NCBI GenBank assembly: GCA_018608565.1
Contig: JABAZT010000039.1
Coordinates: 1-52,906 of the forward strand
DNA length: 52,906 bases
Direction of reading: 5' to 3'
From: Candidatus Altimarinota bacterium
Lineage (GTDB): Bacteria > Patescibacteriota > Gracilibacteria > UBA4473
Shown here: one piece after another, positions 1 to 52,906 of the stretch
Layout of the letters: each line of letters opens with the position of its first letter
Numbering within the stretch: position 1 is the stretch's first letter
Made by a program: the position numbers and the translations under genes
The notes under the pieces: model-generated
The model's database searches: none
The model's input: the letters and a program-made list of their open reading frames with translations, nothing else
What the model was told of the DNA's origin: nothing

Positions 1-17
1 TGCACATAAATCCATTT

Positions 18-56
18 AATACCACTCCTGTAATAGGCTTAGTGGTATTTTTTTTT
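18..56 (+). terminator. Intrinsic terminator of an upstream gene
   Basis: AATACCACT (18-26) pairs with AGTGGTATT (41-49), with an inner CCT/AGG stem, and a run of T follows immediately. It ends transcription of a plus-strand gene lying before the window. A start codon at 42 would fall inside this hairpin, so the first gene more likely starts at 111. Confidence 0.8.
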
Positions 57-110
57 GTACCAAAAAATACAATTCCTCAGAACAAAAAAGTATCTATTCT
101 AAAAACACAC

Positions 111-944
111 ATGAAAAAGATACTATTTTGCATACTAATCTTCCCCGTCATCGGGATTTTAGTCATACTTTTTGGTCATCACCTGACATTCCAGACTCCA
201 TCACTTACTCGAGACTGGAATCCAGACCAGCAACTACTCGCCTCCAGCCAAATCCAAGAAAAAAAAATCACAATCAAAAACATCAGAAATTTTGACTACA
301 CCACACCCTCAGAATTTACGATCCAATACTACAATGAAACCTTTAATCCAAAAAACATAACCAGAGCTTGGTATATCATAGAACCATTTGGAGCAAAAGA
401 CGGCCCAGCCCACACCATAATCAGCTTTGATTTTAGCGATGGAAAACATCTCTCCATTTCCCCAGAAATTAGAAAAGAAAAAGGAGAATCATTTTCAGCG
501 ATCAACGGACTCTTCAATCAATACGAAATCGTCTATATGATCGGAAACGAACGAGACCTACTCCGGCTCAGATCAAACTACCGAAACAACGACGTCTATA
601 TGTATCCACTCAAAATCTCGGAACAAGGACTACAAGATCTATTTCTGAGCATGATAAAGCGAGCCGAAAGACTACGAACCCAGCCCGAGTTTTATCACAC
701 CATCTGGAACACCTGTGTTACCTCACTGCAAGGACATGCCAACCATTTATTAGAAAAAAATATTCACTGGAGCAAAAAAATACTGCTCCCCCAAACTTCT
801 GATGAAATACTATTTGAGAGAAGGCTCATCGACACCAATCTTACCCTCGACGAAGCCCGAAAATACTATCTAATAAATCAGCGCGCCCAGGAAGCAGATC
901 AAGATCCAGAATTTAGTAAAAAAATAAGACCTCAAATACAATAA
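111..944 (+). CDS. DUF4105 (Lnb N-terminal-like) membrane-anchored protein
   Basis: A 277-residue protein with one N-terminal membrane segment or uncleaved signal (about 1-24) and then a DUF4105-type domain. Family-like phrases are visible: WYIIEPF, AHTIISFDF, LSISPEIRKEKGE and QYEIVYMIGNERDLLRLR. DUF4105 is the periplasmic papain-like domain also found in Lnb lipoprotein transacylases. A conserved His (about 101, in AHTIISFDF) and a Cys (about 202, in WNTCVTSL) could form its thiol active site. The ATG at 111 is preferred over upstream in-frame starts because those overlap a terminator and would put charged residues before the membrane segment. The stop overlaps the next start by one base, implying translational coupling with the GIY-YIG gene. 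The substrate is unknown. Confidence 0.8.
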   Translation: MKKILFCILIFPVIGILVILFGHHLTFQTPSLTRDWNPDQQLLASSQIQEKKITIKNIRNFDYTTPSEFTIQYYNETFNPKNITRAWYIIEPFGAKDGPAHTIISFDFSDGKHLSISPEIRKEKGESFSAINGLFNQYEIVYMIGNERDLLRLRSNYRNNDVYMYPLKISEQGLQDLFLSMIKRAERLRTQPEFYHTIWNTCVTSLQGHANHLLEKNIHWSKKILLPQTSDEILFERRLIDTNLTLDEARKYYLINQRAQEADQDPEFSKKIRPQIQ

Positions 945-1198
945 TGCCCTACTATCTCTATATCCTCAAATGTGATGACAACACCCTCTACACCGGTATC
1001 ACCACCGACCTAGAACGAAGAGTCAAAGAACATAACCGGCAACTCCCTGGAGGCGCAAAATATACTCGATCAAGAACCCCAGTAACCATCGTATACCAAG
1101 CCACATACGAAAACCGATCAGAAGCCTCCAAAGAAGAATACCGCATCAAAAAACTCAGCAAAACTGAAAAAGAAATTCTTATAGATAAATCCCCCTAA
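944..1198 (+). CDS. GIY-YIG nuclease superfamily protein (UPF0213/YhbQ type)
   Basis: An 84-residue single-domain protein. It begins with the GIY-YIG-like core YYLYILKCDDNTLYTGIT (residues 3-20), followed by DLERRVKEHN and a conserved Glu in RSEASKEEYRIKKL, as in the small UPF0213/YhbQ family. The family fold is a metal-dependent endonuclease; the cellular role of these stand-alone proteins is poorly defined, with DNA repair proposed. The start overlaps the upstream stop by one base (TAATG). The last codons and the stop lie inside a palindromic dispersed repeat, so the C-terminus may have been modified by repeat insertion. Confidence 0.9.
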   Translation: MPYYLYILKCDDNTLYTGITTDLERRVKEHNRQLPGGAKYTRSRTPVTIVYQATYENRSEASKEEYRIKKLSKTEKEILIDKSP

Positions 1199-1260
1199 AT
1201 CTCACTTTATAAAGGGATACTTCGTTCCCCTCCTTGTCAAAGGAGGAACAGGGTGGATTT
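1187..1260. repeat. Palindromic intergenic repeat (CCCCTAAATC / GGGGGATTT type)
   Basis: The ends are inverted: AAATCCCCC at 1187 and GGGTGGATTT at 1251-1260. Inside are a TTTATAAA-centred palindrome and a hairpin CCTCCTT (1229-1235) / AAGGAGG (1240-1246). It resembles the widespread small palindromic repeats that read AAATCCCCCTAAATC, end in GGGGGATTT, and lie between genes in many bacteria. It covers the 3' end of the GIY-YIG gene and the ATG at 1253, so the next gene probably starts at 1286. Confidence 0.75.
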
Positions 1261-1285
1261 CTTTCAAACAACTCATACAAACCCA

Positions 1286-1834
1286 ATGACCGAAACCAAA
1301 CCAAAACGTGCCAGCCTCAAACAATTCATCGAAGCCTTTCGGGCACTTTCGAGACAGAGACAGGATGCATTTCTCAAGGCGATTTATGATCAATCACCCC
1401 AAAACAAAGCGCTCTTCAAAGTCTATCTCAACAACGACAACAAATCCGTTCTCGACGATCTTCTCAAAGACATCCAAAAAGAAACCACCAAACGAATCGG
1501 TCGATACCGAAAAATCAGGTTTGCAAAAATAAATGAGATTCTCCGAAATGCAGAAAAATTTGCGCTCAATCCACTCCAGATCATAGAACTCAGAAGAGAA
1601 ACCTGGACTGGAATTCTTGCCTACAATATTTCTAGATCCTACATCCCCGAACGATACCATGTCGCCTGTGCACGACATCTAGATCTATACATCTCCGCCG
1701 TCAAAGATCACGTACTAGAAACCTCAGAAAAAGAAGAAATCCTAGAAAAAGACAAAGCCATCCTCATCGCCTTATTCAAAAAACACTACATTCCTTGGAT
1801 CGAAGACGTGTATATAAAACACTTCAATCCCTAA
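1286..1834 (+). CDS. Hypothetical basic helical protein
   Basis: A 182-residue protein with no family I recognise. It is rich in Lys, Arg and Glu, predicted largely helical, with no signal peptide or membrane segment. Visible stretches include FRALSRQRQDAFLKAI near the N-terminus and DVYIKHFNP at the end. An in-frame ATG at 1253 lies within the palindromic repeat, so the ATG at 1286 (MTETKPKRASLK) is preferred. It ends tail-to-tail with the minus-strand gene at 1831, with stops overlapping. Confidence 0.6.
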   Translation: MTETKPKRASLKQFIEAFRALSRQRQDAFLKAIYDQSPQNKALFKVYLNNDNKSVLDDLLKDIQKETTKRIGRYRKIRFAKINEILRNAEKFALNPLQIIELRRETWTGILAYNISRSYIPERYHVACARHLDLYISAVKDHVLETSEKEEILEKDKAILIALFKKHYIPWIEDVYIKHFNP

Positions 1835-2877
1835 AAATCAGTTCTCATACTTTTCCCCATATTCTGTTTAATCTGTTCGCTTACGTAGCCAGTAAGTTTC
1901 TGCTGAATCTCTATCATTTGTAACATAGCTGATTGAACATCTATAGAAGGTTCTGTCCCTGATACTTTCTTCTTCAATTCATCTAATTCTCCATTCATCT
2001 GGCTAAATAATTCACTTTGCTCAAATAACCCCCTATCAGAAATCCCTCTCTCAATAGGTACATGTAAGTATCCAGAACTAGAAGCTTTATTTTTATGCTC
2101 TACATCTACATACATAAGAGCACTTCTTGTTCTTCCATGATCCATAAGAAGTTCATCTAATTTTGGCATATGTTTAAATCGAAACGAAAACCGTGGAGCC
2201 CCATACCTTTCACCTGATTTAATTTCATTAGAATTCATATATTCCAAAAGCCGACTGACTGAATCTCCAACTAAGTCTATCTCTGATTTTATAGCAACAA
2301 TTCCCTTAGAAGTAATACAATCGTCAGGAAGAGAATGTCTTTTATGAATTTCTGCAGGAATATTTTTAGCACCTTCATACAAAATTTGGGTAGTATTCAC
2401 CTCTGCCAAAATTTCATCAGAAATAGGAGAAAGTATTCTGCTATTATTAGAGGATTTTGAGGCAATTCCTTTCAAATGACTCGTAACTTCTTCAGCTTTC
2501 TTTGTCAAAAAACTAACAGCCGGACCAACTGGACCAAGAGCATTAACCCCAACTCCAACACCTGCATTAACAGCTCCCTGAATAGCAGCCCTAAGCCTAT
2601 AAGGATCTTCATTATCCAAAGTTCCTACACCTTTAATTAAAGTTCTAAAAGCAAAACTAGAAGCTAAATCTCCTCGTCGAATATCAAAACCATTATACAC
2701 AAGAACAATTCTTATAGTAAAATTTAAGCTTTCAGACTCAATATCATTAGAAAAAGCAGGTAAAATAATTTTACCAAAAGTATTTGGACCATCTCCATAT
2801 CGACTATCTGGCCCATGAGTAATGGTCGCCACGTATTTATCCTTTGGGAAATTTTTTGGAAGCGTCTCTAATAGCAT
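1831..2877 (-). CDS. Hypothetical protein with Gly/Ala-rich hydrophobic segment
   Basis: A 348-residue protein of unknown function. The start at 2877 (MLLETLPKNF) is chosen because a strong terminator of the upstream gene occupies 2926-2951, leaving room for a promoter. A longer in-frame start at 2931 overlaps that terminator. Around residues 95-125 is a Gly/Ala/Val-rich segment containing AGVGVGVNALGPVGPAV, flanked by charged helices. The C-terminal third (ELDELKKKVSG onward) looks coiled-coil. There are no catalytic motifs I can identify. It sits directly downstream of the exported repeat mosaic but is transcribed separately. Confidence 0.6.
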   Translation of the reverse strand: MLLETLPKNFPKDKYVATITHGPDSRYGDGPNTFGKIILPAFSNDIESESLNFTIRIVLVYNGFDIRRGDLASSFAFRTLIKGVGTLDNEDPYRLRAAIQGAVNAGVGVGVNALGPVGPAVSFLTKKAEEVTSHLKGIASKSSNNSRILSPISDEILAEVNTTQILYEGAKNIPAEIHKRHSLPDDCITSKGIVAIKSEIDLVGDSVSRLLEYMNSNEIKSGERYGAPRFSFRFKHMPKLDELLMDHGRTRSALMYVDVEHKNKASSSGYLHVPIERGISDRGLFEQSELFSQMNGELDELKKKVSGTEPSIDVQSAMLQMIEIQQKLTGYVSEQIKQNMGKSMRTDF

Positions 2878-2925
2878 TTCGAAACAATGTATACACAAGA
2901 ATAAAACAAAAAACAAGTAAACAAA

Positions 2926-2951
2926 AAGCAAAGACTAAATAGTCTTTGCTT
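2926..2951 (-). terminator. Intrinsic terminator downstream of the repeat-mosaic gene
   Basis: AAGCAAAGACTA (2926-2937) pairs perfectly with TAGTCTTTGCTT (2940-2951) around a two-base spacer. On the minus strand it is followed by a T-rich tract. It closes the gene at 2980-4326 and separates it from the gene ending at 1831. Confidence 0.85.
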
Positions 2952-2979
2952 TAAAAAATTTAATCTCATCCCCTAAGTT

Positions 2980-4326
2980 CTACCAACTAAACAAGGCATA
3001 CCAAGGTCGTTTTACCTTGATCAAATTCCCACTCTCATCCAGCTTCACCTGTACATCCAGCTCTACCGGAAACAGACCAAATACTGATCGAGACTCAACT
3101 CCAGACACCTCTACGGTTAGAGTTCCATCGATATCTTCAACCAATACTGGGGTTTTGTTATCTACATCGATATTCCCCGAAACCTGCTGTACCACGTGCG
3201 TCAATTCATGAGCTAATACTTCTTGATCTTTTTCTGGACAGAGCTGACCCGGTTGGATCATGGTTCCATCTGGACACAGTATATACGAAGCCTTTACTTC
3301 TAGCTCTGACTCTACTTCAACCGCTACATCTTCATCCGTAGCATTATTCACAGGCTTGGTAGTTGTATTGTGATTGGCTCTTTCCTCTATCTCTCCATCA
3401 CAATCATTATCTTCTCCATCACAGTCATCATCTTTTGATTTGATGATCGTAACATGTCCGTCTGTTTTCACTTCAGCCTCTGCTGCTACTCCATCACAGT
3501 CATCATCTTCTCCATCACAGTCATCATCTTTTGATTTGATGATCGTAACATGTCCGTCTGTTTTCACTGCAGCCTCTGCCACTACTCCATCACAATCATT
3601 ATCTACTCCATCACAATCATCATCCGAATCTAAGGCCTCAACACGATCATCGTCATCATCCACGTCATTCATAAGAGGCTCAGCTAACTTCGGACTCGAT
3701 CTATCAATTTCCTTGATAACCTCTATATCACGGATCGTTGTTTCTCCTTTTGTTCTTCGAACATCGCTGTCATCACCTTCTACACCATCACAATCATTAT
3801 CTAATTCATCGCAATCAACCTCTTGTGATTTAATGAGCGTCACATGTCCATCCAGTTCAGCTGACACAGTCTCTGATTCTTTTTCAGGACACTTTTCTCC
3901 TGGCTGAATCATCGTCCCATCTGGACACAATATATAGGCGGCTTTATCCTCAGATTCACCCTTAATATCTCCTATTTTTATATAACCAGTAATCTGTGCT
4001 TCCGCTTCAACTATTGGATCCTCCTCAAATACGGTAGTAGGTTGTAACCCAATAGCTTTCTCATCTTTTTCAGGACATCTTTCTCCAGGCTGGATCATTG
4101 TCCCATCTGGACACAATATATAGGCCGCTTTATCCTGGGATTCTCCTTTTATATCGTCAATTTTGATGTAGGTCTTTACTTGCACTGACGCTGTATCTGT
4201 TGGCTCTAGTATTGCCGCAGTCTTCACGACTGAAGTCTCTCCTGTTACCGCCACCCGCTTGGCATAAATAAAATTTAATGACACAGAAGACAAAATAACA
4301 ACCGACAACAGAAAACGAATATGCAT
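2980..4326 (-). CDS. Exported acidic repeat-mosaic protein with HELTHVVQQ motif
   Basis: A 448-residue protein with a signal peptide (about 1-22). It is built from repeated phrases: YILCPDGTMIQPG followed by CPEK three times; YIKIDDIKGES twice (similar to the N-terminus of Hcp tube proteins); DGHVTIIKS three times; and Asp/Cys calcium-type motifs such as DCDGVDNDCDG (MopE-like) at least four times. Near the C-terminus is LAHELTHVVQQ, the HExxH signature that ends DUF4157 domains, which are common in proteins linked to extracellular contractile injection systems. The rest of DUF4157 is absent. At DNA level a 96-bp unit is tandemly repeated inside. Function is unknown; extracellular calcium binding is plausible. 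Confidence 0.75.
   Translation of the reverse strand: MHIRFLLSVVILSSVSLNFIYAKRVAVTGETSVVKTAAILEPTDTASVQVKTYIKIDDIKGESQDKAAYILCPDGTMIQPGERCPEKDEKAIGLQPTTVFEEDPIVEAEAQITGYIKIGDIKGESEDKAAYILCPDGTMIQPGEKCPEKESETVSAELDGHVTLIKSQEVDCDELDNDCDGVEGDDSDVRRTKGETTIRDIEVIKEIDRSSPKLAEPLMNDVDDDDDRVEALDSDDDCDGVDNDCDGVVAEAAVKTDGHVTIIKSKDDDCDGEDDDCDGVAAEAEVKTDGHVTIIKSKDDDCDGEDNDCDGEIEERANHNTTTKPVNNATDEDVAVEVESELEVKASYILCPDGTMIQPGQLCPEKDQEVLAHELTHVVQQVSGNIDVDNKTPVLVEDIDGTLTVEVSGVESRSVFGLFPVELDVQVKLDESGNLIKVKRPWYALFSW
3412..3603. repeat. 96-bp tandem direct repeat inside a coding gene
   Basis: Two nearly identical 96-bp units start at 3412 and 3508. Each begins TTCTCCATCACAGTCATCAT on the plus strand and encodes 32 residues containing DGHVTIIKS and an Asp/Cys calcium-like motif. 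The period preserves the reading frame, so copy number can change without breaking the gene. The near-identity suggests recent duplication. Confidence 0.85.
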
Positions 4327-4410
4327 AAAAAAAAGAGGCTAATAATATACACTTTTATAGGTTTTTAAGGCAATAAATGCAACTCAATCTACTAAAACAC
4401 GACTTATAAA

Positions 4411-4434
4411 AAAAGCAGGGATATCCCTGCTTTT
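4411..4434 (-). terminator. Intrinsic terminator after the pspC-like gene
   Basis: A perfect palindrome, AAAAGCAGGGAT followed by ATCCCTGCTTTT, lies just beyond the stop of the minus-strand PspC-domain gene (4452). On that strand the stem ends in a T tract. Confidence 0.85.
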
Positions 4435-4451
4435 AAAATTTAGATAAGATC

Positions 4452-5591
4452 CTAAAACTCCTCTCGAATAGTTTTAATTTCTTCAAGCTTCACTTTCTCT
4501 TTATAAATTTCTTCATCATTTACCTTTAGGAAAAATTCATGATCTGGATTTTCTTCTACCGATTGCTCAATCTGGTTCACCACCGAGTGAATCCGAGGCG
4601 CCATCTCAATCCCCTTGTACGTAATAAAACTCAACGCCAACAACCACGCCAAGGCAAGAACCCCAAACAACCACGCCGTCATAGTTTTTCTTCGAAACAA
4701 CACCCCAATCCCTCCTAGGAAAATTACAATCGTCGGAATAATAAAAACACCATAGATCATAAACGCCAGGAAGATCATCTCATTTCGAGAAACATCTAGT
4801 CCAGCTAGAAACTGAGCCGTAACCTGATCCATACTCAGATCAAAATTTCCAAACAAGACGCCCATCAACATCGTCGAAAACAAAAACAACACCATCACCG
4901 AAACCCCAATCAACCCAACTCCCAGAATCACCCGCAGGGCCGGAACAATTTTCTCCAAAAAACTAACAAACAACGTCCCCAACGTCAGGAGAAACTGACC
5001 TATTTTGTGAAATATATTCTTCGCCGGAACCGACGTAATCTTGTCCTGCATATAGTCCCGTATCCCTTGAAGATTTATAGGATCTCCCTGAGAAGCCAAT
5101 TTTTCCGAGGCATTCGTCGCCTTGGGCACGATCAACCACAATATAATATACGCCAACAACCCAAATCCTCCCCAAAACGTAAACACCACAAACAAAATCC
5201 GAGGAATCACTGGATCGATATTGAAGTAGTTGGCGATCCCTGCGGCGACACCTCCGAGCATCTCATTGTCCTCATCTCGATAGAGTCGTCGAGCGGCAGT
5301 CTGTTTTGGGACGATTTCATCAGATTCCTCTTCCTCAAAATCGGCCACACTCCCCAGCTCTTCCACTACCACCTCTACATCACTTGCGGTGATAGCTTTC
5401 TTGAGACTTCGCTTCCGAGCCAAAAATTTTTCTGCGATACTAGATTCGATATCCTGTGTGATTTCTGCTCCGGCTTCTCGGTTTTTGAAATACTGTTCGA
5501 TCTGATCCAGATACGATTTGAGTTTTGTATAGGCTGGTTTCTCGATCGAGAATACAACGCCTCCGATAGTGATGTTGATTATTTCTTTCAT
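4452..5591 (-). CDS. PspC-domain membrane protein
   Basis: A 379-residue protein. The N-terminal cytoplasmic region (1-95) is charged. A PspC domain follows at about 101-158, recognisable from RRLYRDEDNEMLGGVAAGIA, NYFNIDPVIPRILFVV and LAYIILWLIVP. Three or four further membrane segments lie between about 190 and 330, then a charged C-terminal tail. PspC proteins sense or respond to envelope stress. This long architecture, with an N-terminal extension and extra membrane segments, is typical of PadR-linked PspC genes rather than of enterobacterial PspC. The start overlaps the upstream padR stop by one base, so the two are one operon. Confidence 0.88.
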   Translation of the reverse strand: MKEIINITIGGVVFSIEKPAYTKLKSYLDQIEQYFKNREAGAEITQDIESSIAEKFLARKRSLKKAITASDVEVVVEELGSVADFEEEESDEIVPKQTAARRLYRDEDNEMLGGVAAGIANYFNIDPVIPRILFVVFTFWGGFGLLAYIILWLIVPKATNASEKLASQGDPINLQGIRDYMQDKITSVPAKNIFHKIGQFLLTLGTLFVSFLEKIVPALRVILGVGLIGVSVMVLFLFSTMLMGVLFGNFDLSMDQVTAQFLAGLDVSRNEMIFLAFMIYGVFIIPTIVIFLGGIGVLFRRKTMTAWLFGVLALAWLLALSFITYKGIEMAPRIHSVVNQIEQSVEENPDHEFFLKVNDEEIYKEKVKLEEIKTIREEF

Positions 5592-5926
5592 TATTTAGTG
5601 AGTTTATTAATTGATTTTGAGAGACTCTTCCACGTCTTATCCAGTTCCACCAGTGTTGAATCCCCTAGCTCGGTGAGACGATAGTATTTTCGTGGTGGAC
5701 CACTGGTGGATTCTTTCCACTTGTACTCCAGCAGTCCCTCTCGCTTAAACCGATTGAGCAAAGGATACAACGTCCCCTCTACCACGATCAGATCTGCTTT
5801 CTTGAGCGTTTCGAGGATCGTCGCGGTGTAGGCTTCATCTTGCTTGATACTGCACAAGACGGCGTAGCCGAGCAGGCCTTTCCGCATTTGTGCTTGTTTG
5901 ATCAGGATGTCATTTATGGTTTCCAT
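5591..5926 (-). CDS. PadR family transcriptional regulator
   Basis: A 111-residue protein typical in length for PadR. The winged-helix core reads LLGYAVLCSI, then GTLYPLLNRFKREGLL and GPPRKYYRLTELG, the classic PadR recognition helix and wing. The start at 5926 (METINDILIKQAQMRKG) is preferred over an upstream in-frame ATG because a palindromic operator lies at 5947-5965, just in front of it. It is co-transcribed with the PspC-domain gene and probably represses the pair, as PadR-PspC cassettes commonly do. Confidence 0.92.
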   Translation of the reverse strand: METINDILIKQAQMRKGLLGYAVLCSIKQDEAYTATILETLKKADLIVVEGTLYPLLNRFKREGLLEYKWKESTSGPPRKYYRLTELGDSTLVELDKTWKSLSKSINKLTK

Positions 5927-5946
5927 GATTTGATCGTAACATATAG

Positions 5947-5965
5947 TACCTTGTGATGCAAGGTA
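5947..5965 (-). promoter_or_regulatory. Palindromic operator upstream of padR
   Basis: A perfect 7-bp inverted repeat, TACCTTG-N5-CAAGGTA, lies 21 bp before the padR start, next to a possible -10 (TACTAT on the minus strand). Its position and symmetry fit autoregulation by the dimeric PadR protein. Confidence 0.6.
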
Positions 5966-6077
5966 GTTATTTATACACCAAAATAATATGCTTAACATAA
6001 TTATCCATTCTCGAAGAATCATGCGTGAGAAGACTGTCTAACTTTGAGATCAAGAACAAATAAATATAATTCAAATA

Positions 6078-7100
6078 ATGGGAACAACTATTGAAGATGC
6101 ACAATCAGCTTTCTCAGAAGCTGAAAATTGGGAAGAAAGTGGCAACTTTTGGGAAGTTGGCAATGCCTGTGAGAAAGCATTAAAAATTCTCGCGAAAGTG
6201 AAGAAAACACCTGAAAGTGATAAATTGAGGCGGATATTAAAAGAAAAGCTCAGGAACTCTAATATCGAGATTCAAAAAACTTTCAAAAAACACCAGTTCA
6301 AGGCAGAAATTCCAGAAGAGAAGATGCGAGAGTTCATCGACACTTTTGTGAAAGATGGAGATGAAGATCTTGAGCCAACATTTCAAAGAATTGTGGAACA
6401 CCTGCCGTTGTTTTGCCCAAATTTTGACGAGGTTGAAAAAAATTCACAAAAGCACTTTCCAGTTTCAATGCACTTTTGTTCGGGAAAGGTTGTTAGTGAT
6501 GAGGGAGATATCGTAAGAAAATCTCAAAACTCTGAATGGCATTGGTTCTGCCAAAACTATATGTGGCAACAAGATTTTGTTCTAAAGGTTTACATCTACA
6601 ATATTTTTCACGAACTCGAGACAAAAGAATTATTTGATGCGAAGAATTTTAAAGGTGTTTTCCATGCGCAAGGATTTTTACATCAAGACTTTCAAGAGAT
6701 TTTTGGGAGAGCCATAGACCGTTTCTTTGAAAAGGATTATATATCTGCAATTCATATTTTAGTACCACAATTTGAAAGAATTTTTTTAGCTTTAACAAAG
6801 GCAATAAATACCGAAATTGATGACATTGCTAGTAGAGAAGAAAAAGGTGGGCGTGGAGAGTTCTATACACAAAAACGAACACTTTCAGAGCCATTTTTAT
6901 CATCTCCCGAAGTACAAAGTGTCTGGGGCAAGAACTTTTGCGAGCAGATTAAGTTTGTATTTTTTGAACCTCTTGGTTACCGACTTCGTCACAAAATAGC
7001 ACACGGAGAGATGAGTGCTTCGGAATGCAATTTCACTTCGTGTTCCTTGGTGCTATATTTTTACATTATTGTCGTAATGGGTGTTCACCCTGAGCAATAG
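6078..7100 (+). CDS. DUF4209-like protein with HEPN-type RxxxxH motif
   Basis: A 340-residue soluble protein. The C-terminal half resembles DUF4209: it contains FEKDYISAIHILVPQFERIF (about 212-231) and ends with LRHKIAHGEMS (about 306-316). DUF4209 is defined by an RNxxxHG motif like that of HEPN RNases; here it reads RHKIAHG, so the Arg and His are kept but the Asn is His. The N-terminal region (1-75) is helical and TPR-like. The gene stands alone between a minus-strand operon and a decayed fragment, with no partner nucleotidyltransferase nearby. RNase or defence activity is inference only. Confidence 0.65.
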   Translation: MGTTIEDAQSAFSEAENWEESGNFWEVGNACEKALKILAKVKKTPESDKLRRILKEKLRNSNIEIQKTFKKHQFKAEIPEEKMREFIDTFVKDGDEDLEPTFQRIVEHLPLFCPNFDEVEKNSQKHFPVSMHFCSGKVVSDEGDIVRKSQNSEWHWFCQNYMWQQDFVLKVYIYNIFHELETKELFDAKNFKGVFHAQGFLHQDFQEIFGRAIDRFFEKDYISAIHILVPQFERIFLALTKAINTEIDDIASREEKGGRGEFYTQKRTLSEPFLSSPEVQSVWGKNFCEQIKFVFFEPLGYRLRHKIAHGEMSASECNFTSCSLVLYFYIIVVMGVHPEQ

Positions 7101-7149
7101 AAATTTTAAGCAAAAAACAGTATTTCACCCTGCTTCATCATGATTGGAA

Positions 7150-7222
7150 TCACTCCTCCTCTAATCCTTCTTCCCCCATCGCCAACGCAACTCACCCCTC
7201 GGTCCTAAAGCTTACCAAACTA
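7150..7222 (-). pseudogene. Decayed 3' end of a paralogue of the 7470 gene
   Basis: Read on the minus strand, this stretch encodes GELRWRWGKKD and a stop. That closely matches the end of the intact neighbour (GELAWRWGKKD and a stop). Upstream of this phrase the similarity continues out of frame and meets a stop, so only a broken 3' remnant of a duplicate gene is left. Confidence 0.6.
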
Positions 7223-7230
7223 TAAAACCT

Positions 7231-7401
7231 CTATCGCTTTCTTCCTGAATTTTTCTGCATCACCGGTTTCACCATACGCGAATTCACATTAGGCCCTTGA
7301 GAATGGATCATCCCTGTAGGCTTCGTTCCAACAGGAGCAACTTCCATTTCTTTAGGTACATATTTTTTATTTCGGACTTTCTTTTTTTTCTTGGTAGACA
7401 T
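7231..7401 (-). CDS. Small highly basic protein
   Basis: A 56-residue protein starting MSTKKKKKVRNKKYVPKEM and ending KNSGRKR. It is very rich in Lys and Arg and has no membrane segment. The ATG at 7401 is preferred to an in-frame start at 7440 because the latter adds a hydrophobic stretch unlike the rest. It may bind nucleic acid, but nothing specific can be assigned. It lies between the paralogue remnant and the intact small membrane protein gene. Confidence 0.5.
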   Translation of the reverse strand: MSTKKKKKVRNKKYVPKEMEVAPVGTKPTGMIHSQGPNVNSRMVKPVMQKNSGRKR

Positions 7402-7469
7402 AGGAATTATAGATAATAAATAGTAAACAATCGCAATCACACTCAGAAGATTTTATGAGAGGAAGAGTG

Positions 7470-7760
7470 TTAGTCCTTTTTCCCCCATCGCCAAGCAAGT
7501 TCCCCCTCCGTCTTAGACTTAGTAAGCCGAAAAAACACAGCCACGAGAACCCCTACATAGGTCAAAAAATAAACCACATGAATCGCCGGTGGCTCCTCAG
7601 AACCTCCAAATAGATATATCCCACCACCCGCAACTACGACTGCAAAAAGAAGGGTAGCCAGCCATCCTTTTGCCGAACAGGGCGTGACACCGTATCCATA
7701 GGTTTTTTGTCGAAACCAATACTTAGATGCAGGACTATTTTGTGAATCATTATTTTTCAT
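7470..7760 (-). CDS. Small two-helix membrane protein
   Basis: A 96-residue protein with a conserved-looking N-terminus (KYWFRQKTYGYGVTPC), two membrane helices (about 35-53 and 62-80) and the C-terminal tail TEGELAWRWGKKD. Similar small proteins (WFrxKxYGwGwxP, two helices, WRWG) occur in many uncultured bacteria without known function. In-frame starts at 7784 and 7769 are also possible. A decayed second copy of its 3' end lies at 7150-7222. Confidence 0.65.
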   Translation of the reverse strand: MKNNDSQNSPASKYWFRQKTYGYGVTPCSAKGWLATLLFAVVVAGGGIYLFGGSEEPPAIHVVYFLTYVGVLVAVFFRLTKSKTEGELAWRWGKKD

Positions 7761-7818
7761 CCAACCCATACTAGACCATATCAAGCAAAAAGAAAGAATC
7801 CCTTATTCAACACAAAGC

Positions 7819-8334
7819 CTAAACCACCTCTTTCACAAAAAAATATCCACCTGTATCCAGAACCCCAGTCCAGTTTTTATCACTCTCGGCAATAACTTGT
7901 TTTAGATGTGGCATGTTGGATTTTTCATCCGCAATCAGCACAAGCCCACCATCTACCGTGTACAATAACAATCGACGCAATACTTCAATCTGATCCTCCT
8001 TCTCCAACATATGCAACGTCCTATCGATCAATATAACATCATACGATTTCGTCGGAACAAAGTCACATACATCCGCCACGACCGTCTCAATCTCTAGATT
8101 TTCAGCCAGAGCATCTTCCGCTAGCTGAGCAATCCCGGTAGGAGACAAATCCATCGCCGTAACCCGATGACCCAATCGAGCTATAAAAAGCGCATCTCTT
8201 CCCTGACCACATCCAACATCTAGAACAGAAACATTTTTTCTCTCATACTTAGCAAAAAAATCAACAAACACATCTGTTGGTTTTCCCAAACCATGAGGAG
8301 ATTGTGTGTAAAATTTTTCATAATCAAAACTCAT
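7819..8334 (-). CDS. Class I SAM-dependent methyltransferase
   Basis: A 171-residue Rossmann-fold methyltransferase. The SAM-binding motif I is VLDVGCGQGRDALF (about 37-50), motif II is VTAMDLSP, and an acidic motif follows at VVADVCDF. It most resembles the TehB/methyltransferase-25 type used on small molecules. No substrate-specifying domain is present, so the substrate is unknown. It is a single gene, divergent from the plus-strand gene at 8438. Confidence 0.88.
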   Translation of the reverse strand: MSFDYEKFYTQSPHGLGKPTDVFVDFFAKYERKNVSVLDVGCGQGRDALFIARLGHRVTAMDLSPTGIAQLAEDALAENLEIETVVADVCDFVPTKSYDVILIDRTLHMLEKEDQIEVLRRLLLYTVDGGLVLIADEKSNMPHLKQVIAESDKNWTGVLDTGGYFFVKEVV

Positions 8335-8437
8335 CCACTCTACCCTAGCAAATCCTCCAAATAAAACGAAACACTATTACTAGCCATTCATGATAATTTA
8401 ATCTATGATTCTCCTCGAAAACATAACACTTCATAAA

Positions 8438-8932
8438 ATGAAAAAAACACTCATCATAACACTCATAGCACTTCTAATCATAGGAGTCGCAATCGCACTA
8501 CTTGGTATGTACAAATTCAACCATTTAGCCAACCAACCTGGATACAACGTCGATGGTAATAAAATCAAAGACTATATCGGACTATCGGTAGAAGAAGCAC
8601 AAAAACTAGCACAATCAAACGGAGTACCATTTCGAGTCGTCATGAAAGATGACCAACCACTCCCAGCCACAATGGACTGGAGACCAGGACGGATCAACGC
8701 CGAAGTAAAATCTGACATCGTAACAGGCTACCAAATCGAAGGACAAGAAACAGAAGAAGAAGTTCAGACCTTTGACCAAAATAGCTGGAAAGAAATTATT
8801 GCTGACGATTGTCAGTCTTTTTCTGATGGATGTAACAACTGTCGAAGAGAAGCCGGAAGTGACGTGGCAGCCTGTACTCGAAAAGCATGTCAGAACTACG
8901 AAAAACCAAAATGTCTCGATACAGAAGAATAA
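8438..8932 (+). CDS. Exported I78-inhibitor-like protein with Cys-rich C-terminus
   Basis: A 164-residue protein with an N-terminal signal or anchor (MKKTLIITLIALLIIGVAI). Residues about 45-100 match the I78 (elafin-like) peptidase-inhibitor pattern: YIGLSVEEAQKLAQ, FRVVMKDD, PATMDWRPGRINAEV and VTGYQIEG. After an acidic linker, the last 40 residues carry six cysteines (about 125-159: DGCNNC, AACTRKAC, KPKC), likely a disulphide-bonded module. I78 proteins inhibit serine proteases outside the cell. An ATG at 8405 is possible but the Met at 8438 directly precedes the signal. The adjacent lipoprotein hydrolase may be functionally linked, but that is inference. Confidence 0.75.
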   Translation: MKKTLIITLIALLIIGVAIALLGMYKFNHLANQPGYNVDGNKIKDYIGLSVEEAQKLAQSNGVPFRVVMKDDQPLPATMDWRPGRINAEVKSDIVTGYQIEGQETEEEVQTFDQNSWKEIIADDCQSFSDGCNNCRREAGSDVAACTRKACQNYEKPKCLDTEE

Positions 8933-8977
8933 TTTTTATAGCTCAAATCCCAGAGAGAGAGATACTTTTACTGCATC

Positions 8978-10066
8978 ATGAAAAAACAAATATCAGCCTC
9001 ATTCCTCATAAGTGTTGGGTTGATATTAACAGGATGCAACATGGATCAATCCAGTCCTCTAACCCAAGAAATTACAATCCCTACTACAATAGAAAAACCT
9101 ATTGAATCAGAAACCAACCCAATCATCCCGCCAGCACAAAAAGAAAACAAAAAAAAAGAGATCCAACCAGTAACAATACAAGGAGAAAATCATCCCCTTT
9201 CACTTAAGTCTTTTATCGAAGGCGAATTTATAGGAACAGATTTTACCCTCGGACAATTACTCACCGACTGGCGAACCCACAAAAGCTACTACGCCACCTA
9301 TAGAAGTAACGGACTAAAAATTTCTGCAACCTGGCACGTTCCAAATGGAGAAGGACCGTTTCCTCTCTTGATTCTCAATCATGGATACTTCCCTCCTCAG
9401 ACCTATACCAACGGATACGGTTTTGGACGAGAACAAAAATATTTCGCTCGCCAAGGATACGCTGTATTGCATATAGACTATCGTGGATATGCCTATTCTG
9501 AAAAAGACCCAGAAGCACTAACTGGACGTCGACTCAGCTATACCGGATATAGTGCTGATGCAGTCAATGCTATCAAAGCCATTGAATCGGCTCGCCTCCC
9601 CTTCATTGATTTTTCAAGAGTAGGAATGTTTGGACATTCAATGGGAGGAGCCGTCACCATCAACGCGGCTCTAGCTGCACCAGATCTCATAGACGCAGCG
9701 GTTGTGTGGGGGCCAGTGAGTGCTAATTTTGAGGACAACTATCTAAAATGGACCAAGGATCGAATGACTCCAGAATCAAATAAAATATTCGAATCTGTAT
9801 TTGGATCACTTGACGATTCATCCTCATTCCAAGCCCTTTCACCACTTACCTATATCGACCAACTAACCGTCCCACTCCTCATCCAACACGGTACCGCCGA
9901 CGAGAGCTGTCCTATAGAGTGGTCACAAACACTAGACCAAGCCCTCTCAAAAACCAACGCTAATTACAAATACATTGAATACGAAGATTTCCCACATGTC
10001 TTCTGGAACAAAAATTGGGACATCGCTATCACAGAAGCAACAAAGTTTTTTGAAGACAATCTATAA
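8978..10066 (+). CDS. Lipoprotein alpha/beta hydrolase (S9 peptidase-like)
   Basis: A 362-residue predicted lipoprotein with signal and lipobox LTGC (Cys20), a Pro/Glu/Lys-rich linker (21-70), and an alpha/beta hydrolase domain resembling prolyl oligopeptidase-family (S9) enzymes. The nucleophile elbow is GHSMGG (Ser about 221), the acid is in HGTADESCP (Asp about 308), and the catalytic His is in DFPHVFW (about 340), so the triad looks complete. LNHGY and DYRGYAYS fit the oxyanion region. It would act at the outer face of the membrane on peptides or esters. Confidence 0.87.
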   Translation: MKKQISASFLISVGLILTGCNMDQSSPLTQEITIPTTIEKPIESETNPIIPPAQKENKKKEIQPVTIQGENHPLSLKSFIEGEFIGTDFTLGQLLTDWRTHKSYYATYRSNGLKISATWHVPNGEGPFPLLILNHGYFPPQTYTNGYGFGREQKYFARQGYAVLHIDYRGYAYSEKDPEALTGRRLSYTGYSADAVNAIKAIESARLPFIDFSRVGMFGHSMGGAVTINAALAAPDLIDAAVVWGPVSANFEDNYLKWTKDRMTPESNKIFESVFGSLDDSSSFQALSPLTYIDQLTVPLLIQHGTADESCPIEWSQTLDQALSKTNANYKYIEYEDFPHVFWNKNWDIAITEATKFFEDNL

Positions 10067-10074
10067 ACAAAAAA

Positions 10075-10773
10075 CTAAGAATCCTGACAAAATTTTATTT
10101 CCTTGAGTATCAACTCATAGTCCCCTCCCAATCCATCATTAAGGATAATACCTATTTCACGAGCCTGATTTTTATTAAACCCATCCGCCAAAACCCTTCT
10201 TCCAAAAAATGCTGGCTTCAGATCTTCAAAACGAATTTCAACCTCTTGCCAGTCATCACCCACCATCAAGTCCAAAGCCAAACGATGTGATAATCGTCTT
10301 CGATTTTGATCCCGAAATGTTAGCTGATATCCACGTCCATCACTTTTGGCGGTAACTAATACAGAATCAAAATCAGATAACACTTGAGGTGAAAGTGGAG
10401 CTCTCACGGACGTAAAACCACCTCCATTGAGATTGATAGAACCACGAAGCACCATCATCTCCTCCTCAAAATCATACCTCCCATCCGATCTTCCTCCCAT
10501 CACATTATCATTAACCCGTTGCCATCCTACATTTTGCCTTCCACTAAAATCATCAAACACTTCACAAAAACGATCTTCCACCTCTGGATTCTCGGCTTTC
10601 TCAGGCTCAACCACAACCGCACTTCTTGCCACCTGATTATCTATCAAAACACTATTTTCTTCGACGACTAGTTCAACTTCCTCGACTTCAGACAAAGATT
10701 TTGTTGCTGATGGAGGGGTAATACTACAACCACAAAAAAATAAGAGGCTCAATACTGTAAAATTTTTTAGCAT
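10075..10773 (-). CDS. CIA30-domain lipoprotein
   Basis: A 232-residue predicted lipoprotein (MLKNFTVLSLLFFCGC lipobox) with an acidic linker rich in Glu and Val. A CIA30 domain follows from about residue 70: FDDFSG, WQRVNDNVMGGRSDG, GGFTSVRAPL and DFDSVLVTAKSDGRGYQLTFR. CIA30 is named after a complex I assembly factor, but in bacteria these galactose-binding-like proteins have no fixed role. The ATG at 10773 is preferred to 10827 because it immediately precedes the lipoprotein signal. Confidence 0.85.
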   Translation of the reverse strand: MLKNFTVLSLLFFCGCSITPPSATKSLSEVEEVELVVEENSVLIDNQVARSAVVVEPEKAENPEVEDRFCEVFDDFSGRQNVGWQRVNDNVMGGRSDGRYDFEEEMMVLRGSINLNGGGFTSVRAPLSPQVLSDFDSVLVTAKSDGRGYQLTFRDQNRRRLSHRLALDLMVGDDWQEVEIRFEDLKPAFFGRRVLADGFNKNQAREIGIILNDGLGGDYELILKEIKFCQDS

Positions 10774-10835
10774 GTCTAGTACAGGATAATTGATACAACT
10801 AAAAAACAAAGAATAATGCGAAAACAAAAGACTTA

Positions 10836-10844
10836 TGCTATGGT
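10836..10844 (+). promoter_or_regulatory. Extended -10 promoter giving a leaderless transcript
   Basis: TGCTATGGT matches an extended -10 (TG-N-TATGGT). It ends 7 bp before the ATG at 10852, so transcription should begin at or next to the start codon. The same layout precedes corA. Confidence 0.5.
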
Positions 10845-10851
10845 AAAATCA

Positions 10852-11253
10852 ATGAATTCTCCATCTGGCTGGAAACCGATTCCTATATCGCTCAAAATTA
10901 TTTTTGTCCTCATATCACTCTGGGTTGTCGGATCCATATTCGCAATACCAATGAGAGCCGAATCAGGACTTCCCTTTTTTGGACTTTATCTCTACGGAGT
11001 TCCCGCGATCCTTATACTGGCACTCCTCGATATTGTCGCTCCGATCATATTCTTGGTAGGACTCTACAAAAGAAAATCATGGGCTCCATGCGTCGCGTAT
11101 ATCTATATGTCTGTATTTGTACTCAACAGCCTTGTTGCACTCTTTACCGTACGAGAAGAACTAGGAACCATGCCCATAGTGATGCCAGCCCTATTCACGC
11201 TTATTTTCATGGGCGTAATTTATAGAAGGAGAGATTATTTTGAACAAAAGTAA
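10852..11253 (+). CDS. Four-helix membrane protein
   Basis: A 133-residue hydrophobic protein with about four membrane helices (for example IPISLKIIFVLISLWVVGSIF and FFGLYLYGVPAILILALLDIV), short loops and a basic C-terminal end (YRRRDYFEQK). I recognise no family with confidence. The start at 10852 is chosen because an extended -10 lies exactly 7 bp upstream; in-frame ATGs at 10816 and 10840 would lie in front of or inside that promoter. It is divergent from the CIA30 gene. Confidence 0.65.
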   Translation: MNSPSGWKPIPISLKIIFVLISLWVVGSIFAIPMRAESGLPFFGLYLYGVPAILILALLDIVAPIIFLVGLYKRKSWAPCVAYIYMSVFVLNSLVALFTVREELGTMPIVMPALFTLIFMGVIYRRRDYFEQK

Positions 11254-11375
11254 TTCTAAGACTCAAGTACAAACAATAACGCAGTCTAAACATTTGATCC
11301 ACAGGGATTCTATCTTTACTAAAACCCAAAAAAATTTACATTAAAGATAAATAGTATTTTTGATATAAAAATTAG

Positions 11376-11924
11376 ATGTGTGAAAATTCTTATGGTTCTG
11401 TGTCAAGAATCCAAAAAGGAGAGGAGACTATATATCAAGTTGATACAAATCAACAACTCCCAATAAATCTTCCTGACGAAATAGGTCACAAAATATTTCT
11501 GTGCCTAAAAGGATGGAATCAAAAAGATGTATTAACCCAAAGATACCCAGAACTAAAGAATCTAAACTGTCATGGGATTCAAAAATGGATCTCAAAAGAC
11601 AGCAGAAATATGCCTTCCTTTGTGAGTCGAATGGAGATCACACAAATCCTTAAAACAATAAAACCCCAAGAAATTGAGACAGAATCAAAATTTCCTTTTC
11701 ATCTAGTGATCAAATCCGCTGGAAAAATAATTCATTCTTTATTGGTCCTCGGAAAAACAGAAGAAACCAACGATATTATTATATTTGAAAAAGCAGGATC
11801 CAGCGATCAAAGTCAATATCCAATTCGCATAGCAACTCTAGAAACAGCATTATCTACATATCTCAATCGAAATAATCTAACATTTTACATCACTCCTTTT
11901 GGAGAAATGTTTACCGATTCCTAG
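11376..11924 (+). CDS. Hypothetical protein, possible Cys-His (NlpC/papain-like) fold
   Basis: A 182-residue soluble protein. A Cys in LKNLNCHGIQKW (about 66) and a His in KIIHSLLVLG (about 124), the latter followed by DIIIFEKAG, have the order and spacing of a papain or NlpC/P60-like thiol fold, with the strand after the His carrying the acidic residues. There is no signal peptide. I cannot name a family and the enzymatic reading is inference. It is followed by a strong terminator and appears monocistronic. Confidence 0.55.
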   Translation: MCENSYGSVSRIQKGEETIYQVDTNQQLPINLPDEIGHKIFLCLKGWNQKDVLTQRYPELKNLNCHGIQKWISKDSRNMPSFVSRMEITQILKTIKPQEIETESKFPFHLVIKSAGKIIHSLLVLGKTEETNDIIIFEKAGSSDQSQYPIRIATLETALSTYLNRNNLTFYITPFGEMFTDS

Positions 11925-11967
11925 GAAAAAATAAAAGCAGAAGAAAAGTAACAACCACCCCCAAAAA

Positions 11968-11993
11968 AGCCCTCGAATATTCGAGGGCTTTTG
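11968..11993 (+). terminator. Intrinsic terminator
   Basis: AGCCCTCGAATATTCGAGGG (hairpin 11968-11989) is a perfect GC-rich palindrome followed by a short T run. It ends the gene at 11376. It also shows that the next gene should start at 12009 rather than at a TTG at 11991. Confidence 0.9.
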
Positions 11994-12008
11994 AGTATAC
12001 TAAAAACA

Positions 12009-12776
12009 ATGGAATCTTTATTACTGATATCAACACTATGTGTCTTGGGCTATGTCACAACCTGGTTCATCTTCTCTCTCATATTCAAACGCAATGACAT
12101 CATGGATATCGCCTGGGGGATAGGATACATACTCCTCTGTGGACTCTATACACAAATCGCCGAAACCTCTCCCAGAGCCTGGCTACTCTATCTCCTCGTC
12201 CTCATTTGGGGACTCCGGCTTTCTATCCATATCTGCCTACGCAATAAAGGAAAAACCGAAGACTTCCGATACAAGCAATGGCGCAATGACTGGGGAAAAT
12301 GGTTTTATATACGATCCTATGGACAGATCTATCTACTACAGGGATTTCTACTTTTACTGATTATATCACCCATCACGATTTCTGTGACTCAACCCTCCAG
12401 TCCCCTTTCCCTCATAAACTACATCGGTGTTGGTGTTTGGATTACAGGCTTCTTCTTTGAATCCATAGGCGATACTCAACTCACAAAATTTAAATCTAAC
12501 CCAGAAAACAAAGGAAAAATAATACAAAACGGACTCTGGAAATACACCCGTCACCCAAACTATTTTGGAGAAGTCACACTCTGGTGGGGTATATGGATGG
12601 TCAGTCTTGGAAATATATTCTCATGGCTAAGTCTTGTTGGCCCACTAACCATAACCATCCTCATATTATTTGTATCAGGCATCCCTATGCTCGAAAAAAA
12701 ATACAAAGGAAATCGTGAATTTGAAAATTACAAAAAAAGAACCAGCCCCTTCTTCCCACTTCCTCAAAAAAAATAA
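12009..12776 (+). CDS. DUF1295 / steroid 5-alpha-reductase-like membrane enzyme
   Basis: A 255-residue polytopic protein with about six membrane helices. The family signature is in the C-terminal half: NKGKIIQNGLWKYTRHPNYF followed by GEVTLWWGIW, the NADPH-binding end shared by DUF1295, isoprenylcysteine methyltransferase-like and steroid 5-alpha-reductase proteins. MDIAWGIGYI near the N-terminus is also typical. The substrate is unknown, probably a lipid. The ATG at 12009 is used because the T tract of the upstream terminator lies at 11990-11993. Confidence 0.85.
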   Translation: MESLLLISTLCVLGYVTTWFIFSLIFKRNDIMDIAWGIGYILLCGLYTQIAETSPRAWLLYLLVLIWGLRLSIHICLRNKGKTEDFRYKQWRNDWGKWFYIRSYGQIYLLQGFLLLLIISPITISVTQPSSPLSLINYIGVGVWITGFFFESIGDTQLTKFKSNPENKGKIIQNGLWKYTRHPNYFGEVTLWWGIWMVSLGNIFSWLSLVGPLTITILILFVSGIPMLEKKYKGNREFENYKKRTSPFFPLPQKK

Positions 12777-12843
12777 TAGATACCCAACCCCACAAAAACG
12801 GTAAAATTGTAGGAACTAAGATTTAATATAAAATTAGTACATA

Positions 12844-13488
12844 ATGAAATTTCAATATCTTCTCATTTCACTAGTACTCCTTATATTTCTCTCCGTCGCA
12901 ATCCCAGGAAAATACGTCGAATCAGACATGAACATGGTACTCACTTCACTAGTCCTCATTAGTGCCGTATTTACAATTCATGGGAAAGGAAAAAGATTTT
13001 GGTGGACCATTGGTATTTTCAGCGTGACCATGATACTCAATTTCATGAGTTTTTTTATTGAAAACCAAACATTACTAGTCACAAGTCTTATAAGCAAAAT
13101 CATATTTTTCATGTGGGAAGTTTTGGCTATCTGGCATTCAATATCTCGAAAAAATTTCTCTCTAGAACAACGAATCCTTGGTTCCATCTGTATCTATCTT
13201 CTGATCGGACTCGTATGGGCAAGACTATACGCACTTGTTGAGATTTTTCAGTCGCCAGCCTTTCAAAATTTCCAAGGAAATCCAGTCTCTAGTCTTGATA
13301 ATCTCATCTACTACAGCTACGCCACACTTACCACCCTCGGATATGGAGATATTATTCCTATTAGTCCCATAGCAAAAATCCTTTCAGCCCTAGAGTCTGT
13401 CGTGGGAATGCTATATCTTTCAATCTGGATGGCACTTCTAGTGAGTATCTATAGTTCAAAACAAAATTTATTTTCCAATGACGACTAA
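12844..13488 (+). CDS. Two-pore-helix type potassium channel protein
   Basis: A 214-residue membrane protein with about four N-terminal helices, then an ion-channel (Ion_trans_2) module: outer helix (about 111-133), pore loop with selectivity filter TTLGYGD (163-169) and inner helix (about 178-203). TLGYGD is the potassium filter signature. There is no cytoplasmic RCK domain, so gating is unclear. A TATAAA lies 12 bp upstream of the ATG, implying a very short leader. It ends at a bidirectional terminator shared with the DUF11 gene. Confidence 0.85.
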   Translation: MKFQYLLISLVLLIFLSVAIPGKYVESDMNMVLTSLVLISAVFTIHGKGKRFWWTIGIFSVTMILNFMSFFIENQTLLVTSLISKIIFFMWEVLAIWHSISRKNFSLEQRILGSICIYLLIGLVWARLYALVEIFQSPAFQNFQGNPVSSLDNLIYYSYATLTTLGYGDIIPISPIAKILSALESVVGMLYLSIWMALLVSIYSSKQNLFSNDD

Positions 13489-13490
13489 AA

Positions 13491-13517
13491 AGAGTCACTC
13501 AATGAGTGACCCTTTTA
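13491..13517. terminator. Bidirectional terminator between convergent genes
   Basis: GTCACTC (13494-13500) pairs with GAGTGAC (13504-13510), with flanking AAAAAGA and CCCTTTT giving U runs in both directions. It lies between the channel gene (ends 13488) and the minus-strand DUF11 gene (ends 13535). Confidence 0.75.
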
Positions 13518-13534
13518 TCGTAAGAAAATACCAC

Positions 13535-14584
13535 CTATCGTCTCAAAACAGCTTTAATCTTCAAATTTTTATCAACCGCATTCTTTCCTCTCTGAAGCCG
13601 AGTCGTATGCCGAATTGTTCGAGTAGGATTCACCTTTGGTTTCACCGAAATAACATTCGTCCGACTAGATCTATAAAGAGGAGCTCTGCTCGGAGCTGCA
13701 GTATATTCATCAGCCCCTTTCTTCCCTTTTACAATTCCATAATATTTTGTACTACCATTACGATCAACATAGGTTTTGACTTGATATGGTTTATTCGCAT
13801 TCAACTTTGCCACAAAAGCCTTGCTCTCAGCCTCAGTTGCCCCCATACCTCCCTTAAGAAGATCCTCTCTTCTCATCCCAGCCCATCGACTTCCAGCCTT
13901 TCCACTCCCAGAGCTCTGTCTTGCATTGACCCCCGTCCCCAAAGGTCTAACTACTACTGGATTTGTACTAGCTACTGATGGAGCAACTACAGGAACTGAA
14001 ACAATAACTGGAACTATTACCAACTCTGTTTTATCTTCTGCCACCGAATTTTCATTTGAGTCAGACACAATCTGATCATAAGAACTAGAGGTGAAAATAT
14101 CTAAAATCGCCTGATTATAAGTCCTTCCCTCCACAGACCAATTATGAACATATGCCTCCATAGTAAAAACGAAAGGCACTCTCATATTAGAAGCAAGATA
14201 TAAATCTCGTAAAACCAAAGTATCATTCGGCCCATTGGTAGTTTCAATCGTAAGATTCCCTGGAAAACTCTCTGGCAAAAAAAATGTAAGCCCAAGAGGA
14301 AGCATATGACTGATTCGAGCATTTTCTAAAGTTTGAGAACTATTGTTTGAAATAGAAAACGTATAGGTCACCGTATCGCCCTGACGAACCGTCTCAGGAA
14401 ATACCGTCAAACCAAAATCAACACCCTCCAGAGATGTTTGACTCTGGTTATCCAAAATTTCTTGAACCAATACATCTTGAAAAGATATTTCTTCATCAAG
14501 CACTCCAACTTCTGCCATAGAAATCGAAGTAAACAAAACTCCAAAACAAACTAACAACGAAAGCCTATACATACATAGATTCAT
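13535..14584 (-). CDS. Exported DUF11-domain protein with basic C-terminus
   Basis: A 349-residue secreted protein. A signal peptide (about 1-24) is followed by a DUF11-type Ig-like repeat (about 55-165): GLTVFPETVRQGDTVTYTFS, ISNNSSQTLENARISHMLP and FFLPESFPG. A Pro/Val linker follows, then a module with FVAKLNANKPYQVKTYVD and YYGIVKGKKG, and a strongly basic tail. DUF11 domains form rod-like surface stalks. The basic tail may bind cell-wall polymer; that is inference. A second in-frame Met at 14572 is an equally good start. Confidence 0.75.
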   Translation of the reverse strand: MNLCMYRLSLLVCFGVLFTSISMAEVGVLDEEISFQDVLVQEILDNQSQTSLEGVDFGLTVFPETVRQGDTVTYTFSISNNSSQTLENARISHMLPLGLTFFLPESFPGNLTIETTNGPNDTLVLRDLYLASNMRVPFVFTMEAYVHNWSVEGRTYNQAILDIFTSSSYDQIVSDSNENSVAEDKTELVIVPVIVSVPVVAPSVASTNPVVVRPLGTGVNARQSSGSGKAGSRWAGMRREDLLKGGMGATEAESKAFVAKLNANKPYQVKTYVDRNGSTKYYGIVKGKKGADEYTAAPSRAPLYRSSRTNVISVKPKVNPTRTIRHTTRLQRGKNAVDKNLKIKAVLRR

Positions 14585-14604
14585 ATAAAACCAAGATTAA
14601 ATAA

Positions 14605-15954
14605 CTAACTGTGCCGTCCAACATTAGTAAAATGAAGAAAGACATCACTATTTTTTTGCACCCAACGAGTAAACTGCTTATGCACTTCCAAGGAAAGATC
14701 ATCATGAGTACCATACAATCCCATAGTCCGAACTCGAAGCATCACTCCATCATTACTCGCTTCACTCCATGACTTCAGCTCAAGATCGACCGCCTCATAA
14801 GGAGTCTGTCGTATAATCTTAGAAGACTTATCCGCAATCATAGCGAGAACTTCCCCATTTGCTTCTGTCACAATTTCAACAAGCTTAGATTCTGCCAAAT
14901 CCAGATCTGAGTTTTCTGAAAGTAGAAACTCAACTTCCACAGGAACCAGTCCCATATTATGAGAATGATGCACTATTTTTCCTTCAAAAATAACCTTATT
15001 AGGAAACGTAACCAGTTTCCCAGTAGGATATCCATTTGTTCTATCCTCAAGCACAGTAATAAGTGGCTTTACCTCAATAACCTTCCCCACCACATCCCCT
15101 ATTCCCACGACCTGCCCACTCCGATACCCTCGCTCGCCCCCAATAACAAACCAAGCAATAAAAGACGAAATCGTATCCCGAACCGCAAAGGCAAGCCCCG
15201 TACCAATTATCGCCAGAAATGGAAGGAAGGTACTAACCTGAGAAAAGAATAATCCCAAAAGAATAATGACTAAAATAACCGTAAAAATAATCTTATTAAG
15301 TTTCAAAAGGGTTCGTTGACGATTTTCATTAAAATGAGCCGAAAGCTTCAAAATCAATTTTCCACTAAGCCATTGAAATGTCCGAAAGAAAAGGACAAGA
15401 CTCACCACAATAATAGTATAATTGAGAACCTGTGTTCCTTTCGTACGAATAAACCTCCACTGCTTAGATTTTTCTTCTTGGAGGTCTTCCAGTGAATCCC
15501 TCAGCAATACAATGTTCTCTTGTTGCTTATTCTTCCTATTTTCATACCGAGTTTGGTATTCTGCACGTTCTAATTGTAGAGCCGCTATCACCTCCTGTTT
15601 TTCAGCAATCAAACTCTCAACTAAAACTTCATCTGATTCATCAAATTCTCCTTCACGCCTTTCTATAACTGCCTTAAATTTATCCTCTAGCGCGGTTAAC
15701 TCTCCCTCTTTAGCTAACAAAATCGCATCAACTCTCTCAATTTCCAACAAACTTGGAAACGTAAGCTCCTGCTCAAATTTAAGGGCTATTTCTTTTTGAG
15801 TCACCTGTCCTGCAATATCCTGCAATGAAGAAATCGCCCTAAGAAAAGTACTCAATATTCCCTGTCCTTCCGAAGAAGTAGATACAGAAGTATTAGCATG
15901 TACTGAAAAAGGAAGAACCAAGACCAATAACGCAGTCAAAATAAATCTATTCAT
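14605..15954 (-). CDS. MscS-family mechanosensitive ion channel
   Basis: A 449-residue protein. A signal peptide (MNRFILTALLVLVLPFSVHA) precedes a long coiled-coil periplasmic region (about 30-170). Membrane helices follow, and the MscS pore helix contains LPFLAIIGTGLAFAVRDTIS and FIAWFVIGGERGYRSGQVV. The beta domain includes VGIGDVVGKVIEVKPLITVL and FPNKVIFEGKIVHHS. Such channels release solutes on hypo-osmotic shock. The ATG at 15954 is chosen over 15981 as it begins the signal peptide. It is divergent from corA. Confidence 0.9.
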   Translation of the reverse strand: MNRFILTALLVLVLPFSVHANTSVSTSSEGQGILSTFLRAISSLQDIAGQVTQKEIALKFEQELTFPSLLEIERVDAILLAKEGELTALEDKFKAVIERREGEFDESDEVLVESLIAEKQEVIAALQLERAEYQTRYENRKNKQQENIVLLRDSLEDLQEEKSKQWRFIRTKGTQVLNYTIIVVSLVLFFRTFQWLSGKLILKLSAHFNENRQRTLLKLNKIIFTVILVIILLGLFFSQVSTFLPFLAIIGTGLAFAVRDTISSFIAWFVIGGERGYRSGQVVGIGDVVGKVIEVKPLITVLEDRTNGYPTGKLVTFPNKVIFEGKIVHHSHNMGLVPVEVEFLLSENSDLDLAESKLVEIVTEANGEVLAMIADKSSKIIRQTPYEAVDLELKSWSEASNDGVMLRVRTMGLYGTHDDLSLEVHKQFTRWVQKNSDVFLHFTNVGRHS

Positions 15955-16026
15955 AGTAAAACGGTTATACGCTATTTTCAATACTCACACAAGAGTAGAG
16001 AGAAGTATTTAATATAATAAAATTAT

Positions 16027-16035
16027 TGCTATAAT
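16027..16035 (+). promoter_or_regulatory. Extended -10 promoter of corA (leaderless)
   Basis: TGCTATAAT is a perfect extended -10. The final T (16035) is only 6 bp before the corA ATG at 16042, so the transcript should have essentially no leader. Confidence 0.7.
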
Positions 16036-16041
16036 ACGATT

Positions 16042-17100
16042 ATGAAACGAAATCTCACGACTACACAGCAAAAATTAGGGCAATCTCCAGGAGAAATGAT
16101 CTACACTGGAGTAGCCCAAAAGGCGTCGATAAAAATAACTCAACGACTATATAATAATGACGGAGTGAGCGAAGAAGACAAATCTCAATTACAAAAATTA
16201 AAATCCAAAAAAGACCAAAAAAATTGGATTCACGTAGAAGGAGTCCACGATATAAACGTATTAAAAAAAATAGGAGATCAATTTGAAATTCACAACCTAT
16301 TTCTCGAAGATGTTGCCAACGTAGATAAACGTTCAAGCACAGAGTTCATGGAACCTTATTTGTTTGTAACCATCAAATATCTAACCTTCAACTCCTACCA
16401 AGTACTCAAATCACATTCTGTAAATATTATAGTAGATGAAGATAAACTTATTTCTTTTTGTGAGTCAGGACAAAGCGATTGGATCAAACCCGTAATAAAA
16501 CGACTCCAAGGCTCAAAAAATCCAATACGAACAAGAAGCACCTACTACCTACTCTATGCATTAATGGATGTATTAGTAGATCAGTTTTTTGTAGTCCTAG
16601 AAGAGGTCGAAGCACAAGTAGAAGCTATGGAAAGAATCATCACCCAAAATCCTTCAAAAGATCATCTTGATAAACTCTATCAACTAAAAAAAGAACTCTT
16701 GGATTTCAGAAAACAAACGATAATCATCCCCGAACTCATACGAGTTATAGAAGATGAAATCGATGAAACCCAATGGAATCCAGTACAGATTTATTTTAAA
16801 GATCTTCTAGATCACGCACTACACGTACAAGAAACTACCAAAAATAATATCGACATACTTTCAGGCATGTTTGATCTTTATTTTTCATTGATCAACCTCA
16901 AAATGAATCAAACTATTCACGTTCTGACCATTATCACGGTAGTGTTTCTACCACTCTCTCTCTTGACCGGGATATATGGAATGAATTTTATTTCCATGCC
17001 AGGTATCCAAAATGAACAAGGATTTTGGATCTTAGTAGGAGTTATGGGACTAATTGTAATATCTATACTCTGTTGGTTCAAGCAACAAAAATGGTTCTAA
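16042..17100 (+). CDS. corA: CorA family magnesium/cobalt transporter
   Basis: A 352-residue protein of normal CorA length. The cytoplasmic domain has the expected pattern (WIHVEGVHDINVLKKIGDQF, HNLFLEDVANVDKRSS, PYLFVTIKYL). The long stalk helix precedes two membrane segments, with the pore-loop signature YGMNF (GMN at about 313-315) between them. CorA forms a pentamer moving Mg2+ (or Co2+/Ni2+) inward. A perfect extended -10 sits 6 bp upstream of the ATG, suggesting a leaderless message. Confidence 0.95.
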   Translation: MKRNLTTTQQKLGQSPGEMIYTGVAQKASIKITQRLYNNDGVSEEDKSQLQKLKSKKDQKNWIHVEGVHDINVLKKIGDQFEIHNLFLEDVANVDKRSSTEFMEPYLFVTIKYLTFNSYQVLKSHSVNIIVDEDKLISFCESGQSDWIKPVIKRLQGSKNPIRTRSTYYLLYALMDVLVDQFFVVLEEVEAQVEAMERIITQNPSKDHLDKLYQLKKELLDFRKQTIIIPELIRVIEDEIDETQWNPVQIYFKDLLDHALHVQETTKNNIDILSGMFDLYFSLINLKMNQTIHVLTIITVVFLPLSLLTGIYGMNFISMPGIQNEQGFWILVGVMGLIVISILCWFKQQKWF

Positions 17101-17105
17101 ATCTT

Positions 17106-17603
17106 CTATGCAGTATCTCTTTCCCCAAATTCTCGAAGATTTTTCTGTAAAATCTTTTCATATTTTTTTGGTCGAGGCACATACATCATAACTACCTTGA
17201 TTGGAGCATCACTATAATACATCACCAACTCTATCGCTCCATAATTAAAGATACGCCCCCATAATCCTTGCTCAACCGACACGGATTCAACTTTATCCAA
17301 GGAGTAATATTTACGAGTCTGCATTATAACCCCTCGCCGTAGAATCACTTCTTTTTCCGTAATCTCATAATACCAACAAAACCAATTTAAGATTAGATAT
17401 GCCAGGGAAAAAATCTCAATAACCTGAAAAATCAAAAAAAATAAAATCCCTCCATCTTTGAGCGGTGTTTGTAATATTCCCATCCCCCATAGATAGGAAA
17501 GATACGCCCCTGCAAATAATCCTACCAAAAGAACCACCTTTAAAAATAATCGAGGAACCGAAGTCCTCGTCGTAAATTCAATAGCGTCATAGTTTTGTTC
17601 CAT
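17106..17603 (-). CDS. PH-domain (bPH_2/DUF304) membrane protein
   Basis: A 165-residue protein with two membrane helices (about 22-40 and 52-80) followed by a bacterial PH domain. Visible motifs are YYEITEKEVILRRGVIMQT, YYSLDKVESVSVEQGLWGR and IFNYGAIELV, the DUF304 pattern. Function is unknown. It is probably co-transcribed with the upstream MacB-like permease, ending 97 bp after that gene. A longer in-frame start at 17690 would add another hydrophobic helix. A related protein lies at 39856-40359. Confidence 0.8.
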   Translation of the reverse strand: MEQNYDAIEFTTRTSVPRLFLKVVLLVGLFAGAYLSYLWGMGILQTPLKDGGILFFLIFQVIEIFSLAYLILNWFCWYYEITEKEVILRRGVIMQTRKYYSLDKVESVSVEQGLWGRIFNYGAIELVMYYSDAPIKVVMMYVPRPKKYEKILQKNLREFGERDTA

Positions 17604-17699
17604 CCAAGGTAAGAATAAAAAAGCAGTAAAGCACTCCCTATAATAAGTCGCTATAAACCAGAAAGCAATAACATTTATCCAAAGAAGCAAACAAATCGA

Positions 17700-18890
17700 T
17701 CAATCGCTCCTCAATGCATCAACTGGATCTAATCGTGAAGCTTTGAGTGCTGGATAAAATCCAAAGAAAACTCCCACCAATACAGAAAAACCAAAACCAA
17801 GTAAAATAGCACTCACCGAATACATCGCTCCATATTCATCTAGAAGTGGAATAATAACATTTCCAAGCACAATCCCTACCAATCCTCCAACCATAGAAAG
17901 AATAATCGCCTCCATCAAAAACTGAGTCAAAATATCTTTTTGTTTCGCCCCAATAGCCTTGAGTACTCCTATCTCACGAGTTCGTTCCGCCACAGTCACA
18001 AACATAACATTCATAATCCCAATCCCAGACACAATCAAAACAATCGTAGATACCGCCGTAAGGAGAAATGTTAGCGTGGCACTTGATTCCTGAGCGGACG
18101 AAACCATCGATCCCGCATTAAAAATCCTAAAATCATTATCCTTTCCTTCTCTGATACGATGCTTAGTCCGTAACAGCTCCGTGATCTCCTCTTCAGCGAG
18201 AGAAACTTCATTGACTGAAAACGCATCCACCATAATCCGAGGCGAAGCCCGAGATCCAAGAACCATTTTTCGTGCAGTGTCATAAGGCATAAAAACATCA
18301 TCATCATAAGACAGCCGTCCACTTCCTCCATTAAATTCCAGAACCCCAATCACTTCCATCTTTTTTCTCGCCACCGTAAGAATATTCCCAATCAAATCCT
18401 CTGGCACATAATCCTCTCCATAGAGAGTCTGAGCCAACTCATCCCCTATCACAATAGACTTAGATCTATTTCTCAAATCATCCTCTGTATAACCAGTACC
18501 AGCCGCAAATACAAGATTCGAATACTCAAAGAAATTTGAATACGTCCCCTGAACCGTAAATGATCCAGACTCTCCATTCGCAGAAACCTCTGAATTTCCT
18601 TGAACAGAGACCGTTCCCGTCTTTATAAGTTTTGATTCTTCTAGTAAATAAGAAAGAGCATCAGCTTCAAGTTTTGAACTTCCAGCTCCTCCACGAGATG
18701 GAACTAATATCAGCGTATTAACTGACAAATTCTTAAATTGTTCATTCACTTTCTCTTGAGCACCCAAACCAATTCCAACCACAGCAATCACCGTCGAGAC
18801 TCCGATAATAATACCCAACATAGAAAGCAAACTCCGAATCTTATTCGAGAGTAAGGCTTGCCAAGCCATAACCAGTATCTCAGTCTTCAT
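17700..18890 (-). CDS. MacB-like ABC transporter permease
   Basis: A 396-residue permease of the MacB/FtsX superfamily. One N-terminal membrane helix (LLSMLGIIIGVSTVIAVVGI, about 18-40) is followed by a large extracytoplasmic MacB_PCD domain (about 40-270) and three C-terminal helices with FtsX signatures such as VSGIGIMNVMFVTVAERTRE and IGVLKAIGAKQKDILTQFLM. The family uses ATP hydrolysis in the cytoplasm to drive movement of an adaptor outside. Its start overlaps the ATPase stop by 4 bases (ATGA), so the genes are coupled. Confidence 0.93.
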   Translation of the reverse strand: MKTEILVMAWQALLSNKIRSLLSMLGIIIGVSTVIAVVGIGLGAQEKVNEQFKNLSVNTLILVPSRGGAGSSKLEADALSYLLEESKLIKTGTVSVQGNSEVSANGESGSFTVQGTYSNFFEYSNLVFAAGTGYTEDDLRNRSKSIVIGDELAQTLYGEDYVPEDLIGNILTVARKKMEVIGVLEFNGGSGRLSYDDDVFMPYDTARKMVLGSRASPRIMVDAFSVNEVSLAEEEITELLRTKHRIREGKDNDFRIFNAGSMVSSAQESSATLTFLLTAVSTIVLIVSGIGIMNVMFVTVAERTREIGVLKAIGAKQKDILTQFLMEAIILSMVGGLVGIVLGNVIIPLLDEYGAMYSVSAILLGFGFSVLVGVFFGFYPALKASRLDPVDALRSD

Positions 18891-19588
18891 AAAGATATTT
18901 TATAATCAGAATCTAAAACCTTCCCATCCTTCATAAAAATAATTCGGTCAGCCAGCGAAGCAACCTTTCTGTCATGCGTTACCATAATTACCGTTTTCCC
19001 TTTTTTCTTAAGTCCCAAAAAAATATCTAAAACCTCCTTTCCCGTTTGTGAATCAAGAGCCCCCGTTGGTTCATCTGCTAAAATAATATCAGGATCATTA
19101 ATCATTGATCGAGCTATTGAAACTCGTTGCTGCTGTCCTCCCGAAAGCTCTGTTGGTTTATGATGTGATCGATCTCCCAGCCCTACCTGATCGAGAAGCC
19201 CTTGAGCTCGTTTATTTCTTTCTGATTTTTCTAGCCCCCCATACGCACCTGGAAGTGCGACATTATGAAGCGCAGACATTTTATTGAGGAGGTTAAACTG
19301 CTGAAATACAAATCCAACCTTTCGATTTCGAATAAATGCCAACGTATAGTCATCCTTCGCATGTGCTATATCTTCTCCGGAGAGAAAATACGAACCTTTA
19401 TCAGCAGGAGTCAGACACCCGATAATGTTCATCAGCGTCGACTTCCCTCCTCCCGATTCTCCCATAATCGCCACAAATTCTTGTGGATAAATCTCTACAT
19501 CTACCCCATGCAACACAGGTACTTCCATCTTATTACTTAGATAATAAGACTTATGAACGTTTTGCATTTTTATAATTGGATCTTTCAT
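18887..19588 (-). CDS. ABC transporter ATP-binding protein (MacB/LolD type)
   Basis: A 233-residue ATPase subunit with all motifs: Walker A GESGGGKST (about 43-51), Q-loop FQQF (about 95-98), signature LSGGQQQRVS (about 148-157), Walker B IILADEPTGALD (about 168-179) and the H-loop His (about 205). It partners the permease overlapping its 3' end and the HlyD-like adaptor encoded just upstream (16-bp gap), forming a tripartite exporter. Substrates of such MacB-like pumps include peptides, lipoproteins or antibiotics; which applies here is unknown. Confidence 0.95.
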   Translation of the reverse strand: MKDPIIKMQNVHKSYYLSNKMEVPVLHGVDVEIYPQEFVAIMGESGGGKSTLMNIIGCLTPADKGSYFLSGEDIAHAKDDYTLAFIRNRKVGFVFQQFNLLNKMSALHNVALPGAYGGLEKSERNKRAQGLLDQVGLGDRSHHKPTELSGGQQQRVSIARSMINDPDIILADEPTGALDSQTGKEVLDIFLGLKKKGKTVIMVTHDRKVASLADRIIFMKDGKVLDSDYKISL

Positions 19589-19604
19589 AGCTTATTTTTA
19601 GAGA

Positions 19605-21545
19605 CTAACGTCCACCACCTCGAGTTCCACCACCAGGACCTCTAGTAGCCCCACCACCAAATCCTCCACCACCTTGGGCTTCTCTCATCGCCTCAAGCGC
19701 TTTTTGTTTTTGCTCCGTAGACATTCCACCCCATCCATCTGGAAGCATTCCATTTTCTTTGAGTCGTTCCCCGATCATTTCCATCCGTTCATCCGCACTC
19801 ATATCTCCACCTCCTCGGCCACCTTGTGGCCTTCCTCCAGTTTCTTCTCGAGTACCACGTGCATCTCCAGGAGGACGACTTAGTATTTTTTGTCCCTCTG
19901 TTACACCCTCATAGATTTCCGTCATCCGACCATCGGTAATTCCAACTCGGACTCTTATTCTCTCACCATTTTCATCAAACACCATTCCATCATTCACAAT
20001 TGCTCCTGACGGCACCATAAGAGCATCTAGCGCCTGATGTTCGACAAATTCAACGTAACTCGTCATTCCCTCTCTGATCGGAGCCTCTTGAGTATCTACT
20101 ATCTCAACCCGAACTAGATACGTCGTCACCCCATTACCATCTATAGTAGAAACGTTTGAAACATAGGTCACCTGCCCCTCTAGCGATACATCGGGAATAG
20201 CATCGAGAGTAATAATCGCCGTTTGCCCTTTCGTAATACGAGCAATATCAACTTCCTCAATATAAACCTCCGTCGTAAAATTATCATCACTAATAATCCG
20301 AACAAACGCATTTTCTGCATTTGCTGTATCAGCCTTAATCGTCTCTCCAGGCTTTCCATTTACAACCGTAGCCTCTCCATCTATAGGAGCTACCAATTTA
20401 GTAAGACTGAGATTATATAGAGCTTTTTCTACCCTTACCTGTGCCTGTGCTAGTTGTGCATACTGAATCTGTAGACTTGTTTGTTTACTAATCTCAGAAC
20501 GATCAAAATCTCTTTCAGTATTAGAAAGCTTTAAATTTGTACTTTCAAGCGAACGCTCAGCATCAATAATTCCATTCCGCTGATTCAGCTGAGCATCTGC
20601 AATCGATTGTTCACTACTGGTAAGACTACTAATTTCTCCACTCACACCACTAAGCGCAGAACTCACCGAACTTTCCGCCGAATCAATAAGTGATTGACTT
20701 ACACGACTAGACGGAACCGCACCATCAAAAAGCAACAATGTCTGCTCTAGGAGGTTCTGCATTTGCTTTGCAACAGTTTTAGTCTCCCTCAAATATCGTA
20801 TTATTTCAGTTGAATCTAAACTCTCAGGACGATCAATCTCTCTCCAGAGAGTATCGCGATTTCGTTTCACCTCGTTATACATATTTCTAATTCGGTTTTC
20901 ACGAGCGCTATCATTAAAAGAATCTAAAACAATCGCATAAGGAGATATTTGTCGATCAAAAGAAAAAATTTCATCGACACTTCTAAGCCCTGATTCTAGT
21001 TCGGGAAAAGTTCTTTCAAGTACAACATTTGCAGAATCATAAGATTGTTCTAACGCTTGTTCAAAATTTCTAATAGAATTCTCTAACGACTGCTGAGAAT
21101 TGATCAAATCATCTTTCGCTAATCTCAATTGTTGATCAGTAAGTTCAGCTTCTTTCGCTTTTATATTCGCCCACGCAATATTGACCTGATTTTGTGCATC
21201 ACGCAGATCAAAATTATAATCTCGTGGATCAAGCGTCGCAATAACATCACCTTTTGAGACCATTTCCCCTTCTTCGACATTCACCCCCTGCAACGTTCCA
21301 TTAATCAGAAAAGAAAGATTCACAATATTTGGATTTATAATCTTACCCTCCCCTTCAACCGAAACCAGGATATCCCCCTTAGTCACTTCAATAATTTCTG
21401 GTTCAGATGACTGAGTTGATTCATCCTTAGAATTACCTCTCAAAAAGAAGAATAACCAGAGTAAAAATAAGATTACTATAGCTATCACTACATATCTTTT
21501 CCACGATTTTGAATTTTTACTTTGCTGAATAATTGAGTCTGTCAT
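19605..21545 (-). CDS. MacA-like HlyD-family adaptor with Gly-rich tail
   Basis: A 646-residue membrane-fusion protein. A single helix (about 19-37) precedes a lipoyl half-motif (LQGVNVEEGEMVSKGDVIAT, about 84-103). A very long helical hairpin (about 110-385) follows, then the second lipoyl half (LVAPIDGEATVVNGKPGETI) and beta-barrel regions. The hairpin is longer than in canonical MacA. The tail (557-646) is unusual: RPQGGRGGG, MSADER, PDGWGGMS and a Gly/Arg-rich end. The PDGWGGM phrase resembles two repeats in the SLH protein at 25819. It is the first gene of the exporter operon. Confidence 0.9.
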   Translation of the reverse strand: MTDSIIQQSKNSKSWKRYVVIAIVILFLLWLFFFLRGNSKDESTQSSEPEIIEVTKGDILVSVEGEGKIINPNIVNLSFLINGTLQGVNVEEGEMVSKGDVIATLDPRDYNFDLRDAQNQVNIAWANIKAKEAELTDQQLRLAKDDLINSQQSLENSIRNFEQALEQSYDSANVVLERTFPELESGLRSVDEIFSFDRQISPYAIVLDSFNDSARENRIRNMYNEVKRNRDTLWREIDRPESLDSTEIIRYLRETKTVAKQMQNLLEQTLLLFDGAVPSSRVSQSLIDSAESSVSSALSGVSGEISSLTSSEQSIADAQLNQRNGIIDAERSLESTNLKLSNTERDFDRSEISKQTSLQIQYAQLAQAQVRVEKALYNLSLTKLVAPIDGEATVVNGKPGETIKADTANAENAFVRIISDDNFTTEVYIEEVDIARITKGQTAIITLDAIPDVSLEGQVTYVSNVSTIDGNGVTTYLVRVEIVDTQEAPIREGMTSYVEFVEHQALDALMVPSGAIVNDGMVFDENGERIRVRVGITDGRMTEIYEGVTEGQKILSRPPGDARGTREETGGRPQGGRGGGDMSADERMEMIGERLKENGMLPDGWGGMSTEQKQKALEAMREAQGGGGFGGGATRGPGGGTRGGGR

Positions 21546-21715
21546 GTTTCTAGATATAAAAAAGAAAAAATTGTTTATGTATTTCTTTATACGTATTTGT
21601 TTTTTACTTATTTCATTTTATTTTATACTCAATTGTACATGAATTATTCAATAATTACAATCAAACTTGAAACCAGCCATCTAGATATAATACTATTTCA
21701 AAATTGCATAATTTT

Positions 21716-22546
21716 CTAATCCCCCCTACGAGGAGCACCTCTCTTCTTATCAAAAGGAAGAGGTCCACCAGGTGCTCTCAACTGATTACCCCTTCCTCTT
21801 GGTCCTCTCCTGTCTCGTACAATTTGAAACGCCCTAAAAGTATTTTCATCAATTTTTTCTCCCAAAAAATGAATCCGTTGATCTATTTCCAGAGGTATTC
21901 GTAAACGCCCAAAATCAGCCTTATCTGTTTTTACGTTCCATAGCCTTTCATCCCTTGAACCTATAACTATAAGACAAATCCCCTGATTATTCTCTGTAAC
22001 AAGAATTTCTTTTTCACAGAATTCAATTTCTACAACTCGCCCCCGCAACACTCCATCATCTGATCTATCCCAAAATTGATCTCTATGACGAGTTAGATTT
22101 TGATTTCTCCATATTTCGTGTTCCATACCTTTTTCTACATAACTTCCAAGAGGAGATTGAGCTAAAAGCACTCCACCTAGAATCTGAAGTACAATAATAC
22201 CTCCTAACCACCAAAAAATTGAATGTCGATACCCCGTTTCAGTTTTCTTAGCAAACAGACTTACCAGAAAACCAAGCCCAATAAGCATAACAAACCAAAA
22301 CAAAGGAAAGCCAACAAGTAAAGCCTTAAAACCATACCCCACTCGCACCTCAAAAATCTGAAATAAATGAAGCTCTGTAATAAAAATACATACCACTGCG
22401 GCAGCTAGTATCCCAATCAGCAAGAAAATAATAATCCCCACTCCAAGTAATGCCGAATGAAGCACAAACTTCCATTTTGGCTTCGGAGTAATTTCCTCCT
22501 GTTTGAGTTTTTCAAGTATTGAAGACGAACGTTTCGTAGGATTCAT
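21716..22546 (-). CDS. Three-helix membrane protein, putative anti-sigma partner
   Basis: A 276-residue protein. A short charged N-terminus (1-27) is followed by three or four membrane helices (about 28-58, 70-95, 111-130), an extracytoplasmic domain (about 135-245) and a basic Pro/Gly/Arg tail (DRRGPRGRG, KKRGAPRRGD). It lies 13 bp downstream of an ECF sigma gene in the same operon, the usual place for an anti-sigma factor. I do not see a zinc-binding ZAS motif in the N-terminus, so the role is inferred from position. Its basic tail echoes those of other proteins in this block. Confidence 0.6.
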   Translation of the reverse strand: MNPTKRSSSILEKLKQEEITPKPKWKFVLHSALLGVGIIIFLLIGILAAAVVCIFITELHLFQIFEVRVGYGFKALLVGFPLFWFVMLIGLGFLVSLFAKKTETGYRHSIFWWLGGIIVLQILGGVLLAQSPLGSYVEKGMEHEIWRNQNLTRHRDQFWDRSDDGVLRGRVVEIEFCEKEILVTENNQGICLIVIGSRDERLWNVKTDKADFGRLRIPLEIDQRIHFLGEKIDENTFRAFQIVRDRRGPRGRGNQLRAPGGPLPFDKKRGAPRRGD

Positions 22547-22559
22547 AGTGATTTGAGTA

Positions 22560-23138
22560 TTAAAACTTAATATTCAGGTTTTGAGTAACTTTTTTAAATT
22601 GTTCTTTGGCACGACTCATTCGACTCGCAATCGTTCCTTTTGGAAGTTTTAGAATATCTGAAATTTCTAGATAATCTTTTTCTTCTAAAAAATGAAGAAT
22701 CAGTAACGTTTTATATTTATCCGGCATCGATTCAAGCACTTGAGCTATATTTTTAGCAGATAAATCCGAATCAAAATCAAATTCAGAGATATCCTTACTA
22801 GGAAGAGACAGTTCTTCCGTCAGCTCAATTTGCTCTTCTGCTCCACTGGATTTAGATTTTCTAAACGTATCAATTACAAGATTATGCGTAATCCGATAAA
22901 TCCAACTACTAAATTTAAGTTTAGATGAAAATCCATTTAGATTTTTCCAGGCCTTGAGAAACACCTCTTGCAATACATCCTCAGCTTCTTCGTCCGAAAA
23001 CGCTGAAATTCGGTGAATATATCGCAACAATGGTTTTTCATATCGCTCCACAATGAGAGCAAACACATTGATATCCGCTACAGCATAAGCCACAAGCTCT
23101 TCATCGGAGAGTATCGAATGATCAATAGGTGTATCCAT
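22560..23138 (-). CDS. ECF-type RNA polymerase sigma factor
   Basis: A 192-residue sigma-70 family protein. Region 2 is ERYEKPLLRYIHRI, then DEEAEDVLQEVFLKAWKNL and FSSWIYRITHNLVIDTFRK. Region 4 is LESMPDKYKTLLILHFLE, then KDYLEISDILKLPKGTIASR. The acidic linker between regions is typical. There is no region 1.1 or 3, so it is an ECF factor that redirects transcription, usually to envelope genes. A following membrane protein gene may encode its antagonist. A CGTATTA box lies 40 bp before its start, like those in front of 23821 and 26724. Confidence 0.93.
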   Translation of the reverse strand: MDTPIDHSILSDEELVAYAVADINVFALIVERYEKPLLRYIHRISAFSDEEAEDVLQEVFLKAWKNLNGFSSKLKFSSWIYRITHNLVIDTFRKSKSSGAEEQIELTEELSLPSKDISEFDFDSDLSAKNIAQVLESMPDKYKTLLILHFLEEKDYLEISDILKLPKGTIASRMSRAKEQFKKVTQNLNIKF

Positions 23139-23177
23139 GTGGAATTCCAGTCAACGAAAGGACTGATTGTAAAGAAA

Positions 23178-23184
23178 TAATACG
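23178..23184 (-). promoter_or_regulatory. Possible -10 box of the sigma factor gene
   Basis: CGTATTA on the minus strand, identical to the -10 of the two promoters at 23944 and 26761. The matching GGAAAC is not present 15 bp upstream here, so autoregulation is only suggested. Confidence 0.3.
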
Positions 23185-23206
23185 GTACAAACGTTCACAA
23201 GCAAAT

Positions 23207-23227
23207 CCCGCTCTATTACAGAGCGGG
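23207..23227 (-). terminator. Intrinsic terminator between the Gly/Arg-rich gene and the sigma gene
   Basis: CCCGCTCT (23207-23214) pairs with AGAGCGGG (23220-23227). It lies downstream of the minus-strand gene ending at 23273. The following T tract is weak, so read-through into the sigma operon is possible. Confidence 0.65.
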
Positions 23228-23272
23228 AAATATCTCTTATGGTTCAAAAACTGTTCCATTCATCTTCCATGA

Positions 23273-23821
23273 TTACTGAGTTGATTGATCACCTCCTCGG
23301 AAACCACCTCGCCCTCCTCTTCCTCCTCGTTGACCACCACGTTTACCGTGTCCTTTTCCATGACCTCGTCCATTTTCCTTTCGTTCAGCTCGAGATTGAA
23401 TCTTTTCTACCAATTCAGAATTATCTGTCGTAGTAGTAATTTTCACTCCATTAGTAAGGTTTATTTTAACCGTAGTAATTTCTGAACCTTCACGAGCTTC
23501 TCGTTCTGGTTTATTTTGAAGTTTTTCAACTACCTCTGAATCATCTGATGTAACGGTAACAGAAACTCCGTTTGAGAGATTCGTAACCGTTTTAGTAATA
23601 CTTTCCTGAAAAGCCGTTCGAGAAGCTTCTCGCTCTGTTCGCTTCACTTCCATTTTAGCTTGGAAGTCTTCATAACTAGCTGATTCAAGATATAGAGCCC
23701 GCATCTCTTGGTAACGATCTGCACTTCCTTCTCCTCCACGGAAAGCACTCGCCTGACTCGCCATAAGACCAGTAGCTGTAATTCCTATAATTCCCATAGT
23801 AACGATTGATTTTTTTGACAT
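23273..23821 (-). CDS. Exported repeat protein with Gly/Arg/His-rich tail
   Basis: A 182-residue secreted protein. A signal peptide (MSKKSIVTMGIIGITATGL to ASA) is followed by a helical segment (YQEMRALYLESASYEDFQAK) and two similar repeats of the form V-NL-NGV-T-T-D-SE-VEK-Q (TNLSNGVSVTVTSDDSEVVE and NLTNGVKITTTTDNSELVE). The end is a Gly/His/Lys/Arg-rich tail (HGKGHGKRGGQRGGRGG). Start at 23821 chosen as the beginning of the signal. Its promoter at 23944-23971 matches that of the SLH gene. No enzyme motif; a surface or polymer-binding role is inferred. Confidence 0.75.
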   Translation of the reverse strand: MSKKSIVTMGIIGITATGLMASQASAFRGGEGSADRYQEMRALYLESASYEDFQAKMEVKRTEREASRTAFQESITKTVTNLSNGVSVTVTSDDSEVVEKLQNKPEREAREGSEITTVKINLTNGVKITTTTDNSELVEKIQSRAERKENGRGHGKGHGKRGGQRGGRGGRGGFRGGDQSTQ

Positions 23822-23943
23822 GATGTTTTGTAGGTTAATAAACAAATGATTGAGAGTAAGAGCGTTAATAATCGAAATGGTGTTAGAAATAAAAATTCGA
23901 TTCGCTTACTTAGTCTCTGTGATTGAATGGCCGATTCACAAAC

Positions 23944-23971
23944 TAATACGAACCCTATAAAATTTGTTTCC
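23944..23971 (-). promoter_or_regulatory. Putative ECF promoter (GGAAAC-N15-CGTATTA)
   Basis: On the minus strand GGAAAC (23971-23966) and CGTATTA (23950-23944) are separated by 15 bp, the same boxes and spacing as in front of the SLH gene at 26724. The leader to the ATG at 23821 is about 115 bp. The GGAAC-like -35 fits ECF sigma recognition. Confidence 0.55.
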
Positions 23972-24065
23972 ATTTTTTTTTGAGAAAATACTAAAAATAA
24001 AAAATACTAAGCATATAAAACCAATAGATATCTGGAATTATACATTCTTAAATAAAAGAAACTTA

Positions 24066-24101
24066 TATAAAAAAATCGTAATGCCATACAGCATTACGAT
24101 T
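24066..24101 (-). terminator. Intrinsic terminator after the coiled-coil gene
   Basis: AATCGTAATGC (24074-24084) pairs perfectly with GCATTACGATT (24091-24101). On the minus strand a T run follows. It closes the two-gene unit 25214-24128. Confidence 0.85.
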
Positions 24102-24127
24102 TCTTTCGTACCTACAAATAACAAAAA

Positions 24128-24946
24128 CTATTTAGTTTTTACCGCTTTAGCATCTTGTGCCGCTTTCGTCATAAAAGCCTGCATTTTTCTAAGGGAAGAG
24201 TTTGACTCTCTAATAAGTCTATTGCTTTCTTCAATAGCCGCACGGAGTGGTTGTGCATTTGCATTTACTTTGATAATTTCCTTACTAGCCGCCTCTTTAT
24301 TAGTTCGGCTCGCTTTCAAGTGTGTTTTTGCCTCTGCAATATTTCCTTTAAGCGATTCAACCGGAATACTTTTATCCTGAAGACGTTTCACCTCTAGTTC
24401 AAGAGAAGCAATCAATTTTTCTGAAGCTAAAATAAGTTCATTCGTTCGAAGTATTTTTGTTTGAGCGATAGTTCTTTTAAATTTAGCACTTTCACCTTCT
24501 TCATTCCACTGCTTATTTACTTGATCAAGCAATTGCTGAAGCGGTTTCCCAGGAGCTCCCGCTTCTACTTTCGCAAGAGAATCCTGAATATCTGAAACCC
24601 ATTTCTCTCGCTTCTTCAGAACATCTAAGACTTTCTGAGCTTCTTTTTTATCAGTATATTCAGTCTTCAGAACTCTATGCCGTGATAATTCAATACGATT
24701 ATCAAGACGCTGAAGCTCTTGTCCCAATAGCTTTTTCTTAAGAGCTGCAACATCCTTTTTCTCCCCAACAGGTAGTGTTCGATTTTCTTTCAGTTTCACC
24801 TGAGACTGAGAAACATTTATTTTAATTTCTTCTCGACGCTGTAAGTAATCAGATTCAACCATTGTTGATTCTGCAAAAACAAACCCAATCGGAGAAAAAT
24901 TTACCGCCATCATCGTAACCAAGGCAACAGATTTATGAATTTTCAT
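24128..24946 (-). CDS. Exported coiled-coil protein
   Basis: A 272-residue protein with a signal peptide (about 1-25, ending near FVFAES) and an almost wholly helical, Lys/Glu/Leu-rich mature part with heptad patterning (ELILASEKLIASLELEVKRL, KKKLLGQELQRLDNRIEL). There is no catalytic motif. It follows a small lipoprotein gene with a 28-bp gap and shares a terminator, so they form one operon. A periplasmic or surface structural role is inferred. Confidence 0.7.
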   Translation of the reverse strand: MKIHKSVALVTMMAVNFSPIGFVFAESTMVESDYLQRREEIKINVSQSQVKLKENRTLPVGEKKDVAALKKKLLGQELQRLDNRIELSRHRVLKTEYTDKKEAQKVLDVLKKREKWVSDIQDSLAKVEAGAPGKPLQQLLDQVNKQWNEEGESAKFKRTIAQTKILRTNELILASEKLIASLELEVKRLQDKSIPVESLKGNIAEAKTHLKASRTNKEAASKEIIKVNANAQPLRAAIEESNRLIRESNSSLRKMQAFMTKAAQDAKAVKTK

Positions 24947-24974
24947 AGTATAAATTAAGATTAAATTTTATAAA

Positions 24975-25214
24975 TTATTGAGCAGAATCGGCCTCATCAC
25001 GCAACATCTCCAAACTTGTATCAAATGCTTCTCCAGCCTTGTAGTTCTCTCCATCTTCTAGTGATTTTATACTTTTCCCAAGTTCCTCAACTTGCATCTC
25101 AAAAGATGAAGAAGTTGATACCTCCTCAGTATTAGGCAACTCAGAGCTAGAACACCCAATCATAATACTTCCTACCAAGACAATAGCCGATGTGACACCA
25201 AATTTTTTAATCAT
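24975..25214 (-). CDS. Small acidic lipoprotein
   Basis: A 79-residue protein with a lipoprotein signal and lipobox MIGC (Cys about 21). A Ser/Glu-rich mature part ends in a short helix (ELGKSIKSLEDGENYKAGEA and beyond). No family is recognised. It is the first gene of a two-gene unit with the coiled-coil protein. Confidence 0.7.
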   Translation of the reverse strand: MIKKFGVTSAIVLVGSIMIGCSSSELPNTEEVSTSSSFEMQVEELGKSIKSLEDGENYKAGEAFDTSLEMLRDEADSAQ

Positions 25215-25380
25215 TAAACGTAAAAGTTAAAAAGAAATAGAACATCTCCTAGAATAAATCTAAGTGACAAAGTGATATAGAAAACAAGACTTTGAAGAGT
25301 TCATCCCTACTTATAACTCATTATTCAGGATGATCAAAAAAGAATCAGAGAGTCAAAACCAAGAATCCATTTTTAGCCGC

Positions 25381-25683
25381 CTAGGACTCTTGAATTTTTC
25401 TGAGCATATACAGCTCCATCTTTAGATCACTAATCCGATCCTCGACCAGTCTTTCCGTACTATCAATCCCCTCATTATAGATCTCAACAGCCGTTAATTC
25501 TAAAAATTTATCCAACAAAGTATCGGCCATTATCATTCCTATATCCTGATCAAATTCGCTTTTATAAAAACGTATTAGTTCATTAACTACACCCTTTCGT
25601 GTGTCATCCGGCAACATATCCCAATCTGGCTTAACTCGGATCATGTAATATTTTATTAGGTCTTTTGATGACACTATAGGCAT
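25381..25683 (-). CDS. DUF2164 family protein
   Basis: A 100-residue protein. The DUF2164 pattern is clear: LPDDTRKGVVNELIRFYKSE, FDQDIGMIMADTLLDKFLEL and VEIYNEGID, which is also the family's usual length. Function is unknown. The ATG at 25683 (MPIVSSKDL) is preferred to 25746, since the family normally begins close to its core. Confidence 0.85.
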   Translation of the reverse strand: MPIVSSKDLIKYYMIRVKPDWDMLPDDTRKGVVNELIRFYKSEFDQDIGMIMADTLLDKFLELTAVEIYNEGIDSTERLVEDRISDLKMELYMLRKIQES

Positions 25684-25763
25684 TATTAAACAATAGAAAA
25701 TTAGATTTACAAACCTAATGAGCTCTATACAAATCTTTGCCCTCACACAAAAAAGTACCGCAA

Positions 25764-25800
25764 AAAAGAGTCATGGTGATATACCTATGACTCTTTTCTC
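25764..25800 (-). terminator. Intrinsic terminator after the SLH gene
   Basis: AAAAGAGTCAT (25764-25774) pairs with ATGACTCTTTT (25787-25797), with an inner GGT/ACC. It lies 19 bp beyond the stop of the minus-strand gene at 25819. Confidence 0.85.
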
Positions 25801-25818
25801 ATTTTTAACACAAAGATT

Positions 25819-26724
25819 CTACAGATTTTCCTGCTGTTGAATAAGTCTGTAAATCACTTCTGAAAATGCATCTCGATTCATACCATTTGCAAGATCAACA
25901 TCTTCTTTATCTAACAAGTTATTATCCAATGCATACTGAAGATATACTGCATACCAAGCACCCGAATCAATATCACTACTGGTTACTTCATACGTGCTCA
26001 AATCAATTCCAAAACTTTCGAAAGCAAGCTTCAGAAGTTCGACTTGATTGACCGTTTGTGCAGGACGAAAACTTCCATCTTCGTATCCTTTTACGATTCC
26101 TATATTTTGAGCTCGACGTACATACTTTGCAAACCATGCCCCCTGAGGAACATCCGAAAAATTAGTTGTTCCATTGGCTTCAATATCTTCTCCAAGAGCT
26201 TCTAATAAAACTTTGAGAGATTCAGCTCGATTGATAGGATTTTCTGGACCAAAAGATCCATCTTCATATCCATCCAAAATACCTCTCTGTTGGAGAAAAG
26301 AAACTGCAGCTTGATTTGAAATTTTGTTTTCATCTTTGAATTGCCTTTTCTGATGAAGTTTCCCAGCAAATTTTTTATAATTTTTTGCTTTTCGAGACTT
26401 TGATCCATAATTCATAGCCCCCTTCATCGTCTGTCGTTCTTCAGCACCTTCTGGACGATTTTCTTCACGATATATTTTTCGTTCGTCATCTGTCATTTCT
26501 TCCCATCCTTCTGGTGTTTCAAAATTTCCTCGTCGTCCTTGTCGTCCTTCCATTCCTTCTGGACGATTTTCTTCACGATACGTTTTTCGTTCGTCATCTG
26601 TCATTTCTTCCCATCCTTCTGGCATTTCAAAATTTCCTCGTGGACCACCACCAAATTGAGCAAATACAGAAGTGCTCATAAGAACTGAGAAGACAACCAA
26701 TACTGATAATGTATTTTTGAACAT
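25819..26724 (-). CDS. SLH-domain exported protein with N-terminal tandem repeats
   Basis: A 302-residue protein with a signal peptide (about 1-22). Two 27-residue repeats follow (31-57 and 66-92), with core PEGWEEMTDDERK and REENRPEG. After a basic linker, about three S-layer homology motifs follow: AVSFLQQRGILDGYEDGSFG with PINRAESLKVLLEA, then DVPQGAWFAKYVRRAQNIGI with GYEDGSFRPAQTVNQVELL, and a weaker third. SLH motifs anchor proteins to cell-wall polymer. The gene has its own promoter matching that of the 23821 gene, and its repeats resemble the MacA tail. Confidence 0.85.
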   Translation of the reverse strand: MFKNTLSVLVVFSVLMSTSVFAQFGGGPRGNFEMPEGWEEMTDDERKTYREENRPEGMEGRQGRRGNFETPEGWEEMTDDERKIYREENRPEGAEERQTMKGAMNYGSKSRKAKNYKKFAGKLHQKRQFKDENKISNQAAVSFLQQRGILDGYEDGSFGPENPINRAESLKVLLEALGEDIEANGTTNFSDVPQGAWFAKYVRRAQNIGIVKGYEDGSFRPAQTVNQVELLKLAFESFGIDLSTYEVTSSDIDSGAWYAVYLQYALDNNLLDKEDVDLANGMNRDAFSEVIYRLIQQQENL

Positions 26725-26760
26725 GTGTTTAGAATTAGAAATAATTAGTAGTTCAATGAC

Positions 26761-26788
26761 TAATACGACATACAAAAATTTTGTTTCC
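26761..26788 (-). promoter_or_regulatory. Putative ECF promoter (GGAAAC-N15-CGTATTA) of the SLH gene
   Basis: On the minus strand GGAAAC (26788-26783) and CGTATTA (26767-26761) are separated by exactly 15 bp and lie 37 bp before the ATG at 26724. Boxes and spacing match the promoter at 23944-23971, and flanking bases are also similar. Confidence 0.55.
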
Positions 26789-26896
26789 ATTTATTCAAAA
26801 AAACTTCAACATAAATTACAAAACAAAAATATTTACATCTCATTCCAAAACGGCACGCCCAAAGAACTCGCCGGCCAGCAAATCCCAAAAAAAATA

Positions 26897-27125
26897 ATGA
26901 AAAAAAAGTGGGCACTCCTCGGCATAGTAATCCTGATCGGAAGTGTCGGACTACTGCTAGGTGCGATCACCTGCACCATCGCTTCTATCGTAACGATCGA
27001 TCTCAATAATGATTGGGTTTTATTCCTCTTGGTTACTCAGTGTTCTATTAGGTTTAATCCTAATTGCTACCGCCAAAAAAAACGATAACACTACTCGTCT
27101 TTATGAACACAAGCACAGGCAGTAA
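26897..27125 (+). pseudogene. Frameshifted small two-helix membrane protein
   Basis: The frame opening at 26897 encodes MKKKWALLGIVILIGSVGLL and continues as a membrane helix, then loses its hydrophobic character after NNDW and stops at 27088. In the +1 frame from about 27015 the sequence reads WLLSVLLGLILIATAKKN, a clear second helix, ending at 27125. One extra base in the GGGTTTT run would explain this. It is either a decayed gene, a programmed shift or a sequence error. Its end overlaps the convergent YibE/F gene. Confidence 0.5.
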
Positions 27126-28236
27126 CCGTGAGAGTTTTTGATGGCCAACGAGTCAAAACCATTGCCGCCAAATAGGTACTAATAGGAACCGCTAATACCA
27201 ATGCAATACTCCCACACAATGTACGAACAATTTCCTCTGCTACAAATTCACTATTGATCGTGATCCACCACGGCTGTCCCTGATCAATATGAAACAATAA
27301 AAACAACGGCAGTGCCGCTCCAGTATAAGCCAACGCCAATGTATTTACTAAAGACGCAATATGCGTACGCCCAACCGACATTGCTCGAGAAAACAACTGA
27401 CGAACAGTAAGTGACGAATTTTCCATCCTCAGTGACTGAACCACCGCAACCTGGGTAGTCGTAACATCATCCAACACCCCAATCGTTCCAATAATAAGCC
27501 CCCCAAGAAACAAGCCTCTTAGGTCAAGTGTTTGCGAGGTCGTTAACTGAATATAAAAAGATTGCTCAGTCCCCAAACCAAACAATTTTCCCCACCAAAC
27601 AAACAAACTCGAAAACATAAACGTCAAAGCCAATACAAGAATAATACTCACAAGAGAAATAGTAGTTTGCTTAGAAATCCCGTGCGATAAATAGAGCGAT
27701 AATGAAGAAATAATCGATCCTCCAAGCACACTTACAACTACAATATTTTGCCCCGATAACATCCCGGGGATGAGCCACTCCACAATCAAATAAATGCTCA
27801 AAATAAGCCCCAAAAGAGAAAACAAACCTTTCCGTCGACCAACCACCACAATTACCAACAGAAAAAACAAAAATAAAAAAAACAAAGGTCCAAGCCGAAA
27901 ATGATCCAATATTCTATATTGTTGACCATCATATTGTACAAAGACTCTATCACCCACCACAACAAATTGATCTCTAGTGCCCAAAGACCAATCACCCGCC
28001 CCGGAGATAAAAGAATCTCCATTTTTGAGCGAAACTTCAAAAACTTGATAGAATTTTTTGTCACCAAAGATTTCTTCTTCCCCCTCTTCCAAGAGGTCTG
28101 TAACACGTCCACTCAGATATTCAAACTCCGAGAAAACTAATGATTCTGAATTTACATCGTATTCTGCAAAGACATTCTGATTAAAAAAAACAGAAAAATT
28201 CAGAGAACAAACAATCACAAGTAATAATTTTTTCAT
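27091..28236 (-). CDS. YibE/F-like multi-pass membrane protein
   Basis: A 381-residue protein. A signal-like N-terminus and an extracytoplasmic beta-rich domain (about 25-115) precede seven or eight membrane helices. The YibE/F signatures include LRGLFLGGLIIGTIGVLDDV, TTTQVAVVQSL and SVGRTHIASLVNTLALAYTG. Members are conserved in Gram-positives and uncultured lineages, and the transport role is undefined. The N-terminal start (MKKLLLVIVCSLNFSVFF) is a good signal peptide. Confidence 0.9.
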   Translation of the reverse strand: MKKLLLVIVCSLNFSVFFNQNVFAEYDVNSESLVFSEFEYLSGRVTDLLEEGEEEIFGDKKFYQVFEVSLKNGDSFISGAGDWSLGTRDQFVVVGDRVFVQYDGQQYRILDHFRLGPLFFLFLFFLLVIVVVGRRKGLFSLLGLILSIYLIVEWLIPGMLSGQNIVVVSVLGGSIISSLSLYLSHGISKQTTISLVSIILVLALTFMFSSLFVWWGKLFGLGTEQSFYIQLTTSQTLDLRGLFLGGLIIGTIGVLDDVTTTQVAVVQSLRMENSSLTVRQLFSRAMSVGRTHIASLVNTLALAYTGAALPLFLLFHIDQGQPWWITINSEFVAEEIVRTLCGSIALVLAVPISTYLAAMVLTRWPSKTLTVTACACVHKDE

Positions 28237-28342
28237 ACCGTTTTTTTATACTGTTAATGATTATTTTATTCAAAAGAATTAGACCTAGAGTTAAATCCTC
28301 GTATCGAACCCCTGAGCTTTAACTTCCATGACCTGCTCATAT

Positions 28343-28383
28343 AAAAAAATCTTCTAAACACTATGTGTTCACAAGATTTTTTT
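28343..28383. terminator. Strong bidirectional hairpin terminator
   Basis: AAAAAAATCTT (28343-28353) pairs with AAGATTTTTTT (28373-28383), with inner AACAC/GTGTT. The A and T tracts give a U run in either direction. The surrounding stretch 28237-28480 contains no gene I can support. Confidence 0.7.
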
Positions 28384-28457
28384 GACTGGCTGATAAGGTC
28401 TAGAATCTATTCCCTTGTGGCTGGCTACTCGGGTCTGGTACTAAAATGAGACAAATA

Positions 28458-28481
28458 AGACACTATAAAAAAGGAGTGTCT
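28458..28481 (-). terminator. Hairpin at the end of the HTH gene
   Basis: AGACACT (28458-28464) pairs with AGTGTCT (28475-28481) and overlaps the stop codon of the minus-strand HTH gene. The U run is modest, so the terminator is probable, not certain. Confidence 0.5.
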
Positions 28482-28699
28482 CAAAGCTGTATTCGTCCAT
28501 CAGTTCTAGACTTCTTTAATCTTTGCTTTTGAAATTCTAAAACTGCTTCTTCTGGGAAGATCCATCCAGCAGAAGTTTTCTGTGCAGGGATAAGTTTATC
28601 AGATATAATGCGTTGGATAAAACTTCGAGAGACGTTCAGAATTTTCTGGACATCTTTCGATCCTAATAGTTTCACTCCGTTAAAATAATCGTTTTCCAT
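28481..28699 (-). CDS. Excisionase/MerR-like helix-turn-helix protein
   Basis: A 72-residue DNA-binding protein. LLGSKDVQKILNVSRSFIQR is a helix-turn-helix of the excisionase (HTH_17) type, with IPAQKTSAGWIFPEEAVLEF forming the wing and last helix. Its size suits a stand-alone regulator or recombination directionality factor. It is divergent from the membrane protein gene at 28792, with an 18-bp perfect palindrome between them, so autoregulation and control of the neighbour are plausible. No integrase lies nearby. Confidence 0.8.
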   Translation of the reverse strand: MENDYFNGVKLLGSKDVQKILNVSRSFIQRIISDKLIPAQKTSAGWIFPEEAVLEFQKQRLKKSRTDGRIQL

Positions 28700-28749
28700 A
28701 ACAAGACGTTTTTTGTCTTGCCATTGTAAGTTGTATCTGGCTTAATATC

Positions 28750-28767
28750 AGTGTGCAATTGCACACT
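28750..28767. promoter_or_regulatory. 18-bp perfect palindrome between divergent genes
   Basis: AGTGTGCAATTGCACACT is perfectly self-complementary and sits between the HTH gene (start 28699) and the membrane gene (start 28792), followed by TATTTATATAAC, a possible -10 region. It is a likely operator for a dimeric regulator. Confidence 0.65.
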
Positions 28768-28791
28768 ATTTATATAACCTGCATTTAACAG

Positions 28792-29856
28792 ATGAATACC
28801 AAAAAGAATTCAATATCAGCCAAGACTATATGGAAGTACATAGGCTTCTACTTCTTACTCTGTTTTGTAGTAGGTGGACTTATTGCTTATCCCCTTGTGG
28901 GAGGCCCACTATGTCTTTTGCTGATATGGATGTGGAATAAAAAAAGAAAAAAAATTGGAGAAATGCTTCCAAATATCAAAGTCCATCCTTTTCGGATTAC
29001 ATTCACTGTCTTGGTATCATTAATTATGTTTGCAAAAGCCAATTCAGTATTACTGGGAGTTTTTATAATACTTGGACTCATTTGGCTCTATCCAAATACA
29101 GAGAAAAAAAGCTTGGTTCACAATTTAAAAACTTTTAAGTCTCATAAAGTAAAAACAGGAATCTCAACTACCTTACTTCTAATGGGAGTTGTTATGACTG
29201 TAGGAATGCACAGTTCTGAAAAAATTATTAGAGAACAGAAGGCTTTTATCGAATCATATCCAACACCAGTGATTCAAACAGAAACAATCCCGCACCAAGG
29301 TGGTGATACTGAATACAGTTTAACTTTCACCGTAAAAGACACTCAAACAGTCGCCATCAATGGAAACCCCGTTGAAGCAGTTGAAGGGACCGTTAATTAC
29401 ACAGTGTACTTAAAACAACCGACAACGAACTTGAAGATTGAGGCCAAAAATGAACATAAGCAATCCACCAAAGATATTTCTATCCAAAGGAATAAAACAG
29501 AATCTGAGTTATTAGCCGAGGAAGAAGAAAGAAAAAGGCAGGCAGAAATTGCCAAACAGAAAGCTGAAGCGAAAAGATTAGCCGAACTAAACAGTGTAAG
29601 TGACTCTGGAGCCTATATAACGGCTCAAAGTTTTGTAAAAGCCATGCTTAAATCACCTAAAACAGCTGACTTTCCCTTCTTAGATTATAGCCACAGAAAT
29701 TTAGGTGATGGGAAATGGATTATTCAATCCTATGTCGATTCACAAAATGGTTTTGGAGCGATGATACGAACTCAATATCAAATAGAAATGCAATTCAATG
29801 GAGGTGACTGGGCGGAGCAAAGGAATTGGACGTTATTGGATATCACTACTCAATAG
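28792..29856 (+). CDS. Membrane protein with Ig-like domain and charged helix
   Basis: A 354-residue protein with about four N-terminal membrane helices (about 14-48, 69-95, 119-140). An extracytoplasmic beta domain (about 163-230) follows (EYSLTFTVKDTQTVAINGNP), resembling Ig-like modules used in Gram-positive surface proteins. Then comes a highly charged helix (EEEERKRQAEIAKQKAEAKR). The C-terminal region (about 270-354) has AQSFVKAMLKSPKTADFP and SYVDSQNGFGAMIRTQYQIE, a pattern found in many phage and plasmid proteins of unknown function. Probably controlled by the palindrome at 28750. Confidence 0.65.
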   Translation: MNTKKNSISAKTIWKYIGFYFLLCFVVGGLIAYPLVGGPLCLLLIWMWNKKRKKIGEMLPNIKVHPFRITFTVLVSLIMFAKANSVLLGVFIILGLIWLYPNTEKKSLVHNLKTFKSHKVKTGISTTLLLMGVVMTVGMHSSEKIIREQKAFIESYPTPVIQTETIPHQGGDTEYSLTFTVKDTQTVAINGNPVEAVEGTVNYTVYLKQPTTNLKIEAKNEHKQSTKDISIQRNKTESELLAEEEERKRQAEIAKQKAEAKRLAELNSVSDSGAYITAQSFVKAMLKSPKTADFPFLDYSHRNLGDGKWIIQSYVDSQNGFGAMIRTQYQIEMQFNGGDWAEQRNWTLLDITTQ

Positions 29857-29944
29857 GAATTACGAACATTCTCTCGAACCAATTCGTACTTCCATTTAAC
29901 TCACTTCTTTCTTCAGTTTTCTCTTTAACAGATCAGAAAATGGT

Positions 29945-29985
29945 ATTTAGCTATCCCTAACAAAAATTAGGAAACAATCGATTTG
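29945..29985 (+). promoter_or_regulatory. 41-bp conserved element, copy 1
   Basis: Contains ATTTAGCTAT and AAAATTAGGAAACAATC and matches copy 2 (34048-34088) at 36 of 41 positions. It lies 95 bp before the small-ORF/membrane/ClpB operon. Downstream are a GCCTA/TAGGC hairpin and a terminator-like hairpin. Interpreted as a shared regulatory site for stress genes. Confidence 0.5.
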
Positions 29986-30028
29986 TGATTCAACTTATGA
30001 AGCCTAAAACTAAAGATAGGCGATCCAG

Positions 30029-30072
30029 AAAAAGGCCTTCGGTCTTTCTCTCCTTTTTCTATTTTTTATTCT
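30029..30072 (+). terminator. Hairpin plus U-tract before the ClpB operon
   Basis: AAAGGCC pairs with GGTCTTT (one G-U pair) and is followed by a long T-rich tract. It lies upstream of the ATG at 30080, so it may end the 28792 transcript or act as an attenuator in the leader of the operon behind the 41-bp element. Confidence 0.5.
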
Positions 30073-30079
30073 AAATCCA

Positions 30080-30298
30080 ATGACCATACACCAAAACGGC
30101 AATACCAATAACAACCTCTACAACCTCATGCAACAACTCGTGGAGGAAAACAAAAGCCTTTGGCACATTCGTAAATATTACCTCGATGATGCTGATGACT
30201 GTAAAGACTGTCAAAAACTTTGGCATGATATGATAGAGGCAAAGTCTGAGTGGGTTGCAAGACTGGAGCCCTTAGTTCAACATTATATCAATCAATAG
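30080..30298 (+). CDS. Small hypothetical protein with CxxC
   Basis: A 72-residue soluble helical protein. It contains DDADDCKDCQKLWHDM, a CxxC pair flanked by acidic residues, compatible with metal or redox chemistry. No family is recognised. It is the first gene of the unit that continues with the membrane protein and ClpB. Confidence 0.6.
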   Translation: MTIHQNGNTNNNLYNLMQQLVEENKSLWHIRKYYLDDADDCKDCQKLWHDMIEAKSEWVARLEPLVQHYINQ

Positions 30299-30340
30299 AC
30301 TTCTTGTGTAACAACTTTTATATTCTTATCCTTTTTTCAA

Positions 30341-30721
30341 ATGGAAACCACTACTATCATACTTCTCAAAATTCTTGGTCCTGTATTTTTTCTCATGGCG
30401 TTTGCAGTGTTTTTTCGACCACTCCTCATGCAAAAGATTCTCTTTGAATTTCTAGATGAAGACGAAGAACTCTTTCAGTGGGGAGTCATCGCCTTTGTTA
30501 TGGGAATTGTCATCGTTCAATTTCATAATATCTGGTCGGGACTTCCTGAGATCATAATTACACTTACGGGTTGGATTGCTATTGCAGAAGGAATTCTGTT
30601 TATCTTGTTTCCAACAGTGGGGAAACGACTCATCCGAGCCTTTAGCCCCTCACTACTCATGATCGATGGATTAGTAGCTCTCGCTATAGGGACATATTTT
30701 TGTTGGATTGGGTTTATGTAG
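30341..30721 (+). CDS. Four-helix membrane protein, paralogue of 36516
   Basis: A 126-residue protein with about four membrane helices. The conserved stretch KILGPVFFLMAF, RPLLMQKI, EELFQWGVIAFVMGIVIVQF and LPEIIITLTGW is shared with the equal-length protein at 36516, so the two are paralogues. Each lies in a stress operon preceded by a copy of the 41-bp element. Function is unknown. Confidence 0.75.
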   Translation: METTTIILLKILGPVFFLMAFAVFFRPLLMQKILFEFLDEDEELFQWGVIAFVMGIVIVQFHNIWSGLPEIIITLTGWIAIAEGILFILFPTVGKRLIRAFSPSLLMIDGLVALAIGTYFCWIGFM

Positions 30722-30759
30722 AATTTTACGCTCCTTATTTTATTCCAACTTAACTTATC

Positions 30760-32829
30760 ATGAATTTTGACACTTGGACTACGGCGGCATCAGAATCTAT
30801 CGTCAATACTCAAAAACTCGCGGATGAATTTCAGTCAGGGAATCTGGAAGTAGAGCATTGGGTTGTTGCAACACTGAGAGATCCAAATTCATTCCTCCAC
30901 AAGATCATCCAGAAACTAGGAGTCGATGAATCGACTATGATGACTGAACTTACACAGAAAATTCAAAAATTACCGAAGGTCGAAGGCGGGCAACGAAGCC
31001 CTTCCCGAGATTTTAGTGATATGATTCGTCAGGCAGAAAAAGTACAGAAACAGATGGGAGATAGTTATTTAGCAATAGATCACTTGTTTCTTGCTTTGTT
31101 CGATGGAAAATCTACGGCTAAAACTTTTTTTGAATCTTTGGGATTTAATAAAAAATCTGTTAAAGAGGCCATTGAATCTCTTCGTGGAGGAGAACACATA
31201 GATTCTGCTGATGGACATGAAAAGCTAGAGGCGCTAGAAAAATATTGTATCGATTTCACAACTCTCGCAGAGAAAGGAAAGATAGATCCTATCATTGGTC
31301 GGGATGACGAAATTCGCCGAACGATTCAAATTCTATCTCGACGAACCAAAAATAATCCCTGTTTGGTTGGAGATCCTGGAGTTGGAAAAACAGCTATTAT
31401 AGAAGGACTCGCTGTCAAAATTTATCAAAAACAAGTTCCAGAAAGCATTAGAAATAAAAGAGTCCTTGCTCTTGATCTTGCAGCATTGGTCGCGGGTGCT
31501 AAATACAGAGGAGAGTTTGAAGATCGACTAAAAAATGTTCTTAAGGCCCTCGAAAAAGCAGAAGGAAAGATTATCCTTTTCATTGATGAGCTTCATACTA
31601 TCGTTGGGGCAGGAGCTGCAGAAGGATCAATGGATGCTGGAAATCTCCTGAAACCAGCCTTAGCTCGAGGCACACTGCATTGCGTAGGAGCCACTACTCT
31701 CAATGAATACCGAAAATATATAGAAAAAGATGCAGCTCTTGAGCGTAGATTTCAGCCAATCTCTGTTGAAGAACCAACGTTTGAAGAAGCACTTGCTATT
31801 CTGCGTGGAATACGAGAAAAATACGAACTCCATCATGGGGTACAAATATCAGATGATGCACTCATAACAGCCGTGACTCTATCAACTCGGTATCTTCCGG
31901 ATAGAAGACTTCCCGATAAAGCGATTGATCTGATCGATGAGGCGATGAGCAAACTCAAACTGGAAATAGAATCGGAGCCAGAATCAATATCTTTGATCAA
32001 ACGGCAACTCGTTACTCTTGAGATTGAACGTGTAGCTCTCAAAAAAGAAAATACAAAACTAGAACAACTCAAAACCGTTGAAAAAAAAATTGCCGATCTC
32101 AAAGAAGAACTCAAAAACTTAGAATCTGAATGGCAACTAGAGAAATCAAGTGTAACGGATGTAAACGCTCTCAAGGAACAACTAGAACAACTCCGTTTTG
32201 AAGCAGAAAGAGCAGAGCAAGAAGCTGACTTTGCTAGAGCCGCAGAACTCAAACACGGAACCATCCCGGAGTTAGAATCTCAGATAAAAACACTCGCAGA
32301 CAAAAATGGAAACAAAAAACTGCTTCGTGAAAAGATTGAGGAAAATGACATAGCCGAAATCATTGCTCGATGGACAGGAATTCCTGTCACAAATTTAACA
32401 GAAAAGGAATCTGAAAAGCTCCAACACCTCGAAGAAAGACTACAACAAAATCTTATTGGACAGGAACAGGCAGTCAGTGCTATTTCAAATGCTATTCGCA
32501 GAAACAAGGCAGGACTTGGTGATACAGACAAACCTATTGGGTCATTTCTATTTCTTGGACCAACTGGAGTTGGAAAAACCGAGCTGACCAAGGTATTAAC
32601 AAAACTTTTATTTGATTCAGAGGAGGCGATGATACGGTTTGATATGTCTGAGTTTATGGAGTCTCATAGTGTGGCTAAGTTGATAGGTTCTCCTCCTGGG
32701 TATGTGGGACATGAGGAGGGTGGTCAGTTGACAGAGAAAGTTCGTCGCAGACCGTATTCGGTATTACTCTTTGATGAGATAGAAAAAGCTCATCGAGACG
32801 TGTTTAATATCTTTCTTCAGATACTTTAA
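30760..32829 (+). CDS. clpB: ClpB-type AAA+ disaggregase, N-terminal 689 residues (gene disrupted)
   Basis: The reading frame has the Clp N domain (1-145), the first AAA+ module (Walker [10 protein letters not shown] about 204-212, Walker [10 protein letters not shown]), the coiled-coil middle domain (about 395-525), and the second AAA+ module up to Walker B (GPTGVGKTE about 599-607, [10 protein letters not shown] about 669). It stops right after FNIFLQIL. Intact ClpB would continue DDGRLTDxxGRxVDF; that segment is missing and the frame is shifted. The rest of the protein is encoded in another frame at 32830-33262. As it stands, the second ATPase site cannot form. Confidence 0.88.
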
Positions 32830-33262
32830 AAACACGATCATTATCTTTACCAGTAATTTACTGGCGGATTTGTTTTCTCAAGAAAAACTTCCTTCGGAAA
32901 AAGAAATGCAAACAGGGCTTGTAGAATTTTTTCGTCCAGAGTTCTTGAACCGTCTGGATGGCATCATCGGATTTCATAGACTAGATAAATCTCACGTCAC
33001 GGCGATCCTAGAACTCCAACTACAATCTATCATCAATAAACTGAAGGCAAACCAGAATCTTGTATTAAAATTAGATCAATCAGCAAAAGATCATCTCGTG
33101 GAATCTGGTTTTGATCCTGTATTTGGAGCTAGACCACTCAAACGAGCTATTGAACGTGAGTTGCTTAATCCATTAGCATTAATGCTTCTCGAGTCCAATC
33201 AACAAGAAATCTCAATTATAAAGGTTCACCTGTCCAAGGGAGCCTTAGAATTCACTGCTTAG
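32830..33262 (+). pseudogene. clpB: C-terminal part of clpB, out of frame
   Basis: Beginning with [17 protein letters not shown] at about 32827, this frame encodes the sensor region and the C-terminal D2-small domain: VEFFRPEFLNRLDGIIGFHR, then GFDPVFGARPLKRAIERELL and PLALMLL. Sequence quality (conserved FRPEFLNRLD, GARPLKR) suggests the break is recent. No good start codon exists; only a TTG at 32870 could begin a separate peptide. Joined to the upstream frame with about 44 missing bases restored, the total is about 848 residues, the usual ClpB length. Confidence 0.85.
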
Positions 33263-33286
33263 TTTTCATTAGAACCGAAATGCATC

Positions 33287-34027
33287 ATGAATATAAGCAC
33301 ATCTTTTTTAGTCCTCGCCTTATTAGCTGAAATAGTAGGTACTATTGGCGGATTTGGTTCTTCAGTTTTTTTTGTACCACTAGGAAACTTTTACTTTGAT
33401 TTTTATACGGTGCTTGGTTTGACGGCGGTCTTTCACTTATCGAGTAATCTAAGCAAGATTTTTCTTTTCAAAAAAGGAATTAATAAGTTTCTGTTGTTAT
33501 ACATAGGAGTGCCTTCTGTTTTGTTTGTGATCATTGGTGGTATTCTTTCCAAGTTGGTTGAGAGTTTTTGGCTTGAGGTATCACTCGGTGTATTTCTAGT
33601 TCTTTTGAGTCTTTTATTTTTGATCAAGACAGAGCTAGTTATAACTCCAAACAAGAAAAATTCGATTATTGGGGGATCTCTTTCAGGGTTCTCCGCTGGA
33701 CTACTTGGGACTGGTGGTGCAATCAGAGGATTGACCATGGCGGCTTTTAACCTAGAAAAAAGTGTATTTATCGCTACTTCTGCCTTTATTGATTTGTTGA
33801 TAGATGCCACGAGAACGGTCGTATATTATCAAAATGGATATATCCAAAAAGAGATCTTGATCTATATACCATTTTTACTGTTGATCGGACTTGTGGGTAC
33901 ATTTATAGGTAAAAAAATACTACATCATATACCGCAAAATAAATTCAAGAAAATATCGCTCATTTTTATTTTCATTATTGGGATTATTACCCTTGGAAGG
34001 TTATTTATTGTAAGTGAGATGTCCTGA
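33287..34027 (+). CDS. TauE/SafE family sulfite or anion exporter
   Basis: A 246-residue protein with about eight membrane helices in two halves. It shows TauE/SafE features: GTIGGFGSSVFFVPLG in the first half and GGSLSGFSAGLLGTGGAIRG in the second, the repeated glycine-rich loop of the family. Members export sulfite or organosulfur anions. It begins 24 bp after clpB and probably belongs to the same transcript. Confidence 0.88.
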   Translation: MNISTSFLVLALLAEIVGTIGGFGSSVFFVPLGNFYFDFYTVLGLTAVFHLSSNLSKIFLFKKGINKFLLLYIGVPSVLFVIIGGILSKLVESFWLEVSLGVFLVLLSLLFLIKTELVITPNKKNSIIGGSLSGFSAGLLGTGGAIRGLTMAAFNLEKSVFIATSAFIDLLIDATRTVVYYQNGYIQKEILIYIPFLLLIGLVGTFIGKKILHHIPQNKFKKISLIFIFIIGIITLGRLFIVSEMS

Positions 34028-34047
34028 TTATATGGCTTCAAACAATG

Positions 34048-34088
34048 ATTTAGCTATGGCGAACTAAAATTAGGAAACAATCAATTTG
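34048..34088 (+). promoter_or_regulatory. 41-bp conserved element, copy 2
   Basis: Same element as at 29945-29985 (36/41 identical), with ATTTAGCTAT and the 17-bp core AAAATTAGGAAACAATC. It lies upstream of the structured RNA and the Hsp20-containing operon starting at 34327. Confidence 0.5.
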
Positions 34089-34119
34089 CCCTGTCTATAG
34101 GAAGGTTTATGTTGTAGTT

Positions 34120-34163
34120 AGACCCATATGAAATACATATCTCAGTTATCACTGGGCGGGTCT
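34120..34163 (+). other. Compact three-way-junction RNA structure
   Basis: AGACCC (34120-34125) pairs with GGGTCT (34158-34163). Inside, ATATG-AAATA-CATAT (34126-34140) and CAGT-TATC-ACTG (34143-34154) form two hairpins, giving a three-helix junction followed by an AT-rich tract with AATTTTTATATTT. It may be a terminator, a leader sensor or part of a small RNA. Confidence 0.45.
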
Positions 34164-34186
34164 TCATAATTTTTATATTTCAAAAA

Positions 34187-34282
34187 ATGAAAATTTATTG
34201 TCGTTTGTTTGTGGCGCATAATCATCCGAAAGTCTTTTCGCATTTCTGTGAGAATCGTCCTGTTGCAGAAGTTTTTCCATAG
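34187..34282 (+). CDS. Possible 31-residue His/Cys-containing peptide
   Basis: An ATG-started frame reading MKIYCRLFVAHNHPKVFSHF and then CENRPVAEVFP, with two Cys and three His. It lies between the structured RNA and the operon at 34327. There is no Shine-Dalgarno. It may be a real leader peptide or chance; evidence is thin. Confidence 0.25.
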   Translation: MKIYCRLFVAHNHPKVFSHFCENRPVAEVFP

Positions 34283-34326
34283 AAATCTAAATTATTATTG
34301 GAAATTAATTTTTAACCTGAAACACC

Positions 34327-34698
34327 ATGTCATTACACAAGATCAGTAGCGAAGAAGGATTAAATGCCTACTTGAAGTTCCGAGAGGATGAGGCCACAGA
34401 CTTAGAAATAATAGTAAAGGACTTACTGGAACAGGCTAAAAAAATTGGAGATCAAGCAGAAGATGCGTTGATAAAAAGAATTGACGAAATCCGCATAAAA
34501 ATTTCACGGAGGATAGCAGAAAAAGAAGAGATAAAAATAAACTCTGTAAAAAATCCCCTTCAGGCAAAAGCCTTAGAGAAAGAACACAAGGATTTTTTGC
34601 CTCGATGGAAAATAATGAGTCAGGAGATTTCCGAAGCGACTCTATTTGTATTGTATTCTGAGTTTTCAAATCTCAACCAATCAGAAAATATTTCTTAA
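34327..34698 (+). CDS. Hypothetical charged helical protein
   Basis: A 123-residue soluble protein rich in Lys and Glu with heptad-like helices (KDLLEQAKKIGDQAEDALIK, RISRRIAEKEEIKI). No family is recognised. First gene of the stress operon behind copy 2 of the 41-bp element; the next gene starts 12 bp later. Confidence 0.65.
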   Translation: MSLHKISSEEGLNAYLKFREDEATDLEIIVKDLLEQAKKIGDQAEDALIKRIDEIRIKISRRIAEKEEIKINSVKNPLQAKALEKEHKDFLPRWKIMSQEISEATLFVLYSEFSNLNQSENIS

Positions 34699-34710
34699 CT
34701 AAATTTAAAC

Positions 34711-35109
34711 ATGCCAGAACCAGAAAAATCGACCATGACAGAGGAGGACGATATTAAGGCGCCTGAAGAAATAATTGGAGAACTTTCAGAAGAAGTATCT
34801 GAATTAGAAGAGAAGTTGAAAACCCCAGAGCTAGCTGAGGAAGTTATTCTTGCAGTTTATCAATTGAGAGGAAAAGTGAGAGGAATGTTGTTTCTAGTAG
34901 AAAGACATAGACAGCATGCTTCACGGTCTGCAATTGTTGGAGAAAAAATTAAACGAAAGCCAAGAGGAAGATTTGTCCAAGGAGTCTTAAAAGTTTTAGG
35001 GCACGAGGACGAAATTGATCTCCTCTCTAAGGAGCACGATGTACTATATCCCGCTCTAGGTAAATTATTAGAAAGATTAAATCTCATTCTCCATGAACTC
35101 ACAAACTAA
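34711..35109 (+). CDS. Hypothetical helical protein
   Basis: A 132-residue soluble protein. The acidic N-terminus has two leucine-spaced helices (EEIIGELSEEVSELEEKL), followed by a basic helix region (HRQHASRSAIVGEKIKRKPR). No family is recognised. It lies between the gene at 34327 and hsp20, with short gaps, in the same operon. Confidence 0.65.
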   Translation: MPEPEKSTMTEEDDIKAPEEIIGELSEEVSELEEKLKTPELAEEVILAVYQLRGKVRGMLFLVERHRQHASRSAIVGEKIKRKPRGRFVQGVLKVLGHEDEIDLLSKEHDVLYPALGKLLERLNLILHELTN

Positions 35110-35132
35110 TTTATTTTTAAACAACAAATACC

Positions 35133-35672
35133 ATGAAAACCATTGCTACCAGACCCGGATACCAACCAACTACTGACATTTGGGATGACACCTGGCCAAC
35201 TCCATTTGAACACTGGTTTGGTCAACCATTTGCGCTTAGTAACTTCTTTGGACGACACGAAGACTATTGGGCTCCAACGAATGTCCACGAAGAAGACGAT
35301 GAATATAAAATTGATGTAGAAGTCCCAGGATTTCCACCAGAGAATATCGAAGTAGAAGTTCTCACTAACGGTATTCAGATCACAGGAGAATTCGAGGAAG
35401 AAGAGTGTAGTGTCGGAAGTTGTGACGAAGATACTGATTGTGAAACCGAAAACTGTACGGCTAAAGAGGAGAAGAAAAAAGAGAAAAATAAGAACGGTGC
35501 TTGCTGTAGAGAGGAACGCAGTTATCAATCTTTTTCTCGATTTGTAAGTCTGCCAGCAGATGCAGATCTCAAAAAAGCAAAAGCTGAAATCAAAAATGGG
35601 ATTCTTGCGATCAAAGTTCCCAAATCAAAAGAAAAGGAAAAAAAACGAAACGTTCTCAAGATCAAACACTAA
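35133..35672 (+). CDS. Hsp20 small heat-shock protein with Cys-rich insertion
   Basis: A 179-residue alpha-crystallin protein. The domain starts at about 50 (VHEEDDEYKIDVEVPGFPPE), with ENIEVEVLTNGIQITGE, and resumes at RSYQSFSRFVSLPADADLKK followed by AEIKNGILAIKVPK. Between these strands is an insertion of about 40 residues (about 90-128) with six cysteines and dense acidic then basic runs (CSVGSCDEDTDC, KKKEKNKNGACC). Usual bacterial Hsp20 proteins have a short loop here. The C-terminal basic tail has no clear IxI. It is an ATP-independent holdase; the insertion may sense metal or redox state. Confidence 0.92.
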   Translation: MKTIATRPGYQPTTDIWDDTWPTPFEHWFGQPFALSNFFGRHEDYWAPTNVHEEDDEYKIDVEVPGFPPENIEVEVLTNGIQITGEFEEEECSVGSCDEDTDCETENCTAKEEKKKEKNKNGACCREERSYQSFSRFVSLPADADLKKAKAEIKNGILAIKVPKSKEKEKKRNVLKIKH

Positions 35673-35690
35673 TCCCTAATTCACCTCAAC

Positions 35691-36503
35691 ATGAATGCCA
35701 CCAAACCGAATTCGAAATTTGAGGAAGCTATCACTTTGTTTGATTCATTCAAACATACCAATGGAATTGAATATTGGATGGCATCTGATCTCATGAAACT
35801 TTTGGGATACAAGGATATGCATGCTTTTGTATTTGCACTCCATCACGCCATGGAGATCTGCGTACTCTTGCATATCTCCGTCCATGAAAACTTCCTCCCA
35901 GAGACGCGACGAGTCAAAGGGAAACATACCAATGACTACAAACTCACACGTTTTGCCTGTTATCTCATCGTGATCAATGCTGATAGCAACAAACAAAATA
36001 CACAGGCCATACGACAGTATTTCAAATCAGAGATGCATCGATTTGAAAGTTCGTTGCAACGACATCTTGATACCGAACGAATTACCGCTCGCAAAGAAAT
36101 AGCCGAAGGAATCAAACGACTCAATAAAACGGCTCGTCGATGGGGGGTCCATGATTTCTCTCGGTTTACCAATGCAGGATATAGAGGGCTGTATAATGCC
36201 AACTTACCAGAACTACTCGAACACAGAGGACTTCCTGCGGATGCAAATATGACCGACTATATGGGAGGATTTGAGCTCGCCATGAATCTCTTTCGTATCA
36301 CGCAGACAAATGAAAAAATAAAACAACAACGTATTGAAGGACAATACGACTTGGAAAACGCTCATTTTGAAGTGGGTCGAGACCTTCGACATTTTGTGGA
36401 ACATCATTCGAGCACGTTGCCCGAATACTTTCCGCTCAGACCGACAATCAAAGATCTAAAGCAAACGCTTAAAGCAGATTATAAGACACTTTCTACTCCC
36501 TAA
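35691..36503 (+). CDS. dinD: DinD-like DNA-damage-inducible protein (BRO-N type)
   Basis: A 270-residue protein resembling DNA-damage-inducible protein D. The N-terminal BRO-like domain reads NGIEYWMASDLMKLLGYKDM, HTNDYKLTRFACYLIVINAD and NTQAIRQYFKSE. The C-terminal domain has WGVHDFSRFTNAGYRGLYN and YMGGFELAMNLFRITQTNEK. DinD in E. coli is SOS-induced and inhibits RecA-mediated strand exchange. No LexA box is evident here; the gene sits within the heat-shock operon 18 bp after hsp20. Confidence 0.88.
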   Translation: MNATKPNSKFEEAITLFDSFKHTNGIEYWMASDLMKLLGYKDMHAFVFALHHAMEICVLLHISVHENFLPETRRVKGKHTNDYKLTRFACYLIVINADSNKQNTQAIRQYFKSEMHRFESSLQRHLDTERITARKEIAEGIKRLNKTARRWGVHDFSRFTNAGYRGLYNANLPELLEHRGLPADANMTDYMGGFELAMNLFRITQTNEKIKQQRIEGQYDLENAHFEVGRDLRHFVEHHSSTLPEYFPLRPTIKDLKQTLKADYKTLSTP

Positions 36504-36515
36504 TGTCCCATTATC

Positions 36516-36896
36516 ATGGAATCGGAAACTATCGTACTCGCAAAGATCCTCGGGCCTCTGTATATCCTGACTGGATTAGTATTTATGGGAAGGCCAAAGC
36601 TCGTTAAAAAAATGGTCAAAGAATTTACGAAAGAGGAAGAGGAACTCTTTCAATGGGGGATGGTGAGTTTTGTAGTTGGAGTGGTAATCCTCCAGTTTCA
36701 CTTCCTCTGGAATACACTTCCTGAAATATTGATCTCTACTATAGGCGTTTTAGCAATATTCAAAGGAATCTTTTATGTCTTTTTACCTCGAGTTATTGGA
36801 CGAATAACACAGAAGTTTAATGACATCTTCATAATCTTTGGATCCATGTTTGCGCTCATCTTAGGTATTTATTTTTTTCAGATTATCTACGCCTGA
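36516..36896 (+). CDS. Four-helix membrane protein, paralogue of 30341
   Basis: A 126-residue protein that aligns end to end with the protein at 30341: KILGPLYILTGL, RPKLVKKM, EEELFQWGMVSFVVGVVILQ and LPEILISTIG. It has four predicted helices with a charged cytoplasmic loop. Function is unknown. It starts 12 bp after dinD in the same operon. Confidence 0.75.
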   Translation: MESETIVLAKILGPLYILTGLVFMGRPKLVKKMVKEFTKEEEELFQWGMVSFVVGVVILQFHFLWNTLPEILISTIGVLAIFKGIFYVFLPRVIGRITQKFNDIFIIFGSMFALILGIYFFQIIYA

Positions 36897-36922
36897 TACT
36901 AATTTTTAAACCCAAACAAACC

Positions 36923-37111
36923 ATGAAAACTGATACAACGACTCTACTGCTACCATTTACTTTATATTCTTTAAATGATAGAGCTTTTGAATATTTAACT
37001 GAGCTAAAAGATCAAACAGAGCTCTATGAAGACCCCTATGTTTTAGATCAAGAAGAGGATGATATAAATATGTATGTAAATCTTGGATACCGACGCTGGC
37101 CACTCAATTAA
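36923..37111 (+). CDS. Small hypothetical acidic protein
   Basis: A 62-residue soluble protein. It reads through LPFTLYSLNDRAFEYLTELK and ends NLGYRRWPLN, with an acidic middle (LDQEEDDINM). No family is recognised. Position within the plus-strand series supports it as a real gene. Confidence 0.5.
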   Translation: MKTDTTTLLLPFTLYSLNDRAFEYLTELKDQTELYEDPYVLDQEEDDINMYVNLGYRRWPLN

Positions 37112-37141
37112 TCTCAAAGATTCTTTTAGCATTTTTATTCT

Positions 37142-37810
37142 ATGTCACTTCCTTGCATCGAAACTCCCAGCCGAACTTGTAATTCAGAGCATTTTGTACT
37201 ACAAAAGAGTATATCTCTTGAATCTGAGAACATGACACATCAACAGGAAAAGACCTGGAAGCATTTTAATGAAAACCCGTTAACACACAGTGCAGGACAC
37301 TATCTCCTCACGATACATGATCTACGGAAAGAACTAGGGTATGCTCGGATGACAGATATAGGGAAACGACTATCAGTTAAGCCTTCCACTTGCTGTGCCG
37401 CACTTCGTTCACTCAAAAACAAAGGATTTGTAACCGAGGATCCAAATAAATTCCTACTCCTAACCGAAGATGGAAAATACTGGGTAGAAATCCTCATCCG
37501 AAATGAACAAATGCTGGAACGTTTTCTCATACAATGTCTCGGAGTTGACCCAAAACAAGCAGAGATAGATGCGTGTAAGATAGAACATTTAATTAGTGCC
37601 GAAACATCAATGCATTTGTGTAGATTTGTGAAATTTATGGAATCTCATCCCCAGCAAACTCAAAAGTTCATAGAGGAAATACAGTCACAGAGCCCCTATG
37701 AGGAAGGAAGTGTTCAGTGTGAAAACTGCCCTCACAAAGATAAATGCCAAGCGATGTTTGCAACACCAAAAGACTGTTGTGGAAATTGTGGAACAGACCC
37801 TTCTCAGTAG
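37142..37810 (+). CDS. DtxR/MntR-like metal-dependent regulator with Cys-rich tail
   Basis: A 222-residue protein. From about residue 46 it matches the DtxR family: HSAGHYLLTIHDLRKELGYA, RMTDIGKRLSVKPSTCCAAL (recognition helix), RSLKNKGFVTEDPNKFLLLT and LIRNEQMLERFLIQCLGVD. The dimerisation helix follows, with ACKIEHLISAETSMHLCRFV. The tail carries CENCPHKDKCQ and CCGNCG, a second possible metal site absent from typical MntR. It likely senses Fe or Mn. The ATG at 37232 is an alternative start closer to the family norm. Confidence 0.85.
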   Translation: MSLPCIETPSRTCNSEHFVLQKSISLESENMTHQQEKTWKHFNENPLTHSAGHYLLTIHDLRKELGYARMTDIGKRLSVKPSTCCAALRSLKNKGFVTEDPNKFLLLTEDGKYWVEILIRNEQMLERFLIQCLGVDPKQAEIDACKIEHLISAETSMHLCRFVKFMESHPQQTQKFIEEIQSQSPYEEGSVQCENCPHKDKCQAMFATPKDCCGNCGTDPSQ

Positions 37811-37857
37811 CACTCTAGACCTACTCAAAATTTTGTATTTTTTAAATTATTACACTC

Positions 37858-38292
37858 ATGGAAATTCCATCCGCTGATATTAGTTTTATCCGAGGTTTTC
37901 TTCTTCAGCATCGATTTGCTGTTGTGGCGAGCATTACCCCAGAAGGAGATCCCGAATGTGCCAAGGTAGAATATTTTCTCCTTGAGGGAGGACTTGATAT
38001 TGTCTTCCGTACACAACGAAACTCACGAAAATATGAAAACATAATCAATCATCCGACAATAGCATTAGAAGTTGGTGATTTCGAGACTGATACAGTCCAA
38101 TATGAAGGATTAGCAGAAGAATTTGATGGAGTTTTTTCAAAAAGAGATTCTGTCACAATTGCATCTCGGAGTCGAAGATCACGCGTTATCTATGATGAAG
38201 ATGACATTGTATATTTTATCGTACGTCCTACATGGATCCGCTATACTGATGTAGCTAATCGTCCGTGGAAACAGGTAGAAATTAATTTTTAG
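37858..38292 (+). CDS. Pyridoxamine 5'-phosphate oxidase-fold protein
   Basis: A 144-residue split-barrel protein. RFAVVASITPEGDPECAKVE, IVFRTQRNSRKYENIINHPT and VQYEGLAEEF are typical of the PNPOx-like family, whose members bind flavin or F420/heme and reduce small substrates. The end PTWIRYTDVANRPWKQVEI recurs in the next gene. The gap to that gene is 5 bp, so they are co-transcribed. Confidence 0.85.
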   Translation: MEIPSADISFIRGFLLQHRFAVVASITPEGDPECAKVEYFLLEGGLDIVFRTQRNSRKYENIINHPTIALEVGDFETDTVQYEGLAEEFDGVFSKRDSVTIASRSRRSRVIYDEDDIVYFIVRPTWIRYTDVANRPWKQVEINF

Positions 38293-38297
38293 ACCAT

Positions 38298-38993
38298 ATG
38301 AAAAAAGTACCAGAATCACGGTATCGTCGATGGATCCAGAAGCAAGGCTATGGAAATATTCGAAAACAACAAATTGAGAAACAAACTGTTTTCATTCTTG
38401 AGAAAGACAATAAGAAACGTCTTGTAGTTTCTATTGGTGGGGAGGTAACCATGCAAGAAGAGCATAAAGTGCATGCCAAGCAAAAATATTTCCACTATCT
38501 CCCACTACAAACAGATCTGGCACTCAAGAGCCAAGTAGATAAATCAGTGCTGATTGCAGAAAAAATTAGGTTTGATGCACAAGATTCAACATTTCGAACA
38601 CAAAAGGAGAATCTATACCAAGCTATAAAAGATATAAAAGAAGGATCTCTTGGTTGGGTTGATGGAAGTCCTGATTCTGTCTGGGGATTATTAGAAATAG
38701 AGTCAGATCTTTGTTGTTATTTTTATTGTCCACGCACCCCAGAGATTCCTATCTCTCAGCAAAAAAATAATAATGCATCCCTATTGCTTGAATTTGAAGA
38801 CACACAATGCGTCCAAGCAGAAGGCATCATAAATATTAAAAAGCACCAGATTCCAGCTTGGGTTAAAGCTCATCCTTTGTATCAAAATAAAACCATAACA
38901 GTTTTTTACTTCATACCACAATGGATACGAAAAACAGATGTCTCTAAGTCGCCTTGGGATACGATAGAACTCTTAATGTCATCTCACTCATGA
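38298..38993 (+). CDS. Divergent PNPOx-fold protein
   Basis: A 231-residue protein. The N-terminal 75 residues are unassigned. The C-terminal half resembles the PNPOx split barrel: LGWVDGSPDSVWGLLEIESD, NNNASLLLEFEDTQCVQAEG and the closing PQWIRKTDVSKSPWDTIEL, which matches the previous gene (PTWIRYTDVANRPW). It overlaps the next gene by 4 bases (ATGA). Confidence 0.7.
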   Translation: MKKVPESRYRRWIQKQGYGNIRKQQIEKQTVFILEKDNKKRLVVSIGGEVTMQEEHKVHAKQKYFHYLPLQTDLALKSQVDKSVLIAEKIRFDAQDSTFRTQKENLYQAIKDIKEGSLGWVDGSPDSVWGLLEIESDLCCYFYCPRTPEIPISQQKNNNASLLLEFEDTQCVQAEGIINIKKHQIPAWVKAHPLYQNKTITVFYFIPQWIRKTDVSKSPWDTIELLMSSHS

Positions 38994-39853
38994 AAGTTCC
39001 ACTTACCTCCAAAGCCTTTTTTCGTTCCTCGATACTCCTTCTTACATTTCAGTGGACGGTCTCCTTTCTCCTCTGGAGTATTTTAATTGTATATCTGTAT
39101 GGTTTTTTGGATCGCCCTATTTTCTTTTGGAGTTTTGTAGGGACAGCACTCTTACTAGTTGTCATCAGTTTTTTCCTCTTCTTTGAATGGTACTTCAAGC
39201 AATGGACTGCTCAGGAAGAAGATTTCATCTGGATGCGCCCTTGGCCACAAAAAATCACAAAACGATATCCCCTTGATGAATTACGAAGTGGAAAAATTGA
39301 GCAATCTTTTATCCAAAAATTATGTAAAAAAGGGACAATACATCTTGTATTTCAAAATAAGGAAAAAGTGAAACGAAAATTAAAGATGCCTTGGATTCAT
39401 AATCCTAAACTAGTATTAGATCACGTAGAACGATCTCAAATAGCCAAATTTAAAAACTTTCTTACCTCATTTAATCATGGTGTCCTTACCTATACCAATG
39501 GAGATCAAAAACCTCATTCAGCATTTGTACAAGTAAAGAGTAATCCTGTGAATGAAATCTTTTTTAAAACTTGTAAGGATTTTAGAAAATACCAGAGTCT
39601 GGGAACACATCCTCTCGTTTCTCTTTCGTTCGGACGAGGAGAAAAAGGAATACTGCATATCAAAGGGGTTGCTCATGAAATCAAAGAGCATCAACTCGAT
39701 CACGAAGCTAAGGAAAATATTGGAACAAAACTTATTAAAAGAACAGAGGTAGCCTGGCATGGATATGCGTATTTCCAAATCGTACCAACCGAATTTCGCC
39801 TTTGTACCATAAAACCCTCATCTGTAGAAAATATTCATCTAATTCTTGATTAA
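38990..39853 (+). CDS. Membrane protein with PNPOx-like C-terminal domain
   Basis: A 287-residue protein. Two membrane helices (about 10-35 and 40-65) precede a basic PH-like region (about 66-140). The C-terminal domain (about 145-287) has FKNFLTSFNHGVLTYTNGDQ, FFKTCKDFRKYQSLGTHPLV and SLSFGRGEKGILHIKGVAHE, a PNPOx-type split barrel. The ATG at 38990 overlaps the upstream stop, and an earlier in-frame ATG at 38954 is inside the upstream gene. A membrane-tethered PNPOx fusion is unusual. Confidence 0.7.
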   Translation: MKVPLTSKAFFRSSILLLTFQWTVSFLLWSILIVYLYGFLDRPIFFWSFVGTALLLVVISFFLFFEWYFKQWTAQEEDFIWMRPWPQKITKRYPLDELRSGKIEQSFIQKLCKKGTIHLVFQNKEKVKRKLKMPWIHNPKLVLDHVERSQIAKFKNFLTSFNHGVLTYTNGDQKPHSAFVQVKSNPVNEIFFKTCKDFRKYQSLGTHPLVSLSFGRGEKGILHIKGVAHEIKEHQLDHEAKENIGTKLIKRTEVAWHGYAYFQIVPTEFRLCTIKPSSVENIHLILD

Positions 39854-39855
39854 TC

Positions 39856-40359
39856 ATGGACACTTTAAATGACCCTGTCACTCCACACATTCGTCAAAGT
39901 CTCTTGATCCCTGGTTTAAAATGGCTCATCATCGCTATAATACACTTGGTGATCACCATGTTTGGGCTTGTAGAATTTTCTTTCACGCTTACTCCTATCC
40001 TGCTGGTTATGTGTTCTTGGTTGATTTGCAATCTATTAGTATTAATTGCCTGGTATAATCGCTATTTTCAGATATTTCAAGGAGTCATTATGGTTCGGGA
40101 AGGAATATTTTGGTTGAAAAAACGCATCTATTCGCTCGAAAATCTACAAAAAGTAATCAATCGTCGACCACTACTAGGACGGATATTTCATTACGGGACT
40201 ATTCGTATTGAAATTGAGCCATTTTCTACACAACCAATTCATGTAGGAATCCCCTATATCCATGATTCTCAATCTTATGTAGAAATCTTGAGAAACCAGA
40301 TGTTTGAGTATATGGCGACTTCTCATCAATCTCGTGTTACCAAAGCCTCTAATTCTTAA
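39856..40359 (+). CDS. PH-domain (bPH_2/DUF304) membrane protein
   Basis: A 167-residue protein with two membrane helices (about 18-40 and 45-68) followed by a bacterial PH domain: GVIMVREGIFWLKKRIYSLE, VINRRPLLGRIFHYGTIRIE. It is related to the protein at 17106 (IYSLEN versus YYSLDK, GRIFHYG versus GRIFNYG). It follows the membrane PNPOx fusion by 3 bp, so both probably act together at the membrane. Confidence 0.8.
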   Translation: MDTLNDPVTPHIRQSLLIPGLKWLIIAIIHLVITMFGLVEFSFTLTPILLVMCSWLICNLLVLIAWYNRYFQIFQGVIMVREGIFWLKKRIYSLENLQKVINRRPLLGRIFHYGTIRIEIEPFSTQPIHVGIPYIHDSQSYVEILRNQMFEYMATSHQSRVTKASNS

Positions 40360-40366
40360 ATATTCT

Positions 40367-41575
40367 ATGCATCTAAAGCGTACCCTTTCGTTTTCTCATG
40401 TGCTGTTTTATGGCGTCGGGACTATCCTTGGCGCAGGAGTATATGTCCTTGTGGGGAAAGTGGCTGGCGCTGCAGGAGTATTTACGCCTCTGGCCTTTTT
40501 AATCGCTGGGATTGTGGCTGCATTTTCTGCGTTTTCTTATGCAGAACTTTCATCTCGGTATCCTCATAGCGCTGGAGCTGCAGGCTATATCCACCAGGGA
40601 ATAGGACAGCGTTGGCTCTCTACACTGTTTGGATTTGGAATTGCGCTGTCAGGTATTGTTTCTGCGAGTGTTTTGACATTGGGATTCGTGGGATACTTTC
40701 AGGTATTCTTTCCACTTCCTCAGGCGGTGATAATTATTGGATTACTTTTGTTACTGACATTTCTTGCTCTTTGGGGGATTAAAGACTCGGTCATAGTTAT
40801 CTCTATAATTACGACGATAGAGCTACTTGGACTCTTGATCATTATTTGGGTCGCTCGAGAGAGTTTTGTTGATTTCCCACAGTATGTGACACAGACCTTG
40901 CCAACTTTTTCCATTTCCGATGCGGGAGGTCTGCTTGGGGGGATGTTTTTGGCTTTTTATGCCTTCATCGGTTTCGAAGACATGGTCAATGTCGCGGAAG
41001 AAACCAAATCTCCAGCGAAGACAATGCCCAAGGCTATCATTGCCTCGCTTTTGATCGCAGGAGCTCTCTACATCCTGATTGGGATTGTGGCGGTGCTGAC
41101 GCTTCCCATTGCTGAGTTGGAGGCAAGTAAAGCTCCACTGGCCTCAATATTCACACTCTACACAGGTCAGAATCCAGCCCTGATAACTATTATTAGCCTC
41201 TTTGCCGTAGTAAATGGAGTCATTGCCCAGATCATCATGGCTTCTCGAATTCTCTATGGCATGGGACAAAAAGGATGGATACACTCGGAGATAAGTCGTT
41301 TGTGGCACCATAGAGGAACCCCCCTGACGGCAACGGTTGTTGTCTCTGCGATTATTTTGCTGTTTGCTTTAGCGGTACCTATCGTGCCATTAGCTACTGC
41401 GACGAGTTTTATAACACTTACATTATTTGCATTGGTGAATTTTTCATTGATCCAGATAAAGCGAAAACACCCAAATAAGAAACGAGCATTTACCGTGCCC
41501 TTATGGGTGCCGATTGTTGGTCTGGGACTTAATCTATGTATTCTAATTCAAAAAGTATGGACTTGGGCTCTTTAA
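40367..41575 (+). CDS. APC family amino acid permease
   Basis: A 402-residue permease with about 12 helices. The APC start motif is VGTILGAGVYVLVGKVAGAA; FSYAELSSRYPHSAGAAGYI follows in helix 3; FIGFEDMVNVAEETKSPAKT is in helix 6-7. It is in the CAT/APC branch for cationic or neutral amino acids and polyamines; the substrate is not determinable. The ATG at 40367 (MHLKRTLSFSHVLFYG) is used; an upstream in-frame ATG overlaps the previous gene. Confidence 0.92.
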   Translation: MHLKRTLSFSHVLFYGVGTILGAGVYVLVGKVAGAAGVFTPLAFLIAGIVAAFSAFSYAELSSRYPHSAGAAGYIHQGIGQRWLSTLFGFGIALSGIVSASVLTLGFVGYFQVFFPLPQAVIIIGLLLLLTFLALWGIKDSVIVISIITTIELLGLLIIIWVARESFVDFPQYVTQTLPTFSISDAGGLLGGMFLAFYAFIGFEDMVNVAEETKSPAKTMPKAIIASLLIAGALYILIGIVAVLTLPIAELEASKAPLASIFTLYTGQNPALITIISLFAVVNGVIAQIIMASRILYGMGQKGWIHSEISRLWHHRGTPLTATVVVSAIILLFALAVPIVPLATATSFITLTLFALVNFSLIQIKRKHPNKKRAFTVPLWVPIVGLGLNLCILIQKVWTWAL

Positions 41576-42813
41576 AAAAACAGCTTTGGCTTATAATCAG
41601 TATTATCAGTATAGGCCTTTCTTTCTCCAGCATGGCGTTGAATGAAGAAAAGGTGAATGTATATTTTTTTCATGCACATGGATGTCCTCATTGTGCTGAG
41701 GAAATACAGTTTTTGTATGATCTACAAGCGGAGTTTCCCGCACAGATACGAGACTATGAAATTACCAAAAATCGTGAAAATTTAAAACTCCTACAATCAC
41801 TCGAAACGCTCCTAGATATAAATATTCCAGGGACTCCATTTACAGTAGTTGGAGAGACGAGTATTCCAGGGTTTTTAAACAAAGAAACGACGGGGGGAAA
41901 AATAAAAAGTGCTGTTGATAGAGTCCTTAACGGTGAAGAAAATGATATTCTGGCGTTGGTTATGACACAGGAAGCCGATGGGATTTTTAAAACTAATGAA
42001 ACAAATAACACATCACATGTTGCTCTTGGAACCATAAAACCAGAAAATCAGAAAGATAAAATCCCTTCTACAATAAATCTTCCATTATTTGGCACCATTG
42101 AAACAAAGCATATATCTTTACCATTACTCACATTTATTATTGCATTGCTTGATGGCTTTAACCCTTGTGCTATGTGGGTGCTCGTATTTTTGATCACTCT
42201 TTTACTTGGTATGAAAGATCAAAAACGAATGTGGATTCTGGGTTCTACGTTTATTTTTATTTCAGGACTGGTATATTTTTTGATCATGACGGCATGGCTC
42301 AATGTATTACTCCTTCTTGGGTTTGTTTTCTGGATGCGAATTTTTGTAGGACTCATAGCATTAACGGCTGGAGGATGGTATCTGTACGATGCGCTGATGA
42401 ACCCATCAGGAAATTGTAAAGTTTCTCATGGGAAAAAACGTCAAAAAATACTAAACAAACTAAAACAATTTTCTCAGCATCCCAATCTTTGGATTGCGCT
42501 TGGAGGAATAATATTCCTTGCATTTGCAGTAAATGTGATCGAAGCCGTATGTAGCGCAGGATTGCCTGTGGTATTCAATGAAATCATGATCCTCAGTAAT
42601 CTAGAAACATGGCAATACTATGCATATTTAGGATTTTATATCTTAATATTCATGATCGATGATTTGGTTGTCTTTGGGATAGCTATGACAACTCTGCGAT
42701 ATACAAACCTGGACACTAAATACGCTCGATATTCTCATTTCATTGGAGGAATACTTATGTTGATACTAGGGTTACTGCTTATTTTTAAGCCTGAATCGCT
42801 GATGTTTGGTTAA
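41557..42813 (+). CDS. Thioredoxin-fold protein fused to CcdA/DsbD-like membrane domain
   Basis: A 418-residue protein. A signal or anchor (about 1-28) precedes an extracytoplasmic glutaredoxin-like domain with the active site HGCPHCAEE (CPHC at about 45-48) and cis-Pro in IPGTPFTVV. After a linker, six or seven helices follow: LLTFIIALLDGFNPCAMWVL carries a cysteine after a Pro/Asn, and AVNVIEAVCSAGLPVVF a second, as in CcdA/DsbD electron carriers. It probably moves electrons across the membrane to its own thioredoxin domain. It overlaps the APC gene by 19 bases. Confidence 0.87.
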   Translation: MDLGSLKKQLWLIISIISIGLSFSSMALNEEKVNVYFFHAHGCPHCAEEIQFLYDLQAEFPAQIRDYEITKNRENLKLLQSLETLLDINIPGTPFTVVGETSIPGFLNKETTGGKIKSAVDRVLNGEENDILALVMTQEADGIFKTNETNNTSHVALGTIKPENQKDKIPSTINLPLFGTIETKHISLPLLTFIIALLDGFNPCAMWVLVFLITLLLGMKDQKRMWILGSTFIFISGLVYFLIMTAWLNVLLLLGFVFWMRIFVGLIALTAGGWYLYDALMNPSGNCKVSHGKKRQKILNKLKQFSQHPNLWIALGGIIFLAFAVNVIEAVCSAGLPVVFNEIMILSNLETWQYYAYLGFYILIFMIDDLVVFGIAMTTLRYTNLDTKYARYSHFIGGILMLILGLLLIFKPESLMFG

Positions 42814-42824
42814 TTAAATATATT

Positions 42825-43739
42825 ATGAAAACAGTTCTTGTTATCGGTGCTGGAAATGTGGGATCTCAGATCATTCATTATGGAATGGCTCGTGATGTTG
42901 CTGCACAATTTTTCCTTCTAGATACAGATCAAGAGCTTGAAACAGCACAAGTATTAGACCTTAAAGACACCCTTTTCTTTTCCAAAAATTCAAACGTATC
43001 AGAAATAAACTACGGAGATACGAAAATAACGGAAATGGACGTCATTATAATTACCGCAGGGGCGAATCAATCCGTAGGAGAAACACGGTGTGATTTGTTG
43101 CAGAAAAATGCAGTAATATTAAAATCTATCGCTCAGAATCTAGGAACACTAAAGTCAGAAGCGGTGGTAATCATCGTTTCTAATCCTGTAGATATTCTTA
43201 CAAGTTTGGCCTACCAATTTTTTGATATTCCTCAGAACCAGATTTTTGGCACTGGGACATTACTGGATTCTGCACGATTATGCTGGCAGATAGCCCAGAT
43301 GCAAAAGGTGCCTGTAGGAGAGGTTTCAGGATACGTTCTGGGAGAGCACGGAGATAGTGAATTTGTGGCCTGGTCTATGGTGAATTTAACTGGAAAACTA
43401 TTGTCTACCACAGAACAACAATGCATTGAAAATGAGGTGAAACAGGAGGCCTATGCAATTATAAAGGGGAAGGGAGCCACCTATTTTGGAATAGCGGCCT
43501 CAACTATAACACTCCTTAATGCAGTCTTGGGTAATACTGGGGAAGTATATCCAGTATCGACGTGTTATCCGCATTTTGAAGATGTAGAACTTCAAAAGAC
43601 TCCTCTAGGAGTACTCGCTAAGCTTGGGGAAAAGGGAGTTCACGAGGTAGTGAAAATGGACTTACCTGAAAATGAGCTTCAAAATTTGAAAGATTCTGCC
43701 CAAAAATTGATCCAGTTAAATCGAAGCTGTCCAATTTAG
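42825..43739 (+). CDS. ldh: L-lactate dehydrogenase
   Basis: A 304-residue LDH/MDH superfamily enzyme. The NAD-binding motif is VIGAGNVGSQ (about 5-14). The specificity loop reads GANQSVGETR, with Gln at the position that distinguishes lactate (Gln) from malate (Arg) enzymes. The active-site Asp and Arg are in LLDSARL and the catalytic His in GEHGDSE. It reduces pyruvate to lactate, regenerating NAD+, in line with a fermentative life. A decayed second copy of its 3' end lies at 45363-45420. Confidence 0.94.
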   Translation: MKTVLVIGAGNVGSQIIHYGMARDVAAQFFLLDTDQELETAQVLDLKDTLFFSKNSNVSEINYGDTKITEMDVIIITAGANQSVGETRCDLLQKNAVILKSIAQNLGTLKSEAVVIIVSNPVDILTSLAYQFFDIPQNQIFGTGTLLDSARLCWQIAQMQKVPVGEVSGYVLGEHGDSEFVAWSMVNLTGKLLSTTEQQCIENEVKQEAYAIIKGKGATYFGIAASTITLLNAVLGNTGEVYPVSTCYPHFEDVELQKTPLGVLAKLGEKGVHEVVKMDLPENELQNLKDSAQKLIQLNRSCPI

Positions 43740-43882
43740 GATGTGTTTCTTTTTCTGGGTGTTTTTTCTTAATTCAGCTTTATTTCATCCCGCATCTCCC
43801 GTTTCAATCTCAAGTACAGAGTTGCATGAATCTGGAAATACAATAAATTAGTAATAATGTCAGGAAGCTAAATTAAAGGGTC

Positions 43883-44886
43883 AAACGCAACTTTTGAGAG
43901 AAGTAATTAGGAGTTAGAGAAAAATATTTGATGAGGGGTATACCAGTTGAGGCATTTTCGAGGAGTGTGATTAATGGCATCAACAACAAGAGAAAGCTCT
44001 TTAGGTGAAATATTTTCAAGGCGTGTTTTCTTAGGGAAATGCCTCCTGAGAAGTCTGTTGGAGTATTCTACAGCGCCTTTTTCCCAAGAAGAATAGGGAT
44101 GACAAAAGAAAGTGTCCACACCAAATCGTTCATGCCCCTTAAACTCAATACCGTTATCAAGAGTAAGAGAGTGTTTTGTCTTGTCATTGAGAAGCATTCT
44201 AACTTTCGTAATAATTCTTTGTTTGGTTATATCCATGGTTTTAGAAACACAGATGTATCGAGAGGCCCTGTCATGTAAAACTAATAAAGCAGTTTTATCG
44301 TCTTTGACTGATACGATGGTATCACCTTCCCAATCCCCAATTCGTTTACGCTCCTCGATCACTTCTGGACGTTCTGTGATGCACGTTCTATTAGGGATCA
44401 TTGTTCTCTTGGTTTTTTTCTTCTGCTTCTTTTTCTTGTATCGTTTGTGACAGAGGTATTTACAGAGACTTTGTCTTTGTTCGTAGAGATAAGTATAGAT
44501 AGTCGGTGAAGAGATTCTGTAGCCGGCATTAGGAGCCTCATATTTATTCCAACACTCTGCAATTGTTTCTGGAGACCAGGGATGTCTTTGTTTTAGTTTG
44601 GACTCAATATAGCTTACGAGCTCTGAATGATTTCTGATTTTCTGTGGTTCTTTCTCTACCCAATACCGCCTTTGGTATGCCTTCATATGAGCTTTTTCTG
44701 CATCATACACTCCATTCACTGCGTTTCTCTTTATCTCTTCGGTTACAACTGACTTGTTTCTTCCGATTAGTTCTCCAATATTGGATTTTTTATAGCCTCG
44801 ATTAAGGTAGTATTCGATTTCTTTCCGATCTGTTTTTTTGAGTTGTGCCATAGCTTTTGAAGTCTACTCATTCAAAAGTTGCGTTT
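43883..44886. mobile_element. IS30-family insertion sequence (1004 bp)
   Basis: Perfect 15-bp terminal inverted repeats AAACGCAACTTTTGA (43883-43897) and TCAAAAGTTGCGTTT (44872-44886) flank a complete minus-strand transposase gene. No clear target duplication is visible. It lies between ldh and the gene at 44899, whose 5' end it abuts. Confidence 0.92.
43907..44851 (-). CDS. IS30 family transposase
   Basis: A 314-residue DDE transposase. The N-terminal helix-turn-helix reads EYYLNRGYKKSNIGELIGR and then NKSVVTEEIKRN. The catalytic domain contains IGDWEGDTIV (first Asp), HSLTLDNGIEFKGHE (second Asp) and HPYSSWEKGAVEYSNRLLRR (Glu), the IS30 DDE pattern ending in HFPKKT. The frame is intact and the element has both ends, so it may be active. 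Confidence 0.95.
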   Translation of the reverse strand: MAQLKKTDRKEIEYYLNRGYKKSNIGELIGRNKSVVTEEIKRNAVNGVYDAEKAHMKAYQRRYWVEKEPQKIRNHSELVSYIESKLKQRHPWSPETIAECWNKYEAPNAGYRISSPTIYTYLYEQRQSLCKYLCHKRYKKKKQKKKTKRTMIPNRTCITERPEVIEERKRIGDWEGDTIVSVKDDKTALLVLHDRASRYICVSKTMDITKQRIITKVRMLLNDKTKHSLTLDNGIEFKGHERFGVDTFFCHPYSSWEKGAVEYSNRLLRRHFPKKTRLENISPKELSLVVDAINHTPRKCLNWYTPHQIFFSNS

Positions 44887-44898
44887 AAGATTTTATAA

Positions 44899-45357
44899 TT
44901 GGGAATATCACTTACCGAATCGCAGTTTACATCACTAGAATCAGCCCCAAAACAAGGGATTCAACAGATCCTAGACGGAGACCAAAGAGCAATCATAGAA
45001 GCGATTGAAGATAATGATTTCGATAACCTTATAGAGGAACTCCAATCAAAAGGCATAGAATTATCAAGAGACTTAACAATACTTTTACAAAATACTCGTA
45101 CAAAAATAGCAAAACTTCATACAGAAAATTCGATAATAAACGATCCTCAAAACTTACAAAACATAATAATCGTAATTGATGATACAATCACAGCAGAGAT
45201 AGTACTATCTTGGCTAAATAAACAACACCAAAATAGATTCACACTCGAGAGTAGAAAAGGATTTGGAGGGCCAACGAATATCAGAGTAATAACACAAAAA
45301 ACCTTCGAAGAGATGGCAGATAAACTCAGAAATCAAAATATAGAATCGATTCCTTAA
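44899..45357 (+). CDS. Hypothetical protein, 5' end abutting the IS
   Basis: A 152-residue soluble protein, acidic, with helical N-terminal half (TESQFTSLESAPKQGIQQIL) and an alpha/beta C-terminal half (NIIIVIDDTITAEIVLSWLN, GGPTNIRVITQKTFEEMADK). The only start is a TTG at 44899, preceded by an in-frame stop, 12 bp from the end of the IS30 element. The IS may therefore have removed the original start or promoter. No family is recognised. Confidence 0.5.
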   Translation: MGISLTESQFTSLESAPKQGIQQILDGDQRAIIEAIEDNDFDNLIEELQSKGIELSRDLTILLQNTRTKIAKLHTENSIINDPQNLQNIIIVIDDTITAEIVLSWLNKQHQNRFTLESRKGFGGPTNIRVITQKTFEEMADKLRNQNIESIP

Positions 45358-45362
45358 TCATA

Positions 45363-45420
45363 AATATTTCAAAGACTCTGCTCAAAAATTAATCTAGCTA
45401 TATCGAAGTTGCCTGATTTA
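45363..45420 (+). pseudogene. Decayed copy of the ldh 3' end
   Basis: Aligned with ldh 43681-43739, about three quarters of positions match without gaps. In the ldh frame it reads FKDSAQKLI, a stop, LYRSCLI versus LKDSAQKLIQLNRSCPI. Most differences are synonymous third-position changes, so the copy diverged as a working gene before losing the frame. Confidence 0.65.
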
Positions 45421-45452
45421 CGATTTCTTTCTTTTTCTAGGCTTTATATTCA

Positions 45453-45481
45453 TTGACCCAAATTTATTATGGAAGTATACT
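45453..45481 (+). promoter_or_regulatory. Sigma-70-type promoter
   Basis: TTGACC (45453-45458) and TATACT (45476-45481) with a 17-bp spacer, 48 bp upstream of the ATG at 45530. It should drive that gene and perhaps the phage-type module. Confidence 0.65.
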
Positions 45482-45529
45482 CAACATTTTCCATAGCACT
45501 TTTCCACAAAATTCCTATACTGAAGAGTG

Positions 45530-46348
45530 ATGAGTGCAAAAATCAAAAGTCGGTTTGCTTCAATAAGTCCAGAACTCAGGGAATCCCTTGTAGCTAGTGC
45601 TTGTGCAACTACAGAGAAGGCTCGTTTAAGTTTGGAACCTATCGAGAAAATGGCTCAATCATGGCAATTAACTCTTGATGCTGTTTCAGCTCCCCTCAAA
45701 AATGTGAAAAAGATGTGCAAAACTTTTGATGCCATGCACCGAGTGAATATTCGTGCCATAAGTCCTATAGTAACAAGGGTGGACGAGATTAACAAATGGC
45801 AAGAAGACATGCTGAAACCGCTTCAGTCACTCAGAGATCTGACAACGTTCGATACAAGCAGTTTCCCGAACCTTGCTACAGGCTTAGAATCCCGAGAAGT
45901 CGAATATGTTCTCCCACTAGAAAGGAGAGAGAAACCTGCCCAGGTAGTAAACAATATTACCGTTCACATACATGTAGAAGGAAATACATTTTTGGGAAGG
46001 GATTTCACTATGCCAAAGGTTTCACGATGGGAAGAAGTTTCGATACAGTTTTTAGATAGTCACACGGTAAAAGTCACCGCTGATGGAAACACCTACAAAG
46101 CGACATTTGTTGACCTAAATTTTATGAGCCAGACGACTCAGAGTCCCTTAAATACTTGGGAACTACTAGAACTTTTCGCCACTAATAAAGGAGAAATTCC
46201 TCATTACATCAAAAAAAGACAAGCAAACTTTAAGCAAGATTTATCTGCTTTGAGAAAAAACCTTAAATCATTATTTGGAATTGCTGAAGATCCGTTTGAG
46301 AATGTTCGAGATGGTAGTTGCCGAATCAAGATTGATATCGCTGGGTAA
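45530..46348 (+). CDS. Hypothetical accessory protein
   Basis: A 272-residue protein. The N-terminal 130 residues are helical (SLEPIEKMAQSWQLTLDAVS). A short beta stretch follows (VVNNITVHIHVEGNTFLG), then a C-terminal domain with VSIQFLDSHTVKVTADGNTY, NTWELLELFATNKGEIPHYI and FKQDLSALRKNLKSLFGI, which looks like a winged-helix-type module. No name can be given with confidence. A good sigma-70 promoter lies just upstream. It is the first gene of the phage-like region. Confidence 0.6.
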   Translation: MSAKIKSRFASISPELRESLVASACATTEKARLSLEPIEKMAQSWQLTLDAVSAPLKNVKKMCKTFDAMHRVNIRAISPIVTRVDEINKWQEDMLKPLQSLRDLTTFDTSSFPNLATGLESREVEYVLPLERREKPAQVVNNITVHIHVEGNTFLGRDFTMPKVSRWEEVSIQFLDSHTVKVTADGNTYKATFVDLNFMSQTTQSPLNTWELLELFATNKGEIPHYIKKRQANFKQDLSALRKNLKSLFGIAEDPFENVRDGSCRIKIDIAG

Positions 46349-46474
46349 AAAACCTCTGAATACAAAAAACTAAAAACTATTGGAAGAAAGCACTTTCCAA
46401 GCTTTTAAAGGTAAAAAATCCCCCCATTAGGTAAAAACACAGGGAACAATAGACGTAGTTCCTAATTTTTTACT

Positions 46475-47749
46475 ATGTCTAAACTTACTATCGTTCACGT
46501 TCCTATCTCATCTCTCAATCCCGCGCCCTACAATCCCCGAAAGTGGGAAACTGGAGCAACCAAACAACTCACAGAAAGTATTGAACGCTTTGGCTTAGTT
46601 GATCCGATTCTCGTTAACGGATCAAAAGAGAGAAAAAACATCGTTATTGGTGGGCACTTTCGGCTTAAGGTTGCAAAAGACCTTGGGTACAAGGATGTTC
46701 CTGTGGTCTATATAAATATTTCAGAGATAGAGAAAGAGAAGGAATTAAACCTTCGTTTAAACAGAAACACAGGAGATTGGGACTTTGAAATCCTCAAAGA
46801 TTTCGACATAGATCTACTGCTCGATGTTGGGTTTGATGATTCGAATCTCTCTGCTATTTGGGATGAGGCACTGGGCGTAGAAGACGATGAATTTAAAACC
46901 CGAGCAGAACTAGAAAATATAGAGGAACCTGAAGTGAAAGAAGGCGATATATTTCAGCTGGGGAATCACCGACTGATTTGTGGAGACTCGACTGATCCCG
47001 AAGTCGTTCAAAAACTTCTAGGAAAAACCAAGATCAATATGATCTACTCGGACCCGCCCTACAATATTGGGTTTGATTATGCCAAAGGTATTGGTACTAA
47101 CGGTAAATACCAAGGTAAAAAGACCGATGATAGCAAAAGCCGAACTGAGTATCGAGCCTTTCTAGAAAGTACGCTTCAAAATGGACTGAAGCATTGTACA
47201 CCAGATGCCCACGTCTTTTATTGGTGTGACCAAAACTACATTGGACTACTTCAAGACCTATATCAACGAAACAACATCGACAACAAGAGAGTCTGTTTGT
47301 GGATAAAAAATAACCAGAACGTCACGCCCCAAATTGCCTTCAATAAGTGCTACGAGCCATGTGTCTATGGAATTCGTGGGAAGCCGTATTTATCACCCAA
47401 ATCTTCGAATCTGACAGAAATTACAAATCCAGAAATTGAGAACGGAAACCGAACAATTGATGACATTCTCGACTTACTCGACATTTGGCTCGTCAAACGA
47501 TTACCCACCAACGAGTACCAACACGCAACCGAAAAGCCAGTTGTTTTGCATGATCGTCCACTCAGGCGATGTACGAAGCCTGGAGATACTGTCCTTGATC
47601 TTTTTGGAGGATCCGGGTCAACCCTTATTGCTTGTGAACAACTTGGAAGAAAAGCGTTCTTGGTAGAGCACGAACCTGCTTTTTGTGACCTGATTATTAA
47701 ACGCTACGTAGCCCTTAACCCACAAAATAATGTCAAAAAAATCAATTAA
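46475..47749 (+). CDS. ParB-domain DNA methyltransferase fusion
   Basis: A 424-residue protein. The N-terminal ParB/Srx-like nuclease-fold domain (about 1-125) has SLNPAPYNPRKWETGATKQL and KNIVIGGHFRLKVAKDLGY. A linker with GDIFQLGNHRLICGD leads to a beta-class N4/N6 DNA methyltransferase: motif IV DPPYN (about 193-197) and C-terminal motif I LDLFGGSGSTLIACEQ. Such fusions are typical of phages and protect or mark element DNA. It overlaps the next gene by 20 bases. Confidence 0.9.
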   Translation: MSKLTIVHVPISSLNPAPYNPRKWETGATKQLTESIERFGLVDPILVNGSKERKNIVIGGHFRLKVAKDLGYKDVPVVYINISEIEKEKELNLRLNRNTGDWDFEILKDFDIDLLLDVGFDDSNLSAIWDEALGVEDDEFKTRAELENIEEPEVKEGDIFQLGNHRLICGDSTDPEVVQKLLGKTKINMIYSDPPYNIGFDYAKGIGTNGKYQGKKTDDSKSRTEYRAFLESTLQNGLKHCTPDAHVFYWCDQNYIGLLQDLYQRNNIDNKRVCLWIKNNQNVTPQIAFNKCYEPCVYGIRGKPYLSPKSSNLTEITNPEIENGNRTIDDILDLLDIWLVKRLPTNEYQHATEKPVVLHDRPLRRCTKPGDTVLDLFGGSGSTLIACEQLGRKAFLVEHEPAFCDLIIKRYVALNPQNNVKKIN

Positions 47750-48500
47750 TCTCGGAGATATATTTCAGCTAGGGGAACACCGACTTATCTGTGGAGATGC
47801 AATGAACGAAAAACACGTTCAATCCCTTATTGGAGAAGAAAAAGTAAAACTTATTCTGACCGATGTCCCATATGGTGTGGCTTTGGTTGAAGGGAAGAAA
47901 GGATTTTCTCAGTCGAAGCAAGAACATGTGCCTATTAAGAACGACCATATTCAGTCAGATGAAGAGTTTAGAAGTTTTACGAATCGTTGGCTCGATCCGA
48001 TAAAAAATCGCTTAGAACGAAAGAATACTTATTACATTTTCAATTCGGACAAGATGATGTTTCCCATGCGAGAAGCATTACTCGATCAAGGGTTTAAATT
48101 TTCTCAACTACTTGTTTGGGCAAAGACTGGCGCGGTTATTGGAAGGCTTGATTACCTTCCCCAACACGAACTGATTGCTTATGGATGGAAAGGGAAACAC
48201 GAATTTCTGAAATCCAAAGACAAGTCGATTCTCATTAGCCCTAAAACCAAGAAAAACACGCTTCATCCCACGATGAAACCAGTCTCCATTTTAAGGAAAC
48301 TGATTCTCAATAGTACTTGTCGAGAAGACCTCGTGTACGACCCATTTGGAGGCAGTGGTTCAACTTTAATAGCTTGCGAGCAGACCCGTAGAAAATGTTT
48401 GATGATTGAAATTGAACCTAAGTACTGCCAAGTCATCATTGATCGCTGGGAAAAACTGACAGGACAGAAATCAATATTACTTAAAGCTGATAAATCATGA
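47730..48500 (+). CDS. Second DNA methyltransferase (beta class)
   Basis: A 256-residue methyltransferase without a ParB domain. It begins with the same linker phrase as its neighbour (GDIFQLGEHRLICGD) and ends with VYDPFGGSGSTLIACEQT (motif I). Motif IV is DVPYG rather than DPPY. The proximity and shared phrases indicate a tandem duplication. Whether the DVPY variant is active is unclear. Confidence 0.87.
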   Translation: MSKKSINLGDIFQLGEHRLICGDAMNEKHVQSLIGEEKVKLILTDVPYGVALVEGKKGFSQSKQEHVPIKNDHIQSDEEFRSFTNRWLDPIKNRLERKNTYYIFNSDKMMFPMREALLDQGFKFSQLLVWAKTGAVIGRLDYLPQHELIAYGWKGKHEFLKSKDKSILISPKTKKNTLHPTMKPVSILRKLILNSTCREDLVYDPFGGSGSTLIACEQTRRKCLMIEIEPKYCQVIIDRWEKLTGQKSILLKADKS

Positions 48501-48904
48501 GCTTAAACGAAAAACAACAGAAACAAAAAGAAGCCCTTTGTGATCAGTTGAGAAAGACTCCAATTGTGCAGGTAACGTGTGAGAAAACAGGGGTTAGCCG
48601 AGCCACTTATTATCGTTGGAGAAAAGATGACAAGAACTTTTCCAGAGAAGCTGATAAAGCTCTAAGCGAAGGTGTACATCTGATGAATGACATGGCGGAG
48701 TCTCAACTCTTATCAGCGATTAAATCACAAAACTTAACGGCCATTATTTTTTGGCTCAAACATCGACACAAGTCATACACTCAAAAATTTGAAGTCACCG
48801 CTCGGATGGAAAACCCTGAACTAACAGAAGAACAACAATTGATGGTGCAAAAAGCACTCACTTTAGGCTCATTAGTACCAACCAAGAAATCATCAAAAAA
48901 ATAA
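48497..48904 (+). CDS. Terminase small-subunit-like helix-turn-helix protein
   Basis: A 135-residue protein. The N-terminal HTH reads PIVQVTCEKTGVSRATYYRW, followed by RKDDKNFSREADKAL and AIIFWLKHRHKSYTQKFEV, a layout typical of phage small terminase proteins. It overlaps the upstream gene by 4 bases (ATGA) and lies 2 bp before the large subunit, so its packaging role is well supported by context. Confidence 0.82.
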   Translation: MSLNEKQQKQKEALCDQLRKTPIVQVTCEKTGVSRATYYRWRKDDKNFSREADKALSEGVHLMNDMAESQLLSAIKSQNLTAIIFWLKHRHKSYTQKFEVTARMENPELTEEQQLMVQKALTLGSLVPTKKSSKK

Positions 48905-48906
48905 CC

Positions 48907-50403
48907 ATGACGGAAGTTGTACCTGCCATCGAAGAAGACATGATTCAGAAAGTACTGACGGATCAACAAGTCAGACAAGAAGTGACACATCAAAGTCATT
49001 ATTGGTTTTTCCATACATACTTTCACCACTATATCACCCACAAGACGGCCGACTTTCAGCGAGATATTTTCCAGCTGACAGAAGACGAGAAAATTAAGAA
49101 TGTCGTGATTATTGCTTTTCGTGGGTCGGGAAAATCAACCATTGTAAATCTTTCGTATCCTTTATGGGCGATATTGGGGAAGCAACAGAAGAAATTTGTA
49201 CTGCTGGTTGGGCAAACCCAACACCAAGCCCGACAACATCTCAAAAACATCAAGCGAGAAATGGAGTCCAATGACTTGCTACGAAAAGACTTAGGACCGT
49301 TCAAAGAAGATGATGAATGGAGTACTTCATCACTGCTTATCCCAAAACATGATGCTCGAATTATGGCAGTTTCTATGGAACAAAGTGTGAGAGGGATCCG
49401 GCATAATCAATATCGACCAGATCTGATAATCTGTGATGATATTGAAGACCTGTCCTCTGTAAAAACACTGGAAGGAAGAAACAAAACTTATGATTGGCTT
49501 ACGAGCGAAGTAATTCCTGCAGGTGATCAAAGCACTCGATTGGTAATGATCGGAAATTTACTCCATGAGGATTCAGTCATCATGCGCATGAAAGAAAAAA
49601 TCAGAAAACGAGAAATGAGTGGTAAATACAAAGCTTATCCAGTAGTTCGTAACAAGAAGACTCTTTGGCCTGGAAAATATAAAAATATGCAGGCCATAAA
49701 AACTGAAGAAAAAAGAGTTGGGAATCCGATTGCTTGGCAAAGAGAGTTCATGCTTCGAATAGTTCCAGACGATGGTCAAGTAGTCCATAAAGATTGGATT
49801 CAGTACTATAATCAACTTCCACAATCTAATGATGCTGATCCCGATGAAGGAGGAATTTCGTTCCGACAATGTGCCATTGGAGTAGATTTGGCGATTTCTG
49901 AAAAACAAACGGCCGATTACACGTCTTTTGTACCGGCGAAGATCTATCTCATTGGGCATAAAGCTTTTATCTATATTTTGCCAGAGATCGTAAACCGAAG
50001 GATGGATTTTAGTACTTCTCAAGAAACACTTAAGGCTTTGGCTCAAATAATCTATGACAGCCCCAAGAGCGTAAAAATGTATATCGAAGGAGTTGGGTAC
50101 CAGCAAGCGTTTATACAAGAAGTGAAAAATCAGGGATACGAAACAGTTGATGTGCAACCCAGAGGCGACAAACGATCAAGATTGTCGGCTTCGAGTCATT
50201 ATATCAAAACAGGAAAAGTGTTGTTTCCCAAAAAAGGTTGTGAACGGCTTATTGAGCAGATGACAGGTTTTGGAGTAGAAAAGCATGATGATATGGTCGA
50301 CGCATTTACGACGCTCGTGAACGAAGTTATGAAAGACCCACCCCGTAGACATTGTTTTGCATTTTTTGGGGGAGATGGAGATGATGAAATTTACTGGTTT
50401 TAA
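48907..50403 (+). CDS. Phage terminase large subunit
   Basis: A 498-residue packaging motor. The ATPase has Walker A FRGSGKST (about 71-78) and Walker B LIICDDIEDLS. The RNase H-like nuclease has GVDLAISEKQTADYTS with the first acidic residue, an Asp/Glu-containing strand (VKMYIEGVGYQQAF), and KHDDMVDAFT at the end. It cuts and pumps DNA into proheads. No portal gene follows, unlike in a normal prophage. Confidence 0.93.
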   Translation: MTEVVPAIEEDMIQKVLTDQQVRQEVTHQSHYWFFHTYFHHYITHKTADFQRDIFQLTEDEKIKNVVIIAFRGSGKSTIVNLSYPLWAILGKQQKKFVLLVGQTQHQARQHLKNIKREMESNDLLRKDLGPFKEDDEWSTSSLLIPKHDARIMAVSMEQSVRGIRHNQYRPDLIICDDIEDLSSVKTLEGRNKTYDWLTSEVIPAGDQSTRLVMIGNLLHEDSVIMRMKEKIRKREMSGKYKAYPVVRNKKTLWPGKYKNMQAIKTEEKRVGNPIAWQREFMLRIVPDDGQVVHKDWIQYYNQLPQSNDADPDEGGISFRQCAIGVDLAISEKQTADYTSFVPAKIYLIGHKAFIYILPEIVNRRMDFSTSQETLKALAQIIYDSPKSVKMYIEGVGYQQAFIQEVKNQGYETVDVQPRGDKRSRLSASSHYIKTGKVLFPKKGCERLIEQMTGFGVEKHDDMVDAFTTLVNEVMKDPPRRHCFAFFGGDGDDEIYWF

Positions 50404-50448
50404 GCCCAAAAGTCCTAGACTATAAGTTTTATCACAGCATCAATGTAG

Positions 50449-51735
50449 GTGATGGAAGAAAATACAACCAACACCGAAACTCTCAAATACTGCCTTTACG
50501 CTCGGAAGTCGAGTGAAGCAGACGAAAGACAAGCTCTTTCTATTGATTCGCAGATCAGTGAGATGCTCAAACTGGCTAAAAATGAAGACATGGAAATTGT
50601 TGAGACCCTGAAAGAAAGTAAATCAGCGAAAAGCTCGGGGCAAAGAACGGTCTACAATCAGCTTCTAACAGGAATTAGAGAACAACGGTTCAATGCGATA
50701 CTTACATGGGCCCCAGATCGATTAAGCAGAAATGCTGGTGATTTGGGGTCTATTGTGGATCTTATGGACCAGAAAATGCTCGTTCAAATAAGGACTCATG
50801 GACAAACCTTCACAGATAACCCAAACGAGAAGTTTTTGCTGATGATCCTATGTTCTCAAGCCAAATTGGAGAATGATAATCGAGCCAAAAACGTGAAACG
50901 AGGACTTCGAAGAAAATGTAAAATGGGAACTAGACCCGGATGTGTACCGCTTGGGTACGAATTGATTCGAGGGAAAACCTTTCGAGATCCAAGCACCATT
51001 GAAGTTGATCCTATAAGAGGACCCTTGATACAAAAAATGTTCCTCTGGGTCTCAGAGGACGGTTTAAGTGGACGACAGGTATGGGAATACATGAAGGAAG
51101 AAGGATTCAAAACAAAAAATGGGAAGATTGTAACACTAAGCATGATTTTTAGGATTCTGGCAGATCCGTTTTATTACGGATCTTTTGAATACCCCAAGGG
51201 CAGTGGAGAATGGTATGAAGGTTCACATGAGACATTGATCGATAAAGAAACCTACGACATTGTCAGAAGCAAGATGAAAGTCTCTCCAAAAGGTAAATGG
51301 GGACGCAAAGACTTTTTCTTCAACAAGATCTTTAAGTGCGGATCATGTTGCTCTGGTATATCAGGACAAGAAAAAGTGAATCGACATGGAAAGCGATATA
51401 TTTACTACGGTTGTAATCGATTTGGAGGGAAAAACACCTGTAAAGAGAAGTATGTGAGAGAAGAAACGATCATTGAGTCCTTGGCGAATATTTGTGTGAC
51501 CGCTCAAGAGGAAAATAGTCGATTGGAGTTAAAACTTCGGACAGAAGTGGAGAGATTTAACGATATGCAAAAGATGATGAGTGGAGAAAATGCCAAACCA
51601 ATAACGACAAAGGACTATGTGCAGTATGTGCTTAAAAATGGAAATGGAAGTGAGAAGAGTAAGATAATAAAAGAGCTTTCTGAGAAATTAGTACTTCAAG
51701 GCGGAGAAATTGCTATAGAAGAGGTTATGACATAG
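50449..51735 (+). CDS. Large serine recombinase
   Basis: A 428-residue site-specific recombinase. The resolvase domain (about 14-155) contains the catalytic-Ser region LYARKSSEADERQALSIDSQ (Ser about 21/22) and LTWAPDRLSRNAGDLGSIVD with the conserved DRLSR. The recombinase domain and a zinc-ribbon follow: FKCGSCCSGISG and YYGCNRFGGKNTC. A coiled-coil stretch ends the protein. Such enzymes integrate phages and mobile elements without host factors. It follows the terminase by 45 bp. Confidence 0.93.
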   Translation: MMEENTTNTETLKYCLYARKSSEADERQALSIDSQISEMLKLAKNEDMEIVETLKESKSAKSSGQRTVYNQLLTGIREQRFNAILTWAPDRLSRNAGDLGSIVDLMDQKMLVQIRTHGQTFTDNPNEKFLLMILCSQAKLENDNRAKNVKRGLRRKCKMGTRPGCVPLGYELIRGKTFRDPSTIEVDPIRGPLIQKMFLWVSEDGLSGRQVWEYMKEEGFKTKNGKIVTLSMIFRILADPFYYGSFEYPKGSGEWYEGSHETLIDKETYDIVRSKMKVSPKGKWGRKDFFFNKIFKCGSCCSGISGQEKVNRHGKRYIYYGCNRFGGKNTCKEKYVREETIIESLANICVTAQEENSRLELKLRTEVERFNDMQKMMSGENAKPITTKDYVQYVLKNGNGSEKSKIIKELSEKLVLQGGEIAIEEVMT

Positions 51736-51751
51736 TAAAAAATGGTTTTTC

Positions 51752-51760
51752 TGCTATAAA
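51752..51760 (+). promoter_or_regulatory. Extended -10 promoter of the nucleotidyltransferase gene
   Basis: TGCTATAAA is an extended -10 ending 21 bp before the ATG at 51782, in the short gap after the recombinase gene. It implies separate expression of the cargo genes. Confidence 0.5.
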
Positions 51761-51781
51761 TAGAGAAAGATCCCGTATTAA

Positions 51782-52816
51782 ATGTCTAGTAAAAAAATCT
51801 CACCTGAATTTTCTAAATTCCTCTTAGATTTAAAAGAGATTTTAAATCGTGTAGAGTTAGAAGCTGATAAAGCAGATTTACCAAATTCAGAAAAAGAACT
51901 ATTTAGAAAAAAATTATTAGATGAGTACTTAAATCAATTTTTAGAAATAAATTTTCTGAAGGGAGAAGTATGGTTTTTTAGAGGTAAGGAAGAGTTGTTG
52001 CGAAAATTGAAATCCGAAATAGCTGTTTTTTTTCAAACATCCCCAGATAATGTTCACATTGTAGGATCTGCTAGGAAAGGTTTTAGTTTAAAGAGAGGTG
52101 GGAAAGCTTTCAATGATTCGAAAACCAATGAAAAAGGAGTAACTCGCTCAGATATAGATGTTGCTATTATAGATGATGAAAGGTTTTCCTATTATCGTAA
52201 AAAAGTAAGGGAAATTAAATCTGATTTTGAGGATAAATCTAGGCCATTTTTTAGTGATGAAGTAGAAACTCTTAATGATTCCGTTAGCTACATAATTAAA
52301 GGATGGATTCGTCCAGACATACTATTTGGAAAAGAGAAAAATGAATGGAATGATTTTTTCGATTCTATTTCTCATGCAAAAGATATCCCCTTTAAAATTA
52401 GGGGTGGACTCTACAGTGACAGTGAAGACTTGCTCTCATACTTAAGCAAAGGTGTGAATAAAAGTCTCGATTATTTTAAAAAATTAATCAAAGACCTTGA
52501 TGATTCGGATATTTTGAATGACACCAATGCGAGAGAACAGGAACTACTACTTACAGCTTTCTTATATCTTTTGTGTCCTTTTAGCCAAAAAAACAAAGAA
52601 ATAATAACTAAATTAACTGAACTCATTGATGTAACTGAAGATGAATTTAGTAAATTGAAAGATGATTTTATATCCAAGGGGCTATTAAAATTTATTGGAG
52701 ATGAAATTTATTTTGAAAAAGACGAAACAGGAAAAGAGGCAGTGAACTATCTTTTGAAAGAGGAGGCTATAAATCCTTCTAAAATTTTAGAATTATCTAA
52801 CATTCTCGAACAATGA
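51782..52816 (+). CDS. Pol-beta-like nucleotidyltransferase, possible defence cargo
   Basis: A 344-residue protein. An N-terminal helical region (1-75) precedes a nucleotidyltransferase core: VHIVGSARKGFSLK (Gly95-Ser96), RSDIDVAIID (Asp124, Asp126) and WIRPDILFG (Asp179), the Gly-Ser and three carboxylates of the Pol-beta/CD-NTase fold. The C-terminal part ends in a winged-helix-like segment (LIDVTEDEFSKLKDDF). It could make cyclic or linear nucleotides, or modify tRNA or proteins. It overlaps the next gene by 4 bases and sits beside a recombinase, as defence cargo often does. Confidence 0.75.
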   Translation: MSSKKISPEFSKFLLDLKEILNRVELEADKADLPNSEKELFRKKLLDEYLNQFLEINFLKGEVWFFRGKEELLRKLKSEIAVFFQTSPDNVHIVGSARKGFSLKRGGKAFNDSKTNEKGVTRSDIDVAIIDDERFSYYRKKVREIKSDFEDKSRPFFSDEVETLNDSVSYIIKGWIRPDILFGKEKNEWNDFFDSISHAKDIPFKIRGGLYSDSEDLLSYLSKGVNKSLDYFKKLIKDLDDSDILNDTNAREQELLLTAFLYLLCPFSQKNKEIITKLTELIDVTEDEFSKLKDDFISKGLLKFIGDEIYFEKDETGKEAVNYLLKEEAINPSKILELSNILEQ

Positions 52817-52906
52817 ATACCAAGAAAAAATTACTCAAAAAAATGGCTGAGACCTATTTCTTGGAAGGAAATAGTAAAATACGAACTTTCTTTGAAAAAG
52901 AGCTCG
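52813..52906 (+). CDS. 5' end of a gene partnered with the nucleotidyltransferase (partial)
   Basis: Starts at an ATG overlapping the preceding stop (ATGA) and runs off the window after 31 codons: MNTKKKLLKKMAETYFLEGN then SKIRTFFEKEL. The tight overlap means co-expression with the nucleotidyltransferase. Too short to assign. Confidence 0.6.
   Translation, partial: MNTKKKLLKKMAETYFLEGNSKIRTFFEKEL

Follow-up and report, generated by a model that had tools for sequence, protein, structure and literature searches.

The window analyzed here, a stretch of 52,906 nucleotides, ends in two overlapping genes, the first of which encodes a nucleotidyltransferase (NTase) with intact motifs. Judging from sequence comparisons, the locus is probably an antiviral system without an earlier description, and there is a real chance that it represents a new system family. 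We give an even chance to the more specific reading that it is a two-gene sensor-effector defense operon on a phage-derived mobile element, with the NTase as the effector. The broader proposal, which we hold at somewhat less than even, is that a widespread NTase family without a name is an exchangeable defense effector, usually placed under a DUF262 sensor and here under a large helical sensor, one that in other genomes controls modules of the PIN, RelA/SpoT, or caspase-linked NTPase type.

The NTase gene and its phage-derived surroundings

The NTase gene (51782 to 52816, plus strand) encodes 344 amino acids, with a core at approximately residues 60 to 228 and a predicted C-terminal winged-helix segment at approximately residues 245 to 326. 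A first-pass annotation of this DNA had described an NTase with a Gly-Ser motif and three aspartates, and this description holds. On the plus strand, the sequence contains G95-S96 (52064 to 52069), an SDID motif (52148 to 52159) with the predicted metal ligands D124 and D126, and an RPD motif (52310 to 52318) with the third carboxylate, D179. None of these five residues varies across 72 aligned sequences, therefore the motifs are not due to chance; the RPD motif is missing in a distant branch (loci L109 to L111). With G-S, DxD, and the third carboxylate all present, the window protein belongs, by its motifs, to the Pol-beta-type nucleotidyltransferase superfamily. Among the 72 sequences, 18 matched Pfam NTP_transf_2 at E ≤ 1, the commonest match among the relatives. 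Searches of the window NTase against Pfam, NCBIfam, and PADLOC models and against PDB sequences gave no match, and its match to PHROG 32008 (function unknown) was weak. The tRNA (CCA-adding) and antibiotic NTase families, membership in which would have told against the annotation's reading, gave no Pfam or NCBIfam model match.

In the AF2 model of the window NTase, the core is confident (pLDDT ~95), and the C-terminal part (pLDDT ~57 to 77) consists of three helices, two short strands, and a further helix. Foldseek searches with this part returned mostly winged helices, none of them significant. Aligned with its relatives, the window NTase carries an insert ahead of SDID as well as approximately 110 extra C-terminal residues, and the predicted winged-helix segment (52514 to 52759, plus strand) is absent from the DUF262-paired relatives examined. 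Taking AF2, Foldseek, and the alignment together, we accept with moderate confidence the C-terminal winged helix that had been noticed earlier. The AF2 model of a canonical relative (L073:5944-6549) has a mean pLDDT of 95.1 and a pTM of 0.89. Neither this model nor that of the window NTase had a significant Foldseek match in the PDB; the weak top matches of the relative, none significant, include many NTases, such as poly(A) polymerase, GLD-2, TUT1, CdnG, and cGAS. We regard the relative as a structurally divergent NTase. Searches with the C-terminal segment and the partner peptide against plasmids and phages returned nothing significant.

The string TGCTATAAA, located upstream of the NTase ORF at 51752 to 51760, had been read as an extended -10 element that supports independent expression. 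Our promoter scan listed no site there, and its site total was not above that of shuffled sequences, so the promoter claim has no backing beyond the motif.

The neighboring genes are of phage type. Directly upstream of the NTase gene is a large serine recombinase or integrase gene (50449 to 51735, plus strand; Pfam Resolvase and Recombinase, PHROG 95 integrase), as the first-pass annotation had stated. It is preceded on the same strand by terminase small and large subunit genes (48497 to 50403, assigned by PHROGs) and by two phage-type DNA methyltransferase genes (46475 to 48500, PHROG 498), the first with a ParB-like N-terminus (ParB PHROGs). A transposase gene on the minus strand (PHROG 4646, 43907 to 44851) adjoins this phage-derived block, which spans 45527 to 52906.

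Profile searches found the window NTase in one of 380 genomes sampled from its own phylum and no relative in the other 379. Because of this distribution, the gene was probably gained horizontally, and the phage-derived context combined with near absence from the phylum indicates mobility. Weak matches in other genomes of the phylum were single fragments (E from 1e-3 to 0.05), which we treated as chance. The source bacterium has a small genome. Elsewhere in the window, a ClpB/ClpC-like gene (30760 to 33262) is split into two ORFs (30760 to 32829 and 32870 to 33262), which suggests a frameshift or assembly error. In the same assembly, a type III-like DNA methyltransferase gene and an SNF2-type helicase gene lie at the ends of contigs C8 and C15 (L162, L127), possibly a restriction-like system split by assembly, and the 2,850 bases of contig C22 (L134) read as N.

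A partner gene continued across a scaffold gap

The start of the partner gene overlaps the end of the NTase gene by ATGA (52813 to 52816), an overlap reported earlier that proved real. The window holds the first 31 codons of the partner (52813 to 52906, plus strand), which had been described as truncated. It looks truncated because the window stops at a scaffold gap: contig C39 is 53,280 bases long, with 10 N at C39:52907-52916 followed by 364 more bases. The gene is short in the window, as described, and the contig continues past the cut. After the gap, exactly one frame is open (0 stops, compared to 13 and 13 in the other frames), and the gene continues at C39:52917-53280 and, by homology, at C29:2-1851. 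Contig C29 opens with an ORF that is open at its 5' end, followed by a second scaffold gap and then another ORF. A combined partner query matched one 802-aa gene on Pseudanabaena plasmid pPg_05 over 95% of its length, with the partner segments aligning in order at residues 43 to 156, 178 to 433, and 440 to 800. The segments are likewise collinear with a 799-aa alphaproteobacterial protein that stands alone (residues 3 to 28, weakly; 40 to 164; 171 to 426; 440 to 792), and the three larger segments also align with two fusion proteins, one from Sphingobium and one from Rhizobium. Given this collinearity, we took the end of C39 and the start of C29 as one partner gene of approximately 790 aa, a join that we infer from homology rather than from reads. 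We also looked for a contig that shares exact sequence with the window end and found none.

The genes that follow the partner on C29 lie on the opposite strand and look housekeeping, therefore the operon has two genes. The partner itself is not housekeeping; a housekeeping partner is what the first-pass annotation would have taken as evidence against a defense system. As read from its sequence, it is apparently helical. Its segments had no Pfam match of note and no recognized toxic domain, and none matched the HEPN model. The sequence beyond the window gave no HEPN gene, one of the kinds that the annotation had named as a sign of defense; what it did yield is a protein family that elsewhere is joined to enzymes.

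Homologues of the partner are rare: we found them in 3 of 347 genomes from one Pseudomonadota class (around Sphingomonas), 1 of 367 cyanobacterial genomes, and 1 of 50 other genomes, and a viral scan with the partner profile found no relatives. The window partner is homologous over its length to the L196 and L201 proteins of this family, and the gene directly upstream of it, with the ATGA overlap, is the NTase gene. Upstream of the Pseudanabaena homologue, by two bases, is a 346-aa gene annotated as PIN. The Sphingobium homologue (pYGP1) is fused to RelA/SpoT, as annotated, and at two further loci of the family RelA/SpoT is fused as well, judged by N-terminus resemblance. The Rhizobium homologue is fused to a poly-gamma-glutamate-hydrolase domain, as annotated; another (L200) is fused to a P-loop NTPase with a caspase-like gene adjoining, assigned by motif and by eye; and a 268-aa gene of no recognized identity abuts the L201 homologue upstream. 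The C-termini of this last gene and the PIN gene resemble each other (2/500 shuffles), and neither shows significant sequence similarity to the predicted winged helix of the window NTase. Judged by position, the window NTase occupies the place of PIN, RelA/SpoT, hydrolase, and NTPase effectors. We found only one copy of the NTase combined with the helical partner, which counts against the sensor-effector reading, as do the dissimilarity of the winged helix to those other C-termini and the dependence of the C39-C29 join on homology.

These varied enzymatic domains also bear on whether the system works by nucleotide signaling. The first-pass annotation had suggested that it may be CBASS-like or another kind of nucleotide-signaling system, in which case the NTase would make a signal and the partner (DUF262 in the relatives) would bind and obey it. 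RelA/SpoT is a nucleotide-making domain fused to the same partner family, CdnG and cGAS are among the non-significant Foldseek matches, and weak PADLOC cyclase matches were returned for 1 of the 72 NTase sequences. However, PIN, which is no signal maker, takes the same position; the whole NTase is only approximately 200 aa in the relatives; the window protein matches no PADLOC cyclase (CD-NTase) model; and no CBASS effector adjoins it. We therefore set the CBASS-like label aside and regard signaling as unlikely.

The NTase-DUF262 family

A tblastn match in a Cronobacter plasmid (7e-9) opened the way to the wider NTase family, and the window NTase matched the family profile at E = 1.8e-44, with the window sequence itself included in that profile. 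GTDB genomes supplied 80 loci of the family set, IMG/VR three and then seven more, and an E. coli P2 prophage one. In this sample, which is biased by search patterns taken mostly from DUF262-paired members, a gene of approximately 334 aa directly follows the NTase gene in all 82 loci where both genes are readable, with gaps of -98 to +14 bases. The downstream gene is GmrSD_N/DUF262 in all 80 members scanned, with PxFQR and DGQQR invariant, and the NTase in these pairs is approximately 200 aa. Pairwise distances of the NTase and DUF262 proteins are correlated (r = 0.91; shuffle maximum 0.14), so the two travel as a unit. At an 83rd locus (Thalassolituus, L083:6560-7552), the DUF262 gene has one in-frame TAG and the NTase is intact; on an IMG/VR contig, the NTase gene (L018:5941-6554) is frameshifted and the paired DUF262 gene is intact. 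We also considered DUF262 as the window partner and rejected it: the N-terminus of the partner scored at the level of shuffles (-1.0 bits), and the rest has no GmrSD_N match. The source genome contains no DUF262 over the cut-off.

By record titles, the family occurs in at least nine phyla: Cyanobacteria, Pseudomonadota, Bacillota, Bacteroidota, Actinomycetota, Planctomycetota, Chloroflexota, Poribacteria, and Cloacimonadota. Three of the pairs (E. coli 1500, L109, and L110) sit in known hotspots of P2-type prophages, adjoining the portal gene, and the L111 pair neighbors a cytosine methylase gene and a gene of HNH type (IMG/VR gene names assigned by eye); one pair is on a plasmid, Cronobacter pA84-3. 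At chromosomal loci the flanking genes are mixed, some of defense type and many housekeeping, and the latter count against a defense role. An element-bound function for the window NTase, such as superinfection control or regulation with no wider host defense role, would suit its direct proximity to integrase and terminase genes; we consider it improbable in view of the many genomic contexts of its relatives and of their partner, a defense-type DUF262 protein.

The commonest PADLOC matches of the DUF262 partners were NsnA (a Menshen component), PD-T4-2_A, and REase_II. No nuclease model matched the scanned partners, nor did DUF1524, OLD, or HEPN, so that the candidate enzyme of the pair is the NTase. 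The earlier proposal of a candidate defense system thus draws indirect support from the DUF262 pairing, from the prophage, plasmid, and methylase contexts, and from the PIN, RelA/SpoT, and P-loop NTPase modules to which the partner family is joined. On an Aliarcobacter plasmid (L015:7932-10591), a distant NTase directly precedes a DUF4365 protein, with TIR and phospholipase-D-like genes close by, and the two may form a further defense pair built on an NTase; it matched only weakly and was left out of the family.

A toxin-antitoxin pair would likewise be strictly paired, with genes that overlap and a location on mobile DNA. The small NTase of HEPN-MNT pairs serves as antitoxin, not as toxin, which counts against an effector role here, and Pfam NTP_transf_2, the commonest match among the relatives, is the home of the MNT proteins. 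By analogy, the NTase would silence the partner (or DUF262) by nucleotidylation. Against this, the partner has no recognized toxic domain, and the PIN and RelA/SpoT enzymes joined to its family are themselves of toxin type; we think an antitoxin role is not likely.

Proposed mechanism and comparison with known systems

Under the reading of the NTase as effector, the partner would act as an infection sensor or regulator that keeps the divergent Pol-beta-type enzyme inactive until a phage trigger is sensed, and the C-terminal winged helix may couple the two proteins. Once released, the NTase would transfer nucleotides to cellular RNA, most likely the tRNA 3' end, and this modification would stop translation. 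tRNA is a target of PIN and RelA/SpoT-type toxins and of several NTase toxins. What the sequences show is the gene pair itself, the intact NTase motifs, a partner collinear with its homologues, the variety of enzymatic domains joined to the partner family, and the strict NTase-DUF262 pairing; we infer that the system serves defense, that the partner is the sensor and the NTase the effector, and what the trigger and the substrate would be. In published DUF262 systems, DUF262 regulates or senses and the enzymatic partner or effector differs between systems (PMC10952713), and an effector role for the NTase in the wider family as well would agree with this. Systems linked to NTPases are already known to swap effectors (PMC7159879). 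The window would then be a variant whose sensor-like partner is of another kind and is joined to other enzymes in other genomes. If the effector is exchangeable, two unrelated sensor types would share one RNA-modifying effector, and confirmation would place a nucleotidyltransferase among the effectors swapped between sensors. The existence of a natural E. coli NTase-DUF262 pair makes a test in E. coli straightforward. The NTase of such pairs has no name in PADLOC, Pfam, or NCBIfam, and neither an NTase-DUF262 pair nor the partner family is described in the papers searched, a coverage with subscription journals mostly outside it.

Several known systems share parts of this arrangement. CBASS CD-NTases have Pol-beta superfamily motifs in common with the window NTase, whose core is smaller and which differs in model matches and neighboring effectors as described above. 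HEPN-MNT systems (e.g., PMC4621449) likewise combine a small NTase with one partner; unlike them, the window NTase is larger and its partner, of approximately 790 aa, is not recognized as HEPN. GmrSD, BrxU, and SspE, as well as Menshen, Dazbog, and PD-T4-2 (PMC10952713), share DUF262 with DGQQR with the partner of the window NTase's relatives; in those relatives the NTase replaces DUF1524, OLD, or HEPN, and the window pair has no DUF262. The PIN and helical-protein pair of Pseudanabaena (pPg_05) and the RelA/SpoT fusion of Sphingobium (pYGP1) have a partner homologous over its length, and in Pseudanabaena the enzyme gene lies directly upstream, as the NTase gene does in the window; where the window has an NTase, these have PIN or RelA/SpoT as the enzymatic domain. 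The NTase-DUF262 pair (e.g., in the E. coli 1500 P2 prophage and Cronobacter pA84-3) differs from the window pair in lacking the C-terminal extension and the insert before SDID and in its DUF262 partner, and it shares a homologous NTase core and its motifs, the NTase as first gene of a tight pair, and a mobile context.
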